NCBI RefSeq assembly: GCF_000376385.1
Contig: NZ_AQWN01000008.1
Span: 1-64,000, forward strand
Source of the DNA: Desulfurispora thermophila DSM 16022
GTDB lineage: Bacteria; Bacillota; Desulfotomaculia; Desulfotomaculales; Desulfurisporaceae
Direction of reading: 5' to 3'
DNA: 64,000 nucleotides
Shown here: piece by piece, positions 1 through 64,000 of the stretch
Position numbering within the stretch: the stretch's first letter is position 1
How the letters are laid out: the number at the start of each line of letters is the position of its first letter
Position numbers and translations under genes: made by a program
The notes under the pieces: generated by a model
What the model was told of the DNA's origin: nothing
Seen by the model: only the letters and a program-made list of their open reading frames with translations
Database searches by the model: none

Positions 1-366
1 AAGTACATGCCCCAGCGTCCCGAACCCCAATGGATGGCCAACCTGACTGACGAGCAAAAAGCTCAGCTGAAAGAGATCATGGACAAGGTGAAGGACGGCC
101 AGCTGACCCGCGAGCAGGCCAAAGAGGAACTGGCCAAGCTGGGCCTGGACAAATATCTGCCCACACCACCGGCGGGTGGCCCCGGGGGCGAACGGGATAA
201 AGATAACCTGATGGGTCAGCTGATGCAGGCGGCCAACAACAGCGATGCGGCCAAGATTAAAGAACTGTTGCCCCAGGCGCTGCAAATGCTTAAAGAGCGC
301 AACCAGCATATGCAGGAAATTATAAATAACAACTCCACCACCAATACCAACAGTTCGGGCCAGTAG
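1..366 (+). CDS. C-terminal part of a hypothetical protein, 5' end outside window
   Basis: The reading frame is open to the first base, so the gene very likely starts upstream; the first in-frame ATG is at 7. The visible 121 residues are hydrophilic. They contain a helix-rich stretch near residues 16-50 (LTDEQKAQLKEIMDKVKDG, then a TREQAKEELAKLGL-like turn), a Pro/Gly linker and a tail rich in Asn, Thr and Ser. The helical part looks like short charged secreted proteins of the DUF2680 type, but the match is weak. No catalytic motif is visible and the function is unknown. Confidence 0.55.
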   Translation, partial: KYMPQRPEPQWMANLTDEQKAQLKEIMDKVKDGQLTREQAKEELAKLGLDKYLPTPPAGGPGGERDKDNLMGQLMQAANNSDAAKIKELLPQALQMLKERNQHMQEIINNNSTTNTNSSGQ

Positions 367-406
367 TATTGCCGCCGGATTAACCGGCTTTCCATACCCC
401 TCTCAC

Positions 407-438
407 GGCAACCGGAACCGGTTCGGGTTTCGGTTGCC
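407..438 (+). terminator. Hairpin downstream of the first gene
   Basis: GGCAACCG (407-414) pairs with CGGTTGCC (431-438), and GAACCGGTTC inside the loop is itself a palindrome. It lies about 40 bases after the stop codon. The following bases are A/T-rich but not a clean T-run, so termination is only probable. Confidence 0.4.
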
Positions 439-499
439 TAACTATTATTAAATGCGGTATGATGGGTACATACGGATAAATATGTAAATTAAGGTGGCG

Positions 500-889
500 A
501 TGGGTTTAGTGAGTGAATTGCTGGCCTGGACGGGATTTTTTTTGCTGTTGGGCACCTACCTGCCCTTTTTATTACGCCGTTTGCCGGTCATCTCATCCAT
601 AGCCGGATCTTTGCGGAAAGGTTTTGCCCGCTACCATCACAGCATGGCTCTCGGCGGGCTGCTGATTTTAGCCGGGCACGGTCTATTGATGCTGTCCGGT
701 GGGCGGGGTTGGCAGTGGGGCAGGCTCAGCCATTGGGGAGGAGCGATTTCTTCCGGCGTGCTGGCCTGGTTGGTAATGTTGCTGGTGGTGTTTTTTGCTT
801 TCCAGAGGAACAACGGGATAGAGCCTTTCCATATTCACTGTTGGCTGGCCGGATTACTGGTACTGCTGGTCCTGGTTCATGTGCTGTGA
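500..889 (+). CDS. Small four-helix membrane protein, probable b-heme (ferric-reductase-like) type
   Basis: The protein of about 130 residues has four hydrophobic segments. Histidines sit in pairs at helix ends: HH before the second helix, H within GHGLLML, and HIH plus a terminal H around the last helix. That spacing suggests bis-heme coordination as in ferric-reductase-like or cytochrome b561-like membrane domains. This is inferred from the pattern only. The start is unclear: GTG 494, ATG 500 and GTG 509 are all in frame behind AAGGTGG at 491. A two-component system follows, so regulation by or with it is possible. Confidence 0.6.
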   Translation: MGLVSELLAWTGFFLLLGTYLPFLLRRLPVISSIAGSLRKGFARYHHSMALGGLLILAGHGLLMLSGGRGWQWGRLSHWGGAISSGVLAWLVMLLVVFFAFQRNNGIEPFHIHCWLAGLLVLLVLVHVL

Positions 890-939
890 CATTATTGATG
901 TTCAGAACGGTTGCCGTTATTTGGTCTGCGGATGGCGGG

Positions 940-971
940 ACAAAATGCTAGCCGACGCAGCACCATTTTGT
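940..971. promoter_or_regulatory. 8-bp inverted repeat upstream of the response regulator
   Basis: ACAAAATG (940-947) and CATTTTGT (964-971) form a perfect inverted repeat with a 16-base spacer, ending about 10 bases before the ribosome site AGGAGG. It could be an operator or an mRNA hairpin; the sequence does not say which. Confidence 0.35.
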
Positions 972-993
972 TGAGCTGGCAGGAGGTGTAATT

Positions 994-1662
994 TTGTACC
1001 GCATTTTTCTGGTGGAGGACGAGCCCAGCTTGAACCAGATTTTGACCACTTATTTGGAAAAAGAAGGCTGGCAGGTGCGCAGCTTCCTGGACGGGGAAAG
1101 CGCTCTGGCCGCGCTGGGTGAGCAACCGCACCTGTGGATTCTCGACATTATGTTGCCGGGGATTGATGGCTACCAGCTCTTGCGTCAGATCAAAGCGCAA
1201 AGTCCTGCCGTGCCGGTGATATATATTTCGGCCCGCGATGCGGATATTGATCGCATTGTCGGGCTGGAAATGGGCAGCGACGACTATCTGGCCAAGCCCT
1301 TTTTGCCCCGTGAGCTGGTGGTGCGGGCGCAGCGCGTGCTGGAAAGGGTGTATGCCCGCCCGGTTGCCGAGGCATCCTTGCTCCCCCTCTCCCCTTACGT
1401 TTTGGACGAAGCACGGCGGGAGGTCCGCCTGGGGGATGAGGTGATTGATTTGACCAGCAAGGAATATGACCTGGCCCTTTTTTTCGCCCGGCACCGCGGC
1501 CTGGCCCTTTCCCGGGAACAGATTATCAGCCATGTTTGGGGCGAGGACTATGTGGGCAGCGACCGTTCGGTGGACGACCTGGTACGCCGCCTGCGTAAAA
1601 AGCTGCCCGAACTGCGCATTGAGACCATCTACGGGTTTGGTTACCGCCTGACGGCGCGGTGA
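994..1662 (+). CDS. OmpR/PhoB-family response regulator
   Basis: This is a transcription factor activated by phosphorylation from a partner histidine kinase. The receiver domain (about 1-115) has the acidic pair E8/D9, the phospho-acceptor D51 in ILDIMLPGIDG, S79 and K101 before Pro. The C-terminal winged helix (about 125-220) has the usual LTSKEYDL start and GYGFGYR-like ending (IYGFGYRL). At 222 residues it is the normal family length. The start is TTG 994, supported by AGGAGG at 981-986. The kinase gene follows 186 bases downstream, so the two form a two-component system. The target genes are not evident; the membrane protein before it is a candidate. Confidence 0.92.
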   Translation: MYRIFLVEDEPSLNQILTTYLEKEGWQVRSFLDGESALAALGEQPHLWILDIMLPGIDGYQLLRQIKAQSPAVPVIYISARDADIDRIVGLEMGSDDYLAKPFLPRELVVRAQRVLERVYARPVAEASLLPLSPYVLDEARREVRLGDEVIDLTSKEYDLALFFARHRGLALSREQIISHVWGEDYVGSDRSVDDLVRRLRKKLPELRIETIYGFGYRLTAR

Positions 1663-1848
1663 GTGGAATAATTGCAGGCGGGGAAGGGTTTACTGTAAAG
1701 CGGCAGAACTGTGTGTCGCAGGGGCGAGCATGTTACCCCATACCGGGTGCAGTAGCGGGTGGCAGGCAGGAAAACCGGAGTGGAGATGTTGGTGTGGAAA
1801 ACACGTCTAAATAATGCGTTGGCACGGTAGAAGAAGGTGTTTTTTATA

Positions 1849-3360
1849 ATGGGGAAATTATTCTCTGAGGGTGGCGTTTTTCCCTGGCGCTCCCTTTCCC
1901 TGCAGTGGAAAATCTGGCTGGCCATTTCGGCCGTCAGTCTTTTTTTGTATATAACGGCGCTTTTTTTAATGCCGGCCATGGTGCGGGGCTTTTTCAACGC
2001 GCTGCTGTTGCAGCCCCACCCCCCGCCGCCCAGGACCCCGGCGGCAGAGTCCCTGCCGCCCTTTGCCAGCATCCAGGGCCTGCGCCTGCGCACCTTTACG
2101 CTGCTGGATGACGGCACCACGTTACCCCCCGAGGCTCAGCAGGCCCTATCAGCACAGCTTTTGCAAGAAATAAGGCGCCATGCTGCATCGCAGCAAGCGC
2201 CGTTTCGGTTATATGAAAGCCGGGCCATTCAGGATGACCGCCAGGCCATTCGCTATGCCATCCGCCGGGAGATGGTTTACGGCCGACCGCTGTATCAGGT
2301 ATCCTTTTTGCGCCGGGCGGAGGAGGAGCAACTGGTCAGCACTCTACTGCTCAACTTTATGCTCTATGCGGGCATTGCGCTGGTGGTAAGCTGGTTTGTC
2401 TCGTTGCTGATCGTGCGCCACCTCACCCGGCCGCTGGTGCAGATGGAAAGCCACGTGCGGCGCATAGCCGGCCGGGATTGGCACGAACCGCTCACAGTGC
2501 GGCGCGGTGACGAGATCGGGCGCCTGGCCGCATCCATAGAAGCCATGCGCCGCCAGCTGGTGGAACAGGATGCCGCCCAGCAGTCCATGTTGCAAAACAT
2601 ATCCCATGAACTGAAGACGCCGGTAATGATCATCCGCAGCTATGTCCAGGCCATAGCCGACGGCATCTTCCCCCGGGGCGACCTGGCCGGCAGCCTGCAG
2701 GTGATTGAGCAGGAGGGGCGGCGGCTGGAAAAGCTGGTCGGCCAGCTCTTGTATTTGACCCGGTTGGATTATTTGTCGGGCGCCGGGGCCGGCCGCGCGG
2801 CGGAGGCGGTGGAAATGCACCGTCTGGTGGAGGAACTGGCGGCCCATTTTAAGCTGCAAAGGCCGGAAGTGGACTGGCAGATGGATCTGGCACCGCTGAC
2901 CGTACCCGGGGACCCCGATGCGCTGCGCGTGCTGGTGGAAAACCTGCTGGACAACCACATGCGCCATGCTGCATCCCGACTGGAAGTGCGGCTTTTTGCG
3001 GGGCCTCCTCCGGGCGGGGCAGGCTGCTCCCCGGGTACCGGTGTGCCTGAGAAGCCCGCAGGTCGCAACTCTGATGCGTTGGCAGCTGTTTCCCGCCCCG
3101 GAGGGGGATCCGATCATCGGTTTATTGCGACCCAAAAGGAGGGCGGCGGGCAGTGGGCCGTGTTCACTGTCTGGAATGATGGTTCCCAACTGACCGAGCA
3201 AGAGCTGGGGCGCCTGTTCGCCCCCTTCCAGAAAGGGCGGCGGGGTCACAGTGGCCTGGGGTTGACTATTTGCCGGCGGGTGGCTGAATTGCACGGAGGA
3301 ACTATTGCTCTGGCCAACCAAAATGGCGGTGTAATCAGCGCTGTTTGGTTGCCGTTATAA
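1849..3360 (+). CDS. Membrane sensor histidine kinase
   Basis: It is the partner of the response regulator before it. There is a membrane segment near the N-terminus, an extracytoplasmic loop of about 140 residues, a second membrane segment, a HAMP linker, and a HisKA domain with the phospho-acceptor H253 in ISHELKTP. The ATPase domain has the N-box ENLLDN (about 364) and G-box GLGLTI. An insertion of roughly 55 residues rich in Gly and Pro separates the N-box region from FTVWNDG (which stands for the D-x-G box); this is unusual and may be a flexible loop. ATG 1849 fits the AGAAGG ribosome site; GTG 1837 is also in frame. The stimulus is unknown. Confidence 0.9.
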   Translation: MGKLFSEGGVFPWRSLSLQWKIWLAISAVSLFLYITALFLMPAMVRGFFNALLLQPHPPPPRTPAAESLPPFASIQGLRLRTFTLLDDGTTLPPEAQQALSAQLLQEIRRHAASQQAPFRLYESRAIQDDRQAIRYAIRREMVYGRPLYQVSFLRRAEEEQLVSTLLLNFMLYAGIALVVSWFVSLLIVRHLTRPLVQMESHVRRIAGRDWHEPLTVRRGDEIGRLAASIEAMRRQLVEQDAAQQSMLQNISHELKTPVMIIRSYVQAIADGIFPRGDLAGSLQVIEQEGRRLEKLVGQLLYLTRLDYLSGAGAGRAAEAVEMHRLVEELAAHFKLQRPEVDWQMDLAPLTVPGDPDALRVLVENLLDNHMRHAASRLEVRLFAGPPPGGAGCSPGTGVPEKPAGRNSDALAAVSRPGGGSDHRFIATQKEGGGQWAVFTVWNDGSQLTEQELGRLFAPFQKGRRGHSGLGLTICRRVAELHGGTIALANQNGGVISAVWLPL

Positions 3361-3384
3361 CCTCTCTTTCGCTCACCCGGTGAT

Positions 3385-4046
3385 ATGTTTATGCCCGTAA
3401 AGCCGGCTGCACCCAGCCAGCTTTCATACTGGGCCAGTGTCCAGGTGCCGCCATTTGCAGTGTTCACCAGCATGTTGACGGCAAAGATGGCGGCCTGGGC
3501 TGACTCACCCCTGATCATGTCCACAATGGCAATGCGGCCGCCGGGCACCAGCTCCCTCTGCACGCGCTGGAGAAGAGCTGCGTTTTCTTCTTCTCCGTGG
3601 ATGTGGCATATATTTCCTGGAAAAGCCAGTTCATAAGGCCCGGCCGGCAGACCCTGGTTGAAGTCGCCCGCCACCAGGCGGATATTTTCCTCCGGTCGGA
3701 TCCGGGTGCTCATTATCTGCACCACTGCCGGTAAATCCAGAATGGCCACGCTGGCTCCGGCTGCAGCGAAGCCCCGGGCGTATGTGAGCGGACCTCCGCC
3801 GATGTGCAGCACCCGGGGCTGCGGCGGCAGCCCTTCCGGACAAACAGACACTATAGCGGGAGCGCTCTTCTTGGCGATGTGCTACATGGCTGTCATGAAA
3901 TGCTCCTGGTGAGCGGCGGAGCGCTCCTGACTGCTGGACCGGTTGGCCGGTTTTCAACACTTCCGCAGCGTCAGCCAGCGGGACAGCAAGTTGTACTGGT
4001 GCATAAAGGCGTATCCTGTATACGAGACTGCCCTGTCGCTGGTCAA
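3385..4046 (-). pseudogene. Broken SAM-dependent O-methyltransferase
   Basis: Read on the minus strand, the 3' half encodes the Rossmann core (RVLHIGGGPLTYARGFA, then AILDLP, VAGDF, and a post-motif IVDM). Just upstream the same frame reads FMTAM, stop (TAG), HIAKKSAPAIVS, which matches the usual lead-in to the SAM motif. Further upstream YNLLSRWLTL is followed by a frameshift and a TGA. At least two stops and one frameshift are therefore needed to read the whole protein. The C-terminus runs out near the end of the kinase gene. Its 5' end abuts a broken TetR gene. It is a decayed gene, probably of small-molecule methylation. Confidence 0.72.
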
Positions 4047-4384
4047 CAAGGAAGGTTTGTCGCAATTAAGCATGGGCCGTCTGGCCGACATGCTCGGAAT
4101 ACGCGCCGCGTCACTTTATTGGCACGTTAAAGACAAGGTGGAGTTAATGCAGTTGATGGCCGATAGGATTTGCTAAATGATCCCTCTTCCCGAAGAGAGC
4201 TTGCCCTGGCGCGGATTTTTTTGCTGACACCGGGCAAAGTTTTTCCAAACTGCCACCGGACAGGTATCCGCACTTTGTGCGCCTTGCCCAATATGCTGCT
4301 GACCCGGACCTGGACAAACAGTTCCTTTGGGGACTGGAAATATTGCTGGACGGCTTTGCTGTGCGGCTGGGGAAAAAGAGTTAG
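4000..4384 (+). pseudogene. Broken TetR/AcrR-family regulator
   Basis: One frame gives a TetR helix-turn-helix (LSMGRLADMLGIRAASLYWH followed by VKDKVELMQLMAD), ending at a TAA at 4174. Another frame, about 80 bases later, gives the matching C-terminal domain ending (LPPDRYPHFVRLAQYAADPD, then FLWGLEILLDGFAVRLGKKS and TAG at 4382). The middle of the protein is missing and the two halves are out of frame. The start codon is also lost where the fragment meets the divergent methyltransferase remnant, which it may once have controlled. Confidence 0.72.
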
Positions 4385-4473
4385 TTTTATCTGGGGAAAT
4401 TGTTTTCTGATGCTCATATTGCACTGAGTTTTACTTGATAATAACCTCAAAATGTTTTAGGGGGTTATTTTTT

Positions 4474-6543
4474 ATGTCCAACAGGCTCGCGGTGGAAAAA
4501 TCTCCCTACCTGCTGCAGCACGCCCATAACCCCGTGGACTGGTACCCGTGGGGTGAGGAGGCATTTGCCAGAGCTCGACAGGAAGACAAGCCCGTTTTTT
4601 TAAGCATTGGTTATAGCACCTGTCACTGGTGTCATGTCATGGAACGGGAGTCTTTTGAAGACCAGGAAGTGGCGGATATATTGAATCGCCATTATGTTGC
4701 GGTCAAGGTGGACCGCGAGGAGCGTCCGGATATTGACCATATCTACATGCAGGCCTGTCAGGCCATGACTGGGCAGGGTGGCTGGCCACTCACGGTGATC
4801 ATGACGCCCGATAAAAAGCCATTTTTTGCCGGTACATATTTCCCCAAACATAACAAGTACGGACGGCCGGGTTTGATCGACTTGCTGCAACAGATTGCCC
4901 GCCTCTGGCGAGAGGACCGGGAGAGTTTGCTCAGCCTGGCCGGGCAGGTGGTGCAAGAGGTGTACCGGGCTGACGGACGGACGGCTGATGGTGGTCTTTC
5001 TCAGGCATTTTTGGAACGGGGCTATCATATTTTGGCCCAAACGTTCGACCGGCGTTACGGGGGCTTTGGTGGCGCGCCCAAGTTTCCCGCACCGCACAAC
5101 CTGATTTTTTTATTGCGCTACGCCGCACTTTTTGAAGAGCCGCAGGCCCGGCATATGGCGGAAGTTACCCTGCAGGCCATGTACCGGGGCGGCATACACG
5201 ACCACATCGGCTTTGGCTTTGCCCGCTACAGCACGGATGAGCAGTGGTTGGTGCCGCATTTTGAGAAAATGCTTTATGACAATGCCCTGCTGGCCTACGC
5301 TTACCTGGAGGCTTATCAGGCCACCCGCAGGACCTTTTACGCCCAGGTGGCGCGCCAGATATTTCAGTATGTGCAGCGCGAGATGACCTCATCCGAGGGA
5401 GCTTTTTATTCGGCCCAGGATGCTGATTCGGAAGGCGTGGAGGGCAAATATTACACTTGGGCACCGGATGAAGTGCTTAAGGTGCTGGGCCAGGAAGCAG
5501 GAGGGGAATTCTGCCGCCTTTTCCACATCACGGAGCGGGGCAATTTTGAGGGCAAAAGTATTCCCCACCGCATAGTGCCTTACCCCGATCCTGAAGAGGG
5601 ATGGCAGGAACTAATGGATGATAGTCATCCATTTTTGTCCCAGGACCGCCAACGGTTGTTGGCCGCCCGCCTGCGCCGTGTGCCACCCTACAAAGATGAT
5701 AAAGTGCTAACCGCCTGGAATGGACTAATGATTGCGGCACTGGCCCGGGGCGCGTTTGTGTTGGACGAGCCGTTTTGGGCGGAAATGGCCGGGCGGGCGG
5801 TGGATTTCATTTGGGAAAAAATGCGGCGGCCGGACGGGCGCCTGCTGGCCCGCTACCGGGATGGACAGGCCGCCTACCCGGCTTATCTGGATGATTACGC
5901 TTTTCTGGTCTGGGGATTACTGGAGCTTTATCAGGCTACATGGCAAACAGGTTATTTGCGCCAGGCTGTACAGTTACACCGGGATATGAGCGCGCTTTTT
6001 GAGGATGAGAATAATGGGGGCTTTTATTTTACCGCCGTGGACAGTGAGGAGTTGTTGGCCCGCCCCAGGGAGATTTATGACGGCGCTACGCCTTCCGGTA
6101 ATTCGGTAGCCATATGCAATGCTCTGCGCCTGTACTCCCTGACGGGTGATGATAGCTTCCAGGAACAGGCGGCCAGGACATTGCGTGCTTTTGCTTCCCA
6201 GGTGGACCAGTATCCGGCGGGATATTGTTTTTACTTGCTGGGCCTGCTTCAACACCTGTATCCGGGACCGGAGATTTTTATGGCATTGCCAGAGCAGCAG
6301 GCGGGACATGTTGCAGCTCAGCCCTTGCGCGAATTGTTGCGGCAGGCTTATTTACCGGGTGCAGTGGTGGCCGGTGCGTATACACATGGGCAGTACACTG
6401 AACTGGCCGAACTTGCTCCCACCCTGGCCAATCGCCGCCCCAAAGATGGTCAACCGTCGGTGTATATGTGTAGAGAACAGACCTGTTTGCCGCCCATTAC
6501 TACTGTGGCTCAGTTGGCGCAGGAACTCGGTATCTCAGTATGA
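4474..6543 (+). CDS. Thioredoxin-domain protein, YyaL/DUF255 (COG1331) family
   Basis: The 689-residue protein has an N-terminal thioredoxin-like domain beginning with the family signature [18 protein letters not shown]. It has a CHWCH motif at about residues 50-54 and a C-terminal (alpha/alpha)6 barrel like that of N-acylglucosamine 2-epimerases. This is the full length for the family, whose members are widespread but lack a settled reaction; a thiol-redox role is assumed from CxxC. ATG 4474 follows a GGGGG ribosome site; an upstream in-frame ATG at 4435 would add 13 atypical residues. A terminator follows at 6615, so it is probably transcribed alone. Confidence 0.9.
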
Positions 6544-6614
6544 CAAATTAAAAGAGTGGCCAGGGCTGCATATGGTCCAGGGACTTCCCTTGCCGGAACC
6601 CGGCATATAAAGTA

Positions 6615-6643
6615 AAAGGCACCTCCGGGTGGGGGTGCCTTTA
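6615..6643 (+). terminator. Intrinsic terminator after the YyaL-type gene
   Basis: AAAGGCACC pairs with GGTGCCTTT around a TCCGGGTGGG loop, about 70 bases after the stop codon. Confidence 0.8.
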
Positions 6644-6752
6644 GATATGTGATCAAACTGTTTGCCCGTTAAATTGCACTTGGTTTCACTGTTTGTTCTG
6701 ATGGGACCAATTATGTTTATCAATATTGTTTGCTGGTAATAAAATTGGTATA

Positions 6753-7076
6753 TCAAATGCGTTGTTGTAACTGTAGGATGGCCATATCATGCCGGGCGGA
6801 TCGCCCTACCAGGAAATTGACATCCCCGGCAATGGCCATCAGCCTTTCGTCCATTTGCTGTTGTAGTTTCAAAATCTGGTCACCGCCCAGGCTGTAACCG
6901 TCGAACAGGGCGCGAATTTTCCAGGCGCAGCTCCAATTTTTCCACCCGCTGGCCGAGGGCCTGCACTTCCTGGCGTAACTACAGTTGTCCTGACTCCAGC
7001 GTCACTATACGCTATTCTAAAGATTCCACTTGTCCTTCCTGTGTTTCCATGCGAGTTTCCAGTGTTCCTATATGTA
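6753..7076 (-). pseudogene. Broken coiled-coil protein gene
   Basis: On the minus strand the frames join into a heptad-repeat protein: METQEGQVESLE, stop, RIVTLESGQL, stop, LRQEVQALGQRVEKLELRL. After a frameshift it reads LKLQQQMDERLMAIAGDVNF and ends ILQLQQRI with TGA at 6753. The two in-frame stops and one frameshift make it nonfunctional as read. The intact relatives would be short coiled-coil proteins of unknown role. It fills most of the otherwise empty stretch between 6643 and 7200. Confidence 0.6.
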
Positions 7077-7199
7077 ATATAAGTTAGGTTTGCTGTGGGC
7101 AGTGGGTTATGAAAAAATAAAGGCCGGGTCAATTATCTGAAAAAAATAAGGTTACTGTCAATGTTTTATGGCGGCCTGTATTGTTCTGATTACCCCCTG

Positions 7200-7892
7200 C
7201 TACATGATTTTATATTTGCTCACCAGCCAGGCCAGGGCCATGGCTACGAACACGGCCGGCAGCAGATTGCCCACATTGATTTTTTTTATGCCCAGTACAT
7301 TGATGCTGATGCCCACAATGAGCAGTCCGCCGGTGGCTTTCAATTCTGCAATCACAGGTGTACTGAAAAAGCCTTTTACAAGTTCGGCCAGTAAAGTTAT
7401 GCTGCCCTGGTACAAGAAAACTGGTACTGCTGAGAAGGCCACCCCTATCCCCATGGTGGAGGCGAAGAAGACCGAGCTGACACCGTCCAGGATGGATTTG
7501 GCCAGCAGTGTGGAAGGATTGCCGGTCAATCCGTCCTCCAGTGACCCAAGGATGGCCATGGCTCCCACGCAGTAGACCAGGCTGGCCGTGACAAAGCCGC
7601 GGGCAATGTTGCTTTCTGTTCTTTTAAATTTGCTTTCAATATACTGGCCCATGTTTTCCAGCTTTTTTTCTATACCCAGCCATTCTCCAATCATACCCCC
7701 TATGACAAGGCTGATGATCACGATTAGCAGGTCCTGGGTTTCCAGTGCCATTTGTGCGCCCACCAGGAAAACGGCCAGGCCGATGCCCTGCATAATGGTA
7801 TCGCTGGTGGCAGTGGATATGCCTTTGCGCAGCAGGCAGCCCACCAAACTTCCTGCCACTATTGCTGCTGCGTTCACTATTGTGCCAACCAA
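7200..7892 (-). CDS. DUF554 (YdfK/YqgA-like) membrane protein
   Basis: The 230-residue protein begins VGTIVNAAAIVAGSLVG, the family's typical opening, and has six to seven hydrophobic segments. Its function is unknown; it is a predicted inner-membrane protein of the transporter type. The TTG start at 7892 lies 8 bases after AAGGAG, a better choice than the in-frame ATG at 7937, which adds a charged N-terminus not seen in the family. It is transcribed towards the coiled-coil remnant and lies downstream of parA-parB across the parS region. Confidence 0.88.
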   Translation of the reverse strand: MVGTIVNAAAIVAGSLVGCLLRKGISTATSDTIMQGIGLAVFLVGAQMALETQDLLIVIISLVIGGMIGEWLGIEKKLENMGQYIESKFKRTESNIARGFVTASLVYCVGAMAILGSLEDGLTGNPSTLLAKSILDGVSSVFFASTMGIGVAFSAVPVFLYQGSITLLAELVKGFFSTPVIAELKATGGLLIVGISINVLGIKKINVGNLLPAVFVAMALAWLVSKYKIM

Positions 7893-8046
7893 TTTATTCT
7901 CCTTCTTTCTAAATGTAGTATTATTGACATGTTTCACGGTTGTACCCGTTGCTTAGGATTGTGCTCATGAGAATGGCATGAACTTTTGTGGTGGCATTAA
8001 TTAGCGGTTGGCGAAGCACTGTCGGGTTGTTTGGGTGGGATGATAA

Positions 8047-8062
8047 TGTTTGGCGTGAAACA
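8047..8062. promoter_or_regulatory. Degenerate parS-like site
   Basis: TGTTTGGCGTGAAACA differs from the parS consensus TGTTNCACGTGAAACA at two positions and lies 28 bases from the perfect site. A further half-site, TGTTTCACGG, begins at 7930. Confidence 0.5.
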
Positions 8063-8089
8063 TCGGCCTACCGCTTATTCTGGTTAAAA

Positions 8090-8105
8090 TGTTTCACGTG
8101 AAACA
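8090..8105. promoter_or_regulatory. parS centromere site
   Basis: TGTTTCACGTGAAACA is a perfect 16-bp palindrome and matches the Spo0J/ParB binding consensus exactly. It sits immediately after the parB stop codon, as in many Bacillota. ParB loads and spreads here to drive chromosome segregation, and its presence suggests the replication origin is near. Confidence 0.95.
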
Positions 8106-8108
8106 TTG

Positions 8109-8978
8109 CTAGCCGATGATCCGGTTGATCAGACGTGCCATTTCGTCGCTATCCTTGAAAGTAATAATTATCTTGCCCCCGCCGTTCTGCTCCTTGCGGA
8201 TTTTGACCGGTGCATTGAGAAAGCGCTGCACCGACTCCTCAATTTCCCTCACCTGCAATACGGCACCGGTATCGGGCTTCTCCGGCCGGGACAGCCTGGC
8301 GGTCTGTTCCTGCAGGGATTTTACCAGCTCTTCGGTCTGGCGTACACTGAGTCCCCTGGTCACTACCTTGCGGGCTATTTTTACCTGCAGTTTTTCATCG
8401 GGCGCGGCCAGCACGGCCCGGGCGTGGCCGGCCGTAAGCTGGCCCTGATTTATCATTTCCTTGACTTCGTCCGGCAGGTGCAGCAGACGCAGCATGTTGC
8501 TGATAAAGGGACGGCTTTTGCCCACCCGCTGGGACAGATCTTCCTGTGTCAGGCCGTATTCGTCAATCAAGCGGCGGTAAGCTACGGCTTCCTCCAAAGG
8601 GTTTAAATTTTCCCGCTGGATATTTTCAATCAGGGCGACAGCCGCAGCTTCCAGATCGTTATAGTTGCGCACAATGGCCGGGATCTTGCTCAGCTGCAGC
8701 AGCCGGCAGGCCCGCCAGCGCCGCTCGCCGGCGATGAGCTCATAGCTGCCGTCGTCCAGGCGGCGTACCACCACAGGTTGCACCACACCGTGCTCCCGGA
8801 TGGAATCAGCCAGCTCCTGCAGTTTGTCATCGGCCATATTCTGGCGGGGTTGGCGGGGATTGGGTTTGATCAGGCTCATGTCAATTTCCAGCAGGGCGGG
8901 TTCGGGATTATCCAGAACCTGGCTGGCCGCCGGAAAAAGCACTTCCAGACCTTTGCCCAGGCCGCGCTTTTTAGTCAA
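8109..8978 (-). CDS. parB: Chromosome partitioning protein ParB (Spo0J)
   Basis: The 289-residue DNA-binding CTPase recognises parS and clamps on DNA near the origin. The N-terminal domain has the ParB signature with NPRQPRQN (about 37) and the GERRWRA motif (about 85-91). The central helix-turn-helix reads LTQEDLSQRVGKSRPFISN. A C-terminal dimerisation segment includes a GGGKIIITF strand. The length is normal. The start overlaps the parA stop by 8 bases, so the two are translationally coupled. Confidence 0.96.
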   Translation of the reverse strand: MTKKRGLGKGLEVLFPAASQVLDNPEPALLEIDMSLIKPNPRQPRQNMADDKLQELADSIREHGVVQPVVVRRLDDGSYELIAGERRWRACRLLQLSKIPAIVRNYNDLEAAAVALIENIQRENLNPLEEAVAYRRLIDEYGLTQEDLSQRVGKSRPFISNMLRLLHLPDEVKEMINQGQLTAGHARAVLAAPDEKLQVKIARKVVTRGLSVRQTEELVKSLQEQTARLSRPEKPDTGAVLQVREIEESVQRFLNAPVKIRKEQNGGGKIIITFKDSDEMARLINRIIG

Positions 8979-9729
8979 GCCCCATCACCTCCCGGGCCAG
9001 TTCCTGGTATACTTCCGCGCCGCGCGAGCGGCGGTCGTACATCATGACCGGTTGGCCGTAACTGGGTGCTTCGGAAAGCCGCACATTGCGGGGGATGATG
9101 GTGCGGTAAACCAGGTTTTTGAAGTGTTTCTTCACTTCCTCCACCACCTGAATGCTCAAGTTGGTGCGCCCGTCAAACATGGTCAGCAGCACGCCTTCTA
9201 TTTGCAGTTGCCGGTTAAAGCTGCTCTGCACCATGCGAACTGTGTTCATGAGTTGGCCCAGACCCTCCAGGGCATAATACTCACACTGGATGGGAATGAT
9301 TACCGAGTGGGCGGCCGTCAAGGCGTTGATGGTCAAGAGGCCCAGCGAGGGCGGGCAATCAATAATCGTGTAGTCATAGCCGGGGACGCCGCTTAAGGCA
9401 GTGCGGCAGCGGTATTCGCGCTGGGGCAGGTTCACCATTTCCAGTTCGGCGGCCGCCAGTTCGATGCGAGCAGGCAAAACGTGCAGGTTTTCCAGCTGGG
9501 TGGCCGTGATCACGCTGCTGGCCGGCAGATTGTTAATCAAAACATCATAAATTGTGTGTTCCAGTTCATCCTTGTTTATGCCCAGACCGCTGGTGGCATT
9601 GCCCTGCGGGTCGATGTCCACCAGCAACACTCTTTGCCCCAGCAGGGCCAACCCGGCGCTTAAATTGACGGCGGTGGTGGTTTTGGCTACGCCGCCTTTC
9701 TGATTGGCAATGGCGATGACTTTGCCCAT
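8971..9729 (-). CDS. parA: Chromosome partitioning ATPase ParA (Soj)
   Basis: The 252-residue deviant Walker-type ATPase works with ParB in origin segregation and in control of DnaA. It shows QKGGVAKTTTAVNLSAGLA (P-loop with signature Lys), DIDPQGNATSGLG, and YTIIDCPPSLGLLT (Walker B). Several ATGs cluster at the 5' end; ATG 9729 gives the best distance from GAAGGAAG, while 9738 and 9741 sit directly against it. It is the first gene of the parAB operon. Confidence 0.96.
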   Translation of the reverse strand: MGKVIAIANQKGGVAKTTTAVNLSAGLALLGQRVLLVDIDPQGNATSGLGINKDELEHTIYDVLINNLPASSVITATQLENLHVLPARIELAAAELEMVNLPQREYRCRTALSGVPGYDYTIIDCPPSLGLLTINALTAAHSVIIPIQCEYYALEGLGQLMNTVRMVQSSFNRQLQIEGVLLTMFDGRTNLSIQVVEEVKKHFKNLVYRTIIPRNVRLSEAPSYGQPVMMYDRRSRGAEVYQELAREVMGLD

Positions 9730-9814
9730 AGCATGCATCATCTTCCTTCGTTATAACAAGGTCGGTTGACTGTTTTCTCTTGGCAGGTAATTTATTCAAC
9801 AGCTAGCAAGCCTC

Positions 9815-9833
9815 TTCCTGCCGGCGGCAGGAA
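9815..9833. repeat. Perfect palindrome upstream of parA
   Basis: TTCCTGCCGGCGGCAGGAA is a perfect inverted repeat about 85 bases upstream of parA, between the divergent parA and radical SAM genes. With no T-run on either side, an operator or RNA hairpin is more likely than a terminator. Confidence 0.4.
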
Positions 9834-9942
9834 AATAGCCCGATTCCGTAAAATGGTATTTTTGTCAATGTGTTTTTCTTACTACGATTAGTATTAACAC
9901 TGGCGTTGTGGAACCTGGGAAGTATCGGGAGGGTATTGGGCT

Positions 9943-10839
9943 GTGAGTTATCGAGATCTTTTTCCTGATAAACTGGCGGTGCGGGTGGTAAAGGCAGTCA
10001 ATTTACTGGCTGATTGCACGGTTTGTGCTCATGACTGTCGCGTGAACAGGCTGCAGGGGGAAAAGGGGTTTTGTCAGGCTGGCCGCCTGGCTATGGTGAG
10101 CAGTTGGGGGCCCCATTTCGGGGAAGAGGATGTGCTGGTGGGACGGAATGGATCGGGTACAATATTTTTCACCCACTGCAACCTGGCCTGCCGCTTTTGC
10201 CAGAACTGCGACATCAGCCAGGATGGAGAGGGCAGTGAGGTAACTGCCCGGGAACTGGCCCAAATTATGCTGCAATTGCAAAGCAGGGGTTGCCACAACA
10301 TCAACCTGGTTTCCCCCAGCCATTATGTGCCGCAGATACTGGAAGCGCTGCTCATAGCAGTTGAAAAAGGGCTGCATATCCCCCTGGTTTATAACACCGG
10401 TGGCTATGACGCATTGCCCACATTACAACTGCTGGATGGAGTGGTGGATATTTACATGCCCGACATCAAGTTTGGCAATGATGCCCTGGGCCAGCGCTAT
10501 ACCCGGGCGCCGCGCTATTTCACAGTGGCCAAACAGGCTGTGCTGGAAATGCACCGCCAGGTGGGAGATCTGGTAGTGGATGAGCACGGTATAGCCGTGC
10601 GCGGGCTTTTAGTGCGCCACCTGGTTATGCCACACGACCTGGCCCGGACGGCAGAGGTGATAAAATTTATTGCCCAAGAGGTGTCCCGGAACACGCTGGT
10701 AAACATTATGGATCAGTATTACCCGGCGCACCAGGCACACCGCTATCCGGAAATTGCCCGCCGGATTACCCGGGAGGAATATAGCCGGGCGCTTCAGTTG
10801 GCCCGCCAATATGGACTGCGGCGGATTTACGGGGCATGA
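9943..10839 (+). CDS. PflA/PflX-like radical SAM protein (COG1313)
   Basis: This 298-residue radical SAM enzyme has the cluster motif CNLACRFC and an N-terminal Cys cluster CTVCAHDCRVNR...GFC, both standard for the PflX group. The group resembles pyruvate-formate-lyase activating enzyme, but its substrates are mostly unknown. There is no adjacent glycyl radical enzyme gene here. The GTG start at 9943 lies 10 bases after GGGAGGG. It is divergent from parA and may be cotranscribed with the small gene that follows. Confidence 0.88.
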   Translation: MSYRDLFPDKLAVRVVKAVNLLADCTVCAHDCRVNRLQGEKGFCQAGRLAMVSSWGPHFGEEDVLVGRNGSGTIFFTHCNLACRFCQNCDISQDGEGSEVTARELAQIMLQLQSRGCHNINLVSPSHYVPQILEALLIAVEKGLHIPLVYNTGGYDALPTLQLLDGVVDIYMPDIKFGNDALGQRYTRAPRYFTVAKQAVLEMHRQVGDLVVDEHGIAVRGLLVRHLVMPHDLARTAEVIKFIAQEVSRNTLVNIMDQYYPAHQAHRYPEIARRITREEYSRALQLARQYGLRRIYGA

Positions 10840-10867
10840 GGCTGACCGGCAGGAGTTCATCAAGGCC

Positions 10868-11074
10868 ATGCAGCCTGCTTCCTTACTGAGGAAAGCGTAT
10901 CGTATATTCGAGGCCAGGCTGAATAAATACCCCTTTTTCCTGGCCAGCAATTTGATGTTTTTTGTCATGGGCACTTTTGGGGAGGCAATCTCCATTGATT
11001 TTCTGGCCGGATTTATCCACCTTTGTGCCCCGCCGGCTGATGCGGCACTGAATAGGGGGCTGTTCTTTTTGTGA
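10868..11074 (+). CDS. Small hypothetical protein, 68 residues
   Basis: A short frame begins at ATG 10868, 28 bases after the radical SAM stop. It has a basic N-terminal helix (LLRKAYRIFEARLNKYPFF) followed by a hydrophobic segment. Upstream GGCAGGAG is a little far (about 13 bases) for a ribosome site. It is not a SCIFF precursor: it has a single Cys. It is not recognised and could be spurious. Confidence 0.35.
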   Translation: MQPASLLRKAYRIFEARLNKYPFFLASNLMFFVMGTFGEAISIDFLAGFIHLCAPPADAALNRGLFFL

Positions 11075-11142
11075 GCCACCCAGTATAATTTAACAGGTGG
11101 CAAGAATGTCAAAAAGCTGATGTTCAAGGTGGTGGCACATAC

Positions 11143-12594
11143 ATGATTCATAAATTCACGTTTGACGATACCCACCTGGTGCTGGATGTGCACAGCGGGG
11201 CGCTGCACCAGGTGGACGAGTTGGTTTACACCATGCTGCAGGAAGGGGCAAACTTTGACCAGCCGGCGGCGCGGCGGGCCGGGCTGGACTGGCTGCGCAG
11301 GCGGATCGCAGACGGCGGGTGGGAGAGTGCTTCTGCGGTAGCGGATGGAGCACCAGACGGCCTGTCTCGGGCTGCCGGCGGTAATGAGCAGGCAGGTGAA
11401 GAAACACTGTTAACAGAGGCCCTGGAGGAGATCCAGCAGCTCATAGCCCAGGGCCTGCTCTACAGCCCCGACCCGCTGGGCGGCCACTACGAGCCGCCTC
11501 GCACCGGTGTGGTCAAAGCGCTCTGCCTGCACCTGGCCCACGATTGTAACCTGGCCTGCCGCTATTGCTTTGCCGGCCAGGGCGCCTATGGCGGGCCGGC
11601 CGGGCTGATGTCCGCCGCGGTGGGGAGGCGGGCCATCGACTTTTTGCTATCCGCCGCCGGGTCGCGCCGCCATGTGGAAGTGGACTTCTTCGGCGGTGAG
11701 CCGCTGCTGAACAAACAGGTGATGTATGAATTGGTGCAGTATGGCCGGCAGCAGGCGCAAAAGGTGGGCAAGCAAATCAAGTTCACCCTAACCACCAACG
11801 CCCTGCTGCTGGACCAGGCCACCGCCGAATTTTTAAACCAGCAGGAGATGAGCGTGGTTTTAAGCCACGACGGCCGGCCGGCAGTGCACGACCGCATGCG
11901 CCCCTTTCCGGCCGGCGGCGGCTCGGCGGAGCTGGTGCTGGAAAAAATTCACCATTTTTTATCCAGTAGAAACTACCAGAATTACTATGTGCGCGGCACA
12001 TACACCGCTCTGAACACGGACTTTGCCGCTGATGTGATCTATCTCATTGAGCAGGGTTTTGCTGAGGTATCGGTGGAGCCCGTGGTGGCCCCGCCTCTAC
12101 AGCCCTATGCGTTGCGCGAAGAGCACCTGCCCGAGTTAAAGCAGCAATACGAAATCCTTACCCGCTACCTGCTGCAGCGCCACCGTCAGGGCCGGCCGGT
12201 CAATTTCTTTCATTTCAACATAGACTTAGAAGGCGGACCCTGTCTGGCCAAACGTCTCACGGGTTGCGCGGCGGGAGTGGAATATCTGGCCGTGGCGCCC
12301 GACGGTGCCCTTTACCCCTGCCACCAGTTTGCCGGCCGGGAGGAATACCGCCTGGGCGATGTCTGGCAGGGTGTGCAAAACCAGAACCTGGTGGAAACCT
12401 TCCGCCAGGCCCACATTTACCACAAGCCGCACTGCCAGGAGTGCTGGGCGCGCCATTACTGCAGCGGTGGCTGTCATGCCAGTGCGGTCAATTACGGCGG
12501 GCATATCCTGTCCCCCTACCCGCTGGGTTGTGAGCTGGCCAGAAAGCGGTTGGAGTGTGCGCTGTACTTGAAGGCGCAGCAGCTGGCCAATTAA
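11143..12594 (+). CDS. SCIFF-type thioether-forming radical SAM/SPASM maturase
   Basis: The 483-residue enzyme is expected to install Cys-to-Thr thioether links in the six-Cys SCIFF peptide (CteB-like). The N-terminus MIHKFTFDDTHLVLDVHSGA is the family's leader-binding (RRE) domain. The radical SAM motif CNLACRYCF lies around residue 136, followed by VEVDFFGGEPLLN. The C-terminal SPASM domain carries CAAGVEYLAVAPDG, YPCHQFAG and CQECWARHYCSGGCH. An extra segment of about 40 residues near 60-100 is Ala/Gly-rich. Unusually, no SCIFF precursor frame is visible within the flanking intergenic bases. A terminator follows. Confidence 0.93.
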   Translation: MIHKFTFDDTHLVLDVHSGALHQVDELVYTMLQEGANFDQPAARRAGLDWLRRRIADGGWESASAVADGAPDGLSRAAGGNEQAGEETLLTEALEEIQQLIAQGLLYSPDPLGGHYEPPRTGVVKALCLHLAHDCNLACRYCFAGQGAYGGPAGLMSAAVGRRAIDFLLSAAGSRRHVEVDFFGGEPLLNKQVMYELVQYGRQQAQKVGKQIKFTLTTNALLLDQATAEFLNQQEMSVVLSHDGRPAVHDRMRPFPAGGGSAELVLEKIHHFLSSRNYQNYYVRGTYTALNTDFAADVIYLIEQGFAEVSVEPVVAPPLQPYALREEHLPELKQQYEILTRYLLQRHRQGRPVNFFHFNIDLEGGPCLAKRLTGCAAGVEYLAVAPDGALYPCHQFAGREEYRLGDVWQGVQNQNLVETFRQAHIYHKPHCQECWARHYCSGGCHASAVNYGGHILSPYPLGCELARKRLECALYLKAQQLAN

Positions 12595-12667
12595 TGTTGC
12601 CGCCAACTCGCGGAATCAAAATAGATTGCCTTGTAATATATGCCGAAATATGACGATTTTGGTTGTT

Positions 12668-12697
12668 AACCGGGGGATAATTGCCCCCGGTTTGTTT
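12668..12697 (+). terminator. Intrinsic terminator after the SCIFF maturase
   Basis: AACCGGGGG pairs with CCCCCGGTT around ATAATTG, followed by TGTTTTTA. Confidence 0.85.
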
Positions 12698-12876
12698 TTA
12701 CGGCATTTTAACAGGTTAGCTATATTGTGTTAAAATAAGCCTGGTTGAACACGTCCATTTTTGTATGATATCAAAATAATCAGAATATTGTTTGCATGAA
12801 TATTAACCTGGCAATTGCCGCTTGAGCAGGGGCAGTACCGGCGTGAATAAAATTTGTGACAGGGAGTTGATGCGGT

Positions 12877-14256
12877 GTGCACTGGCGGCTCAGGTTCAGC
12901 CCGGTGAAGTGGCTGGCCTACCGGTTAAAACATCCTCACGAACCCAACCTGATTATAGCGGTGGCGCTTTACACCGTTTTCATTATGTATTTGTGCGCTG
13001 TCATTGGGGCGGGCGGCCGCGTTTGGGCCGTGCAGGTGGACGGCCGGGAAGTGGCACTGGTGAAGGAGGAAAAAGTAGCCCGCCAGGCGCTGGCGCAGGT
13101 TGTGGAGCAAAAGAGCCGGGAACTGGGCCGGCCGGTGCTCCCGCTGGAGAAAGTGCAAATTGTCAGTGTGCGGCGGTCCAGCCCGCATCTGTTGGACGGA
13201 CGGACTTTGGTCGCCTTGTTGGATGACTGTTTGACTTATCAGTCCACCGCTACCGGCCTGGCGGTAAACGGCGAGGTAAAAATAATCCTGCCCGACCGCC
13301 AGGAGGCGCAGCGCCTGCTGGCCCGTCTGAAGGCGCGCTTCAGCCGGCCGGGTGAAGAGGTGGGCTTTGCAGAAGATGTGGCCCTGGTGGATGTGCAGTG
13401 CGATCCGGCCCGGGTGACGCCGCCCCAGGAAGCCCTGGAACGGGTGCTGCTGGGTGGACAGACCGTGAGCAAGTACACGGTGAAGGAAGGCGATACGGCC
13501 TGGGACATTGCCCGGGCCACCGGCATGACGGTGGAGCAAATTGCTGCGGCCAACCCGGATATCGATTTGGAAAGTCTGCAGATCGGTCAGGAGATCAGCT
13601 TGCATGTGGTCAAACCGCTGGTCAGTGTGGTGGCCACTTCCCGCCAGAGCGTCCTGGAGATCATTCCACCTGAAGTGAAGGTGGAAAAGGACAAGTCACT
13701 CCTGCTGGGTGACAGCAAGGTCAAGCAACAGGGCCGCCCCGGCAAGAAAGAAGCTGTCTATGAAGTGGTGCGTGTAAACGGGACGGTGAGCGAGCGCAAG
13801 CTGGTGGCCGAGCGCATCATTGAAAAACCCCAGCCCAAGATTATTGCCAAGGGCAGCAGGCTGCTGCTGGCCTCGCGTTCGCGCAGCGGAGACGGGCGCT
13901 TGGCCTGGCCTACAGTGGGCTCGGTGGTATCGCCCTTCGGCCAGCGCTGGGGGCGGATGCACGAGGGTGTGGACATCAGCGGCGGCATCGGCGACCCGGT
14001 GGTGGCCGCCCAGTCGGGCACGGTGATCCGGGCCGGCTGGTACAGCGGCTACGGCAAGTGCGTGGATGTTTCGCACGGTGATGGTGTTATTACCCGTTAC
14101 GGCCACCTGTCGCGGATCAGTGTGTCGGTAGGCCAGTATGTGGAAAAGGGCCAGCTCATTGGCCGGGTGGGTAACACCGGACGTTCCACCGGCCCCCACC
14201 TGCATTTCGAGGTCATAGTCAATGGCACGCCGCGCAACCCCATGCGTTACTTGTAA
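12877..14256 (+). CDS. Membrane-anchored LysM/M23 metallopeptidase
   Basis: This is a predicted cell-wall hydrolase or sporulation/division endopeptidase acting outside the membrane. A membrane anchor lies at about 30-55, a LysM peptidoglycan-binding domain at about 198-245 (YTVKEGDTAWDIARATGM), then a G5-like stretch (VYEVVRVNGTVSERKLV). The M23 domain at about 345-459 has Zn ligands H362 and D366 (HEGVDISGG) and H441xH443 (HLHFEV). All Zn ligands are present, so it should be active. GTG 12877 lies after AGGGAG. It resembles the peptidases often found near the origin in Clostridia. Confidence 0.92.
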   Translation: MHWRLRFSPVKWLAYRLKHPHEPNLIIAVALYTVFIMYLCAVIGAGGRVWAVQVDGREVALVKEEKVARQALAQVVEQKSRELGRPVLPLEKVQIVSVRRSSPHLLDGRTLVALLDDCLTYQSTATGLAVNGEVKIILPDRQEAQRLLARLKARFSRPGEEVGFAEDVALVDVQCDPARVTPPQEALERVLLGGQTVSKYTVKEGDTAWDIARATGMTVEQIAAANPDIDLESLQIGQEISLHVVKPLVSVVATSRQSVLEIIPPEVKVEKDKSLLLGDSKVKQQGRPGKKEAVYEVVRVNGTVSERKLVAERIIEKPQPKIIAKGSRLLLASRSRSGDGRLAWPTVGSVVSPFGQRWGRMHEGVDISGGIGDPVVAAQSGTVIRAGWYSGYGKCVDVSHGDGVITRYGHLSRISVSVGQYVEKGQLIGRVGNTGRSTGPHLHFEVIVNGTPRNPMRYL

Positions 14257-14330
14257 AGGATTTGTGGGCCAACCGCTCTTTGGTGCTTTCAGGCGGGGCT
14301 TTAACATGTTATGAGTTATGTATTTAAATT

Positions 14331-14357
14331 GGCCGCCCGTTTTCCCGGGCGGCTTTT
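14331..14357 (+). terminator. Intrinsic terminator after the M23 gene
   Basis: GCCGCCCG (14332-14339) pairs with CGGGCGGC (14346-14353), followed by TTTTC. Confidence 0.8.
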
Positions 14358-14459
14358 CGCAAGTGGTGCAGATCACAGTAAAAGGCGGAAAAATTCGGGT
14401 GTTTTCTAAAACCGGCAGTGGTGCTATAATGATCAGCGGATAACACCTTAAGAAGGGTT

Positions 14460-15113
14460 GTGAGCAGCCGTATGGCAGCAAAAAAAGAGAAAGCCAGAAA
14501 CCAGAATGTTAAACCGGATAAACTCAGCCGCCGGGAAAAACGGCGTCGCCAGCAGCGGATCGTCTTTGGCATTGTGGTGGCCTTTCTGGCCCTGGGGTTG
14601 ATTGCCACCTCCATAGTCTGGTCGGTGGGCGGCCGCAGCAATCTGACCAGTGCGGCCACGGCCAATGTGGCCCAGCCCGAGAAAACAGTTTCCCCGCAGG
14701 AGCAAATTGCCCGGCTGGAAAAAGAGCTGCAACAAAAGCCGGATGACGTACAGGTGATGAGCAAGCTGGCCACGGCTTATTTGCGTGCCGGCCAGCGGGA
14801 CAAGGGTCTGGCCCTGCTGGAAAAGGCCGTGCAAAAACAGCCCGATAATAACGACCTGCGACTGGATCTGGCCCTGCATTATTTCCTGGCCAACCAGAAT
14901 GACAAATCCATTGCCGAACTGAACCAGATTATCCGCCGGCAGCCCGATAACAAAACCGCCCACTTCTATCTGGGCCAGGTGCTGGCACTGGGCAAGCAGG
15001 ACTACAAAGGCGGCATTGTTGAACTGGAGAAGTATATCGAACTGGCCAAAACGGGTGACGATGTGCAGAAGGCCCGCCAGATGATTGATGAATGGAAAAA
15101 GATGATCAAATAG
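14460..15113 (+). CDS. Membrane-anchored TPR protein
   Basis: The 217-residue protein has a very basic N-terminus (KRRRQQR-type), one membrane helix at about 38-58, and about three tetratricopeptide repeats (for example SKLATAYLRAGQRDKGLALL and AHFYLGQVLALGKQDYKGGI). A scaffold role in the periplasmic or wall space is likely, but no partner is identifiable. A TATAAT at 14425-14430 is a possible -10 box. Either GTG 14460 or ATG 14472 may be the start; AGAAGGG is close to the first and distant from the second. A terminator follows, so it is probably a single-gene unit. Confidence 0.85.
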   Translation: MSSRMAAKKEKARNQNVKPDKLSRREKRRRQQRIVFGIVVAFLALGLIATSIVWSVGGRSNLTSAATANVAQPEKTVSPQEQIARLEKELQQKPDDVQVMSKLATAYLRAGQRDKGLALLEKAVQKQPDNNDLRLDLALHYFLANQNDKSIAELNQIIRRQPDNKTAHFYLGQVLALGKQDYKGGIVELEKYIELAKTGDDVQKARQMIDEWKKMIK

Positions 15114-15120
15114 TTTCCGG

Positions 15121-15147
15121 CCCCGCCTGCTTGAGCGGGGTTTTTTT
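15121..15147 (+). terminator. Intrinsic terminator after the TPR gene
   Basis: CCCCGC pairs with GCGGGG around CTGCTTGA, then seven T. Confidence 0.9.
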
Positions 15148-15185
15148 ACGAGGTAACATTATTCAATTAATCAGGTGAGCAGACA

Positions 15186-16052
15186 ATGAACTATTTGACT
15201 AAAATCAGGAATATATATACCAGAAGGAAGATGATCTGGCTGCTGGCCGTGCTGGCCGGCTGCTTTTTCACACGCTATCCGGGCTGGTTGAAAAATAAAG
15301 CCTATGTGCTTTACCGGCAGGCGGCCCGGGGGCAGTTGCTGCTGGAGACCGGTGGCTGGCAACAGGCCCACAGCCAGCATTTCCTGCTGCGTTACCAATC
15401 CAGCGATGCTGCCTACGCCCGGATGGTGCTGGAAACCGCGGAGGAGTTTTACCGGCCGGTGTTTGCTGCTTATAATGTACAACCGCGACAGAAGATACTG
15501 CTGGTGCTTTACCCCGATGCGCGCCAGCTGGGAGCCGGTTTAAACTGGCCCTCCACCACCAGCGCGATCGGCGTTTACTGGGGTGGGGTGGTACGCGTGC
15601 TTTCTCCCGCCGCCTGGCTGGCGGAGATTTCTCCAGAGCAACTGGCCGGCCATTTTAAACAAAACGGCCCGCTGGCCCACGAGCTAACCCACTACGCGGT
15701 GGACTGGCTTGCGGCCGGCAATTGTCCGCGCTGGCTGACCGAGGGGCTGGCCCAGTACGAAGAGTGGCACCTCACCGGCTTTGAAATGCCTGCCGGTGAA
15801 GGGGAGCGGGAGACAACCTTACCTTTGGCAGAGTTGGACAAATACTTTGACACTGTGCAGGGGGAAAGCCTGGCCTACCGGCAGTCCTTTTTACTGGTCC
15901 GTTATCTGATGAATGTTTACGGCCGGGAGCAGGTGCAGGAAATTTTGCGCCAGCTGGGAAAAGGACAGACTATAGAAAGAGCGGTACGGCAGGCGCTGGG
16001 GATTTCCCTGGTGCAACTGGAAAGGGACTGGCGAGCGGCAGAAAAACTATAA
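15186..16052 (+). CDS. Peptidase-MA-like (gluzincin) membrane metallopeptidase
   Basis: The 288-residue protein has an N-terminal signal anchor (about 15-30) and a gluzincin Zn site. HELTH lies at 165-169, with the third ligand probably E186 in WLTEGLAQYEEW. This is the pattern of the peptidase MA-like family, whose physiological substrates are largely unknown. It sits between the TPR gene and murA in a block of envelope genes. The ATG start is preceded by a weak AGGTGAGC. Confidence 0.85.
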   Translation: MNYLTKIRNIYTRRKMIWLLAVLAGCFFTRYPGWLKNKAYVLYRQAARGQLLLETGGWQQAHSQHFLLRYQSSDAAYARMVLETAEEFYRPVFAAYNVQPRQKILLVLYPDARQLGAGLNWPSTTSAIGVYWGGVVRVLSPAAWLAEISPEQLAGHFKQNGPLAHELTHYAVDWLAAGNCPRWLTEGLAQYEEWHLTGFEMPAGEGERETTLPLAELDKYFDTVQGESLAYRQSFLLVRYLMNVYGREQVQEILRQLGKGQTIERAVRQALGISLVQLERDWRAAEKL

Positions 16053-16164
16053 AACGCCGCCAACTTGAAAAAATTGCCGGACGGGGCAGGATTTTGGCGT
16101 AAAGTATAGTATTAGCAAAGGGTAGTTTGAAAATAACTAATAAGGCTGTTTACTGCGCATACTG

Positions 16165-16255
16165 CAGGCAGGTGTGTTTCCGCGCCCTTGCCGGGTGCTA
16201 CAACCGGCACTCCAGACGGGCTCGCTCCAAAGGCACACCCGCGGAACTTTTATTT
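16165..16255 (+). other. Structured leader-like region upstream of murA
   Basis: GCAGGTGTGTTTCCGCG near 16169-16185 can pair with the 3' part (GGCACACC and CGCGGAA near 16230-16245), and GTGC/GCAC form an inner pair. TTTTATTT follows immediately, giving a terminator-like end about 50 bases before murA. A similar arrangement occurs at 56749-56812. It may be an attenuator; no known riboswitch consensus was recognised. Confidence 0.35.
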
Positions 16256-16299
16256 CTGTGTTAGGCTATAGAATAAGAACACAGCGTGGGGAGAAGAGC

Positions 16300-17577
16300 A
16301 TGGAAATAAACTACGACACCGGTAAAATAGTCGTGGCGGGTGGCCGGCGGCTTACAGGCACGGTGCGCATCAGCGGGGCCAAAAACGCCGCCCTGGTGCT
16401 GATCTGCGCCGCCACCATGGCCACCGAGCCAGTAATCCTGGAGAATGTACCCGACATCAGCGACATTCATGTGCTGGTGCAAATATTAAAAGAAATAGGC
16501 ATTGAAGTGACCTGGCCGGCTGAAGGCACTCTGGCCATCAGCGCCACGGGTGCCCCCCAGTTGCCGCCGCCCTACCAGCTGGTGAAAAAGCTGCGCGCCT
16601 CCAACCTGCTGCTGGGGCCGCTTTTGGCCCGTTTCGGGCAGGCCCAGGTTTCCCTGCCCGGCGGTTGCAACATCGGTGTGCGGCCCATGGATCTGCACTT
16701 CAAAGGGCTGGCCGCCCTGGGGGCCGAAATCCGCATGGAAAAGGGCACGGTGCTGGCCAGCGCCGGCCGGCTGCGCGGCGCCCGCATCTACCTGGATTTT
16801 CCCAGCGTGGGAGCGACGGAAAATATTATGATGGCGGCCTGTCTGGCCGAGGGGCAGACCATCCTGGAGAACGTGGCCAAAGAGCCCGAAATAGTGGACC
16901 TGGCCAATTTTTTGAATTGCCTGGGGGCCCGGGTGCGCGGCGCTGGCACCGATGTGATCAAAATTGAAGGCACAGCGCAGCTCAAAGGTTGCCTGCGTTA
17001 CAATGTCATACCCGACCGCATTGAGGCCGGTACCTATATGATCGCCGCGGCTGCCACGCGGGGCAGCGTTCAACTGAGCGGTGTCATCCCCCGCCACCTG
17101 GAGCCGCTCTGCGCCAAGCTGCGGGAGGCCGGGGTGAGTGTGACCGAAGGCGAGGACAGTGTGCTGGTGCAGGGTGACGGCAACTACCAGCCCATTGACA
17201 TTAAAACGCTGCCCTACCCCGGTTTTCCCACCGACCTGCAGTCGCAGATGATGGCCTTTTTGTCCACCGTGCCCGGCATCAGTTTGATCACGGAAAACAT
17301 TTTTGAAAACCGTTACCGGGTGGCCGACGAGCTGGCGCGCATGGGTGCCCGCATCAAGGTGGAAGGCCGCCTGGCCGTGATCGAGGGCGTGCCCGCGCTG
17401 CAGGGCACCCAGGTGCGGGCCAGCGATTTGCGGGCCGGTGCCGCGCTGGTCATTGCCGGGTTGATGGCCCAGGGCCGCACCGAGATTTACAATCCCGGCT
17501 ATATCTTCCGCGGCTACCACGACATTATTGGCAAATTGAGCAGCCTGGGGGCGGAAATCGCCTTCCAGGCGGAATGA
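16300..17577 (+). CDS. murA: UDP-N-acetylglucosamine 1-carboxyvinyltransferase
   Basis: It transfers enolpyruvate from PEP to UDP-GlcNAc, the first committed step of peptidoglycan synthesis in the cytoplasm. The 425 residues are the usual length. The start region has GTVRISGAKNAAL (substrate Lys/Asn), and the catalytic loop PGGCNIGVRPMD contains C123, equivalent to the fosfomycin-target Cys. Two EPSP-synthase-like halves follow. ATG 16300 is placed by GGGGAG; the frame is open upstream to 16174 but those residues do not fit the family. Bacillota often have two MurA copies; which one this is cannot be told here. Confidence 0.96.
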   Translation: MEINYDTGKIVVAGGRRLTGTVRISGAKNAALVLICAATMATEPVILENVPDISDIHVLVQILKEIGIEVTWPAEGTLAISATGAPQLPPPYQLVKKLRASNLLLGPLLARFGQAQVSLPGGCNIGVRPMDLHFKGLAALGAEIRMEKGTVLASAGRLRGARIYLDFPSVGATENIMMAACLAEGQTILENVAKEPEIVDLANFLNCLGARVRGAGTDVIKIEGTAQLKGCLRYNVIPDRIEAGTYMIAAAATRGSVQLSGVIPRHLEPLCAKLREAGVSVTEGEDSVLVQGDGNYQPIDIKTLPYPGFPTDLQSQMMAFLSTVPGISLITENIFENRYRVADELARMGARIKVEGRLAVIEGVPALQGTQVRASDLRAGAALVIAGLMAQGRTEIYNPGYIFRGYHDIIGKLSSLGAEIAFQAE

Positions 17578-17580
17578 GCA

Positions 17581-17611
17581 AAGGGCCCTGCTTGAAGAGG
17601 GCCCTTAAAGT
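17581..17611 (+). terminator. Intrinsic terminator after murA
   Basis: AAGGGCCCT pairs with AGGGCCCTT around GCTTGAAG, then AAAGTTTT. Confidence 0.82.
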
Positions 17612-17721
17612 TTTCGCCCGCCTGTGGGCACTGTAGCTGCGCCAGGGAGGGCATAGAGACAATAAAGGGCTGCGGTTCGAAAATTTCTGAGCACTGTGTC
17701 TGAGCTGTGCTCGCGCTGGCA

Positions 17722-17826
17722 CTATGCACTGCCGGCGGGTGCCGGCACTCCCAGCGCCGCCCGGAACTGGCTTAAGGTAAAGGGTTTGGCCAGGTAACCA
17801 TCGCAGTCGCCAGGACATATTTATTA
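17722..17826 (-). pseudogene. Scar of a response-regulator receiver domain
   Basis: On the minus strand a frame reads CDGYLAKPFTLSQFRAALGV and stops at 17722. This is the conserved end of a receiver domain (the Lys-Pro of the active site and helix 5). Everything upstream is gone, since rlmH begins 47 bases away on the other strand. It is a deletion remnant of a response regulator. Confidence 0.55.
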
Positions 17827-17872
17827 GCTGAATCCCTGGAAAGTGATACAATAATACCCGGGGGGAGATGCC

Positions 17873-18355
17873 TTGCTGCAAATCAAAATACTGGCCGTGG
17901 GCCGGTTGAAGGAAGACTACTGGCAGGCGGCCGGCCGGGAATACTTAAAAAGGCTGGGTCGCTTTGTGCGGATCACGGTGCACGAAGTGCCCGATGAAGC
18001 GGCGCCCGAGGGGGCCTCTTTGGCTGTGCAGGAGCAAATCAAAGCCCGCGAGGGCGAGCGGCTGTTGCGCCTGCTCAAGCCCGGCGACCACGCCATTGCC
18101 CTGGACTTAAAAGGCCGCCGCCTTTCCTCCGAGGGCCTGGCCGCCTGGCTGGGCGAGCACGCCGTAAGCGGCCGCAGCGCGCTGGCCTTTTGCATCGGCG
18201 GTTCCCTGGGCCTGTCCGGCCAGGTGCTGGCCCGCTGCCAGGAGAGCCTCAAGCTTTCCGACCTCACCTTTCCCCACCAGCTGGCCCGCATCATTCTGCT
18301 GGAGCAAATCTACCGGGCCTGCAAGATCAACGCGGGTGAACCGTATCACCGTTAA
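17873..18355 (+). CDS. rlmH: 23S rRNA pseudouridine-1915 N3-methyltransferase RlmH
   Basis: This SPOUT-class methyltransferase modifies the ribosomal A-site pseudouridine in helix 69. The 160 residues match the family. It opens LQIKILAVGRLKEDYW, and the SAM-binding knot region has FCIGGSLGLS and FPHQLARIILLEQIYRA, ending GEPYHR. The TTG start at 17873 follows GGGGGAG. The gene is commonly near the origin in Bacillota. The DNA right after its stop has a different character (lower GC), marking an island edge. Confidence 0.96.
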   Translation: MLQIKILAVGRLKEDYWQAAGREYLKRLGRFVRITVHEVPDEAAPEGASLAVQEQIKAREGERLLRLLKPGDHAIALDLKGRRLSSEGLAAWLGEHAVSGRSALAFCIGGSLGLSGQVLARCQESLKLSDLTFPHQLARIILLEQIYRACKINAGEPYHR

Positions 18356-18368
18356 CCTCAAACACTTT

Positions 18369-18635
18369 TTATTCATCTGTATCTTTGCCAAACTGCATAA
18401 GATCCAGTTCTGAGAAGTGCAGGATAATTTCTTCGGCAAGCCTTTCGTCGGGCTTGTCGATTTTCTTTATACGGATTTCCTTGATCAAGGTGTGCAGCAG
18501 TTCCTTCTGCTTTTCAAAGGGAGCACTGTCGAATACAGCATCAAAATTTTGCAGCATACTGGCGATTTTCTCGGCATTTAAAGTATTGTTCCTGATACTT
18601 TCTATCTGGGGGCCGTGTAAAATTTCAGTAGGTGG
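18369..18635 (-). pseudogene. C-terminal remnant of a large serine recombinase
   Basis: The minus-strand frame is open from about 18635 and reads GPQIESIRNNTLNAEKIASM, then FEKQKELLHTLIKEIRIKK, and ends at 18369. The last motif is typical of the C-terminal coiled region of phage-type serine recombinases. There is no catalytic domain; the frame is cut where the transposase-bearing element begins. It lies 13 bases from the rlmH stop, which suggests integration at the rlmH 3' end. Confidence 0.65.
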
Positions 18636-18664
18636 TAGAAGGGAATTGCCCCCCTGAAAATAGA

Positions 18665-18727
18665 AATGAGACCTCGTAGCAACAAAAGCACCCCCAAGAG
18701 AAAAACAAAGGAGTGTGAGGTCTCATT
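18665..18727. repeat. 11-bp inverted repeat upstream of transposase
   Basis: AATGAGACCTC (18665-18675) and GAGGTCTCATT (18717-18727) are perfect complements. They flank 41 bases ending in GGAG and lie just before the transposase start. They may form a hairpin that keeps transposase expression low. Confidence 0.7.
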
Positions 18728-18748
18728 ATACTAAATATTCGCTACATA

Positions 18749-19393
18749 GTGGGAGCAGTCCTTCTTTTTATCAACGGATTGATAAAATTAATCAGTGAGT
18801 GTAAGGATTTTTATGAACTTGAAAAAGGAACATTTGAACTATGCCAAAAGGTTTCCAACCAGGTTTTCATATGGGTACTGGAACAGATCGACAATCGCTT
18901 GATGGAAGAGCGTGAGCGCAACGTATGGGAGGTAGTAGGGTTTCGGAGCAGAACGGCCGTCAGTACATTTGGGGAATTTTCTATTAGAAGACGCCTATAC
19001 AGAAACAAAAAAAAACCGGGGGAAACCAAACATTTATTAGATGAGCTTCTGGGATGGCCGGCCAGGGTCAAGATAACCCCACGCTTAAAAGAACTGGCCG
19101 TTACACTAAGCACAGAACTACCATTTGCCCGTGCAGCTAGTATATTGAACAATCTTGTTCCCGGTATAAGCCCCATGACCGTCTGGCAGGCAACCCGGGA
19201 AGTAGGAGAAATCCTTCAGCAAGAAAGAGAAGAAAAAAGGTCAGCAGTATTCGAAGATGGCGAAGCCCCCGCGGGTAAAGATGTGACCTCGGAGTTGTGC
19301 ATTGAAGCCGACGGGGTGGCAATACGCCTGCAGAAAACAAAAGAAAAGAGGGGAGAAATCAAGCATATAGTTGCCTACGAAACTGAAAATTGA
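18749..19393 (+). pseudogene. ISLre2-family (UPF0236) transposase, C-terminally truncated
   Basis: The 214 residues match the N-terminal half of ISLre2 transposases: FYELEKGTFELC, VVGFRSRTAVSTFGEFSIRR, LLDELLGWPARVKITPRLKE, and GISPMTVWQATREVGE. Full-length members have roughly 450-480 residues. The frame stops right after IKHIVAYETEN, where relatives continue. The catalytic C-terminal part is missing, so it should be inactive. Confidence 0.8.
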
Positions 19394-19452
19394 GTAGCAA
19401 AGCCGCAAGGCTGCTTAATTCCTGTTGTTAAGATAGTGCCAGAAAATGGAGC

Positions 19453-19483
19453 CGGATCACGAGAGGGGTGATCTGTCCTTTTT
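19453..19483 (+). terminator. Terminator between IS fragment and darT
   Basis: GGATCAC (19454-19460) pairs with GTGATCT (19468-19474) around a GAGAGGG loop, followed by GTCCTTTTTAG. Confidence 0.6.
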
Positions 19484-19635
19484 AGAAGCCATTTATTGTC
19501 AGAATGAGTTTTTGACCTTTTTTGATACCTTTGGTTCGGGTGATTCCTCACTTATACACCAAAATAGTTATTTGTTACCAGTTCGGAGTCTTAATTTTGC
19601 AGGTTGCACTTGCCTTCCAAAAGGATGTGGATTGC

Positions 19636-20265
19636 TTGGTCCCTGTTCCTACTAATATTTACCACATCACCCATATTGATAATCTGCCTTCGATTATTGA
19701 GAAAGGTGGCCTATTTGCATGTTCGGATGGAGCAACAGACAGGCATGTTAATATTGCTCACCAAAGCATTCAGGATCGGCGCCACATATTTCCTGTCCCT
19801 TTACCTCCTTATGGAACCGTTCATGACTATGTACCGTTTTATTTTGCACCTAGGTCACCAATGTTGTATAGTATTTATAGAGGGAATGTTGATGGTTATC
19901 GTGATGGTCAACGCCCGATTGTTTATTTAGTGTCTACCGTACAAAAGGTGGAAGAAGCGGGCTTGCCTTTTGTCTTCACTGATGGGCACGCAATTATGTA
20001 TTTGTCAAATTACTACAATAATATTTCTGACCTTTGCAAAATTGATTGGGAGATTATGCGGGCCAAATTTTGGGCTGATACAGAAGATGATAACGATAGG
20101 TGCAGAAGAAGGCAGGCGGAATTTTTGGTATATAAGTTTTTCCCGTTGAGCTTGATTGGTGGGATTGCAGTGTATGACCAAAAAATTGCAGAACAAGTAG
20201 GAAAAATGCTTCAGAATGGCGAAGTGACTATTAAAATACATGTAAAGAGGGAATGGTATTATTGA
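19636..20265 (+). CDS. darT: DarT-type DNA ADP-ribosyltransferase toxin
   Basis: DarT (DUF4433) attaches ADP-ribose from NAD to thymidine in single-stranded DNA, blocking replication; it acts as a toxin and in phage defence. The 209-residue protein opens VPVPTNIYHITHIDNLPSII, the family start with the NAD-binding His. The catalytic Glu is E162 in RRQAEFLVYKFFPL. Both key residues are present, so it should be active. The frame is open upstream to 19522, but TTG 19636 follows AAAGGA and matches the family N-terminus. The antitoxin gene begins 17 bases downstream. GC content is lower than in neighbouring core genes, consistent with acquisition. Confidence 0.93.
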   Translation: MVPVPTNIYHITHIDNLPSIIEKGGLFACSDGATDRHVNIAHQSIQDRRHIFPVPLPPYGTVHDYVPFYFAPRSPMLYSIYRGNVDGYRDGQRPIVYLVSTVQKVEEAGLPFVFTDGHAIMYLSNYYNNISDLCKIDWEIMRAKFWADTEDDNDRCRRRQAEFLVYKFFPLSLIGGIAVYDQKIAEQVGKMLQNGEVTIKIHVKREWYY

Positions 20266-20282
20266 GAGAGAAAGGGGGTGGA

Positions 20283-21347
20283 ATGGTGATTGAGTATAAA
20301 AAAGGTAACTTACTTGAGGATGAAGCGGAGGCCCTGGTGAATACCGTCAATTGTGTTGGCGTAATGGGGAAAGGGATTGCGCTTCAGTTCAAGCAGGCGT
20401 TTCCCCAGAATTTTCTTGAATACCAGAAGGCATGCCGCAAGGGAGAAGTGCAGCCAGGCAAGATGTTCATCCATGAGACAGGGAATTTATTCAGTCACAA
20501 ATACATTATCAATTTTCCTACCAAGCGTCATTGGCGGGGTAAGGCTTTCCTGAAAGACATCGAAATAGGATTGCGTGAGTTGGTCAAAGAGGTCAAGCGG
20601 TTAGGGATTAAATCTATTGCCATTCCTCCCCTGGGGTGCGGAAACGGTGGTCTTGATTGGGAAGTTGTGAAGCCAAAGATCGAAGCGGCTTTTGCCCAGT
20701 TGCCAGAGGTGCGCGTGCATTTGTATGTACCTGCTGGAAGTCCTGACAATGAAGTAATGAAGGTCAATACGAAACGGCCTAGGATGACCAGGGCGAGGGC
20801 TTTATTCATTACACTAATGGAAAAATATGCAGTACCTGGATACAGGCTTTCTTTGCTCGAAATCCAGAAGCTTGCTTACTTTCTCCAGGCGGTTGGTGAA
20901 CCGTTGCGTTTGAATTTTGTCAAAGGGAAATATGGACCCTACGCTGAAAACCTAAATTTTGTCCTTCAGAATTTGGAAGGGCATTATATACGTGGTTATG
21001 GTGATCGCAGTAGGAATGCTCAGATCAGGTTATTGCCTAAAGCCTATCAAGAGGCAGAAGAGTTTTTGCAAGCGGAGCCAGAAAGCAGAAAAAGGCTTGA
21101 GGATGTAGAAGAAATTATTTTTGGCTTTGAAACACCGTACGGTTTAGAGTTGCTTTCTACCGTGCATTGGGTTGCCAATGAAAATCAGGGGAAATACACT
21201 GATTTGCAGACGATTTTTCTAAGTATTCAGGAATGGAATGAACGAAAACGTGAATTATTCAAGTATGAGCATGTGCAGAAAGCTTGGGAACACCTCAAAA
21301 AGTTTGATGTGCTTTTTGATACAAAAACCGAAAACTGTGAACTCTAA
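20283..21347 (+). CDS. darG: DarG-type macrodomain antitoxin
   Basis: DarG removes ADP-ribose from thymidine and also binds DarT. The 354-residue protein has an N-terminal macrodomain (about 1-160) with NTVNCVGVMGKGIALQFKQ (catalytic Lys within GKG) and IPPLGCGNGGLDW. The C-terminal domain (about 170-340) reads LSLLEIQKLAYFLQAVG and KGKYGPYAENLN, the DarT-binding half. ATG 20283 is placed by AAAGGGGGTGG. It is coupled to darT and followed by a terminator, so the two form a closed operon. Confidence 0.93.
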   Translation: MVIEYKKGNLLEDEAEALVNTVNCVGVMGKGIALQFKQAFPQNFLEYQKACRKGEVQPGKMFIHETGNLFSHKYIINFPTKRHWRGKAFLKDIEIGLRELVKEVKRLGIKSIAIPPLGCGNGGLDWEVVKPKIEAAFAQLPEVRVHLYVPAGSPDNEVMKVNTKRPRMTRARALFITLMEKYAVPGYRLSLLEIQKLAYFLQAVGEPLRLNFVKGKYGPYAENLNFVLQNLEGHYIRGYGDRSRNAQIRLLPKAYQEAEEFLQAEPESRKRLEDVEEIIFGFETPYGLELLSTVHWVANENQGKYTDLQTIFLSIQEWNERKRELFKYEHVQKAWEHLKKFDVLFDTKTENCEL

Positions 21348-21348
21348 A

Positions 21349-21381
21349 ATGTCGTCTCAGAATGATGGGACGGCATTTTTC
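21349..21381 (+). terminator. Intrinsic terminator of the darTG operon
   Basis: ATGTCGTCTC pairs (with two G-U) with GGGACGGCAT around AGAATGAT, followed directly by five T. Confidence 0.8.
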
Positions 21382-21489
21382 TATCAAAGGGTCCAAAAAT
21401 TTCGCCGTTTGTCCCGATACGCTGAACCCTAACATAAGTAACGGTGAAATGAAGCCGTTTTAAGTGCAACTGCCATAGTAGTAACCTTG

Positions 21490-21525
21490 GGCTGACCTGA
21501 TGGTAAATCGGGTCAGCTTCTTTTG
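21490..21525 (+). terminator. Second hairpin terminator upstream of the fru operon
   Basis: GCTGACC pairs with GGTCAGC around TGATGGTAAATCG, followed by TTCTTTT. It insulates the fructose operon from the island. Confidence 0.72.
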
Positions 21526-21602
21526 TGTTGGGGCGGGGGATCAAATACGGCTTTGCCTTTCCGAATTCCATAAATTGCAATTGCAAAAAATAAAATATTG
21601 AG

Positions 21603-21631
21603 TTGAAATCTTAAAAATAATCATATATAAT
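21603..21631 (+). promoter_or_regulatory. Sigma-A promoter of the fru-pts operon
   Basis: TTGAAA (21603-21608) and a perfect TATAAT (21626-21631) are 17 bases apart, about 70 bases before fruR. The -10 box overlaps the tandem repeats listed next. Confidence 0.82.
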
Positions 21632-21670
21632 CATAAACAATCATATACAGTCACAAACAGTCAAGAACAC
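21621..21670 (+). repeat. Five tandem 10-bp repeats, probable FruR operator array
   Basis: Five consecutive decamers begin with TCA: TCATATATAA, TCATAAACAA, TCATATACAG, TCACAAACAG, TCAAGAACAC. The exact 10-bp phase puts each copy on the same DNA face. They cover the -10 box and the transcription start of the operon whose first gene is a DeoR-family repressor. Autorepression relieved by fructose 1-phosphate is inferred. Confidence 0.78.
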
Positions 21671-21697
21671 CAACGCGAGAGGGGGGAATTGGTTTCG

Positions 21698-22465
21698 TTG
21701 TACGGTGAAGAGCGCAAGAAAAGGATTTTAGATTATATCCAAAATCGTGGAAGAGCTTCTGTTCAGGAATTAACCGAACTTTTTCAGGTTTCGGAATCAA
21801 CAATCCGGCGCGATCTCACAGAACTGGAAGAAGCCAGACTGTTAAAGCGAACACATGGCGGCGCTCTATCTTTAAAAAATGTGAATTTTGAACCAACCTT
21901 CAAGGAAAAAGAAACATCTTCATTAGAAGAAAAACGGGCCATTGCTAAAAAAGCGATCGAACTGATTGAAGAAGGGGACACTATTTTGCTGGATGCCGGC
22001 ACAACCACCTTTGAGCTGGCCAAAGAGCTGAAGCGTTTAGCAAAGCTAACGGTTGTAACCAATGCTGTTAATATATCCCAAGAATTGGCTTCTTATCCGG
22101 GCATTGAAGTGATAGTGGTAGGCGGGATGCTGAGAAAAGAAACGCTGGCGATGGTAGGCCCTATGGCCGAACAAGCCCTCAGCATGATTCGTGTGGACAA
22201 ATTATTTTTAGCAACCAATGGATTGGATATGGAAGCAGGCTTAACAACTCCGAATCTCATCGAAGCGGCCACCAAAAGAAAAATGATTAAGACGGCAAGA
22301 CGGGTCATTTTATTAGCAGACAGCAGTAAAGTGGGGGTAATATCTCGCGCGAAAATAGCGGACATTAATGAAATTGATGAAATCATCATCGATGATGCAG
22401 TAGATGAAGCCGTCATCAATCAGTTGAAAACGGCAAGTGTTCAGATTCACCTCGTCCATCCATAG
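21698..22465 (+). CDS. fruR: DeoR-family fructose operon repressor
   Basis: The N-terminal DeoR helix-turn-helix reads ERKKRILDYIQNRGRASVQE, then FQVSESTIRRDLTELEE. The C-terminal sugar-phosphate sensor domain carries LDAGTTTFELAK. Members next to fruK usually respond to fructose 1-phosphate. Of the in-frame TTG codons, 21698 lies 11 bases after GAGAGGGGGG, whereas 21689 is only 2 bases away; either gives a normal length of about 255 residues. It is the first gene of a six-gene operon with tandem repeats in its promoter. Confidence 0.92.
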   Translation: MYGEERKKRILDYIQNRGRASVQELTELFQVSESTIRRDLTELEEARLLKRTHGGALSLKNVNFEPTFKEKETSSLEEKRAIAKKAIELIEEGDTILLDAGTTTFELAKELKRLAKLTVVTNAVNISQELASYPGIEVIVVGGMLRKETLAMVGPMAEQALSMIRVDKLFLATNGLDMEAGLTTPNLIEAATKRKMIKTARRVILLADSSKVGVISRAKIADINEIDEIIIDDAVDEAVINQLKTASVQIHLVHP

Positions 22466-22474
22466 GAGGAATAT

Positions 22475-23413
22475 ATGCGGTCAAAAGTCGTAACAGTAAC
22501 CCTTAACCCTGCAATTGATAAAACTATCATTGTTCCGCGGTTGGAAGTCGGTGGACTGAATCGTGGGGAGCAAATTCGTTTGGATCCCGGCGGGAAAGGT
22601 GTTAATGTGGCCAGGGTGTTGAAGAAATTTTCTATTGACGTTACCGCAACAGGGTTTATTGGCAGTTCCCAGGGAGAGTTTATTCAAGGAAGTTTGCATG
22701 ACCTGGGGATAAAAACAGATTTTGTCAAGGTCCAGGGGGTGACACGAACCAATTTAAAAATTGTTGATAACAACACAAAAATAACAACGGAAATTAATGA
22801 GCCTGGTTTTGAAGTAACAGCCAAAGAATTGGCAGACTTCCGCGAAAGACTGTCTCACCTTCTGCAGGATACGTCCTTTCTCGTGCTGGGAGGAAGTTTG
22901 CCGCAGGGAGTTTCCGAGGATGTATATAAGGAGTATATCTTCCTGGCCAAAGAGAAAAATGTACAGGTCATTCTCGATGCAGAGGGGGAGGTATTAAAGG
23001 AAGGTATCAAGGCCCGTCCCTTTGCGGTAAAACCCAACATTTACGAGCTTGAAGGGTTGGTAGGGCGTTCACTGGCAACAGAAAAGAATATACTGTCAGC
23101 CGCCCAGGAGATTGTGCGTGAAGGAATTGAGGTTGTTGTGGTTTCGATGGGGGGCAGGGGAGCGATTGTGCTGAGCAGGGACGAAGCATATTGTGTAACT
23201 CCTTTTGCAATTACCCCCCAGAGTACCGTCGGGGCGGGAGATTCGATGGTCGCCGCCATGGTTTACGCATTTTTGGAGAATAAAACGCTGGAGGAGGTGT
23301 CGCGCTGGGCCGTTGCCGCGGGTACGGTGACAGCTTCCAAGGCGGGGACGGAAGTTTGTTCTCTTGAAGAGGTGCAGCGTTCATTAAATAAAGTACATGT
23401 TACCAGGATATAA
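22475..23413 (+). CDS. fruK: 1-phosphofructokinase
   Basis: It phosphorylates fructose 1-phosphate, the product of the PTS, to fructose 1,6-bisphosphate. It is a 312-residue PfkB-family kinase. It opens VVTVTLNPAIDKTI, has the substrate Gly-rich DPGGKGVNVARVL, and carries the catalytic GAGDSMVAAMVYAFLE near the C-terminus. ATG 22475 follows AGGAGG. The gap to fruR is 9 bases, so they are cotranscribed. Confidence 0.95.
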   Translation: MRSKVVTVTLNPAIDKTIIVPRLEVGGLNRGEQIRLDPGGKGVNVARVLKKFSIDVTATGFIGSSQGEFIQGSLHDLGIKTDFVKVQGVTRTNLKIVDNNTKITTEINEPGFEVTAKELADFRERLSHLLQDTSFLVLGGSLPQGVSEDVYKEYIFLAKEKNVQVILDAEGEVLKEGIKARPFAVKPNIYELEGLVGRSLATEKNILSAAQEIVREGIEVVVVSMGGRGAIVLSRDEAYCVTPFAITPQSTVGAGDSMVAAMVYAFLENKTLEEVSRWAVAAGTVTASKAGTEVCSLEEVQRSLNKVHVTRI

Positions 23414-23446
23414 CATTGAATAAACGCCAGGCGAGGAGGAGAACAT

Positions 23447-24817
23447 GTGAAGAAGATACTGGCCGTTACGGCATGTCCCACCGGAATTGCTCACACTTAC
23501 ATGTCTGCTGAAGCTTTGAAAAAAGCAGCCGCGGAAAAAGATATAGAACTCAAGGTGGAAACCCGCGGGGCTGTTGGGGTTGAGAATGCTTTAACAGAAG
23601 AGGATATCGCGGAGGCCCATGCAATTATTATTGCGGCAGATACAGATGTTGATGAGGGTCGTTTTCGTGGTAAGCCGGTGGTAAAAACTTCGGTTGGTGA
23701 AGCCATTAAAAACCCCGGTAAACTGCTGGATGAGGCCGTTAATAAAAAGCCGGCAGCCCGGGACTATGTGGCTGAAGTGGAAAGGACCAAAGCCGAACGC
23801 AGCGCCCAGCGTACCGGTGCTTATAAACACTTAATGAACGGTGTTTCCTACATGATTCCCCTGGTGGCTGCCGGTGGTCTTATTATTGCGATCTCATTTA
23901 TTTTTGGCATTGAAGCCTTTAAAGAAAAAGGAACACTGGCCGCCGCTTTAATGGACATCGGGGGAGGCTCGGCCTTCGCCTTGATGGTGCCGGTCCTTGC
24001 CGGTTTTATTGCCTTTTCCATTGCTGAGAAACCCGGTCTCGCGCCTGGTCTGGTTGGCGGTATGCTGGCATCCAAAATTGGGGCCGGTTTTTTAGGCGGG
24101 ATTATTGCCGGTTTTCTGGCCGGTTACATTGCGCAATGGTTAAAGCAAACCATTAAATTACCCAGGAACCTGGAAGGGTTAAAGCCCGTTTTGATTATCC
24201 CTTTCTTTGCCACCCTGGCCACCGGGCTGCTGATGATTTATGTCATCGGGGGCCCTGTTAAAGCTGTCATGGATGGGCTCACCAAGTGGTTGTCAGGTTT
24301 ATCCGGAACCAATGCAGTCTTGCTTGGCCTCCTTTTAGGGGCGATGATGGCTTTTGATATGGGTGGCCCGGTCAATAAAGCTGCCTACACCTTTGCCGTG
24401 GGACTTCTGGGAAGTGAAGTGTACGGGCCGATGGCTGCTGTTATGGCTGCCGGTATGACACCTCCGCTGGGTCTGTGGCTGGCAACAGTTCTTGCTCCGA
24501 AGAAATATACCCAGGAAGAAAAAGAAGCAGGAAAAGCTGCCGCCGTCCTGGGGATCTCCTTCATCACAGAGGGGGCGATACCTTTTGCCGCAGCCGACCC
24601 GTTCCGTGTCATCCCTGCTATTATGGCCGGTTCCGCAGTAACTGGCGCGCTCTCTATGTTATTCGGGGCAACTTTACGTGCCCCCCATGGTGGTATCTTC
24701 GTGTTACCCATTCCACACGCTGTTGGAAATCTGGCCATGTACACGGTAGCTATCGTCGTAGGAACTGTAGTAACAGCTATACTGGTGAATTTGTTAAAGC
24801 GTACAATGGAAAAATAA
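23447..24817 (+). CDS. fruA: Fructose PTS transporter, EIIBC
   Basis: It imports and phosphorylates fructose. The 456-residue protein has an EIIB domain (1-100) with the phosphorylated Cys in [16 protein letters not shown] and an EIIC membrane domain (about 125-456) with eight or more helices, including [16 protein letters not shown] and [11 protein letters not shown]. No EIIA domain is fused at the N-terminus; it is the separate next gene. GTG 23447 follows GAGGAGG. The product is fructose 1-phosphate, the substrate of the preceding gene. Confidence 0.94.
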
Positions 24818-24852
24818 AACAGTTACACGCAAATAAATTGGAGGATAACGTT

Positions 24853-25305
24853 GTGAAATTGGTGGAAATCATTAACAAGGAAACCATCCAGCTTTCCCTT
24901 GTTGCTGACAGTAAAGAAGAATGTATCAAAAAAATGGCTGAGCAAATGGTCCAAACAGGGGCTGTAAAAAATCTGGAGGCCTATATCCAAACGGTGTTAG
25001 AACGTGAGAAAAAGGGCACAACAGGTGTGGGGTTCGGAGTGGCCATCCCCCACGGCAAATCTTCCGGAGTGGCCAAACCGGCGCTGGGGTTTGCCAAACT
25101 GGCCGCGCCTGTCGACTGGCAATCCATGGACAACAATCCGGTAAATATGGTCTTTTTAATTGCCGTTCCGGAAGAGCAGGCGGGAAATGAGCACCTGCAA
25201 ATCTTGGCTGCCATTGCCCGAAAACTTATCCACGCAGAGTTTCGGAACCAGTTACAGGAAACTAAGTCACCCGAAGAAGTTATACAGGTATTGGAGACAG
25301 TTTAA
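24853..25305 (+). CDS. Fructose PTS EIIA component
   Basis: This 150-residue cytosolic domain passes phosphate from HPr to EIIB. The active-site His is in GVGFGVAIPHGKS. The GTG start at 24853 follows GGAGG by about 9 bases. It lies between EIIBC and HPr in the operon. Confidence 0.93.
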   Translation: MKLVEIINKETIQLSLVADSKEECIKKMAEQMVQTGAVKNLEAYIQTVLEREKKGTTGVGFGVAIPHGKSSGVAKPALGFAKLAAPVDWQSMDNNPVNMVFLIAVPEEQAGNEHLQILAAIARKLIHAEFRNQLQETKSPEEVIQVLETV

Positions 25306-25319
25306 AGGGAGGACCAGCA

Positions 25320-25589
25320 ATGGTATCACGCGAGGTAACTATTTTGAACGAAACCGGCCTGCATGCCAGGCCGGCTCAGTTATTTACCCAAAAGGCCAGT
25401 GAATTTGAGTCCGAGATAAAAATAAGAAAAGAAGACGGATCTGAAGCAGATGCCAAAAGTATCCTCGGGCTCATGACCATGGCCCTGACCGGGGGTACCA
25501 GGATTACCATTGAAGCCAGCGGCAGCGATGAAGAACAGGCTGTTAAGGCACTGGTTGAACTGGTTGAACAAAGGTTTGGTGAAGCCTGA
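25320..25589 (+). CDS. ptsH: Phosphocarrier protein HPr
   Basis: The 89-residue protein carries phosphate from EI to EIIA. The active-site H15 is in ETGLHARPAQ, and S47 in ADAKSILGLM is the regulatory Ser that HPr kinase modifies in Bacillota. Both are present. ATG follows AGGGAGG. The stop overlaps the ptsI start (TGATG), so the two are translationally coupled. It is unusual for the general PTS proteins to sit inside a fructose operon rather than in a pts operon of their own. Confidence 0.95.
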   Translation: MVSREVTILNETGLHARPAQLFTQKASEFESEIKIRKEDGSEADAKSILGLMTMALTGGTRITIEASGSDEEQAVKALVELVEQRFGEA

Positions 25590-27343
25590 TGTCACCCATA
25601 ACGATCAGAGGTACGGGCGTGTCTGAAGGGATACGTTTGGGAAAAGTCTTTCTGTATAAGCCGGCGGTTCATAAGGATCTGCCTGTACGTGAGATGATAT
25701 CCGAAGCAGAAGTCGATGATGAGATACAAAGGCTGCAAGAGGCGAAAAATAATTCCTACCAGGAGCTGAACCAGATCATTGAGCAGGCCAGGGCAAAGCT
25801 GGGGAAGGATAAAGCGGCTATTTTGAAAGCGCAGCAAGCTTTTCTCAATGACCCTTCTTTTTACCCGGAAATGGAAAAAGGGATTCGCCAGCACAAATAT
25901 TCTGCCGAAAAAGCAGTAAATGAAGTGGTTGAAAAGTTTGCCAGGTTATTCGAAGGCATGGCTGATGCCTATTTAAAGGAAAGAGCGGCAGATGTGCGGG
26001 ATGTCGGAAGGCGTCTGATACGCCAACTCCAGGGAAACAAGGGCATGCAGTTATCAGACATTAAACAAGAAGTTATCCTGGTGGCCGATGACCTGGCGCC
26101 TTCCGATACCGTTCAACTGAACAAAAAATACATTTTGGCCTTTGCCACGCGAGCAGGCGGGAAAACATCCCATACCGCAATATTGTCCCGTTCCCTTGGC
26201 ATACCGGCTGTTGTTGGCCTGGGCGAAAATATAAATCAAATTAATAATGATGATTTTCTTATTCTTGACGGCAGTACCGGAACGTGTATTGTAAATCCTG
26301 ACCATTCAACCATTAAAGAATATGAGGAAAAAAGAAAAAGAGAAGAAGAAGCACTGCGCCTGTTGGAACAATTTACCTTTAGGCCGGCGATGACAATGGA
26401 TGGATACCGTTTTGAGATAGCCGCGAATATTGGAACGCCGGCAGAAGCAAAACTCGCCCTGGAACATGGTGCGGAGGGCATTGGGTTATATAGAACAGAA
26501 TTTTTATTCATGAATGAAACGACAATGCCCTCGGAAGAAAAACAATTTGAGGCTTATAAGCAGGTTTTGTCCATAATGCAAGGCAAGCCGGTCATAATCC
26601 GGACACTGGATATAGGGGGAGATAAGGAGCTCCCATATCTCTCGCTGCCCAAAGAGATGAATCCGTTTCTGGGATACAGGGCCATTCGCCTGAGTTTAGA
26701 TCAAAGAGAACTGCTGGTTACCCAGCTCAGGGCGTTATTAAGAGCCAGCGCCTTTGGCAAACTTAAAATTATGTTTCCCATGATATCAGGTCTGGAGGAA
26801 TGGAGGCAAGCCAGGGCGGTCTTTGCAGAAGTCAAGGAACAGCTGACCAAAGAAGGAGTTGAAATAGACCCGGCGGTTGAGGTGGGGATTATGGTTGAAG
26901 TACCTTCCACCGCCGTTTTGGCCGACAAATTTGCCAAAGAGGTAGACTTTTTCAGTATCGGAACAAATGATCTGGTGCAATATACTATAGCCGTAGATCG
27001 TATGAATGAAAAAGTCGGATATTTATATGACCACCTGCACCCGGCGATCATTCGTCTGGTTAAACAGGTCATTGAGGCATCCCACCGGGAAGGCAAGTGG
27101 ACTGGTATGTGCGGTGGAATGGCCGGAGATCCGCTGGCGGCCCCTCTTCTGGTCGGATTGGGTCTTGATGAGTGGAGCATGGTGGCAGGCTCCATAAAAA
27201 AAGTGAAGCAGGTTATTTCAAAGGTTTATCGTGGCGAATGTGAAAAACTTTTGGAAGAAGTTTTGGAAATGACAGAAACCAGTGAAGTGCGCAGAAGGCT
27301 GGAAGATTTTCAAAAAGAAAAAGGATTGGACCAAAGGCCCTGA
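25589..27343 (+). CDS. ptsI: PTS enzyme I
   Basis: EI takes phosphate from PEP and gives it to HPr. The 584-residue protein has the phospho-His H195 in GGKTSHTAILSRSLGIP. The PEP-binding C-terminal barrel has GAEGIGLYRTEFLFM, IRTLDIGGDKELPY, and the catalytic Cys in WTGMCGGMAGDP. It is the last gene of the operon; a terminator straddles its stop codon. Confidence 0.95.
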   Translation: MSPITIRGTGVSEGIRLGKVFLYKPAVHKDLPVREMISEAEVDDEIQRLQEAKNNSYQELNQIIEQARAKLGKDKAAILKAQQAFLNDPSFYPEMEKGIRQHKYSAEKAVNEVVEKFARLFEGMADAYLKERAADVRDVGRRLIRQLQGNKGMQLSDIKQEVILVADDLAPSDTVQLNKKYILAFATRAGGKTSHTAILSRSLGIPAVVGLGENINQINNDDFLILDGSTGTCIVNPDHSTIKEYEEKRKREEEALRLLEQFTFRPAMTMDGYRFEIAANIGTPAEAKLALEHGAEGIGLYRTEFLFMNETTMPSEEKQFEAYKQVLSIMQGKPVIIRTLDIGGDKELPYLSLPKEMNPFLGYRAIRLSLDQRELLVTQLRALLRASAFGKLKIMFPMISGLEEWRQARAVFAEVKEQLTKEGVEIDPAVEVGIMVEVPSTAVLADKFAKEVDFFSIGTNDLVQYTIAVDRMNEKVGYLYDHLHPAIIRLVKQVIEASHREGKWTGMCGGMAGDPLAAPLLVGLGLDEWSMVAGSIKKVKQVISKVYRGECEKLLEEVLEMTETSEVRRRLEDFQKEKGLDQRP

Positions 27344-27370
27344 TTTACATTTACCAACCAGGGCTTTTCC
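27334..27370 (+). terminator. Terminator of the fru-pts operon
   Basis: AAAGGCCCTG pairs with CAGGGCTTTT around a 16-base loop, beginning inside the last codons of ptsI. Confidence 0.68.
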
Positions 27371-27486
27371 TTAAACGGCAACAGGGAAATTGTTTTTACA
27401 GGCAGGTTTATACGTGTTTAACCGGGAATATATTGCTCAATGAGGTTTGTGTAGATGTAAATACCAATTGTAAGGGGGAACCTGCA

Positions 27487-28065
27487 GTGAAAGTTGTAGC
27501 GTTTAACGGCAGCCCGCGGGTGAAGGGCAACACCTACCAGGCGTTGAACATTGTTCTGGAGGAACTGCGCAAAGAGGGGATTGAAACCGAACTGATCCAG
27601 CTGGGCGGGCGCAAGATCTACGGCTGTTTGGCCTGTTACAAATGCTTTGCCAATAAGGACCGCCGTTGTGCCCGCAAGGATGACGAGATGAACACCTTTA
27701 TAGAGAAAATGCTGGAGGCGGACGGCATCATCATCGGCTCGCCGGTATATTTCAGCAACGTTTCCAGCGAGGTGAAGGCGCTGATCGACCGCTGCGGTCT
27801 GGTGGCCAAGGCCAACGATGACATGCTGCAGAGAAAAGTGGGTGCCGCTGTCATAGCCGTGCGCCGGGCCGGAGCTACTTTTGCCTATTCGGCCATCAAC
27901 TTTTTCTTCGGCATTTCCCAGATGATTGTTCCTGGCTCCAGCTACTGGAACCTGGGTGTGGGCCGGGAGCCGGGCGAGGTGCTGAATGATGCCGAAGGCG
28001 TGCAAACCTTCCGCACCCTGGGTGCCAACATGGCCTGGCTGTTGAAAAAGATGCACGGCCGCTGA
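27487..28065 (+). CDS. Flavodoxin-family NAD(P)H-dependent FMN reductase (iron-sulfur flavoprotein type)
   Basis: The 192-residue protein opens VKVVAFNGSPRVKGNTYQAL (FMN phosphate loop) and has a Cys cluster YGCLACYKCFANKDRRC that in this family can hold an Fe-S cluster. FMN-binding SPVYFSNVSSEVKALIDRC follows. The physiological partner is unknown. GTG 27487 follows GGGGGAA; the frame is open upstream to 27433 but without a ribosome site. It is monocistronic, between two terminators. Confidence 0.88.
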   Translation: MKVVAFNGSPRVKGNTYQALNIVLEELRKEGIETELIQLGGRKIYGCLACYKCFANKDRRCARKDDEMNTFIEKMLEADGIIIGSPVYFSNVSSEVKALIDRCGLVAKANDDMLQRKVGAAVIAVRRAGATFAYSAINFFFGISQMIVPGSSYWNLGVGREPGEVLNDAEGVQTFRTLGANMAWLLKKMHGR

Positions 28066-28088
28066 TAGAACTTGCTGACAGGAAATAC

Positions 28089-28119
28089 GTACCCCTGCTG
28101 AAAGGGGTATATTTTTTTC
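28089..28119 (+). terminator. Intrinsic terminator after the flavodoxin gene
   Basis: TACCCC pairs with GGGGTA around TGCTGAAA, followed by TATTTTTTT. Confidence 0.85.
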
Positions 28120-28275
28120 TAAACATAAAGCAGAAGTCGTACCACCTATTTGTGCAAAATAAAAAGGCGAACATTCGCCCCGTATAGCTTTGTCAAATTT
28201 TTTTGTGTTTTACTTACCTTTCTAAATGCCCGTATAGTTAATTCGCTATTATTTTTTTACCTTTGGGCCAGTTAT

Positions 28276-28614
28276 TTAATAGTCATTGGGAGCCTCCGAG
28301 GTTACTCCCTGATATCGATGAGTATGTGGTATCTGTCCGGCCACCGAAACATTGCCAGAATACCGGTGCACATGATAGCCGGGCTTGGTTGGGATCGCAG
28401 GACCTGTAGTTGCCTTATAACGGTGCGAATGACCAGCATTAGTAGTAGTAGTCCCTTCCATAATATGAACGTGGCGCGGTCCAGGGTTAATTGTGGGGCT
28501 GGTGGTACCGGCAACAACATGTGTATGACCGGCATCATAGCTTGTTCTGGTTTCATAATGGTGTACGTGTCCTTTTATTGGCTTCTTACTATCATATCCA
28601 AGTCCATAACCCAT
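28276..28614 (-). CDS. YmaF-family His-rich repeat protein
   Basis: The 112-residue protein is a string of short repeats, each with an HxH pair: GHVHHYE, GHTHVV, RHVHIM, GHSHRYK, YHVHRYSG, PHTHRYQG. This is the YmaF family, of unknown function. The His density suggests metal binding, which is inference. A very strong purine-rich ribosome site (AAGGGGGGGG) precedes ATG 28614. The gene is isolated, between a terminator and the CRISPR-Cas ruin. Confidence 0.8.
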   Translation of the reverse strand: MGYGLGYDSKKPIKGHVHHYETRTSYDAGHTHVVAGTTSPTINPGPRHVHIMEGTTTTNAGHSHRYKATTGPAIPTKPGYHVHRYSGNVSVAGQIPHTHRYQGVTSEAPNDY

Positions 28615-28682
28615 ATTGGGAACCCCCCCCTTAATTTTATTACCATAATATGGGGGGATGTACAGGGGTGTTACACCGGCGA

Positions 28683-29400
28683 AAGGGAAAAAGAGTTATC
28701 CGTTCCTTAGGTTTCAGCTCAGGCCTTTCGCTACTGGTGGCGGGAAGCCCTGAACCAGGTGGAGGGCTGGACCGCTTCGCCCGTCTTTCGGGAGGGCAAA
28801 ATTGCCTACACCGATGCCAACCCCATCCTGTATGCCGAGGATGACTGTTTTGGTTATATGCGCGCCCCTTCCAAAAAGGAGGATGCCAGGAAAAACCGGG
28901 ATGAAAGGGATTTGCTGGCCGGGGCTACGCCGGTGGAAGAGAAAGTGACGCTCACCCGCCAGTCTCCGCTCAAGGTGAGCACACTGGTGTCCATTGCCCC
29001 GTTGCGTTAAATCACCACCGATTACGGCGTCATGTCCCGCCACGCCGGTGACCCGGTACCCTTTGAACATGAATTCTACCGCACAACGCTGCAGGGCCTG
29101 TTTTCCCTGGATCTGGGTATGGTGGGTCGCTTTTACCATGTGGAGCGTACCGGGTACAAACACCTGGATCAGCCCCGCATCCAGCTGGCCCGGGAAAGGG
29201 GGCTGGAGGATTATGACGGCGGACGGGCCTACCAGCTGCCGCTGGAGGAGAGGCTGGGCCGGGTGCGCATGCTGCTGGAGGGCCTGGCCAGAATCAGCGG
29301 CGGGGCCAAGCTGGCCATCCACTACACCGATGTATCGCCTGGATCCTTTTCCTACTTCGCAGCATATTTATGACGGGCTGGCCGCCATCCAGGCTTTAAC
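28683..29400 (+). pseudogene. Broken cas7 (Cst2/DevR family)
   Basis: Joined frames give a Cas7 backbone subunit: GKKSYPF, frameshift, VSAQAFRYWWREALNQVEGW, YAEDDCFGYMRAP, TPVEEKVTLTRQSPLKVSTL, then a TAA at 29008-29010, then ITTDYGVMSRHAGDPVPFEH, FYRTTLQGLFSLDLG and GYKHLDQPRIQLARERGLE. Near 29340 another frameshift leads into PFPTSQHIYDGLAAIQALTG. The N-terminal part is missing. At least two frameshifts and one stop make it dead. The family belongs to type I-B/I-A Cascade, where Cas7 coats the crRNA. Confidence 0.82.
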
Positions 29401-29409
29401 CGGTGTTTT

Positions 29410-30396
29410 TGTGCGGCGGGGCGGGCGGGGGCGGCCCGGCGGGTGAACCGGGCGGCCTGCTACCCGGCGCTTTTGGGGCGGGGACTGCTCATTTCCGCCG
29501 ACCATCTGGCCAGCGCGGCAGGGGCTCTGCCGGCGCCCGGTTTCAGCGGGCCGGAGGAGGTGCTGGCCGCGCTCGGTTTGTCCGGGGAGGCCCTGTATCC
29601 CCACCAGCAAGCCTTGCTTGAAGCGGCAGAAAGTCAGATCCTGGTAGCGCCCACCGGTGCCGGTAAGACCGAGTGCGCACTGCTGTGGTCGGCGGTCCTG
29701 CGCCGGAAAAAAGGCATGCGGGGGCGGCTTTTCATGCTTTTGCCCTACCAGGCCAGCCTGAACGCTATGGCGACACGACTTCAGGAGCGCTTTGGGTCGG
29801 CTTCCACGGCGGTGGTGCATGGCAAAACACCGGTGCGCAGCTACCAGGCTCTGACAGAGGCGGGCTACAGCCCCCGGCAGGCGCAAAGGATGGCCCGCCA
29901 TGCCGAAGCGCTGGCCCGGCTCAATGTGGCGCCCGTCAGGTTGTGCACCCCGCTATCAGCACTGGTGCTGGAGCAGTTTTTGCGGGATAAACCGGACGGC
30001 GTGCTGGAGGAACTGTTGGTACAGGAGTTGCTGGATGCCAGCTATCCCCGGGATTTGCAGCAGGAACTGGTTGCGGCAGTGCAGGAGAAAATGCAGGCCT
30101 TTGAGCGGGATTTTGTGCGGGAAATGTTGCCATTGGGGGTGAGTGATGGCTCTACCGTGCGCCGGCTGCAGGAAGCCTGGGATGAGCTGTTCGATGGAGT
30201 GGAGGTACTGCCCGCAGCATTTCTGCAGGAAGCACATGACGCGCCCACCCCGCTGGATGTGGCACAGCTGCTGGTGCCCCTGTCCCACCGGCAATTTGCC
30301 CGCCTGAAGGGGCAGGGCCAGGTCTGGTGGGAAGACAGCCTGGGCGATTATATAACCTCCAGCCCCTACAGCACTGATACAGGGTTGAGACTTTGA
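29410..30396 (+). pseudogene. Broken cas3 with internal deletion
   Basis: The frame starts in the last part of the HD nuclease domain (LLGRGLLISADHLASAAG). It continues through YPHQQALLEAAESQILVAPT with the Walker A GAGKTECAL and on to RLCTPLSALV. There it jumps straight to the Cas3 C-terminal region (VQELLDASYPRDLQQELVAA, DELFDGVEVLP, LLVPLSHRQFARL). The DEAH box and the second helicase domain are deleted, as is most of the HD domain. About 315 residues remain, against roughly 750-800 in type I-B Cas3. Any product would lack unwinding and nuclease activity. Confidence 0.8.
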
Positions 30397-30520
30397 TACA
30401 GGGGATGGCGGTTATTGCAGCCTTTTTTCTTCCACCTTTTTTTGCTGAGGCGAGAAAATTTCTGATAAATATGTTAAAATAATAATGCTGGTGGGCATAT
30501 TGTCGGATAAGAATATAGTG

Positions 30521-30568
30521 TTTTCGCAAATCTCCCGTTGCTCGCTGCAGAAGATACATTTGCGAAAA
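30521..30568 (+). repeat. 11-bp inverted repeat in a probable CRISPR leader remnant
   Basis: TTTTCGCAAAT (30521-30531) and ATTTGCGAAAA (30558-30568) are perfect complements. They lie in an A/T-rich stretch (about 30420-30590) just ahead of a lone CRISPR repeat, the position of a leader. The 384 bases between cas3 and the Rpn remnant hold this, the repeat, and no gene I can see. Confidence 0.45.
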
Positions 30569-30655
30569 AAACTGCCTTTCAGCAATAAAGCGAGGTCGGG
30601 CAATCCCTGGAGCCACGCGGCTTTGCGCCCTTCCCTCGCGGTCGGTAGCACCCGA

Positions 30656-30681
30656 ACACCCGACGACAAGGGAATTGAAAC
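30656..30681 (+). CRISPR. Isolated CRISPR repeat unit (copy A)
   Basis: The 26-bp segment starts ACACCCGACGAC and ends GGGAATTGAAAC, the standard 3' end of type I repeats. It matches copy B at 32019-32044 at 24 of 26 positions, and the roughly 20 bases before it (CGCGGTCGGTAG) are also similar. The full repeat is probably 36-38 bp. There is no second copy within spacer distance, so this is a collapsed array. Confidence 0.65.
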
Positions 30682-30779
30682 ATGAGCATACCTGGAAGTG
30701 GACCTGTCGCTACCGCCTGGCCGGTGGTTTTTCTATTTTCAGGCAACTTCTCACGTTGTCTGCCTCATGATATAATCTA

Positions 30780-31649
30780 AACCCAAAGAAGGCGATCCAC
30801 CTGGAGGCCGACATCACCTACCACAACACCGATGTTGTCATGAAAGCCGCCTGTCTCATATTCCAGCAGGACGCCCTTAAATTTTTGGTCCTGGAACTGC
30901 CCGCCATCATCGACCTGGCCCCCACGGAAATGCCCGTGCTGGAGGCCAAAGAGACCCGCACCGACTTCATCTTCCAGCTGGCCGACGACAGCCTCCTGCA
31001 CCTGGAATTCCAGACCACAGCCAGCCTGGAGGATTTGTACCGCTTCTTGCTTTACGACGCCCGCCTGATCTACTACACCCGGAAAATCATCCGCACCGTG
31101 GTCATCTACGCCGGGGAAATCAACCGGGCCGGTGATTGCTTATGCAAAGGCACCGTAGACTACCAGGTGCGCAACGTTTACCTGCACAGCTACGACGGAG
31201 ATGCTATCTACCAGCGGCTGCGGCAAAAAGCAGAAAAGGGCGAGCCCTTCACATGGCAGGAAATGCTGGAGCTGGTTTTCCTGCCCCTGATGAAAAGCAG
31301 CGCAGACCGCTCTGAAATGGCCATCAAAGCCGCTGAACTGGCCAATGCCATCGAACAACCGGAAATCCCGTTTCTCCTGGGGGCAGTCATAGCCATCAGC
31401 GATAAATTCATGGACGAAAGCGCCAAGAGAAAACTTTTGGAGGTGCTCAGGATGACCAAGATTGAGCAATGGATTAGAGAAGAAGCTCGGGCGGAGGGCT
31501 GACTACTGGGCAAGCAGGAAGATGCCCTGGCTGCGCTGCGGGAAGGCCTGGACCCGCACCTGGTCAGCAGGATTACCGGTCTTCCTCTGGAAGAAGTGCT
31601 GGAATTAAAAAAGAAGGTTTCCGATTCACAAGAAAAACCGTTGCAATAG
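30780..31649 (+). pseudogene. Broken Rpn-family nuclease/transposase (PD-(D/E)XK)
   Basis: The frame reads AIHLEADITYHNTDVVMKAA, then FLVLELP, ETRTDFIFQLAD and LLHLEFQT (catalytic D and ExQ of the Rpn nuclease). After a TGA at 31500-31502 it continues GKQEDALAALREGLDPHLVS, ending with TAG at 31647. The upstream part has no start codon before a stop at 30768, so the N-terminus is also lost. ATG 30840 could begin a shortened 220-residue product. Rpn proteins promote recombination; this copy lies between the cas3 and cas1 remnants. Confidence 0.75.
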
Positions 31650-31809
31650 TGCAATAGCCCCAAACCCACAGCCATCGCCGGACGGTGGCTTTTATTTTTG
31701 TAGCAAAACCAGCAGGTTTAACCATGGTTAAAATGGGGAATATTGGAATACGCCAAACATGTCAGGCGGCGAGAAAATGTGATGATTTAAAGCTGGAGGG
31801 AGATGCCTT

Positions 31810-31977
31810 GTGGAGCAACCCGGCGAAGTGGTGGTGACCGATTTTGGTTCCTTTGTGGGCAAAAAATCCGAGCGGCTGGTGGTGAAAAAAGAGGGCCGCA
31901 TTGTGCTGGAAGTACCTTTTTTCGACCTGCGCAGCCTGGTCATTGAAACCAGCGGGGCAGGTAAAGCCAATAGCTGA
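31810..31977 (+). pseudogene. N-terminal scrap of cas1
   Basis: The 55-residue frame reads VVVTDFGSFVGKKSERLVVK then IVLEVPFFDLRSLVIETSG, the beta-sheet N-terminal domain of Cas1. It then ends GAGKANS-stop where Cas1 proteins normally continue into the catalytic helical domain. The original GTG start with its GGAGGGAG ribosome site remains. The catalytic Glu/His/Asp residues are absent. A lone CRISPR repeat lies 42 bases downstream. Confidence 0.7.
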
Positions 31978-32018
31978 GCGGTTTTTTGCCTCACCTCCGC
32001 GGTCGTAGTAGTAACAGC

Positions 32019-32044
32019 ACACCCGACGACAGGGGGATTGAAAC
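32019..32044 (+). CRISPR. Isolated CRISPR repeat unit (copy B)
   Basis: The unit starts ACACCCGACGAC and ends GGGGGATTGAAAC; it differs from copy A at two positions. No further repeat follows at spacer distance. Copy A and B are in the same orientation, about 1.36 kb apart. Confidence 0.65.
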
Positions 32045-32149
32045 GTAAAACATATTCACGTTTGGGGATGAGAGCAGATGGCAGGTTTTCAGCCAGCCTT
32101 GTCATAACCCAAAGACCGCCAGGAATGACAGCAGGTACAGCAGGTGGGG

Positions 32150-32174
32150 AAATAAAAAAAGCCCACAAGGGGCT
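32150..32174 (-). terminator. Intrinsic terminator of the DUF457-type gene
   Basis: Read on the minus strand, AGCCC pairs with GGGCT around CTTGT, followed by seven T. Confidence 0.75.
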
Positions 32175-32240
32175 GATAGTCCGGAAAGCTGTTAATCCAT
32201 CTCAAAGAAACAAGGAAACAGCAAGGAGCTTGTGCGATAT

Positions 32241-32723
32241 TTAAAACAAACCCCGCCTTACCCAGACCGCCAGGTAGGCCACCAGCAGCGCCAGGACGTT
32301 GGCTCCCCAGATGTAGCGGTTGTGCCAGACGATGCCGTTTACATGCATGTCCGAGAGCGGAAAGAGGAAGCGGGTGGGGAAAAAATTGCTGCTGTGGGTG
32401 GGGATGTCCAGCAGGATGTGCAGCGGCCAGGCCAGAAAGGCCAGGGCCAGGGGCCGGCTGTAAAACCACAGGGCGGCGAAAATCAGCCCGCTGAGCAGCA
32501 GGCTGTGGGTGCAGTTGTAGATGAAGTGCACCCAGGCCGGGAAGTGTTCTGCTGCCGGCGGGGTGCCGTGCTGCCAGTAGGGCTGCCGGCTGGCCAGCCG
32601 GTAGAGGGTGTACGGGCCGAAGGCCAGCAGGTCGGGCAGCATGCCGCACAGGAAAGCCGTGCCGTAACCGGCGTGGCGTCCGAAGAAAAGGCCGCCCCAC
32701 AGGCCGTGGGAGAAAATGTCCAT
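32241..32723 (-). CDS. YdjM/DUF457-like membrane-bound metal-dependent hydrolase
   Basis: The 160-residue membrane protein has His/Asp residues at helix ends: MDIFSHGLWGG, CGMLPDLLAFGP, CTHSLLLSG, LHILLDIPTHSSNFFPTRFL. These are typical of the YdjM-like family of predicted metal-dependent hydrolases. The reaction is unknown. ATG 32723 follows AGAGGTG. It has its own terminator and stands alone after the CRISPR-Cas remnants. Confidence 0.8.
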   Translation of the reverse strand: MDIFSHGLWGGLFFGRHAGYGTAFLCGMLPDLLAFGPYTLYRLASRQPYWQHGTPPAAEHFPAWVHFIYNCTHSLLLSGLIFAALWFYSRPLALAFLAWPLHILLDIPTHSSNFFPTRFLFPLSDMHVNGIVWHNRYIWGANVLALLVAYLAVWVRRGLF

Positions 32724-32928
32724 AGCTGCAACACCTCTTCAGGAATATTTTGCCACGCCAGCCGCTCTTTCGCAAGGGGCAAGCGCGGAGCAGGACGGGC
32801 TTCTGGTTTTGATCATCGCCAAACTGAAAAATATCTTATCCTGCCGTAACATTATTGTAACCCCGGCGTGTATGTTCTGTCACAACAGCAAGTTATGCTA
32901 TAGTAAAAGAGTTAAGGGGGTTGATGAT

Positions 32929-33081
32929 ATGATGATGCCTTTGTTTTATGGCGGATATGGAATGGGCGGGATGTTTCTAATGATGGTACTGTCTCTGGGT
33001 ATTCTGGGACTGGTTGTATACTGGGCGGTCTACAAGGGCGTGAGCAATGCTCTGGGGGGCCGGGAAGGGAAAAAAGAATAG
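32929..33081 (+). CDS. Small single-helix membrane protein, 50 residues
   Basis: MMMPLFYGGYGMGGMFLMMV leads into one hydrophobic helix and a short basic tail (GGREGKKE). ATG 32929 is 8 bases after TAAGGGGG, a strong ribosome site, and a terminator follows the stop at once, so the gene is probably real. Similar short Gly/Met-rich peptides are common in Clostridia and have no known function. Confidence 0.65.
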   Translation: MMMPLFYGGYGMGGMFLMMVLSLGILGLVVYWAVYKGVSNALGGREGKKE

Positions 33082-33110
33082 GGGCCGCCCTGGGCGGCCT
33101 CTTGTTTTTC
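33082..33110. terminator. Bidirectional terminator between small gene and thiD
   Basis: GGCCGCCC pairs with GGGCGGCC, with TTGTTTTT on the plus side and TATTCTTTTTT on the minus side. It serves the convergent genes on both sides. Confidence 0.85.
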
Positions 33111-33142
33111 CCGGTGAAAGGTCCGGGCTCTTTGATTTTTGA

Positions 33143-33946
33143 TTATTGAAGACGCTGCCAGAAGTGGCAGGTGGGGCCCACGTACTGGTTAATGGGGAAG
33201 CCGTTTTTGATGGCGCCTGTGATGTACTTTTTGGCTGCCGCGATGGCGTCGGGCACGGCAAGACCCCGGGCCAGATTGGCGGTGATGGCGGCGGAATAGG
33301 TGCAGCCGGCGCCGTGGGTGTAAGTGGTTTGGATGCGTTCGGCTTCCAGCACGGTGTAATCCCGCCCATCGTACAAAAGGTCGATGGCCCGGGGATGGGG
33401 CAGTTTGCTGCCGCCCTTCACCAGCACATAGCGGGCGCCCAGCCGGTGAATTCTCACTGCCGCTTCCTTCATCTCCTCCAGGCTGGTGATGGGGGGCATA
33501 CCGGCCAGCTGGGCGGCCTCGAACAGGTTGGGCGTGACCACCAGGGCGCGGGGTACCAACTGATCGCGCAGGCTGACGGTGTTTTCCGGGTGCAGCACTT
33601 CATCGGTGCCCTTGCACACCATCACCGGGTCTACCACCACCCGGGAAATCTGGTGCCGGTCGATGGTGCGGGCCACCAGTTCGATGATTTCCGGCGAGCC
33701 CAGCATGCCGGTTTTCATGGCATCGATGCCCACGCCCCGCACGATGGTTTCCAGCTGGGCCTGTACAGTGGCCACAGCCTGGGGAAAGACCTGGTGGACC
33801 CACTGATTGTGCGGGTCCATGGCCACAATGGTGGTGATGGCGGTCATGCCGTATACGCCGTGCTCCTGAAAGGTTTTCAGGTCGGCCTGGATGCCGGCGC
33901 CGCCGCTGCTGTCCGAACCGGCTACGGTCAAGGCTTTGTAAATCAA
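33143..33946 (-). CDS. thiD: Hydroxymethylpyrimidine/phosphomethylpyrimidine kinase
   Basis: It performs two successive phosphorylations of HMP for thiamine synthesis in the cytosol. The 267 residues are a normal length. It opens IYKALTVAGSDSSGGAGIQA, has the substrate loop AMDPHNQWVHQVFP, the DPVMVCKGTDEVL motif, and the catalytic HGAGCTYSAAITANLARG. The TTG start at 33946 lies 9 bases after AAGGAG. There are no other thi genes and no TPP riboswitch nearby, so it may serve salvage. Confidence 0.95.
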   Translation of the reverse strand: MIYKALTVAGSDSSGGAGIQADLKTFQEHGVYGMTAITTIVAMDPHNQWVHQVFPQAVATVQAQLETIVRGVGIDAMKTGMLGSPEIIELVARTIDRHQISRVVVDPVMVCKGTDEVLHPENTVSLRDQLVPRALVVTPNLFEAAQLAGMPPITSLEEMKEAAVRIHRLGARYVLVKGGSKLPHPRAIDLLYDGRDYTVLEAERIQTTYTHGAGCTYSAAITANLARGLAVPDAIAAAKKYITGAIKNGFPINQYVGPTCHFWQRLQ

Positions 33947-34062
33947 GGGGCAAAACTCCTTATGCGGAAATTTACTACGCTTTAGCATAGCGCAAAAGTG
34001 GGGGCAAGTAAAGGATTGCCGTGCGGTGGGGCGGGGGAAATGTCAGTTTACCTCGCCTTTGC

Positions 34063-35214
34063 TTATGATGCTGCCTGTTCATACAGGCGGATGACGTCCT
34101 CCCGGCTCACCGGCCGGGGGTTGCCCGGTGTGCACATATCCTCCAGGACATCGGCCACCATGCCGGGCAGCTGTTCCTGCAGCCGGGCCCGCTCCACCCC
34201 GGCCGCCGGGATGCTGGCCGGCAGGTCCAGATTCTGGCGCAGTACCCGCACGGCTTCGGCCAGGGCCCGGGCCCCCTGGGCCGGGTCGGCGGCGGGCAGT
34301 CCGAGCAGGCGGGCCAGAGCCGCATAGCGGGAGGCGGTGGCGGTGCTCAGTTCTCCCTCCAGCCCGGCGTTGAAGCTGATCACCAGGGGTAGGAAAAGGG
34401 CGTTGCTGCGACCGTGGGGCAGGTGGAAGCGCCCGCCCAGGGCGTGGGCCAGGCTGTGGTTTACACCCAGCGCGGCATTGTTGAAGGCGATGCCGGCCAT
34501 GCAGGAAGCCAGATGCATATTCTCCCGCGCCATGTCGTCGGCCGGGTTGCGGTACAGGCGCAGCAGATTCTGAAAGACCAGTAGCACCGCCTTTTCGGCG
34601 TAGATGTCGGTAAAGCTGTTGGCCGGGCGGGAGACGTAGGCCTCCAGGGCGTGGGTGAGTACGTCAAAGCCCGTGTCGGCAATCACCGGCGGCGGTACCG
34701 TGCGGGTCAGGTCGGGGTCCAGGATGGCCACATCGGGCAGCATCACGTCATCTATCAACACCATTTTGCGCCCGGCGGTCTGGTCGGTGATCACTGAGTA
34801 GGAAGTTACTTCCGAGCCCGTGCCGCTGGTGGTGGGGATGGCCACGAACCAGGGCTTGCGGATGCTCTCGTGCTCCACAAACTGCTCCTTGGTCTTGAGG
34901 CAGAAGTACATAATGGCCTTGGCCGCGTCGATGGAGGAGCCGCCGCCAATGGCAATGAGTAGATCCGGGCGGTACTGGATAATGTGCTGCAGTCCCTTTG
35001 TCACCAGCTCCAGCGCAGGGTCGGGCCGGCTTTCGGGAAATACTTCGTATTCAATGCCCCGGCGCTCCAGCAGCCGGGTCACCCTGTCCACATGGCCCAG
35101 CTGGACCATGATTTTTTCGGTGACAATGCAGGCGCGGTGGCCTTTTACCTGCTCCAGGTAACTCAGCGAGCCGCTGCCGAACTGGATCTGGGGTTTGAGC
35201 AGAAATCTGGGCAT
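34063..35214 (-). CDS. Iron-containing alcohol dehydrogenase
   Basis: The 383-residue group III alcohol dehydrogenase interconverts an alcohol and aldehyde with NAD(P). The Gly-rich cofactor region IAIGGGSSIDAAKA and the metal ligands in the HSLAHALGGRFHLPHG region (three His with an upstream Asp) are present. The substrate cannot be told from sequence; ethanol or 1,3-propanediol types are possible. ATG 35214 follows AAAGGACG; the frame is open further upstream but the added part is low complexity. It may be cotranscribed with the Fe-S protein gene upstream (237-base gap). Confidence 0.92.
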   Translation of the reverse strand: MPRFLLKPQIQFGSGSLSYLEQVKGHRACIVTEKIMVQLGHVDRVTRLLERRGIEYEVFPESRPDPALELVTKGLQHIIQYRPDLLIAIGGGSSIDAAKAIMYFCLKTKEQFVEHESIRKPWFVAIPTTSGTGSEVTSYSVITDQTAGRKMVLIDDVMLPDVAILDPDLTRTVPPPVIADTGFDVLTHALEAYVSRPANSFTDIYAEKAVLLVFQNLLRLYRNPADDMARENMHLASCMAGIAFNNAALGVNHSLAHALGGRFHLPHGRSNALFLPLVISFNAGLEGELSTATASRYAALARLLGLPAADPAQGARALAEAVRVLRQNLDLPASIPAAGVERARLQEQLPGMVADVLEDMCTPGNPRPVSREDVIRLYEQAAS

Positions 35215-35450
35215 AGCAAAACCACGTCCTTTGCTATTATTATTGTCTTTTTTCTCTTGCCGCCACCCTTTCTCCTGCCGGGGGAGGGGAAGAAGCAATT
35301 TTGTGTTAATTGGCACAAAGCAAACAAGCGCCGGCAGCCGGGCAAGGGCTGGCGACGCTTGTCCAAAGGATGCCCAGTAGATCTAACAACATGCTGGGGG
35401 AATAATGCGGGCGGGGTAATCTTGTGGGACGGACAGGTGCCGCTGCGCCG

Positions 35451-36560
35451 TTACCCCAGACGTCCCTTTTCCATGGCCATGCGCATGAATTTTTCTTTCT
35501 GGCTGGCCGGCGGGGTGTAGATGGTCTCCCGGCGGGACATGGTCAGTGCGCCGGTGGGACAGGCCGCCGCGCACACGCCGCAACCGATGCACATTTCCCT
35601 GTTCACTGCCGGTTGCTCGTTACCGTTGCATTCCAGCATATTAATTGCATCGATCTGGCAGGCTGCGGCGCAGCTGCCGCAGCCGCTGCAGCTTTCCGCA
35701 TCCAGAGCAGGGATGAAATTACTGGGATGGGTGGCATGTTTGCCGAATTCCTTGATACTGCGCAGGATGGTACAGCAGCAGCCGCAGCAGTGACACATGT
35801 AGGCCGGCTGATTGAGCACGTTGTCGCAGATGTGCACCAGGCCGAGCTGTGTGGTTTGATCCAGAACGCGCAGCATTTCATCCACCGTGGCCGGCCGGGC
35901 CATTCCCTTGGCCACCACCCAGCGGGCGGCGTTGCCCAGTGACATGCATACCTCCAGGGGGGCGTCGCAGGCTTTGCCCAGGTGGCTGGCCTTGTGCCGG
36001 CAGGAACACAGGGAGATGGCACCATCGCCCGACTGGCGGATAATTTCGCTGGCGCGCTCGTAGGTCAAAACCTCGCTCTCCACGGCGGCCGGAATCAGCT
36101 GCTCGTATACCAGGGTACGCATCAGTTTGGTTTCCTTGCCGGCCAGTTCCTCGCGCACCTTTTCGTCTTTGAAATAGATTTCAAACAGCTCGGCCAGTTC
36201 GCGCATGTTGATGTCTTCCCGCACCCGCATGAAGGTGTACTCGAAAAAGCCCACCACCATGGGGGCCAGCATGTAATAAACGCCGTCCTTGCGGGGCAGG
36301 TCCAGGATCAGGCCCCGGTAGGACATATCCTCCAGCAGCTTTTGAAGTTCGCTACGTCCCATGCCGGTAATGTCAACAATTTTGTCCAGGGGCAGGGGCT
36401 GAAGGGGCAGTTTGCTCCCCACCATGGCTTCGGTTTCGGTGTAAAGCCGGTGCAAAATGCTGAGCAGCGTTTCATTCACCGGTGCTCCCACCGGATACCG
36501 GTTCAGGCGCTCGGCCAGCGCCCGGTAGACTTCCTCTTTGGCATTGACCAGATGACCCAT
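35451..36560 (-). CDS. Fe-S protein with winged-helix N-terminus and two 4Fe-4S clusters
   Basis: The 369-residue protein has a helical N-terminus with a winged-helix-like region (DITGMGRSELQKLLEDMSYRG cut to its core). A middle domain is rich in Cys (SLCSCRHKASHLGKAC, and YMCHCCGCCCTILR). The C-terminal double 4Fe-4S ferredoxin has CSGCGSCAAAC and CIGCGVCAAACP. It belongs to a group of ferredoxin proteins found near oxidoreductases in sulfate reducers and acetogens. The HCCGCCC motif may bind another cluster or a metal. Electron transfer to the adjacent alcohol dehydrogenase is speculative. Confidence 0.82.
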   Translation of the reverse strand: MGHLVNAKEEVYRALAERLNRYPVGAPVNETLLSILHRLYTETEAMVGSKLPLQPLPLDKIVDITGMGRSELQKLLEDMSYRGLILDLPRKDGVYYMLAPMVVGFFEYTFMRVREDINMRELAELFEIYFKDEKVREELAGKETKLMRTLVYEQLIPAAVESEVLTYERASEIIRQSGDGAISLCSCRHKASHLGKACDAPLEVCMSLGNAARWVVAKGMARPATVDEMLRVLDQTTQLGLVHICDNVLNQPAYMCHCCGCCCTILRSIKEFGKHATHPSNFIPALDAESCSGCGSCAAACQIDAINMLECNGNEQPAVNREMCIGCGVCAAACPTGALTMSRRETIYTPPASQKEKFMRMAMEKGRLG

Positions 36561-36804
36561 AATAACCTCTCCTCTTTTATTTTTGTTTATGGTATGGCTG
36601 CAAAAACAGTGTATGATTATTCATTCAGACAACCAGCTATTTAGGTTTTGTTGTGAGAACCATATGAAGCTATGCTTTTTGCAAAATATCAGAATTTACA
36701 GGCAATTATATAGTTTTTCAGGCAGTTTGTCAATAAATTTTCCTGTGGAGCTTGAACCGCCGGTTGTTGTCCATCGTCTATAATAACAGGTAAATTTTTC
36801 TTGC

Positions 36805-36830
36805 CCCTGCGGGTGAGTAACTCCGCAGGG
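36805..36830 (+). promoter_or_regulatory. Leader hairpin before the copper-amine-oxidase-N-like gene
   Basis: CCCTGCGG (36805-36812) pairs with CCGCAGGG (36823-36830), ending just before the AAGGGGAGG ribosome site. It may influence translation. The rest of the 284-base divergent gap is A/T-rich and probably holds both promoters. Confidence 0.45.
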
Positions 36831-36844
36831 AGAAAGGGGAGGGA

Positions 36845-38140
36845 TTGCTTTTGCGAAGAAAATTGCTCGGATTGGTGTTGCTGGCATGTTGTGCAGGCTG
36901 GCTGCTGGTGCCGGCCGCCGGAGCCGGGGGAGCGGAAAAGGTGGCCCTGGCGGTAAACGGGGAGGCATTCCAGAAGGCAGCTGCCTATCTGTTGCAGGAC
37001 ACCACCATGCTGGCGGTGCGGGACTATGCCCGCCTGGCCGGGGCGTCCGTCAGCCAGCCAGCGGCCGACCAGCTGGTTATTGAAGAAAACGGACAGATAT
37101 TGCGGCTGAAAATGGGGGAAACCGTGGCCTACCTGGGCGACCGGCGGATTGACCTGCCCCGGGCGCCCTATACCAGTGGCGGTCAGGTGTTCATCCCCCT
37201 GCGGGCGGTAGCTGAAGCCTTTGGCTATACGGTGCGCTGGCAGGGGAGCGAGCGCGGAGTCGCACTGGAGCGGCAGGAGTTGCGCCAGGGCCTGACGGCC
37301 ATGGAGCTTTTAGCCCGCTCCGGTCAGGCCACGGCCGAATACAACACTTACGAAATGCAGGGGGAACTGAGCTATAAGATAACTCCGCCCGCCGGGGAGC
37401 AGCAGGATCAGGAACTGCCCGGCCAGCTGGAAATGAAAAGCCGGATGGTTTCCAGCTACCAGCAAAAACCGCTGGCGGTATACACCCGGCAGGTGGTGCA
37501 GCGTCCGGCCGGACTGCCCGAGCAGGTCATGCCGCAGGAAATGACTGTGGAGAGTTACATGACCGGCGATTATTTGTATTTTAAACTGCCCGAAGGAGGC
37601 TGGCTGAAGCAGAAAAACCCCCTGCCGGCCGATTTCTGGGCCCAGCAACAGGACATTCAGTCCAATCCCCTCAAAGCTATGCAGCAGATGCGGGAATTCG
37701 GCATCCTGCCCAGCTATGAAAATGATGCGGTAATAAATGGCCAGGAATACTATGTGGTAACCACATCCATCGACACGACCCGTTTTAAAGAAGGGCTGGA
37801 AAAAACTAAACTGCAGTTGATGGATCTGCTCCTTTCGGCGCAAAAAGAGCCCGAGACCCAGTCCGAACGGGCCGCCGGGGTGAGCGAAGTCCAGCAAATG
37901 CTGGAAAAAATGAGCTTTGATTATACCTACACGGTTTACATCAATAAACAAACCCTGCTGGGCGAAATTATGGATCTGGATTTGCAGATGGAGATGCCCC
38001 TGCCCCGGGAGGGCTCCGCTGCCGCGCCGGCCAGCGCCTCGCCCGTGCTGCATATGCAAATGAGCGGCCGCTTCAACCTGGATCAATTCGGCCAGCCCTT
38101 TACGCCGCCCGATGTCAGCGGGGCGAAAGAAATGAATTGA
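36845..38140 (+). CDS. Secreted protein with copper-amine-oxidase N-terminal-like domain
   Basis: The protein of about 430 residues has a signal peptide (LLRRKLLGLVLLACCAGWLL). A stalk domain of the copper-amine-oxidase-N type follows at about 35-140 (AVNGEAFQKAAAYLLQDTTM, VFIPLRAVAEAFGYTVRWQG). The C-terminal part (150-430) resembles LppX/DUF6612-like lipid-binding or sensor domains; this is a weak match. The family name reflects a fold; there is no oxidase domain. The Cys pair in ACCAGW could be a lipobox-like site, but it is not a clean one. TTG 36845 follows AAGGGGAGG. Confidence 0.82.
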   Translation: MLLRRKLLGLVLLACCAGWLLVPAAGAGGAEKVALAVNGEAFQKAAAYLLQDTTMLAVRDYARLAGASVSQPAADQLVIEENGQILRLKMGETVAYLGDRRIDLPRAPYTSGGQVFIPLRAVAEAFGYTVRWQGSERGVALERQELRQGLTAMELLARSGQATAEYNTYEMQGELSYKITPPAGEQQDQELPGQLEMKSRMVSSYQQKPLAVYTRQVVQRPAGLPEQVMPQEMTVESYMTGDYLYFKLPEGGWLKQKNPLPADFWAQQQDIQSNPLKAMQQMREFGILPSYENDAVINGQEYYVVTTSIDTTRFKEGLEKTKLQLMDLLLSAQKEPETQSERAAGVSEVQQMLEKMSFDYTYTVYINKQTLLGEIMDLDLQMEMPLPREGSAAAPASASPVLHMQMSGRFNLDQFGQPFTPPDVSGAKEMN

Positions 38141-38206
38141 TTCCCGCCCCTGGCACACCGGCAGGGAGAGAAAGACTGCTTTAACCCGGCCGGGGAAACC
38201 TGAGTC

Positions 38207-38248
38207 AGCGCTTCTGGCGGTGTTCACTGCCAGAAGCGCTTTTGTTTT
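38207..38248. terminator. Strong terminator after the secreted protein gene
   Basis: AGCGCTTCTGGC (38207-38218) is perfectly complementary to GCCAGAAGCGCT (38229-38240), followed by TTTGTTTT. It also lies downstream of the convergent rubredoxin-like gene. Confidence 0.92.
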
Positions 38249-38450
38249 GGATTGGGCAGGTGGCTTGCTATAACCGGGGCTTTAAAGCGGTGGGGAGGAG
38301 GATGGGCCGGCATGGTTCGTCCCGGGAGATCCCCTGGAAAAGAAGGTGCCTTTGCAAGGACAAAAAATACCGCCCGGCGGGCGGCGCAAGCAAAACAGAA
38401 AAACAGGGGCGGGGAAAGAGGAGGTATGCGCTGCTCCGGGTCCGGTGCCT

Positions 38451-38633
38451 CTACTTTTGGCCTATGCGCGGGTCAAAGCCCGGGCCCTGGGGCAGCTGGC
38501 AGTCGGGGGTGTAACAGCTTGCGTCCAGGAAAGTGCACTTTTCCCCGCAGGACGGGCACTTTTCCGGCAGCCGGTCCGGCCGGGACAGGAAAGTGTAGCC
38601 GCAGTTGGAGCATTTCCAGTTCATTTGATCCAT
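38451..38633 (-). CDS. Rubredoxin-like small metal-binding protein
   Basis: The 60-residue protein has a zinc-ribbon or rubredoxin-type pair of knuckles, [10 protein letters not shown] and [11 protein letters not shown], then a second Cys motif, DASCYTPDC. Four Cys can hold one Fe or Zn, and the extra three make it larger than plain rubredoxin. ATG 38633 lies 7 bases after AGGAGG. It probably acts in redox or oxygen-stress chemistry, but this is unproved. Confidence 0.78.
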
Positions 38634-38639
38634 AAAAAA

Positions 38640-39060
38640 TTACCTCCTGTAGTTTTTTAGCAATGGTGCGGATTGCCGGGCCGGGTGCTCTGTGGAGAGT
38701 GAAGGCGGAAAAGGTACCCCTTCGGGTTGGGGGACTGGCGGCACACCGGCGCGGCCTGTTGTATGAGACCTATTTTAATCTGCAGTTATTACCGGGTCTT
38801 TAACAAATTATAAAAATTTTATAACAATTACGCCTGTTCCTGGTTCTCGGGCCCGGCTCACCAGCCAGCGGTAACATTCGGAAAGCTACCTGGCCGGCTA
38901 TGAGCCGCTGAAAAAAAGCCGCGCCGGGGCCGGTAAAGGGGTGGCCGTAAGCCCCCTCCGGACCGCAGGAGGCATGCTTGTGCAAGGGTGGGCAGTATGG
39001 CATAATGATGATAAATATAAATGTGATGCCTGACCCACGGGCAGCTAAGGAGTTGGGGGT
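38640..39060. other. Long non-coding stretch with an A/T palindrome
   Basis: No gene is supported in these 420 bases. They contain the ribosome site of the rubredoxin-like gene, GC-rich hairpin-prone DNA (38680-38760), and a perfect 17-base palindrome, TTATAAAAATTTTATAA, at 38808-38824. A frame with a fragmentary look (SYLAGYEPLKKSRAGAGKG) follows at 38885-38943. It may be a degraded gene. Confidence 0.4.
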
Positions 39061-39612
39061 ATGCCGGGACTGCAGGTGCTAAATGACCGTCCGTACACAG
39101 TGCAGGATTACCTGCAATTAAACGATGAGCAGCGTTATGAGTTGCTCAAAGGAGAGTTGATTATGGTTCCCCGTCCCCGCCCTGCCCACCAGCGGATAGC
39201 CTTGAGAATTGCTGCCGCCCTGCACAGCTATTTGCGGCAAAACCCCCGGGGGGAAGTGTTACAGGAAGTGGATGTGCACCTGGGAGAACAGGTGGTGGCT
39301 CCCGATGTGCTGTTTATCAGCCAGGAGCGGTGTGGTATAATTGGTGAGCTGTACGTGCAGGGGGCTCCCGACCTGGTGGTGGAAGTGCTGTCGCCAGCTA
39401 CGGCCGCCCTGGACAAAAAGCAAAAAAGCGCCCTGTACTGGGCGGCCGGCGTGCAGGAATACTGGCTGGTGGATCCGGAAACAAAGCTGGTGGAAGTGCT
39501 GCTTTCCGGGCCCCGGGGCTGGCTCTGGACCGGTGCCCTGGACAGCGCGGATGTTTTAAGCACTGCACTCTTGCCCGGGCTGCAGATTCCCCTGAGGGAA
39601 GTTTTTGGCTAA
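39061..39612 (+). CDS. Uma2-family (DUF820) PD-(D/E)XK-like endonuclease
   Basis: The 183-residue protein shows the Uma2 pattern: YTVQDYLQLNDEQRYELLKG, VVAPDVLFISQER, PDLVVEVLSPATAALDKKQK and the WLVDPETK-type ending (EYWLVDPETKLVEVL). The Asp/Glu/Lys set (PDV, EVLSP, then DKK) fits a restriction-like fold. The family is common in cyanobacteria and thermophilic Bacillota, often as solitary genes, and its role is unknown. ATG 39061 follows AAGGAG. Confidence 0.88.
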   Translation: MPGLQVLNDRPYTVQDYLQLNDEQRYELLKGELIMVPRPRPAHQRIALRIAAALHSYLRQNPRGEVLQEVDVHLGEQVVAPDVLFISQERCGIIGELYVQGAPDLVVEVLSPATAALDKKQKSALYWAAGVQEYWLVDPETKLVEVLLSGPRGWLWTGALDSADVLSTALLPGLQIPLREVFG

Positions 39613-39660
39613 AATATGTTGCATTGGTATTGAAAAAGAGTGTTGATAATAGTTCATCAA

Positions 39661-39688
39661 AAAGTGCTTCCAGGAGGCACTTTTTTGT
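39661..39688 (+). terminator. Intrinsic terminator after the Uma2 gene
   Basis: AAAGTGC pairs with GCACTTT around TTCCAGGAG, then TTTTTGTTT. Confidence 0.75.
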
Positions 39689-39883
39689 TTTATATTGTAG
39701 TTATTATGTTGAATTTTGCATATTTTGGCTGATTGGTCATTCAAAGTCTACGGTGTGGACGGTGCGCTTTCACTTGGGTAGCAAACCGGTTGGACTTGCC
39801 GTAACTGCATTTTTTGACAGCCTGGCTCTGGCATAAAAAACTGATTCCCGAATTAAAGAGAAACCGGTCGGGAGGTAGAGGGG

Positions 39884-42013
39884 ATGCTTCGCAAGAGCCG
39901 GTGGCCGGCCCGGGTGAGCAGCTGGCCGGTGCTGTCAGCTTTTTTATTGCTGTTTTTGCTGGTCTGTCTGGCCTATTCCCAGCGGCTCAGCGATGAATTT
40001 TACCAGCTGGTGCTGCGGCAGCGGCAGCATGAGCTGCAGGAAAAGGTGGATCTGGCCTACAATGCCATTTCCCCCCTGGTGGAAAAATGCCGGCGGGGAG
40101 AGCTTACAGTAGCGCAGGCCCGCCAGCAGATCCGCGAGCTGGTGCGGCGGATGCGCTATGAGGATGAATTTGGCAAGAATTATATTTTTATGAGCACATA
40201 TGACGGGATATATTTGGTGCAACCGTATGAACCGCAAAATGAAGGCAAGAATATGTGGGACTACCGGGACATAAAGGGTACATATGTAATCCGGGAACTG
40301 GTGCGGGCAGCCCGGCAAAATCCCGGGGGGACATATGTATCATATTACTCCTATCGTCCCTTTACGCGCACATACGAGCCCAAGCTCTCCTATGTGCGGG
40401 GCATTCCCGAAATAGAGGCTTATATTGGTACGGGTGTGTACATGCAGAGCACTTTCCGCCAGATGCTGGCCCTGTTGGCCCGCCAGCGCCTGCTGGGACT
40501 GGTGATGGCCCTGGGGGTGGCCCTGCTCTCCGGCCTGTATATTCTTCAGCTGCGGCGGGTGCAAAAACAGTTGCAGCAGGAGCTGGCCATAAAAAACCAA
40601 CTTTACCAGGAAAATGAGGCGGCCCGGGAGGAGATCCAGGCCCAGTACGAAGAGATTGCGGCCCAGTACGAGGAAAACCGGCAACTGCTGGAGGAGCAGG
40701 CCCGCTACCAGAGTTATATCGAACACATGGCCTATCACGATCCCCTCACCGGCCTGGCCAACCGGCGGCGTTTTGAAGAAAGTCTGGCCCGGGAGCTGGA
40801 GCGGCCGGTCGGGGGTGCGGTACTGCTTTTGGATCTGGACAACTTCAAGCACATCAATGACAGCCGGGGGCATATCTACGGCGATGTGATCCTGCAAAAA
40901 GTGGCCGCCCTGTTGCAGCTGGTGGCCGGGCCGGACGGTCTGGTGGCCCGCTTCGGGGGGGACGAGTTTTTGCTGCTCTGGCCCGGCATTGGGGAGGAGC
41001 AGGAAGTGCGGGAGCGGGCGGTGGCCCTGCAGGGGCGGCTGACCGCCGGCATTTACCAGAGCGAGGGCCTGCACCTGACCGCCAGTGTGGGGGTGGCCCT
41101 GTATCCGGCCCACGGCGATGATGTGACCACCCTGGTGCGGCATGCCGACACCGCTCTTTTTGCGGCCAAAAAGAGCGGCAAAAACGCCTGCCTCTTTTTC
41201 TGCCGCCAAATGACCGTGCAGCTGGAGGAGCGGCTGGCCCTGGAAGAACTGCTGCGCCGGGCGCTCCAGCAAAACGGCTTTGTCCTGCACTACCAGCCCC
41301 TGGTGGATCTGCGCACGGGGCGGGTGGCCGCCCTGGAGGCCCTGCTGCGCCTGCCCGGCCACAATGTTTCCCCGGCGCAATTCATTCCCCTGGCCGAGGA
41401 AAGCGGCCTGATCCGGGAGATCGGCCGCTGGGTGTTGGACGAGGCCATCCGCCAGATGGCCTGCTGGCGGCAGGCGGGCTGTGCTCCCGGCCTGGTCTGC
41501 GTCAATGTCTCCCCCCGCCAGCTGCAGCAGGGCGATTTTGTGGAACAGTTGACCCGGCTCTTGCAGGAGCACCGGCTGCCCCCGGCCTGTCTGGAGCTGG
41601 AGATTACCGAAAACGTGTTTTTAGAGCAGCAGGCGGTGGTGCTGGAAAACCTGCACCGGCTGCAGCAGCTGGGAGTGTCCATAGCCCTGGACGATTTTGG
41701 CAAGGGTTATTCCGCCTTAAACTACCTCACCTTTGTACCTGTGCAGAAAATCAAGCTGGACAAGTCGCTGTGCGACCGGTTCCTGCTGCCCGACCGGCAG
41801 CCGGTGTTTGACAGCCTGCTGGCCCTGGCCCACAGCCTGCATCTGGAAGTGGTGGCCGAGGGTATCGAGGAGGCGGCGGTCTTAAACCTGGCCCGGCAGA
41901 GTGGTTGCGACTATGCCCAGGGGTTTTTGTTCAGCCGCCCTCTACCGTGCGAGCAAGTGGAGTTCCTGCTGGCGTTCGACTTCAGCCCGCTTTTTTCCGG
42001 CACCGGGCATTGA
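39884..42013 (+). CDS. Cache-GGDEF-EAL c-di-GMP turnover protein
   Basis: The 709-residue sensor can make and/or break c-di-GMP. It has a membrane helix (about 15-33), an extracytoplasmic Cache domain (about 40-195, with YIFMSTYDGIYLVQPYEPQN), a second helix, and a short coiled coil with a repeated AQYEEI unit. The GGDEF domain (about 285-440) has the intact FGGDEF signature but no RxxD inhibitory site in front. The EAL domain (about 450-700) has EALLR, NVSPRQL, EITEN, DDFGKGYSAL, KLDKSL and AEGIE, so all catalytic positions look intact. ATG follows GGGAGG. Confidence 0.93.
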   Translation: MLRKSRWPARVSSWPVLSAFLLLFLLVCLAYSQRLSDEFYQLVLRQRQHELQEKVDLAYNAISPLVEKCRRGELTVAQARQQIRELVRRMRYEDEFGKNYIFMSTYDGIYLVQPYEPQNEGKNMWDYRDIKGTYVIRELVRAARQNPGGTYVSYYSYRPFTRTYEPKLSYVRGIPEIEAYIGTGVYMQSTFRQMLALLARQRLLGLVMALGVALLSGLYILQLRRVQKQLQQELAIKNQLYQENEAAREEIQAQYEEIAAQYEENRQLLEEQARYQSYIEHMAYHDPLTGLANRRRFEESLARELERPVGGAVLLLDLDNFKHINDSRGHIYGDVILQKVAALLQLVAGPDGLVARFGGDEFLLLWPGIGEEQEVRERAVALQGRLTAGIYQSEGLHLTASVGVALYPAHGDDVTTLVRHADTALFAAKKSGKNACLFFCRQMTVQLEERLALEELLRRALQQNGFVLHYQPLVDLRTGRVAALEALLRLPGHNVSPAQFIPLAEESGLIREIGRWVLDEAIRQMACWRQAGCAPGLVCVNVSPRQLQQGDFVEQLTRLLQEHRLPPACLELEITENVFLEQQAVVLENLHRLQQLGVSIALDDFGKGYSALNYLTFVPVQKIKLDKSLCDRFLLPDRQPVFDSLLALAHSLHLEVVAEGIEEAAVLNLARQSGCDYAQGFLFSRPLPCEQVEFLLAFDFSPLFSGTGH

Positions 42014-42039
42014 GCCGGTGGGCTCATTCGCCCGGTGCC
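41999..42039. terminator. Shared hairpin between convergent genes
   Basis: GGCACCGGGC pairs with GCCCGGTGCC around an 18-base loop. It contains the stop codons of both the GGDEF-EAL gene and mntA. There is no T-run. Confidence 0.5.
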
Positions 42040-42458
42040 ATCAAATCGCGCAGTGAACTGTGGTAAAAATGCTGCAGATCCCAGTACTGGCGCCAGGTTT
42101 GTTCCCGCCACTGGTAATAAAAATCCTCATCACGGCAAAACAGCAAATTTCCGCTGCTGGCGGCAAAAGACAGAGCGGGGGAGGCATAGTTGAGCACCAC
42201 CACATCCACTGCCCAGCCCAGAGTGCTTTCCAGACGGGTGGCCAGGGTGATTTCGTATTTCCAGAATATATCCTCCGTCTGCTCCCGGTCGTATGCTGTT
42301 AGATAGATTCCCAGATCCAGGTCATGAAAAGCTGTTTGTTCAATAAATGAGCCAAAAATGCAGGCAAAGAAAATATTCTCATCGTTCTCCAATATCTGAC
42401 GCAGCTGGTTTGCCACCTCTTTTTTTTCCGCGGCACTCTTTTGCCAGAGAGGGCGCAT
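42024..42458 (-). CDS. mntA: MntA-type nucleotidyltransferase antitoxin
   Basis: The 144-residue minimal nucleotidyltransferase should inactivate the partner HepT by adding AMP to a Tyr. The active site reads GSFIEQTAFHDLDLGIYL: GS and DxD are present but the spacer is two residues shorter than the usual GSX10DXD. The third acidic residue is probably the Asp in VDVVVLNY. It begins 18 bases after the hepT stop in the same operon. The shorter spacer is worth checking, though the pair is otherwise typical. Confidence 0.87.
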   Translation of the reverse strand: MRPLWQKSAAEKKEVANQLRQILENDENIFFACIFGSFIEQTAFHDLDLGIYLTAYDREQTEDIFWKYEITLATRLESTLGWAVDVVVLNYASPALSFAASSGNLLFCRDEDFYYQWREQTWRQYWDLQHFYHSSLRDLMAPGE

Positions 42459-42476
42459 GTATTACCTCCCCCTTTT

Positions 42477-42908
42477 TTAAATTTCTACCTTAAGGAAAAT
42501 GCTCAGCTGTCGCAAATATTCCTCCATATCACGGGTGAACTGTTTAATAGTGTTAAAAACACGGCTGTCGTCCACCTGAGCGTACCGGTGTACCAGCAGG
42601 TTGCGAAACTTGGCCATTTGTTTTAACCGCTCCGCCAGCTCTGGGGAGAGGGCCTTTTCCCGGGCCAGGATGTCAAAACATTCGGCGTATGTGGCTGGAG
42701 CCCGGGCGGCCAGCCGGGCCACCAGATGGTTGCAAATGTCGAAGGCTGCCTCGCAGCCGACGACAAAAAAATACTTGGCTGCAGCTATCTCTTTGCGGCT
42801 GTTCAAAAACTGCTGCACGCCTACCTGGGCGCAGGAGTTCAGGTCATGGCAGCAGGCTCTAATATCTTGCGCTTTCTGGCGCAGTTTGTCCAGATTTACC
42901 CCCGGCAT
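42477..42908 (-). CDS. hepT: HepT-type HEPN ribonuclease toxin
   Basis: The 143-residue DUF86/HEPN protein has the catalytic RX4HXY motif as RNLLVHRY, exactly as in characterised HepT toxins. The Tyr is the site of AMPylation by MntA. The rest is all-helical. ATG 42908 follows GGGAGG. As toxin with the adjacent antitoxin it forms a type VII toxin-antitoxin module. Confidence 0.9.
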   Translation of the reverse strand: MPGVNLDKLRQKAQDIRACCHDLNSCAQVGVQQFLNSRKEIAAAKYFFVVGCEAAFDICNHLVARLAARAPATYAECFDILAREKALSPELAERLKQMAKFRNLLVHRYAQVDDSRVFNTIKQFTRDMEEYLRQLSIFLKVEI

Positions 42909-43018
42909 ATGATTCCTCCCTGCTGGATTTATTTAAAATTTATAAATTAATTATAGATGCGATGGCCGGTCCGGTACCATAAGTTACGGAAAAATGAAAC
43001 GTTATTCACCACAAAAGT

Positions 43019-44008
43019 TTATATCCCCAGCCGCCGCATCTTGCGGCTCAAGGTGCTGGGGTCAATGCCCAGTGCCCGGGCGGCCAGGCGCTTGTCGGAA
43101 TATTTCTGCAGGGCCTGCAAAATGGCCTCTTTTTCCGCCCGGTGGACAATTTCCTGCAGTGTGGTTGGACAGCTGGTGTCCTGCGCACCGGCCCCGGCGT
43201 TCCCCCGAAACTCCGCCGGCAGATCGTCCGCCTCAATCAACTGTTTCGGGCAGGTGATCAGCATCCTTTCCACCAGATTGCGCAGCTGGCGCACATTGCC
43301 CGGCCAGTGGGCCTTTTGCAGCAGCTCCACCGCTGCCGGGCTGAAGCGCTTTTGCAGGCCATAAGCTTCATTTAACTGGTTACAGAAGTGCTCCAGCAGC
43401 GGCGCTATGTCCTCCGGGCGCTGGCGCAGGGGCGGCAGGTGGATGTGCACCACATCCAGGCGGTAAAACAGGTCGCGCCGGAAAAGGCCCCGCTCCACCA
43501 GTTCCGCCAGATCCTGATTGGTGGAAGCAATCACCCGCACATCAATTACTTTGGACCAGGTTCCGCCCACCCGGCGGATTTCTTTTTCCTGCAGGGCGCG
43601 CAGCAGTTTCACCTGGGCCTTCAGCGGCAGCTCGCTGATTTCATCCAGGAGCAGAGTGCCCGGATGGGCGGCTTCAAAAACCCCCATGGCGCCTTCCCGC
43701 CGCCCGCCGGTAAAAGCGCCCTGCTCGTAACCAAACAGTTCGGATTCCAGCAGGTTTTCCGGGATGGCTCCGCAGTTGATGCGGATGAAGGGGTGGCGGG
43801 CACGCGGGCTGATGTAGTGGATGTATGAAGCCAGCACCTCTTTGCCCGTGCCGGTCTCGCCGCTGATCAGTACAGTGGTCGGGTAGGGTGCTACCGCCCT
43901 GGCCAGGTCATAAGCCTGGCGCATGGCCTGGCTGGCAAGAACCGGGGGAATGGGCGAGCCGGGCAGCAGTTCCGGCTGGGGTGGCGAAAAAAGCAGGCGT
44001 TTTTGCAT
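43019..44008 (-). CDS. Sigma-54-dependent transcriptional activator without sensory domain
   Basis: The 329-residue activator consists almost only of an AAA+ domain and a Fis-type DNA-binding domain. It shows GETGTGKEVLA (Walker A), the sigma-54-contacting loop GAFTGGRREGAMG (GAFTGG where most have GAFTGA), LLDEISELPL (Walker B), and a C-terminal helix-turn-helix (LAARALGIDPSTLSRKMRRL). There is no receiver, PAS or GAF domain, so control must be by expression or a partner. ATG 44008 follows GGGAGG; the frame is open far upstream but without sense. It is divergent from, and probably controls, the ligase-amidase-permease operon. Confidence 0.9.
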   Translation of the reverse strand: MQKRLLFSPPQPELLPGSPIPPVLASQAMRQAYDLARAVAPYPTTVLISGETGTGKEVLASYIHYISPRARHPFIRINCGAIPENLLESELFGYEQGAFTGGRREGAMGVFEAAHPGTLLLDEISELPLKAQVKLLRALQEKEIRRVGGTWSKVIDVRVIASTNQDLAELVERGLFRRDLFYRLDVVHIHLPPLRQRPEDIAPLLEHFCNQLNEAYGLQKRFSPAAVELLQKAHWPGNVRQLRNLVERMLITCPKQLIEADDLPAEFRGNAGAGAQDTSCPTTLQEIVHRAEKEAILQALQKYSDKRLAARALGIDPSTLSRKMRRLGI

Positions 44009-44068
44009 GACTGGCCTCCCGCAGTCTTTTTTGTGATAATCAGCAAGGCAGGTACCCGGAATCATTAA

Positions 44069-44082
44069 TTGCAGAAATGCAA
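44069..44082. promoter_or_regulatory. Upstream activator dyad, copy 1
   Basis: TTGCAGAAATGCAA is TTGCA-N4-TGCAA. It lies about 213 bases before the predicted start of transcription of the sigma-54 operon. Confidence 0.65.
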
Positions 44083-44167
44083 GTACGCCAAAAAAAGCAA
44101 AAAATAATACTATTTTTAAATAATAGCATTTTATTTTATTATATTCCTGATATGGTTTCTCTGGCAA

Positions 44168-44181
44168 TTGCAGTAGTGCAA
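44168..44181. promoter_or_regulatory. Upstream activator dyad, copy 2
   Basis: TTGCAGTAGTGCAA has the same arms and spacing as copy 1, with matching AA and G flanks. The copies are 99 bases apart, and this one lies about 114 bases before the predicted start site, a normal enhancer position. Confidence 0.68.
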
Positions 44182-44256
44182 GAAGTGGATAGACGCCTGG
44201 TGCGGGAAAAGCCGGCCCAGGCGGCTGAAAAAACGGCCCGGCCTTTTTGTCGGCGC

Positions 44257-44272
44257 TGGCATGAGAATTGCT
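44257..44272 (+). promoter_or_regulatory. Sigma-54 (-24/-12) promoter
   Basis: TGGCATGAGAATTGCT has GG and GC separated by exactly ten bases and agrees with the TGGCAYG-N4-TTGCW consensus. Transcription would begin near 44282, just before the GGAGG ribosome site at 44286. Confidence 0.88.
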
Positions 44273-44299
44273 CATATTACTTTTATGGAGGCATGCCCT

Positions 44300-45664
44300 G
44301 TGGAAAAGGCAAATTTGCAAGAACACCTGATTCAGCATGTGCAAAACCTGATTCAGGAGTACAACATTCACACCGTACGGTTAACCATTACGGATAACAG
44401 CAATGTGATCCGCTCTCGCTTTGTGCCGGCGCGGGCCTTCTTGAATGCCATTCAGGGCGGGACGGTCGCCCAGTACCCGTCGGCTCTGCTGACGGTGGAC
44501 AGTTCGGCCGAGCTGGTGCCTGAGGCCGGGGAGGGGTTTGCCGGCGGTTTTCCCAGCTTTTTATTGTTGCCCGACCTGAGCACCTTTGTCGTCCTGCCCT
44601 GGGTACCGGGCACGGCCAGGGTGATTGCCGACATTGTCCGGCCCGACGGCAGCCTGTGGGAAGCGGCTCCCCGCCAGGTGCTGCGCCGGGTGCTGGAGCG
44701 GTTGGGCAGGCACGGCTACACATTGAAAGGCGCCTTTGAGTTTGAATTTTATGTTTTGCATAAATCCGGGCCGGAAAGCGCGCACCGCCCGGTATGGCAG
44801 GGGCTGAACTGTTTTGCCGACAGCGTCCAGATCCGCTTGACCGATATATTCACGGCCATTATCAAAGGTCTGGAAGGGATTGGGGCCGGACCGGAAGTGG
44901 CCAACACGGAATACGGTCCCGGTCAGTTTGAGATCACCAACGCCCCTTTTACCGGTCTGGCTGTGGCCGATATGGCGGTTTACTACCGGACATCAATCAA
45001 GGAAATTTTGCACCAGCTGGGCTACAGCGCCACCTTCATGGCCAAGCCCTTCCCCCGCAGCAGTGGCAGTGGCGGGCACTTTCACCATTCCTGGTTGAAT
45101 GAGCGGGGGGAAAATGTCTTTTATGATCCGCAGGCGGCCGATGGTCTGTCACCGCTCTGCCGCCGGGCGATTGCCGGCCAGCTGGCCCACGCGCCGGCCA
45201 TCTGTGCCCTGGCCAACAGCACCATCAACAGCTACAAACGGCTCAGGCCCTATTACTTTGCTCCGGTGAACGCTTCCTGGGGCTACGAGCATCGCTGTAC
45301 CATGCTGCGGGTGCCATTTGCCCGCGGTGAGCAAACCAGGCTGGAAAACCGCCTGCCGGCGGCCGATACCAACCCTTATCTGGCCATAGCCGCCTGTCTG
45401 GCCGCGGCGCTGGACGGAGTGGAAAAAGAGCTGAATCCTGCGCCGCCGGTGGTGGGGCAGAACCCCTATGAGCTGTCTGAACTGCCGCCGCTGCCCGATA
45501 GCCTGCCGGTCGCCCTGGCCGCCCTGGAAAAAGATGCGGTGCTGCAGGAGTATCTGGGTGAGGAGTTCTGCCGCAATTTCCTGGCCCTGCGGCGCCGGGA
45601 GTGGGCCCGTTTCCAGGAGCATATCACCGATTGGGAACTCAACGAGTACCTGGAACTGGTTTAG
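44300..45664 (+). CDS. Glutamine-synthetase-family ligase
   Basis: The 454-residue protein has the GS beta-grasp and catalytic domains: FEFEFYVL (metal Glu pair), EYGPGQFEITNAP, SGSGGHFHHSW, NSTINSYKRLRPYYFAPVNA and the RVENRLP-like RLENRLPAADTNPYLA. It is closer to gamma-glutamylamine (PuuA-like) ligases than to GlnA because it stands with a permease and an amidase; the amine substrate is unknown. GTG 44300 lies 9 bases after GGAGG and downstream of the sigma-54 start site, which rules out the ATG at 44261 (inside the promoter). It is the first gene of a three-gene operon. Confidence 0.9.
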   Translation: MEKANLQEHLIQHVQNLIQEYNIHTVRLTITDNSNVIRSRFVPARAFLNAIQGGTVAQYPSALLTVDSSAELVPEAGEGFAGGFPSFLLLPDLSTFVVLPWVPGTARVIADIVRPDGSLWEAAPRQVLRRVLERLGRHGYTLKGAFEFEFYVLHKSGPESAHRPVWQGLNCFADSVQIRLTDIFTAIIKGLEGIGAGPEVANTEYGPGQFEITNAPFTGLAVADMAVYYRTSIKEILHQLGYSATFMAKPFPRSSGSGGHFHHSWLNERGENVFYDPQAADGLSPLCRRAIAGQLAHAPAICALANSTINSYKRLRPYYFAPVNASWGYEHRCTMLRVPFARGEQTRLENRLPAADTNPYLAIAACLAAALDGVEKELNPAPPVVGQNPYELSELPPLPDSLPVALAALEKDAVLQEYLGEEFCRNFLALRRREWARFQEHITDWELNEYLELV

Positions 45665-45680
45665 AAAGGAGGAGTTTATT

Positions 45681-46580
45681 TTGCATCGCGTACCTGCCAG
45701 TCAGGTGGTATACAGCATGTCAGCAAGGCACCAGCCGGTGCTGCGGGTAGCCCTGCCCGCCCGGTTGACTTTTGAAACACTGGACTGCTTTGCCGGACAG
45801 GTAAAGTCCTGTGCCGACACAGTGGCCACTCTGGATTTTTCCCGGGTCAATCCGGCCACCGGTCCGGTGTATCTGGAGGGGGTGCGGCCGGGTGATGTGG
45901 TGGCTGTGCACATTCGCGAGATCAGGGTTTCTTCGCCCGGCATAATGGTGGCTGCGCCGGGGGCCGGCGTGCTGGGTGATCTGGTGCAGCAACCCGAGAC
46001 CAAAATGGTGGAAATTAAGGACGGACAGGTGCAACTGGGTTTGCTTACCGTGCCCGTTGCCCCTATGATTGGGGTAATTGGCCTGGCTCCGGCAGAGGAG
46101 GATATTCCCTGCGGAGTTCCCGGCCGCCACGGCGGCAATATGGACACCACGTTGATTGCGGCCGGCAGCACCGTCTACCTGCCCGCCCAGGTGGAGGGGG
46201 GCCTGCTGGCCATGGGCGACCTGCACGCCCTGATGGGTGATGGGGAAATTATGGTCAGCGGGGTGGAAGTGGCCGGAGAGGTGGATGTCACCGTGACTTG
46301 TGTGCCCAACTGGTCGCTGGAATACCCCCTGGTGGTTACCCCCCGGTGGGTGGCGGTACTGGCCTCGGCGGCCACGCTGGATGAGGCGGCCACTCTGGCC
46401 ACACGGCAGATGGCCGGTATGCTTCAGGCCTGGCTGGGCTGCTCGCTCAACGAGGCCGGCATGTTGCTCAGCGCCGTCGGCCAGTTGCAAATCTCCCAGG
46501 TGGTGGACCCGCTCAAGACCGCGCGTATGGCCCTGCCGCGCCACATGCTGCGCCAGCTGGGCGTGCCGCTGGCTTTCTAG
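45681..46580 (+). CDS. Acetamidase/formamidase family amidohydrolase
   Basis: The 299-residue FmdA/AmdA-type enzyme releases ammonia from a small amide. Family motifs are present: VNPATGPVYLEGVRPGDVVA, PCGVPGRHGGNMDTTLIAAG, GLLAMGDLHALMGDGE. The TTG start at 45681 lies 8 bases after AAAGGAGG, 16 bases after the ligase stop. Alongside a ligase and permease under sigma-54 control it points to nitrogen scavenging from an amide or glutamyl-amide, which is inference. Confidence 0.92.
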   Translation: MHRVPASQVVYSMSARHQPVLRVALPARLTFETLDCFAGQVKSCADTVATLDFSRVNPATGPVYLEGVRPGDVVAVHIREIRVSSPGIMVAAPGAGVLGDLVQQPETKMVEIKDGQVQLGLLTVPVAPMIGVIGLAPAEEDIPCGVPGRHGGNMDTTLIAAGSTVYLPAQVEGGLLAMGDLHALMGDGEIMVSGVEVAGEVDVTVTCVPNWSLEYPLVVTPRWVAVLASAATLDEAATLATRQMAGMLQAWLGCSLNEAGMLLSAVGQLQISQVVDPLKTARMALPRHMLRQLGVPLAF

Positions 46581-46645
46581 TTGACTTGCTTGCCCGGGGT
46601 TGACTTGGGACCCGGGATTAACTTTGGAAAGGAGAGCACGGAAGG

Positions 46646-48016
46646 ATGGAATATGACAAGCACACTGTGGAGGAGTTTGGTTACAAACAGGAATTGAAAA
46701 GGGCGCTGGGTTTTAAGGATCTGCTGTTTTACGGCATGGTCTTCATGGTGCCCATCGCCCCCATGGGGATTTACGGTTATGTGGCCGATGTCTCCAACGG
46801 CATGGCCCCCCTGGCCTATGCCATTGGCGTGGTGGCCATGATTTTCACCGCTTGGAGCTACGCGCGCATGGCCAGCGCCTTTCCCATCGCCGGTTCGGTC
46901 TATTCCTACGCCTCCTGGGGCATCAGCCCCTATGTGGGCTTTTTTGCCGGCTGGGCCATGCTGCTGGACTATATTCTGACCCCTGCTCTGGTTTACCTGG
47001 TGGCGGGATACGCCTTGCAGGAAATGTTCCCGGTGCTGCCGTACTGGGGCTGGATAGCGGTATTTGTCATTATCAATACGGCGGTCAACCTGCGGGGCAT
47101 TGAAATGACCGCCCGCACCAATATCGCTCTGCTGATTTTCGAGCTCTTTGCTCTGGTGGCCTTTATCGTCGTGGCCTTTGTCGCCGTGCTCAAGGGGGTG
47201 GGGCAGGGCGGCTTTACCCTGGATCCCATCTGGAAGCCGCAGGGGTTCAGTCTGAATATGGTCATGGCGGCTACTTCGCTGGCCGTGCTCAGCTTCCTGG
47301 GCTTTGACGCTATCAGCACTCTGGCCGAGGAGACCAAAGACCCCCGGCGTATGGTGGGCAAGGCCACTGTGACCGCTCTTCTGCTGGTGGGCAGTTTATT
47401 TATTGTGCAGACCTATCTGGCCGGGCTGGTGGTGCCCGACCACAAGACCTTTGACAACCTGGATACGGCCTTTTACACGGTGGCCCAGGCGGCCGGTGGC
47501 GACTGGTTGCGCTGGCTTTGCGCCCTGGCCACGGCCATTGCCTGGGGGATTGGTGATGGTCTGGTGGCCCAGGCCGCCATTTCCCGCTTGTTGTACAGCA
47601 TGGCTCGCGACAGGATGATGCCCTCCCTGCTGGCCAAAGTGCACCCGCGTTATCAAACGCCGTATATGAGCACCATCCTGGTGGCGCTGATTGCCATTAC
47701 AGTGGGTATGGCCCTACAGATGGACCGGCTTACATCCATGGTCAACTTTGGTGCTCTGACCGGATTTTTGTTCCTGCATCTGTCGGTGATCAACCATTAT
47801 GTGTTGCGCCGCAAGCAAACCGACCCGGTTTCCTTGCTCAAATATTTGCTGGCGCCCCTGTGCGGTTTTGCTATTATCTTTTACGTCTGGTACAGCCTGC
47901 AGCCGGAGGCCAAACAGCTGGGCTTCATCTGGCTGGCGGTAGGAGTTGTTTATCTGGCCTTTAAAACCAGGTTTTTCCGGGAAAAACCGCCGGCATTCCG
48001 GTCCGCGGAGCATTAA
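46646..48016 (+). CDS. APC-family amino-acid/amine permease
   Basis: The 456-residue membrane protein has twelve hydrophobic helices. The first includes the Gly-rich MVFMVPIAPMGIYGYVAD, and the region FLGFDAISTLAEETKDPRR is the conserved APC loop. The substrate is probably an amino acid, amide or polyamine. It is the last gene of the operon; ATG 46646 follows AAAGGAGAG. A terminator lies about 100 bases downstream. Confidence 0.92.
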   Translation: MEYDKHTVEEFGYKQELKRALGFKDLLFYGMVFMVPIAPMGIYGYVADVSNGMAPLAYAIGVVAMIFTAWSYARMASAFPIAGSVYSYASWGISPYVGFFAGWAMLLDYILTPALVYLVAGYALQEMFPVLPYWGWIAVFVIINTAVNLRGIEMTARTNIALLIFELFALVAFIVVAFVAVLKGVGQGGFTLDPIWKPQGFSLNMVMAATSLAVLSFLGFDAISTLAEETKDPRRMVGKATVTALLLVGSLFIVQTYLAGLVVPDHKTFDNLDTAFYTVAQAAGGDWLRWLCALATAIAWGIGDGLVAQAAISRLLYSMARDRMMPSLLAKVHPRYQTPYMSTILVALIAITVGMALQMDRLTSMVNFGALTGFLFLHLSVINHYVLRRKQTDPVSLLKYLLAPLCGFAIIFYVWYSLQPEAKQLGFIWLAVGVVYLAFKTRFFREKPPAFRSAEH

Positions 48017-48115
48017 ACGGGGAGCGGCGACACATCGTAAGCTCTTGTTCCGCTGTGCTGGACGGCGCGGCGTTCTGGCGCCTTGCTGCCGAGCATTTTT
48101 TCTACATGGTCATGA

Positions 48116-48156
48116 CAGCCGGACGGGCAGGCTCCCGCCCGGCTGCTTGCTTTTCT
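48116..48156 (+). terminator. Terminator of the sigma-54 operon
   Basis: CAGCCGGACGGG pairs, with one bulge, with CCCGCCCGGCTG, followed by CTTGCTTTTC. Confidence 0.62.
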
Positions 48157-48280
48157 GTCCAGCTTACTTTGAGGCATAAAATGTTAAAATTAGCAATTAC
48201 CGTATCGGCAACCCGGGTTTTTTGTTATAATGGTAAAGATAAAAACCCGGCGGGCGCCGCCCGGAAAGGAGCCATCTGGT

Positions 48281-50152
48281 GTGATCTCGGTGGAAAACTG
48301 CCTAATTATGAAAGTGAACAATCATAACCGCGGTTATGACGGCAATATCTGTGACAACCCGCGCAAGCACGCCTGCGGTGCCACAGACTACTTCCGGGCC
48401 AACTACTGTGCCCGTCAGATCAAACAATGCTACGACCTGAGTCTGTTTGATGTGGCCCATCCCTCTTTTTACAAGCGGGGCCGTGATGTGGATGTGGATG
48501 GCTATGTATCCGAGCTGTACCGCGCCTGCCAGCAGGGGCAAAACCCGCTGGTCTTTTTCTATACCACCAGCGGGCGGCGCAACATCCTCATCGGCCTGTA
48601 TGTGGTGGGCCAGGTGGACAGGTATCTGGTGGGCTACAGCGGTGACGACTGGGAATACACCTTCTCCCCCCTGGAAGGCTGGGCACTGCGCTTCCCCGAC
48701 CCGCGCCCGGACAACGATTTTCTCTGGCACCACACCGAGGGCAGCCGGGGTATCTGCCACCGGGTCAACCGTAATTATGTGGCCACCGGCCTGGGTATAT
48801 TGATTGACATGTACAGTGAGGCCTTTGCCCGCATGAATCTGGAGCCCGGCCTGCGCCAGGAGCGGGAGAAAATTCTGCCCAAACTGCGCGAACTGCTGGA
48901 GCAACTGGCTCCCGGCACTCCCACCGGCCTGGACATGGCGGGTGCGACTGCCGGGCCGGCCGTGGCCTCCGGTCGCACCAAAGCGGTTTTATTAGCCGCC
49001 CGGCCGGGTAAAGGAGGATCGCCTGCCCCGGCCACCGGTGGCAGGACAGCGGGCGGGGTGGCGGCTGCCGCGCCGGTGGCCGCTACTCAGGTGCAGGGCA
49101 AGGTCCTGGAGGAGGAACAGCGCTCCCTGCAGGAGGTGGTGGCCAGGGTGCAGGCCGAAGCCCGGGCGGCCGGTCTGTATTATTCCGACGACCTTATTAA
49201 ACGCTATCACATTAGTTTAAAGACCAAACCCTTTGTCATTCTGGCCGGCATTTCGGGTGGTGGCAAAACCCGGCTGGTCCTCACCTATGCCCGGGCCACC
49301 GGTGCCGAGCTTTTGCCTGTGGCTGTGCGTCCCGATTGGACCAGCAATGAGAGCCTGCTGGGCGCCTACAACATTTTGCAAAATTCCTTTGTGCCCACGC
49401 CCTTCAGCGAGTTCCTGCTGGCGGCGCAGCGGGAATGCGAGCTGGCGGCGCAGCAAAGCCGCCCGCCCCGCCAGTACATGGTGTTGCTGGACGAGATGAA
49501 CCTGGCCCGGGTGGAATACTATTTTTCCGACTTTCTGAGCAAGATGGAGCTGCCGCCCGAAATGCGGCGCATCCGCCTTTACGATCACCCGGTGGAGGAC
49601 GCCCGCTTTCCCCGGGAGGTAGCCGTACCGCCCAATCTGTCCATCACGGGCACGGTGAACATAGACGAGACCACCCACACCTTCAGCGACAAGGTGCTGG
49701 ATCGCTCCAACTTCATCAAGCTGGAGGAAATAGACTTAAAATCCATGGGCCAGCTCTTTGGTTACTGGCAGCCGCCCCTGGTCAATGAAGAGGCGGCCCA
49801 CCTGCTGGTGGACTATTTGAGCCGTATCAACAACATTTTGCGCGCCGCCGACCAGCAGTTCGGCTACCGCACGGCCACCGAGATCATCCGCTGGGTGGAT
49901 TATGCCCTGGCCAGTGATGCTTTTGGCTTTTACATCGCGCTGGACTACCAGATCAAACAAAAGGTGCTGGCCAAACTGCAGGTGGCCCGCAGTCGCCGGG
50001 CGGACACCGACATGGTGGCGCAGCTTTTGGGCTTCTTCGAGGACGAAAAGCTGCCCGGCGCCGAGGAAGCGGCCTTCCCGCAGTGCCGCGACTATGTGGA
50101 GCGCCTGAACGAGCGGGTGCGGGAGGAGGAATTCACCCTTGGCCAGATCTGA
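48281..50152 (+). CDS. McrB-like AAA+ GTPase/ATPase with unusual N-terminal domain
   Basis: The protein of about 623 residues is the motor of a two-gene McrBC-like defence system (COG1401). The C-terminal AAA+ module has GISGGGKTRL (Walker A), YMVLLDEMNLARVEYYFSDF (Walker B and McrB signature), TGTVNIDETTHTFSDKVLDR (sensor region). The N-terminal part (about 1-200) begins NNHNRGYDGNIC and is rich in Cys and aromatic residues, with a PUA/EVE-like strand LVFFYTTSGRRNILIGLYVV. It is not the standard McrB DUF3578 domain and may recognise modified DNA; this is inference. An Ala/Gly/Pro linker (220-290) joins the halves. GTG 48281 follows GGAAAGGAG; ATG 48308 is possible. It overlaps the next gene by 14 bases. 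Confidence 0.85.
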   Translation: MISVENCLIMKVNNHNRGYDGNICDNPRKHACGATDYFRANYCARQIKQCYDLSLFDVAHPSFYKRGRDVDVDGYVSELYRACQQGQNPLVFFYTTSGRRNILIGLYVVGQVDRYLVGYSGDDWEYTFSPLEGWALRFPDPRPDNDFLWHHTEGSRGICHRVNRNYVATGLGILIDMYSEAFARMNLEPGLRQEREKILPKLRELLEQLAPGTPTGLDMAGATAGPAVASGRTKAVLLAARPGKGGSPAPATGGRTAGGVAAAAPVAATQVQGKVLEEEQRSLQEVVARVQAEARAAGLYYSDDLIKRYHISLKTKPFVILAGISGGGKTRLVLTYARATGAELLPVAVRPDWTSNESLLGAYNILQNSFVPTPFSEFLLAAQRECELAAQQSRPPRQYMVLLDEMNLARVEYYFSDFLSKMELPPEMRRIRLYDHPVEDARFPREVAVPPNLSITGTVNIDETTHTFSDKVLDRSNFIKLEEIDLKSMGQLFGYWQPPLVNEEAAHLLVDYLSRINNILRAADQQFGYRTATEIIRWVDYALASDAFGFYIALDYQIKQKVLAKLQVARSRRADTDMVAQLLGFFEDEKLPGAEEAAFPQCRDYVERLNERVREEEFTLGQI

Positions 50153-51908
50153 GCTGCCGCCCTGGCTGACGGCGGCGCTGCAGGAAGTGCAGGTCTACCT
50201 GCTGGGCCAGCAGATGACCGGTGTGGACATGGAGCAACCGCCGGAAATTGAAGCGGCCGATCTGAGCACGCTGATGATTGTCTACCCGGAGGGCGAACTG
50301 GATCCCGGCCAGCTGCACATGCTTTTGGACTACGACCCCGGGCTGGGAGGGTATCCGCTGCGCTTTTTCCGGGCCGCTCCCGGTGTGTTGCGCCCGGAGA
50401 GCGAACAGGTACAGCAGTACGCCGGGCAGAAGTTCCTGGGCGAGAGTCAGCTGGCCCTGGCCTACGGCGGGGAACTGCTGGAGGAGAAAATTTTCACCGT
50501 GCGTTTTCTAGTCAGCCAGTTCACGGTGCAGCAAATCAACTTTATGCGCGCCGAGCTGGCGGCGCAAAATATTTCTCTGCTGGATTTTTACGGTATGGGC
50601 CGGGATCTGCAGGAGCTGGTCCGTCACCTGCCGCCCGGTGCGGCGGCGGCCCGCTTTGAGGTGTTGCGCCGGGTGGTGGGTGAGTTTTTGCCTCTTTTCC
50701 GCCGCATTGAGCGCGATCCGCAGCGCGCTTTACAGCGGATTGCGGTGCACAAGCCGCTGCACAGGGCCGGGTGCGTTTCGCTGCATATGCTGGACCAGGC
50801 CGCCCGCCGGACCGGGCAATGGCAGTGGCTGGAGGGGCCGGCCGGCCGGGCGCTTTTGCCCGCCCTGCTGCCGGGGGAGGAAAATGTGGTCTCCTACGAC
50901 ACGCCGGACAACCGCTTTTTGCTCCAGCTGGTGGGGCAGATGCGCCGGGAAGCCACGCTATTAAAGAAACAGCTGGCCACCGAGATCGCCCATCAGACCC
51001 GCCGGGCGGCCGAGCTCAAGGGTGGTTTTCGGGAGTGGGTGCTGGAGCAGGCTGCCCGGGCGCGGCGGGGGGTGCAGTATCTGGCCGGGGTGGAAAACAC
51101 CATGGATGGCCTGGTGCAGAGCAGCTTCTTGCGCTATTTGCCCGCCCTCACCCTGCGCCAGAGCCGGGACGCCCAGACGCTGCACCCGCTCTACCGCCAG
51201 GCCCGCCGTCTGGCCCGGCGCCTTAAATCCGGCCTGCGCCTGGCCGACCAGGTGATTGCGGTGGATGAGGCGGCACTGCCCGTGCGCACCCGCAGTATCA
51301 ATACCCTGTACGAATACTGGGTGGCTATGAGTGTGGTACGTGCTCTGGTTGAGCTGGGCTTTGTACCGCTGGCCAAAAACGGGGCGCAACTGGCGGGAGA
51401 TGAGGACAGCTTCAACTACAACCTGAAAGAAAATGGTGTGGTGGAACTGCAGGCCAAAGGGGGAGGGCGCCTGCTGGTCTGGTACGCCCGCCGCTACCCC
51501 CGCCTGGATTATGCGCCAGCCGCGCTGCTGGGCGCCTATCCCTACCGCATTGCCGGCATCTGGCAGTGCAAGGACTGTCCGGACGTGGCCATAGAATACT
51601 ACCCGCCCGGTGTGCCTACGCCCGAGATCATCACCCTGGACGCCACTTTCAGTCATGACCCGCGTAAGTTGCAGGAAAAGCAATACTACACCGACACTAT
51701 CCGCAGCCGCACCTCCCCCCACCAGCCCGAGGAGGAGTGGGACTTTCCTGTGCGCGAGGCCTGGGCCATCTATCCGGATGACTACTACCCCCCGGCCCGG
51801 CGCAGCCGTACCACGGGCGGCGAGCTGGGTCTGGTACCCGGTCCCGGGGCGGCCGAGCGCCTGCGCCGCTGGCTGGCCGAGCGCCTGCAGGCCGTGTGGG
51901 GGTTGTGA
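50139..51908 (+). CDS. DUF2357-type McrC-like nuclease subunit (COG1700)
   Basis: The 589-residue partner of the McrB-like protein has a long helical and beta N-terminal region (DUF2357, about 60-330: RFLVSQFTVQQINFMRAELA, YDTPDNRFLLQLVGQ). The C-terminal part is a PD-(D/E)XK-like nuclease. It starts at SINTLYEYWVAM and includes CPDVAIEYYPPG and IITLDATFSHDP. In most relatives the last motif is DAKYR; here the Lys is a Thr, so cleavage could be altered or use a nearby Lys. TTG 50139 follows GGGAGGAGGA inside the end of the previous gene, a tight coupling. It is not a classical McrC. Confidence 0.82.
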   Translation: MARSELPPWLTAALQEVQVYLLGQQMTGVDMEQPPEIEAADLSTLMIVYPEGELDPGQLHMLLDYDPGLGGYPLRFFRAAPGVLRPESEQVQQYAGQKFLGESQLALAYGGELLEEKIFTVRFLVSQFTVQQINFMRAELAAQNISLLDFYGMGRDLQELVRHLPPGAAAARFEVLRRVVGEFLPLFRRIERDPQRALQRIAVHKPLHRAGCVSLHMLDQAARRTGQWQWLEGPAGRALLPALLPGEENVVSYDTPDNRFLLQLVGQMRREATLLKKQLATEIAHQTRRAAELKGGFREWVLEQAARARRGVQYLAGVENTMDGLVQSSFLRYLPALTLRQSRDAQTLHPLYRQARRLARRLKSGLRLADQVIAVDEAALPVRTRSINTLYEYWVAMSVVRALVELGFVPLAKNGAQLAGDEDSFNYNLKENGVVELQAKGGGRLLVWYARRYPRLDYAPAALLGAYPYRIAGIWQCKDCPDVAIEYYPPGVPTPEIITLDATFSHDPRKLQEKQYYTDTIRSRTSPHQPEEEWDFPVREAWAIYPDDYYPPARRSRTTGGELGLVPGPGAAERLRRWLAERLQAVWGL

Positions 51909-52000
51909 GGCGGGGCCTACGGGGTAAAGGGGCGCTTTTAGCCCTTCTGCCCCGTTCTTTGTGGAAATATTGTAGCGAAGATAGGAGGTGCCTGTTTCCG

Positions 52001-52300
52001 TTGAATATGGCACAGATGCTTGTAGGCTGGCCGGCAGTAATTGTTTCATTGCTTCTGGCATTTGCAGGCATAATTCGCCAGCGTGCGCTGTTCGTGTGCC
52101 TGGCAATGATCCTGATGGGAGGCTTTGTCTGGTATTTGCTCAACTTGCCCGGTGCTGTGAACTTGATGGTGGGCAGTGCTGTGCCTGTTCTGTATATGTT
52201 ATTGGCATTTTCTGTTGCCGGGAAGAAATTCCTGCTGGCGTGGCTGTTGCTTGGGCTACAAGTGTTGAATATATTGTTATTTATTGTATACATTAGTTGA
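52001..52300 (+). CDS. Small hydrophobic membrane protein
   Basis: The protein of about 99 residues has four hydrophobic segments and no recognised motif. AGGAGG at 51983-51988 supports TTG 52001 (12-base gap); ATG 52007 is also in frame. It sits between the defence pair and the acyl-CoA ligase and could belong to either neighbourhood or neither. It is not assigned to a family. Confidence 0.55.
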   Translation: MNMAQMLVGWPAVIVSLLLAFAGIIRQRALFVCLAMILMGGFVWYLLNLPGAVNLMVGSAVPVLYMLLAFSVAGKKFLLAWLLLGLQVLNILLFIVYIS

Positions 52301-52315
52301 AATATTCATAATATA

Positions 52316-52345
52316 TTGACTATTGCCCGCTGTTCCTGCTAGCAT
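52316..52345 (+). promoter_or_regulatory. Probable promoter of the acyl-CoA ligase gene
   Basis: TTGACT (52316-52321) and TAGCAT (52340-52345) are 18 bases apart. The FadR-like operator lies just downstream, about where transcription would begin. Confidence 0.5.
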
Positions 52346-52369
52346 ATCTGTAACTGACAGCGTTCTATG

Positions 52370-52387
52370 TGAATGATAGTTCATTCA
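52370..52387. promoter_or_regulatory. FadR-like operator
   Basis: TGAATGATAGTTCATTCA has 7-bp perfect inverted arms with a 4-bp centre. The arms equal those of the Bacillus FadR (TetR-family) box TGAATGA-N4-TCATTCA. It lies between promoter and start codon of a fatty acyl-CoA ligase, the expected target. Confidence 0.75.
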
Positions 52388-52419
52388 TTACAAAAGCAGG
52401 AAACAGGAGGGAGATGCTT

Positions 52420-54129
52420 ATGACCATCTGGCTCAACCACTATCCGCCCGGCGTGCCGGCCAGCCTGTCCTACCCCCGGGCCACCCTGTACGATGTCCTG
52501 CGGGAAACCGCCCGGCGCTATCCCAATCACACTGCCACCATCTTTATGGATGGCCGCCTTACCTACCGGCAGCTGTTGGAACGGGTGGATAAAATGGCCG
52601 CGGCTCTGCAAAAACAGCTGGGCGTGAACAAGGGCGACCGGGTGGCCCTGATGCTGCCCAACATTCCCCAGATGGTGATCGGCTACTACGCCGTGCTGGC
52701 CGCCGGGGCGGTCTGTGTAGGCGTTAACCCCATGTATACGGAAAGAGAGCTGTCTCACCAGATTAAAGATGCGGGAGCAAAGGTGATCTTTCTTCTGGAT
52801 CTGCTGTACCCCAAAGTGGAGGCGGTGCGGGAAAAAAGCGGGCTGGAAAAGCTGGTGGTGACCAGCATAAAAGATTACCTGCCCTTCCCCAAGAACCTGC
52901 TCTATCCGCTGAAAGCCCGCCGGGAAGGCCAGGTGGTGCATATCCCATCCCGGCCGGACATTTACTGGTTTTCCCAGCTAATCAACCAGTCGGACGGCGT
53001 TTTCCAGCGGCCGGAAATCGATCCGGAAAAGGATCTGGCCGTGTTGCAGTACACCGGCGGCACTACCGGCCTGTCCAAGGGGGCCATGCTCACCCACCGC
53101 AATATCTACGCCAACGCCCTGCAGCTCTGCGTCTGGGATACCGATAAAAAGCCCGGCCAGGAAGTGGCCCTGTGTGTGCTGCCCTTTTTCCATTCCTACG
53201 GTATGACCGTGTGCATGAACATTTCGGTTTTCAATGGCTTTACCATGGTGCTCATCCCGCGCTTTGATGTCAAGGCGCTGCTGGAGAGCATTCAGCGCTA
53301 CCGGGCCAATATCTTTCCGGGCACACCCACTATCTATGTGGCCCTGATCAACCACCCGGACACGCCCAAATACGACCTTTCCTCCATCCGGGGCTGTCTG
53401 AGCGGTGCGGCGCCCCTGCCCCTGGAGGTCAAGCAGAAGTTCGAGGCCATTACGGGTGGCTGTTTGGTGGAAGGCTACGGTCTTTCGGAAACCTCGCCCG
53501 TGGCCCTGTCCAACATTCTCTCCCGCCAGCACGACCCGGGCACTGTGGGGGCCATCGGCCTGCCCCTGCCCGACACCCTGGTGAAGATTGCCGATCTGGA
53601 AACCGGCCAGCGCGAGCTGCCACCGGGCCAGGTGGGGGAAATCTGCGTTGAGGGGCCCCAGGTGATGGTGGGTTACTGGAACCGGCCCGAGGAAACCGCG
53701 GCCGCCCTGCGGGACGGCTGGCTGTACACGGGCGACATCGGCTATATGGACGAGCGGGGCTACACCTTTATCGTTGACCGCAAAAAAGACCTGATCATCG
53801 CCGGCGGGTACAACATCTACCCGCGCGAGGTGGAGGAAGTGCTCTACGAGCATCCCAAAGTGCGGGAGGCGGCCGTGATCGGGGTGGCCGACCCCTACCG
53901 GGGGGAAACCGTGAAGGCCTTTGTGGTGCTGAAAGAGGGCGAGCAGGCCAGCGAGCAGGAGATCATGGACTACTGCCGGCAAAAGCTGGCTGCCTATAAA
54001 ATACCCCGCATTGTAGAGTTCCGGCCGGAACTGCCCAAGACAAATGTGGGCAAGATCCTGCGCCGGGTGTTGGCCGAGGAGGAGAGAAGCAAAAGCGCGG
54101 CCCAGGCTGCCGCAGCGGAAGAGAAGTAG
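52420..54129 (+). CDS. fadD: Long-chain fatty acid-CoA ligase
   Basis: The 569-residue AMP-forming ligase activates fatty acids with ATP and CoA. It shows QYTGGTTGLSKGAMLTHRN (P-loop), GYGLSETSP, GWLYTGDIGYMDERGY, DRKKDLIIAGGYNIYPREVE and KTNVGKILRR with the adenylation Lys. It is the full family length. ATG 52420 is 7 bases after AGGAGGGAG; the open frame upstream passes through the operator. The FadR-like box suggests induction by fatty acyl-CoA. Confidence 0.93.
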   Translation: MTIWLNHYPPGVPASLSYPRATLYDVLRETARRYPNHTATIFMDGRLTYRQLLERVDKMAAALQKQLGVNKGDRVALMLPNIPQMVIGYYAVLAAGAVCVGVNPMYTERELSHQIKDAGAKVIFLLDLLYPKVEAVREKSGLEKLVVTSIKDYLPFPKNLLYPLKARREGQVVHIPSRPDIYWFSQLINQSDGVFQRPEIDPEKDLAVLQYTGGTTGLSKGAMLTHRNIYANALQLCVWDTDKKPGQEVALCVLPFFHSYGMTVCMNISVFNGFTMVLIPRFDVKALLESIQRYRANIFPGTPTIYVALINHPDTPKYDLSSIRGCLSGAAPLPLEVKQKFEAITGGCLVEGYGLSETSPVALSNILSRQHDPGTVGAIGLPLPDTLVKIADLETGQRELPPGQVGEICVEGPQVMVGYWNRPEETAAALRDGWLYTGDIGYMDERGYTFIVDRKKDLIIAGGYNIYPREVEEVLYEHPKVREAAVIGVADPYRGETVKAFVVLKEGEQASEQEIMDYCRQKLAAYKIPRIVEFRPELPKTNVGKILRRVLAEEERSKSAAQAAAAEEK

Positions 54130-54141
54130 TGTGAAGCATTA

Positions 54142-54185
54142 GGGGAGATTAATGTATGGCCATTAATCTCCCCCTGGTATTTTGC
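54142..54185 (+). terminator. Strong hairpin after fadD
   Basis: GGGGAGATTAATG (54142-54154) is perfectly complementary to CATTAATCTCCCC (54161-54173), followed by CTGGTATTTT. Confidence 0.75.
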
Positions 54186-54255
54186 CAAAGGAAAAGGTGT
54201 CCGATATGCTTGTGTCAGGTTGTGCCATAAAGGCATGGGTTTGTATAAGTACTAT

Positions 54256-54753
54256 TTACAATAACGCTTTACTTAGAAACTCCTGCCGTCTGTCGGCTGC
54301 AAAACTGTCCACCGCGCCGTAAACCAGGGCGCCGGTGGGGCAGGCCCGCACACAGGCCGGGGTTCCGCTGCCATCCAGACAGTTGCGGTCGCATTTGAGA
54401 GCAATCTTTTCGGCCAGCTCACTGCGGATCACTCCGTAGGGGCAGACCATGACGCACATCCAGCAGCCGGTGCAGGGCTGCTCGCCGTCCTCGTTAGTGA
54501 CCACACCTTCCGCCGTGCGGTGCATGGCTCCGGCAATGCAGGCGTCAATGCAGGGGGCCTCGGCGCAGTGGCGGCAGTTCAAGGGGACTTTCTTGCTTCC
54601 CACCTGGTGGACGAAAATTCTCTTGCGCGGGGGCTTTTTCTCGCTCAGGGCGCCGAAAAGTGTTTTGCTCGCCGAGTGGGCCACGGCGCAGGCCAGTTCG
54701 CAGGAGCGGCAGCCGGTGCAGCGGTCGTAGCGGATGAGTATTTCTTTGTTCAT
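54256..54753 (-). CDS. cooF: CooF-type ferredoxin for CO dehydrogenase
   Basis: The 165-residue four-cluster ferredoxin carries electrons from CooS. Cys motifs are CTGCRSCELAC, CRHCAEAPCIDAC, CTGCWMCVMVCPYG and CDRNCLDGSGTPACVRACP, all complete. It lies 18 bases after the cooS stop in the same operon, whose first gene encodes a flavin oxidoreductase, so electrons from CO probably go to NAD(P). Confidence 0.93.
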   Translation of the reverse strand: MNKEILIRYDRCTGCRSCELACAVAHSASKTLFGALSEKKPPRKRIFVHQVGSKKVPLNCRHCAEAPCIDACIAGAMHRTAEGVVTNEDGEQPCTGCWMCVMVCPYGVIRSELAEKIALKCDRNCLDGSGTPACVRACPTGALVYGAVDSFAADRRQEFLSKALL

Positions 54754-54771
54754 GCTCTCCTCTCCTTCCCC

Positions 54772-56676
54772 TTACCAGGGCCGGGTTTCCAGGCCCAGAC
54801 CCCGGCGCCGTTCCTGGATGGCAGCGTACAGTTTTTCGGCTGCTTGTTGGGGGTCGGTTTCCACAATAAAGTAGCCGCCCAGCAAGTCTTTAATTCCCGC
54901 GGTGAGCAATGAGGTAACCAGAGCGCTGCCCAGTACGGGCGGTACCAGGCCCAGGTGTACGGGCAGGCCGCAGGCCACCGCCCAGGTGCCTATGGCCACC
55001 GCTTTTTCGGTCTTGAATTCGGGGGCCGAAGCGGCCACGGGCAGCTTGTCCGTGTCCACGCCCAGTTTGCTGGCAATGGCCACGGCCAGATCCACCGCCC
55101 GGCTGTTGTCCACACAGGAGCCCATGTGCAGCACCGGCGGCAGCGGGCCGTCCAGGCCGTTGGCCTGACCGATGGCGCTTAAAACAGCCTTTAAACCGGC
55201 CCCGGCATAGCGTTCGGTGGCCGCCGGATCCAGCAGACCGTGCCGGGCGTAGGCTCCGGCACCGCAGCCGGTGGCCAGCAACAGCACATCGCGCCGCAGC
55301 AGTTCTTCGGCCATCACCAGATAGTTGTGATCCTGTGGTACCTTGACATTGTTGCAGCCGGCAAAGAGCACCACGCCCTGAATGTTGCCGCTGACGATGT
55401 TGTCCAGGAGCGGTTTCAGAGGGTCGGCGGCGTTCAATTTGGCCAGGGCGGCTAAAATGGCCTCCACGGAAAAACCGGCTACCACCTTGCTCTTGACCGG
55501 CGGTATATTTACCGGCCGTCCCCGGCGGGCCTGGAAAGCGGTAATGGCTTCCCGGATGATCTGTCTGGCCTTTTCCGCCGCTTCCTCCTCCTTGAGCTCG
55601 ATATGGGTGGCGCCCGCTATTTTGGCCATGCCCATGGTGGTGATCACTTTTGTGCCGTAGCAGCGACTCACTTCCACTATGGAGGGGTAGACGCACTGGT
55701 AGTCCACCACCATAGCGTCCAGGGCGCCGGTTAAAATGGGCATTTCCTGGGAAATGCTGTGGGTGAGGGGCGGCACGCCATGCCGCATCAGCACTTCGTT
55801 GCCCGTGCAGCAGATGCCCACCAGGTTGATCCCCTGCGCTCCCGCTGCCTGTGCTTCACTCTGCATTTCGGCTGCCACCCGCACCAGGACTTCCGAGAGA
55901 ACCGGGTTGTGGCCGTGCAGGGCTATGTTTACTGCCTCCGGTTTGAGCGCTCCCAGGTTGGCCTCACTGACTACCGGTGCGGGAGTGCCGAAGAGTATAT
56001 CGGCCAGGTCGGTGCCGATATGGCAGCCGGTGTAGTCGGCTACAGCGCAGCTGATGCCGCCCGCCAGCAGGTTTACCGGGTCGGCGTCCACGCCGATGTG
56101 GGTGCGGTGCAGCATTTCGGCAATGCTGCTCTCTATGCCGGCCGGCAGCGCCCCCAGCTTTTCTAGGGCCTGCATCCTGCCGGCAGTGAGGGTGGCCCTG
56201 GCCCAGGCCATGGGGCCGTCTCCTTCGGCAAACTGGCTGAAAGCGGAATGGGCCACCTTCTCCGCCAGTTCGCGGGTGGAAAGTTCCGCCCCGTCAATCC
56301 CCTGGCGGGCGGCTACCGCCCGCAGTTTGGCCTCGTCCCGCACGGCGTAGTCCGGCGCCGTGCCCCGGGCCCACTTGTGCAGGGCGTGGGCCAGGTGTTT
56401 GGCATGCCCCGCGTGCGCCGCCGCGCCGGCCGCAATGGCCCGCACCAGCCCCCGGGCCACCATGGTGTCGGCGGTGGCGCCGCACACGCCCCGCTGCGGA
56501 CCGTCGGCAAAGGGGCTGATGCGGCAGGGGCCCTGTGTGCAGTGGCGGCAGCAAAGCCCCAGTTCGCCGAAGCCGCACTGGGGAAGCTGGTCTGCCAGCC
56601 GGTCCCAGACCGTTTCCACATTTTGCTGGCGGGCAATGTCCAGCATCTGTTGCACCGCTCTGTCTCTGGATAACAT
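54772..56676 (-). CDS. cooS: Anaerobic Ni-CO dehydrogenase catalytic subunit
   Basis: CooS oxidises CO to CO2 at a Ni-Fe-S centre. The 634-residue protein has the B/D-cluster Cys set near the N-terminus (QCGFGELGLCCRHCTQGPC) and C-cluster regions including GCHIGTDLAD (His ligand), NLVGICCTGNEVLMRHG, VLFAGCNNVKVPQDHNY and LATGCGAGAYARHG, then MGSCVDNSR. All cluster ligands look intact. It is the monofunctional type, without acetyl-CoA synthase nearby. It is cotranscribed with cooF and preceded by a structured gap after the oxidoreductase gene. Confidence 0.95.
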   Translation of the reverse strand: MLSRDRAVQQMLDIARQQNVETVWDRLADQLPQCGFGELGLCCRHCTQGPCRISPFADGPQRGVCGATADTMVARGLVRAIAAGAAAHAGHAKHLAHALHKWARGTAPDYAVRDEAKLRAVAARQGIDGAELSTRELAEKVAHSAFSQFAEGDGPMAWARATLTAGRMQALEKLGALPAGIESSIAEMLHRTHIGVDADPVNLLAGGISCAVADYTGCHIGTDLADILFGTPAPVVSEANLGALKPEAVNIALHGHNPVLSEVLVRVAAEMQSEAQAAGAQGINLVGICCTGNEVLMRHGVPPLTHSISQEMPILTGALDAMVVDYQCVYPSIVEVSRCYGTKVITTMGMAKIAGATHIELKEEEAAEKARQIIREAITAFQARRGRPVNIPPVKSKVVAGFSVEAILAALAKLNAADPLKPLLDNIVSGNIQGVVLFAGCNNVKVPQDHNYLVMAEELLRRDVLLLATGCGAGAYARHGLLDPAATERYAGAGLKAVLSAIGQANGLDGPLPPVLHMGSCVDNSRAVDLAVAIASKLGVDTDKLPVAASAPEFKTEKAVAIGTWAVACGLPVHLGLVPPVLGSALVTSLLTAGIKDLLGGYFIVETDPQQAAEKLYAAIQERRRGLGLETRPW

Positions 56677-56748
56677 CCTCTATCACTCCCTGGATATATA
56701 AGTGTTTTCTTAAAAAACAGGCTTAAAACTAACACTGCAGCGTAATTT

Positions 56749-56812
56749 GCAGGTGTGTCTTTCCTGAGCGAGTCCGGTACGGAATTCGGGCGAGCGAAGG
56801 ATGCACACCTGC
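56749..56812. other. Hairpin between the CODH oxidoreductase and cooS
   Basis: GCAGGTGTG (56749-56757) pairs with CACACCTGC (56804-56812), and CTTTC/GAAGG and TCCGGTACGGA add inner pairs. The outer arms resemble those of the element before murA. In the operon transcript it could stabilise or attenuate cooS mRNA. Confidence 0.45.
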
Positions 56813-56847
56813 GACTGGCTAGCTGGAGTTATGCTGTAGTACTACAA

Positions 56848-58116
56848 CTAAGCCGGATTGAACAGCAGGTCTGCCGCGCTGAGCGTGCCTTTTAAAAGTT
56901 CGGAGCGCAGGCCGCCCAGGGGCCTCTGGGCTTTGATCAGAGCGGTGTAAACGCCGGCCCCGGTGGGGCATCCGGTCAGAATGTAACCGACCAGCCGATC
57001 CCGGCGCAGAGCCAGCTTCTGGTAGATGCCGCCCGCTTGCCGGCGGACAATAAATTCTTCCCCGTCTTCCAGTGAGCCGGCGGCAATGAACGGGATGCGG
57101 CCGAACTGGGCGGCATTCAGCCTGGTCAGGGGAGAGGGGTAGGCTTTGCGCCGTCCGGCCATGTTGCAGGCGGCATAGCGCCCCTGTTCCACGGCCAGTG
57201 TCCACAGGGCGGAGGGCGCTGGCCGCCCGCTCACCAGGTCGGTTACTTCCACACAGTCCCCCGCTGCGTAAACCCCGGGCAGGCTGGTTTCCATGTAGCG
57301 ACTTATTTTGATGCCGGCGCCGGTTTCACCCCCGGCTGCGCGCAGCAGCTCGCTATTGGGCCGCACGCCCTTGGCCACCAGCACCAGGTTGGCCGCTATT
57401 TCCCGCCCGTTTTCCAGAACAACCGACTCTACGGCATTTGTTCCCGGCCGGGCACTGCAGGCGGCGGGATTCTGGCCGTAAATGAAGTCAATGCCCGCTG
57501 CGGTTAGTTCGCCCTCCACCAGGGCGGCGCTTTCCTCATCCAGTTGACGCATTAAAACATGGCTGCTTTTGACCACTACGGTGACGCGGAGATTGCGCTG
57601 GCGCAAAGCAATGGCGGCTTTCAAACCTACCAGCCCGCCTCCCACCACCACGGCGTGCCTGGCCTGGTCTGCCGCCTGTGCAATGGCGCGGGCCTGGTCA
57701 TAGCTGCGCAGGGTGAAAACTCCGGCCAGTTCTTCGCCCGGCACACCGGCGGGAGCCGGGCGGGCGCCGGTGGCCAGCAGCAGGCGGTCGTAAGATATGA
57801 CCTCCTGGCTGTCCAGGATGACACGGCGGTTTGCCGGTTCCAGGGCAACCACCCGGGCTCCCTGTCGCAGTTCGATGCCTTTGCCGGTGTAGAAGGACGG
57901 GGAGCGGTAGCCTATATCGGCCAGGCTGGCCCGGTGGGCGATCACCTCGGTGATCCGGCAGCGGGAATAGGGCGGGTGGTTTTCCTCGGTCACCACGGTG
58001 ATGGGGGCGCCGGGCTCCAGGTGGCGCAGGGTTTCCGCCGCCGCTATCCCGGCGGCACTGTTGCCGATGATAACAAACCGGTGGGCGATTTTGCATCCCT
58101 CCTTGCAAAGAAACAT
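56848..58116 (-). CDS. FAD-dependent NAD(P)H oxidoreductase of the CODH cluster
   Basis: The protein of about 420 residues is a pyridine-nucleotide disulfide-oxidoreductase-like flavoprotein. It has an FAD loop VIIGNSAAGIAAAETLRHLE, NAD loop AVVVGGGLVGLKAAIALRQR, and the second FAD motif GVYAAGDCVEV. Homologues next to cooS and cooF couple CO oxidation to NAD(P). There is no redox-active CxxxxC pair. The start is unclear: ATG 58116 has a poor ribosome site, while AAGGAGGG lies at about codon 6-8 with no usual start codon in frame just after it. It is the first gene of the CODH operon. Confidence 0.87.
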   Translation of the reverse strand: MFLCKEGCKIAHRFVIIGNSAAGIAAAETLRHLEPGAPITVVTEENHPPYSRCRITEVIAHRASLADIGYRSPSFYTGKGIELRQGARVVALEPANRRVILDSQEVISYDRLLLATGARPAPAGVPGEELAGVFTLRSYDQARAIAQAADQARHAVVVGGGLVGLKAAIALRQRNLRVTVVVKSSHVLMRQLDEESAALVEGELTAAGIDFIYGQNPAACSARPGTNAVESVVLENGREIAANLVLVAKGVRPNSELLRAAGGETGAGIKISRYMETSLPGVYAAGDCVEVTDLVSGRPAPSALWTLAVEQGRYAACNMAGRRKAYPSPLTRLNAAQFGRIPFIAAGSLEDGEEFIVRRQAGGIYQKLALRRDRLVGYILTGCPTGAGVYTALIKAQRPLGGLRSELLKGTLSAADLLFNPA

Positions 58117-58344
58117 TGTATTTAGAAAATTGCGAATATATAAAAAGTAAATTACTTGCAATACCGTCCTTTTCCTGCCAGACTATTGAAAAAAGTAAAA
58201 AAAACAAATGCCAGCGGTTTACTCTGCACTCCACCAGGTAAGCTTGTCTTTCGTCTTAAGGCAAATTTCCTGAAAACAAAGGACGCCCTGAAGAACGGTT
58301 GCTGCTGCATCCCGGCCCCTGGCAGGCTATGCGTTACTGAAACA

Positions 58345-58374
58345 ATAAAAAGCGCGGCCGGGCTGGCCGCGCTG
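58345..58374 (-). terminator. Terminator of the DUF523 gene
   Basis: On the minus strand AGCGCGGCC pairs with GGCCGCGCT around AGCCC, followed by TTTTATTG. Confidence 0.85.
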
Positions 58375-58411
58375 GGGAATGTTTGATCTGAAGTGAAAAG
58401 GGGGGCGATGC

Positions 58412-58897
58412 TCAGGTCCATTCGCCCGCCCAGAGCTTTTGCAGCAGCTCATCGCTCAACTGCTCCTCGGAAAAAACGCGGATCCCTTCGCTTTGCAGCA
58501 GTGCAGCGGTGACGCCCCGGCCGGGGATGACCCGGTCCTGAAAAGTGCCGTCGTGGATAAACCGTCCGCCGCAGGAAGGGCTGCGCTCTTTGAGGATGGC
58601 CGCCCGGATGCCGAAAAGGTGGCATATTTTGAGCACTTCCCGGGCGCCCTGGATGAACTGGCCGGTGACATCTTCCCCCTGGCAGTTAACAACCCGGGCC
58701 CGGCCGTTCAGCACATCGGCTCCGCTGCCACCCCGGATTTCCGCCGCCGGTCGGGGGGTGGGCAGGCCGCCCAGCTGCTCCGGGCAGGCCGGTAATATCA
58801 GGCCGCGGCGGCACAGCTCAACCAGTGCCGGTACAGTGTTATCTCCTCCGTTGTACTTGGCCCGCAGACCCAGCAGGCAGGAATTGACCAAAAGCAT
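58412..58897 (-). CDS. DUF523 family protein
   Basis: The 161-residue protein opens LLVNSCLLGLRAKYNGG and has CPEQLGGLPTPRPAAEI and ILKERSPSCGGRFIHDGTF, the family's conserved Cys motifs. DUF523 proteins are small Cys-containing proteins of unknown function, possibly binding metal. ATG 58897 follows GAGGAGAC. It forms its own unit with a terminator. Confidence 0.88.
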   Translation of the reverse strand: MLLVNSCLLGLRAKYNGGDNTVPALVELCRRGLILPACPEQLGGLPTPRPAAEIRGGSGADVLNGRARVVNCQGEDVTGQFIQGAREVLKICHLFGIRAAILKERSPSCGGRFIHDGTFQDRVIPGRGVTAALLQSEGIRVFSEEQLSDELLQKLWAGEWT

Positions 58898-58945
58898 GGG
58901 TTTGTCTCCTCAATGAAATGATGGTTGCTCATAGTATATTATAAA

Positions 58946-58980
58946 AAACAAGGCCGGGACAATGTCCGATAGCCTTGTTT
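58946..58980 (-). terminator. Orphan terminator upstream of DUF523
   Basis: On the minus strand AAACAAGGC pairs with GCCTTGTTT, with an inner GGAC/GTCC pair, followed by TTTATAATA. It points away from the acyl-CoA ligase remnant and has no matching gene upstream. It may be left from a deleted gene, or attenuate DUF523. Confidence 0.6.
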
Positions 58981-59397
58981 GGAGAGCACTATTGCATAAA
59001 CTACCGGTGCTACAGTTGGAAGGTAGTTCTGCAGGTTTGGGCCGGGGTGACAAGGTGGCGCTATTGCTTTTCAACTGCAGCGCCATTCTGGAGTGCTATC
59101 TTGCCCTGGCCAAACTGGGCGCGGTGGCCGTGCCGGTCAATTTCCGCCTGGCCGGGCCGGAAATTGCTTGTATTGTGGACAACTCGGACGCCCGGCTGTT
59201 TGTGTTTGTTGCCGCCTTTGATGCAATTGTGGCCGGGTGTGCGCTTGACGGCAGAAGAAATCATCAGCTTTTGCAGCCAGTACCTGGCCGGGTACAAGAA
59301 GCCGCGCTCGGTGGAATTTGTGGCGGCTCTGCCCCGCAATGCCGCCGGCAAGGTGCTGAAGACACGGTTGCGGGAAAAATTCCGGTCGGGCCAGTAA
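58962..59397 (+). pseudogene. Broken AMP-dependent acyl-CoA ligase
   Basis: The first frame gives the N-terminal region (LGRGDKVALLLFNCSAILEC, LAKLGAVAVPVNFRLAGPEI, DNSDARLFVFVAAFDAIVAG). After a frameshift near 59230 comes the extreme C-terminus (LTAEEIISFCSQYLAGYKKP, VEFVAALPRNAAGKVLKTRL). The roughly 300 central residues with the ATP-binding motif are deleted. The complete ligase gene 140 bases downstream belongs to the same superfamily, so a tandem pair was probably here. Confidence 0.8.
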
Positions 59398-59538
59398 GGG
59401 GAGTTTGCCAGCTTATGGCCGGAGAATTCCCGTTCAGGAGTGGTCCGGGCGTAGTTTTTGTGATATTCTGAATATACAAATAATTATCACATTAAAAAGC
59501 ACCGTGTGGGAGAAAGAAGTTATTGAGGAGGGAAAACC

Positions 59539-61197
59539 ATGTCCACCACTTACGCCCCCCTGTCCGAAGAGGAAAAGCAAAAGTTTTACGCCTTAACCGA
59601 GGACAACCTGGATTTCATCCGCCGGCGCTATAACCGCGTCAGCCGCTGGGTGATTGCCGACATCATCCGGCGCAGTGCCTACCGTTATCCGGACAAGCCT
59701 GCTTTGATTTACCGCGACAAAGTGCTCACCTACAGCCAGCTGGAGCAGGAGTGCAATCGCTTTGCTCACGCCCTGCTGCAAATGGGTCTGCGCAAGTACG
59801 ACCGGGTGGCCATTCTGGCCCACAACACGCTGGACCACGTGATCACCTGGCTGGGTACGGCCAAGGCGGGCGGGGTTTACCTGGCCATCAATTACCTGCT
59901 GCGGGGCAAGGACATCAGCTACTGCATCAACCACTCCGATGCGCGGGTATTTGTGGTGGAGGATGCCCTGTACCCCCTGGTGCAGGATGTGCTGGCCGAC
60001 ATGCCCGGTGTAGATCTGTTTCTATGGTCGGACCAGGTGGCCGGCCAGCCCGCCCCGGCCGGCTTTACGCCGCTGTCCGGCTGGTACGGCGGCCAGCCGG
60101 ACAGCGAACCCGAGGTGGAGCTTTCCATTCTGGATCCGGTGCAGATGACCTACACCAGCGGTACCGAAACGCTGCCCAAAGGGGTGATTTTGACCAACCA
60201 GTCGCTGCTGGCCGAGTATACGGGCTGCATTATCGACGGCGAGTACAACCCGGACGATGTCAACTTGAACGCCCTGCCCATTTTCCACTGCGCCCAGCGC
60301 GACGTTTTCCTCACCCCCTGCCTGATGCTGGGGGCGACCAATATCCTGTTGCCCCAGGCCGACCCGCAGCAAATTTTACAATCAATTGAAAAGTACCGGG
60401 TGAGCATGTTTTTCGCCCCGCCCACGGTCTGGATCAGCCTGCTGCGCCACCCCGAACTGGGCAAATACGACCTGAGCTCGCTGCGCAAGGGCTATTACGG
60501 GGCCTCCATCATGCCCGTGGAGGTGCTCAAAGAACTGCAGCGCACCTTCACCAGCTGCCAGCGCTTTTACAACTACTACGGGCAGACCGAGCTCAGCCCC
60601 TACCACACTGTGCTCAAGCCCGCCTTCCAGGTGAGCAAGGCCGGCTCGGCCGGCCAGGGCGGCCTGCACATGGAAACCCGTCTGGAGGACGACGAGCACA
60701 ACCCCGTCCGTCAGCCCGGCGTGGCGGGCGAAATCTGTGGCCGCGGTCCCCACGTCATGCTGATGTATTTCAAGGAGCCCGAGAAGACCGAAAGCACGCT
60801 GGCCCACGGTTGGTTTCACAGCGGGGACATCGGCGTGCTGGATGAAGACGGTTTTGTCAGTGTGGTGGATCGCAAAAAGGACATGGTCAAGAGCGGCGGC
60901 GAAAATGTGGCCAGCCGGGAAGTGGAAGAGGTTATCTACTTAGATCCCCGCGTCTCCGAAGTGGCCGTGGTGGGCCTGCCCCACGCCCGCTGGGTGGAGG
61001 GCGTGACCGCCATTGTGGTGCCCAAAGCCGGCGAGAGCATTACCCAGGAGGAAATTCTGCAGCTTTGCCGCCAGCATCTGGCTCCCTTCAAAGTGCCCAA
61101 AGGAGTAATTTTTGTGTCCGAGTTGCCCAAAACCCCCAGCGGCAAAATCTTGAAGCGCGACCTGCGCCAGCAGTACCGGGAGTATTACGATAACTAA
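59539..61197 (+). CDS. AMP-dependent acyl-CoA synthetase
   Basis: The 552-residue ligase has MTYTSGTETLPKGVILTNQS (P-loop, in the TSGTE variant found in one subgroup), YYGQTELSPYHTV, GWFHSGDIGVLDEDGFV, DRKKDMVKSGGENVASREVE and KTPSGKILKRDL with the adenylation Lys. It activates a fatty or aromatic acid; the substrate cannot be read. ATG 59539 follows GAGGAGG. The stop overlaps the end of the convergent CsoR-family gene by 4 bases. Confidence 0.93.
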   Translation: MSTTYAPLSEEEKQKFYALTEDNLDFIRRRYNRVSRWVIADIIRRSAYRYPDKPALIYRDKVLTYSQLEQECNRFAHALLQMGLRKYDRVAILAHNTLDHVITWLGTAKAGGVYLAINYLLRGKDISYCINHSDARVFVVEDALYPLVQDVLADMPGVDLFLWSDQVAGQPAPAGFTPLSGWYGGQPDSEPEVELSILDPVQMTYTSGTETLPKGVILTNQSLLAEYTGCIIDGEYNPDDVNLNALPIFHCAQRDVFLTPCLMLGATNILLPQADPQQILQSIEKYRVSMFFAPPTVWISLLRHPELGKYDLSSLRKGYYGASIMPVEVLKELQRTFTSCQRFYNYYGQTELSPYHTVLKPAFQVSKAGSAGQGGLHMETRLEDDEHNPVRQPGVAGEICGRGPHVMLMYFKEPEKTESTLAHGWFHSGDIGVLDEDGFVSVVDRKKDMVKSGGENVASREVEEVIYLDPRVSEVAVVGLPHARWVEGVTAIVVPKAGESITQEEILQLCRQHLAPFKVPKGVIFVSELPKTPSGKILKRDLRQQYREYYDN

Positions 61198-61544
61198 GAA
61201 AACTTCTTAAACAAAGCCAAAATTTCAGGCATGGTGTTCATGACGTCCCTTTCCGCGCGGACGTCATTTTCTATTTTTTCCGCTATGTGGCAGGCCAGCA
61301 CCGTGGCGCCCACCCGGCTGACAGCCGAGCGGATGGCCGCCAGCTGAATGACAATGTCGGAGCAGCTGCGGCACTCCTCCACCATTTTGGCCACACCCCG
61401 CACCTGGCCTTCGATTTTTTTCAGCCTGGCCAGCACTTCGCTTTGCAATAAACGCTGCTTTTCCGTCGCCGGCTGTCCGGCCGGATCCATTTTGTCCAGA
61501 CAGCTGTTCTGATTATGAACGGTCAATTTTTTTCGGGCAGGCAT
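61194..61544 (-). CDS. CsoR/FrmR-family (DUF156) repressor
   Basis: The 116-residue helical repressor has the core EVLARLKKIEGQVRGVAKMV, then CRSCSDIVIQLAAIRSAV and VLACHIAEKI. The first Cys and the His 25 residues later are conserved as in CsoR/FrmR. The second Cys of CsoR (29 residues on) is a Lys, and an extra Cys precedes the His. So it is not a standard Cu(I) sensor. FrmR-like aldehyde sensing or CstR-like persulfide sensing is possible; the divergent TusA gene favours sulfur. Three operator-like sites lie in the divergent region. Confidence 0.88.
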   Translation of the reverse strand: MPARKKLTVHNQNSCLDKMDPAGQPATEKQRLLQSEVLARLKKIEGQVRGVAKMVEECRSCSDIVIQLAAIRSAVSRVGATVLACHIAEKIENDVRAERDVMNTMPEILALFKKFS

Positions 61545-61591
61545 GGTACTTCTCTCATCTCCAGATAATTTTTTAACCGGTCAGCTTCTAT

Positions 61592-61608
61592 ATACCCCGT
61601 ATAGGTAT
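61592..61608. promoter_or_regulatory. CsoR-type operator, copy 1
   Basis: ATACC-N7-GGTAT (ATACCCCGTATAGGTAT), about 50 bases upstream of the repressor gene; probably autoregulatory. Confidence 0.6.
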
Positions 61609-61691
61609 ATAACATATTATATCTCCCGCCATCTTCCTGTTGTCAAGGAAAAATGTATTTTATAATTCCTGTATTTTCTGTCGTTGGTGTC

Positions 61692-61720
61692 TTGACAGCG
61701 CGGTTTGACTGTGGTACTTT
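61692..61720 (+). promoter_or_regulatory. Sigma-A promoter of the TusA operon
   Basis: TTGACA (61692-61697) and TACTTT (61715-61720) are 17 bases apart. Operator copy 2 begins 11 bases after the -10 box, where bound repressor would block the start. Confidence 0.68.
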
Positions 61721-61731
61721 AATATCAAATT

Positions 61732-61747
61732 ATACCCATGCCGGTAT
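61732..61747. promoter_or_regulatory. CsoR-type operator, copy 2
   Basis: ATACCCATGCCGGTAT has the ATACC-N6-GGTAT form and is nearly a perfect palindrome. It overlaps the predicted transcription start. Confidence 0.65.
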
Positions 61748-61841
61748 GGTATATAGGTGAAATATAGGTGAAATCAATTAGAAAAGTTCATTGTGGTAAT
61801 CCAACTGATTGTACAACCAGCATCCCGCGCGTCCTGTACTT

Positions 61842-61857
61842 ATACCCGGCAAGGTAT
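61842..61857. promoter_or_regulatory. CsoR-type operator, copy 3
   Basis: ATACCCGGCAAGGTAT, again ATACC-N6-GGTAT, lies 40 bases before the TusA-like gene. Confidence 0.62.
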
Positions 61858-61896
61858 GTGATGGAGGCAAATATAAAATGCAGGGAGGTAAATAAA

Positions 61897-62145
61897 ATGG
61901 CAGATTTAGCAAACATCCAGGCCAGCAAAGTGGTGGATGCCCGTGGTACAGCCTGTCCCGGCCCCATCCTGGCCGCCAAGAAGGGCATTGTGGAGGTAAA
62001 GCCCGGCGAGGTGATGGAAATTCTGGCCACCGATTCAGGCAGCCAGAAGGACATCCCGGCCTGGGCCAAAAAAATGGGCCACGAGTTTTTAGGCGTGGTA
62101 GAGGAAGCGGGCTACTGGAAGCTGTATGTGAAGAGGATGAAGTAG
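61897..62145 (+). CDS. TusA/YedF-like sulfur carrier protein
   Basis: The 82-residue protein has the CPGP motif with the persulfide-carrying C20 (ARGTACPGPILAAKKGI). It moves sulfane sulfur between proteins. ATG 61897 follows AGGGAGG; the frame is open upstream to 61768 across an operator. It is the first gene of an operon with MvhD-like and HdrA-like genes, the arrangement seen where sulfur carriers serve heterodisulfide-reductase-like complexes. Confidence 0.92.
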   Translation: MADLANIQASKVVDARGTACPGPILAAKKGIVEVKPGEVMEILATDSGSQKDIPAWAKKMGHEFLGVVEEAGYWKLYVKRMK

Positions 62146-62146
62146 C

Positions 62147-62572
62147 ATGGCTGGGACAACACAGGGCCAGGATTTTTCCCCGAAAATCCTGGCCTTTTCC
62201 ACAAACAACATTTCCGACCCGGGCGTGGACCTGGCCGGCAGCGCCCACCTGCACTACCCCCCGCAGGTAATGGTGATCAGCCTGCCCTGCAGCAGCGGCG
62301 TGCGGCCGGAGTGGATAGTCCGGGCGGTGGAAAAGGGTTTTGACGGCGTCTTTCTGGCCGCCGATGGGGAGGAGTGTGCCTACCTGCCCGATTGCGCCGA
62401 GCGCACGGCGCACATTGTACAAAAAGCGCAGCAGCTTTTGCAAAGCCGCGGCCATGATCCCCAGCGCGTGCGCATGGCGGCCATTTGCTCGGTCTGCGCC
62501 GAGCCTTTTACCCGGCACATGCAAGAATTTGCCGCGTCCCTGCGCCAGCTGGGGCCGGCCAGGAAGGGATAA
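62147..62572 (+). CDS. MvhD/FlpD-type hydrogenase iron-sulfur subunit
   Basis: The 141-residue protein matches the MvhD family that passes electrons to HdrA. It has ILAFSTNNISDPGVDLAG, ISLPCSSGVRPEWIVRAVEK, GFDGVFLAADGEECAYL and ICSVCAEPFTRHM. The usual first Cys-Cys of MvhD (CNWCSY-type) is replaced by STNNIS, so one cluster ligand is missing. The start is 1 base after the TusA stop. Confidence 0.87.
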   Translation: MAGTTQGQDFSPKILAFSTNNISDPGVDLAGSAHLHYPPQVMVISLPCSSGVRPEWIVRAVEKGFDGVFLAADGEECAYLPDCAERTAHIVQKAQQLLQSRGHDPQRVRMAAICSVCAEPFTRHMQEFAASLRQLGPARKG

Positions 62573-62575
62573 AAC

Positions 62576-64000
62576 ATGGATTACGATATACTGGTTGTCG
62601 GTAGCGGCATTGGCGGCATGGAGTCGGCCATCAAACTGGGCGACATGGGCTACCGGGTGCTGCTGGTGGAAAAGGAGGCCAGTGTGGGGGGCAAGATGAT
62701 CCTGCTGAGCAAGGTTTTTCCCACCCTGGACTGTTCCAGCTGCATTTCCACGCCCAAAATGGCCGCCACCGTGCACCATCCCAATATTGATGTGCTCACC
62801 TATTCCGAAGTGGAGGAAATAAATAAAAATCCGGACGGCACTTTTTCCGTCCTGGTGCGGCGCAAGCCCACCTTTGTCAACCCGGCCCGGTGCACGGGCT
62901 GCCGGCAGTGCGAAGAGGTGTGCAATGTGGCCGTGCCCGACCAGTTCAACTTCGGGCTGGTGGCCCGGCGGGCGGTGTACATCCCCTTTCCCCAGGCCGT
63001 GCCCAAAAAGGCGGTCATTGAACGGGAAGGCACCTCGCCCTGCTCGCACACCTGTCCCACGGGTATCCGGGCGCACGGTTACGTGGCCCTGGTGCGCAGT
63101 GGCAAATTTGATGCCGCCATGGAACTAATTTTACAGAGCACACCTTTAGTGGGCAGCCTGGGCCGGGCCTGTTACGCTCCCTGTGAATCCCAGTGCAGCC
63201 GCGCCCGGCTGGAGGGAGCTGTGCCCGTGCGCCGCCTCAAGCGCTTTGTGGCGGAAAACTACTACGCCCGCCATGCCCAACCGGCCGGCGGAGCACCGGC
63301 CGAGCCCGGTGGCAAAAAGGTGGCGGTGGTGGGCTCCGGCCCGGCCGGGCTGTCGGCGGCCTATTTTCTGGCCCGCCGGGGACACAGTGTGACCATTTTC
63401 GAAGCGGCAGAAAAACCCGGCGGTATGCTCCGCCTGGCCCTGCCCGAATTCCGCCTGCCCCGGGCCGTTCTGGAGCGGGATATCGCCAATGTCACCGCCC
63501 TGGGGGTGGAAATCCGCACCGGGGTGCGGGTGGACGACCCGGTGGCACTCAAAGAGAGCGGCTATGACGCCGTCTTTGTGGCCACTGGTACGCCTGGCCA
63601 GCGCCGGCTGGGCCTGGAGGGGGAAGACCTGGCGGGCGTGCAGGGAGGGCTGGACTTTTTGCGGGCAGCTAAAAGCGACAGCCCGCCCGACTTGAGTGGC
63701 CGGACTGTACTGGTGGTGGGCGGCGGCAATGTGGCCATTGATGCGGCCCGGGTGGCCCGGCGCCTGGGGGCGGCCCGCGTGATTGTCCAGTACCGGCGCG
63801 GCCGGGAGGAAATGCCGGCCCACGCCTGGGAGATTGCCGCGGCGGAAAAAGAGGGGGTTGAGTTCCAGTACCTGGCCCTGCCCCGGCGCTTTACCGGACG
63901 GGACGGTCGGGTGGTGCAGGTGGAAAGCGTGCGCATGCGGCTGGTGCCCGACCCGGCCGGCGGGCGGCCCCGGCCCGAGCCCCTGGCCGGCTCGGAGTTC
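62576..64000 (+). CDS. HdrA-like flavoprotein fused to an NfnB/GltD-like domain, 3' end outside window
   Basis: The frame is open from ATG 62576 to the last base (475 codons), so it is partial. Order of domains: FAD motif VVGSGIGGMESAIKLG (9-), HdrA-type Cys site LDCSSCISTPKM (about 56), 4Fe-4S motif CTGCRQCEEVC (about 106), then a glutamate-synthase-like domain (CSHTCPTGIRAHGYVALVRS, GRACYAPCESQC), a second FAD motif VAVVGSGPAGLSAAYFLARR (about 250), and an NAD(P) loop VLVVGGGNVAIDAARVARRL (about 378). Such fusions suggest electron bifurcation or NAD(P)H-linked reduction of a disulfide or Fe-S partner. The gene is 3 bases after the MvhD-like stop. Confidence 0.92.
   Translation, partial: MDYDILVVGSGIGGMESAIKLGDMGYRVLLVEKEASVGGKMILLSKVFPTLDCSSCISTPKMAATVHHPNIDVLTYSEVEEINKNPDGTFSVLVRRKPTFVNPARCTGCRQCEEVCNVAVPDQFNFGLVARRAVYIPFPQAVPKKAVIEREGTSPCSHTCPTGIRAHGYVALVRSGKFDAAMELILQSTPLVGSLGRACYAPCESQCSRARLEGAVPVRRLKRFVAENYYARHAQPAGGAPAEPGGKKVAVVGSGPAGLSAAYFLARRGHSVTIFEAAEKPGGMLRLALPEFRLPRAVLERDIANVTALGVEIRTGVRVDDPVALKESGYDAVFVATGTPGQRRLGLEGEDLAGVQGGLDFLRAAKSDSPPDLSGRTVLVVGGGNVAIDAARVARRLGAARVIVQYRRGREEMPAHAWEIAAAEKEGVEFQYLALPRRFTGRDGRVVQVESVRMRLVPDPAGGRPRPEPLAGSEF

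What the first reader, a model, noticed from the sequence alone, without database searches (positions are those of the whole stretch)
48281..51908. Two-gene McrB-like/DUF2357 defence system with a non-standard reader domain
Seen: an AAA+ protein with the McrB signature overlaps by 14 bases a large protein with DUF2357 and a PD-(D/E)XK-like end. Known: COG1401-COG1700 pairs are predicted virus-defence systems. New here: the N-terminal 200 residues begin NNHNRGYDGNIC, carry several Cys (ICDNPRKHACG, NYCARQIKQC) and a PUA/EVE-like strand pattern, and are not the usual McrB DNA-binding domain. This may define a subtype that reads a different DNA or RNA modification.
Basis: partly seen in the sequence, partly recalled or inferred. 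Interest (0 to 1): 0.75.

Follow-up and report, generated by a model that had tools for sequence, protein, structure and literature searches.

The report
McrBC-like defence pair, new reader domain
A rare two-gene bacterial defence cassette of the McrBC kind carries a front-end domain that is absent from the family libraries, is shared with another family of candidate anti-phage helicases, and is paired with a nuclease partner that has lost a catalytic lysine, so its target and its way of stopping an invader are probably not the textbook ones.

Summary
In detail: 48281-50152 (AAA+, McrB-like) overlaps by 14 bases 50139-51908 (DUF2357 + PD-(D/E)xK fold). The AAA+ motif is GTVNIDE, so this belongs to the poorly studied 'NxD' branch of McrBC, not the classical NxxD kind. 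The N-terminal ~190 residues match nothing in Pfam, NCBIfam, PHROGs or PDB sequences and are not the usual DUF3578/ADAM domain (the ADAM paralogue in the same genome is found at 9e-47). Only two full-length relatives turned up: one 92% identical as an isolated 3.7-kb block in another bacterial family, beside a Wadjet system; one distant (37%). The domain is not private to McrB: the same H-x3-[YW]-[DN]-G-x-[IV]-C-x2-P...C...C layout opens the PDC-S68 RecD-like candidate defence helicases, whose predicted fold is nearest EVE domains and an archaeal McrB reader domain (suggestive, E 0.008). New finding: all three partners have DAT instead of the catalytic DxK that all 12 other NxD partners aligned keep. 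Best reading: a rare, horizontally moving McrBC variant with an EVE/YTH-like Cys-containing reader and a changed or dead McrC active site. What it reads, and whether it cuts, is untested.

The parts
48281..50152 (+). McrB-like AAA+ protein, 623 aa, NxD branch (GTVNIDE at residues 457-463)
   Evidence: ORF; AAA_5; PDC-M26A 6e-52; motif numbering; NxD branch as defined in PMC11090510
48281..48850 (+). N-terminal putative reader domain (about residues 1-190), Cys-containing, shared with PDC-S68 helicases
   Evidence: no match in Pfam, PHROGs, PDB sequences; alignments A1/A3; hhalign against PDC-S68 N-domain, 0 of 200 shuffles reach the score
48323..48430 (+). Conserved H15, YDG (19-21), C24, P27, C32, C50 segment (possible metal site; inferred)
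   Evidence: invariant or nearly invariant columns in A3 and A4; H15 is replaced by Lys in two PDC-S68 members
48881..49120 (+). Ala/Gly/Pro-rich linker between reader and AAA+ domain
   Evidence: dN/dS 0.91 against 0.12-0.14 for the flanking domains
50139..51908 (+). McrC-like partner: DUF2357 plus PD-(D/E)xK fold with the catalytic Lys replaced by T503
   Evidence: alignment with 14 other NxD partners; numbering
48263..48271 (+). Shine-Dalgarno-like AAAGGAG before the GTG start (approximate position)
   Evidence: sequence
48240..51932 (+). 3.69-kb cassette conserved at 92.3% in G054 with unrelated flanks
   Evidence: blastn

Best explanation
The locus is a stand-alone, horizontally moving, two-gene Type-IV-restriction-like defence cassette of the NxD branch of McrBC. 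Shown: gene order, overlap, AAA+ and DUF2357 domains, NxD motif, non-ADAM N-domain, purifying selection, co-distribution of the N-domain with its McrC partner, loss of the DxK lysine. Inferred: the N-domain, an EVE/YTH-like fold with an extra Cys/His-containing segment, touches a feature of foreign nucleic acid (most likely a modified base); the AAA+ part forms a GTP-driven hexamer that DUF2357 activates; and the complex then translocates on, blocks or cuts the target. Because the nuclease lysine is replaced by threonine in all three members, cutting either uses a moved residue (K514 is present in all three) or is lost, in which case the complex works as a roadblock or remodeller rather than a cutter.
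For: McrB-like/DUF2357 architecture; GTVNIDE in the window protein and its two relatives, and GTVN[ILM]DE or GSVNMDE in nearly all other homologues inspected, the NxD branch of PMC11090510. AAA+ tree groups the three members with 0.984 support. N-domain and its McrC are found in the same 3 of 398 sampled genomes. hhalign N-domain against PDC-S68 N-domain: score 32.3, P 5.5e-4, best of 200 column shuffles 23.4; global 19.9 against 18.5. A profile of the three McrB N-domains, used on 398 genomes, gave a PDC-S68 N-terminus as its best intact-ORF non-member (E 0.019). AF2 model of the PDC-S68 domain, pLDDT 70, pTM 0.77; top Foldseek PDB hits 2p5d (probability 0.84) and 2hd9, and at rank 5 6p0g, the T. 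gammatolerans McrB reader domain. DAT instead of DxK in 3 of 3, against DxK/ExK in 12 of 12 others. Cassette block with unrelated flanks, next to JetA2/B2/C2 in G054.
Against: Fold hits are weak (E 0.008 to 0.19, TM-scores 0.2-0.36) and come from a homologue; the window domain itself could not be modelled (pLDDT 43). hmmsearch with the PDC-S68 profile gives the window only E 0.67, though first among non-members of 6,780 ORFs. In the window and in G228 the neighbourhood is metabolic, not a defence island. Only three members, two nearly identical; the G054 McrC carries two 1-base deletions near its start, so it may be decaying.
Confidence: 0.6

Rival explanations
1. An ordinary McrBC-type DNA cutter: the missing lysine is harmless and the unusual N-domain is simply another interchangeable DNA-specificity module.
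For: McrB specificity modules are known to be swapped (ADAM, EVE, YTH, DCD; PMC7641849). PD and D of the triad are kept, and K514 is conserved in all three members. Some PD-(D/E)xK enzymes work without the usual lysine (BamHI, BglII; own knowledge). The nuclease part is under purifying selection (dN/dS 0.13).
Against: In E. [quoted passage not shown] All 12 other NxD partners aligned keep [DE]xK.
Confidence: 0.25
2. A CoCoNuT-like, RNA-directed system with a dead McrC nuclease.
For: NxD motif and a catalytically changed PD-(D/E)xK fold are both seen in CoCoNuTs, as are YTH-like domains (PMC11090510).
Against: CoCoNuTs with missing or dead McrC nucleases are reported always to lie next to HEPN or other nucleases; no such gene adjoins any of the three loci (in G054 the neighbour is a separate Wadjet system). 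No other domain was hit in the window pair.
Confidence: 0.08
3. Not a defence system: a repurposed McrB/McrC pair with a cellular role, as reported for the S. aureus division-plane protein PcdA.
For: Chromosomal setting among metabolic genes in the window; PcdA precedent (PMC10602043).
Against: Patchy distribution (3 of 398 genomes), 92% identical block with unrelated flanks in another family, Wadjet neighbour.
Confidence: 0.07

Closest known systems
McrBC, NxD branch (Bell et al. 2024, PMC11090510); PADLOC PDC-M26A
   Same: AAA+ domain with NxD(E) motif upstream of a DUF2357/PD-(D/E)xK partner; overlapping genes
   Different: N-domain not ADAM/EVE by profile; catalytic Lys of the partner replaced by Thr; no accessory nuclease or methyltransferase gene directly beside it
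PDC-S68 candidate defence helicases (PADLOC; RecD-like SF1, about 1,200 aa)
   Same: N-terminal domain: same order of H, [YW][DN]G, C, P, C, C, (V/I)FFY strand, (L/V)(I/V)G strand
   Different: Fused to a RecD-like helicase, not AAA+/McrB; domain longer by about 80-100 residues
[quoted passage not shown] YTH-like)
   Same: N-terminal reader of a McrB; rank 5 in the fold search with the homologous domain
   Different: No detectable sequence similarity; McrC there has DxK (Asp354, Lys356)
E. coli McrBC
   Same: Reader-AAA+ protein plus DUF2357-nuclease
   Different: NxxD motif, ADAM (DUF3578) reader of methylcytosine, intact DxK

Membership tests
McrBC (COG1401/COG1700-type pair) | AAA+ gene upstream of, and overlapping, a DUF2357 gene | tested here: met
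McrBC, classical | NxxD signature in the AAA+ domain | tested here: not met
   GTVNIDE = NxD
McrBC, NxD branch | NxD motif, usually followed by E or D | tested here: met
McrBC nuclease | PD...[DE]xK catalytic triad in the partner | tested here: not met
   PD482...D501-A-T503
ADAM/DUF3578 reader (PF12102) | profile match of the N-domain | tested here: not met
   none; own-genome paralogue 9e-47
EVE/YTH/PUA reader | Pfam profile match (EVE, YTH, ASCH families) | tested here: not met
EVE/YTH/PUA reader | fold | tested here: inconclusive
   homologous domain hits 2p5d E 0.008, 2hd9 E 0.024, 6p0g E 0.19; window model unusable
PDC-S68 N-domain | collinear Cys/YDG/FFY/LIG pattern, profile-profile score above shuffles | tested here: met
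   plain hmmsearch alone is not significant
CoCoNuT | accessory HEPN or other nuclease beside a dead McrC nuclease | tested here: not met
   no such ORF beside the three loci by inspection and partial Pfam scans
CoCoNuT | long coiled coils in the McrB homologue | not tested
   no coiled-coil predictor used; the linker is Ala/Gly/Pro-rich
Type IV restriction | modification-dependent restriction of DNA | not testable with these tools
   needs experiments

The most novel reading that the evidence does not exclude
A McrBC variant that does not cut: a Cys-containing EVE-like reader, shared with RecD-like defence helicases, recognises an unusual nucleic-acid mark, and the GTP-driven complex with a lysine-less McrC stops replication or transcription of the invader as a roadblock, without a companion nuclease.
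Probability: 0.2. Interest if true: 0.75.

Novelty: new variant of a known kind. Interest (0 to 1): 0.5.

Why it matters
It points to a reader domain not in Pfam that serves two different motors (McrB-type AAA+ and RecD-like helicase), which suggests a common recognised feature of foreign DNA. It is also a McrC lineage that kept its fold under selection while losing the catalytic lysine without a neighbouring nuclease, which would be an exception to the rule reported for CoCoNuTs and is easy to test.

Tried and rejected
Pfam, NCBIfam, PHROGs and PDB sequence searches of the N-domain: nothing. Viral contigs, plasmids and phages searched for the N-domain: nothing. The genome-contig scan found only one AAA+ relative, matched outside the domain. 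Weak hits L025 and L026 rejected (stop codons; aldo-keto reductase-like ORF). AF2 of the window domain from three sequences: pLDDT 43, unusable; its fold hits (YTH structures scattered among KaiC structures, all at E above 1) are not used as evidence. Most H...WDGxIC pattern hits in viral contigs were an unrelated short C-terminal motif near a Cys cluster. Foldseek against viral models: nothing. Papers naming PDC-S68 or PDC-M26: none in the library.

Full report
Observation. The upstream gene starts at GTG 48281, has a Shine-Dalgarno-like AAAGGAG 9 nt upstream, and its stop at 50150-50152 lies inside the downstream gene, which starts at TTG 50139. Pfam finds AAA_5 in the first and DUF2357 plus a weak PDDEXK_7 in the second; PADLOC puts the first in candidate defence family PDC-M26A at 6e-52.

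Which McrB. The AAA+ motif is GTVNIDE. Nearly every related protein fetched has GTVN[ILM]DE or GSVNMDE, that is, the shortened NxD motif which Bell et al. (PMC11090510) use to define a large and biochemically uncharacterised branch of McrBC. In that branch the N-terminal modules are swapped freely: among the homologues here there are DUF3578/ADAM domains (the paralogue in the same genome, G000:C3, scores 9.3e-47 for PF12102) and several other kinds. The window's module is found in only two other genomes. G054 (another family of the same order) carries it at 91% protein identity, and G228 (another class) at 37% over the whole protein. The partner gene of this type occurs in the same three of 398 sampled genomes (a fourth, weak hit in G430 covers 80 residues of a 1,932-aa frame), and the AAA+ domains of the three form a clade with 0.984 support. 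So reader, motor and partner travel together as a distinct subtype.

Mobility and selection. Against an 18-kb stretch of G054, blastn finds one block only, window 48240-51932, at 92.3%; the flanks are unrelated. In G054 the block lies beside JetA2, JetB2 and JetC2 of a type II Wadjet system and near a reverse-transcriptase ORF that looks like a group II intron maturase. In the window the neighbours are an amino-acid permease, a glutamine-synthetase-like gene, an AMP-binding ligase and a CO dehydrogenase gene. Between the two copies dN/dS is 0.14 for the N-domain, 0.12 for the AAA+ domain and 0.15 for McrC (0.13 for its nuclease part), but 0.91 for the linker: the N-domain is a working domain. 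The G054 McrC has two single-base deletions near its start relative to the window (positions 50212 and 50291), which break its first part; that copy may be decaying or may start further down.

What the N-domain is. No library knows it. A profile of its three members, run on 398 genomes, gave one sensible outside hit, the N-terminus of a protein beginning ...VWHDRAWDGHICNQPSRNVYC (L047). That protein belongs to PDC-S68, a PADLOC candidate family of RecD-like helicases. Further PDC-S68 N-domains were fetched. They align with the McrB domain from end to end: H-x3-[YW]-[DN]-G-x-[IV]-C-x2-P, a second Cys, a third Cys (IKQC / IPGC / IPPC) followed by F, a P-[SP]-x-[FW] stretch, then LVFFY / LVFYY and LIG / LVG strands. 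hhalign gives score 32.3 (P 5.5e-4) locally and 19.9 globally; none of 200 column-shuffled profiles reaches either (best 23.4 and 18.5). A plain hmmsearch is not significant (E 0.67), although the window ORF is the first non-member among 6,780 ORFs. I take the homology as likely, not proven.

Fold. The window domain could not be modelled from three sequences (pLDDT 43). The homologous PDC-S68 domain with nine sequences gave pLDDT 70 and pTM 0.77, with the Cys segment still poorly placed. Its two best PDB matches are 2p5d and 2hd9, archaeal proteins which I know as EVE/UPF0310 domains (own knowledge), and the fifth is 6p0g, the N-terminal reader of T. gammatolerans McrB. H15, C24, C32 and C50 could form a metal site; H15 is Lys in two PDC-S68 members, so this is conjecture.

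The partner's active site. An alignment of McrC partners from 15 loci shows [DE]xK in the nuclease (DAKYR, EVKYR, EVKFR) in the 12 others, whereas all three members of this subtype have DATFS: the lysine (E. coli Lys259; [quoted passage not shown] PD482 and D501 are kept, and K514 is conserved in all three. Either a moved residue replaces the lysine, or the nuclease does not cut. In CoCoNuTs a dead McrC is reported always to come with another nuclease next door; none is seen beside these three loci.

Mechanism. Most likely: reader touches foreign nucleic acid, AAA+ hexamer with DUF2357 as activator, then block or cut. Steps shown: architecture, motif class, selection, loss of lysine. Steps inferred: GTP use, target, outcome.

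Context of PDC-S68. On several records it sits next to restriction-type genes: a type ISP enzyme (L114), an SNF2-related gene (L113), a ResIII-type helicase (L125) and, one gene away, an HsdR gene (L116), which fits a reader used by DNA-restriction systems; other records show no such neighbour (L115, L118, L127).

Verdict. A new variant of a known kind, of moderate interest, with two clean tests: what does the domain bind, and does the partner cut?

Noticed in passing
PDC-S68 loci L083, L085, L113, L114, L116, L118, L120, L125, L128: The N-terminal domain of PDC-S68 helicases is itself absent from Pfam and looks EVE-like in a prediction; it deserves its own family entry.
   Followed up: partly
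G000:C3:152793-153695 (L002, L029): The same genome carries a second NxD McrB-like pair with an ADAM (DUF3578) reader, preceded by an SRAP/YedK-like ORF (named from the sequence, not scanned).
   Followed up: partly
L028 3934-5205 and 11014-17801: G054: reverse-transcriptase ORF (group II intron-like) and a type II Wadjet system beside the cassette.
   Followed up: yes
L028, homologous to window 50212 and 50291: Two 1-base deletions near the start of the G054 McrC gene; possible decay or assembly error.
   Followed up: no
window 43852-43942: ARAGORN tRNA-Ile(tat) call lies inside the sigma-54 activator ORF 43019-44371 and is probably false.
   Followed up: no
window 51896-52300: 134-aa membrane-like ORF after the cassette, no Pfam hit; not part of the block conserved in G054.
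   Followed up: no
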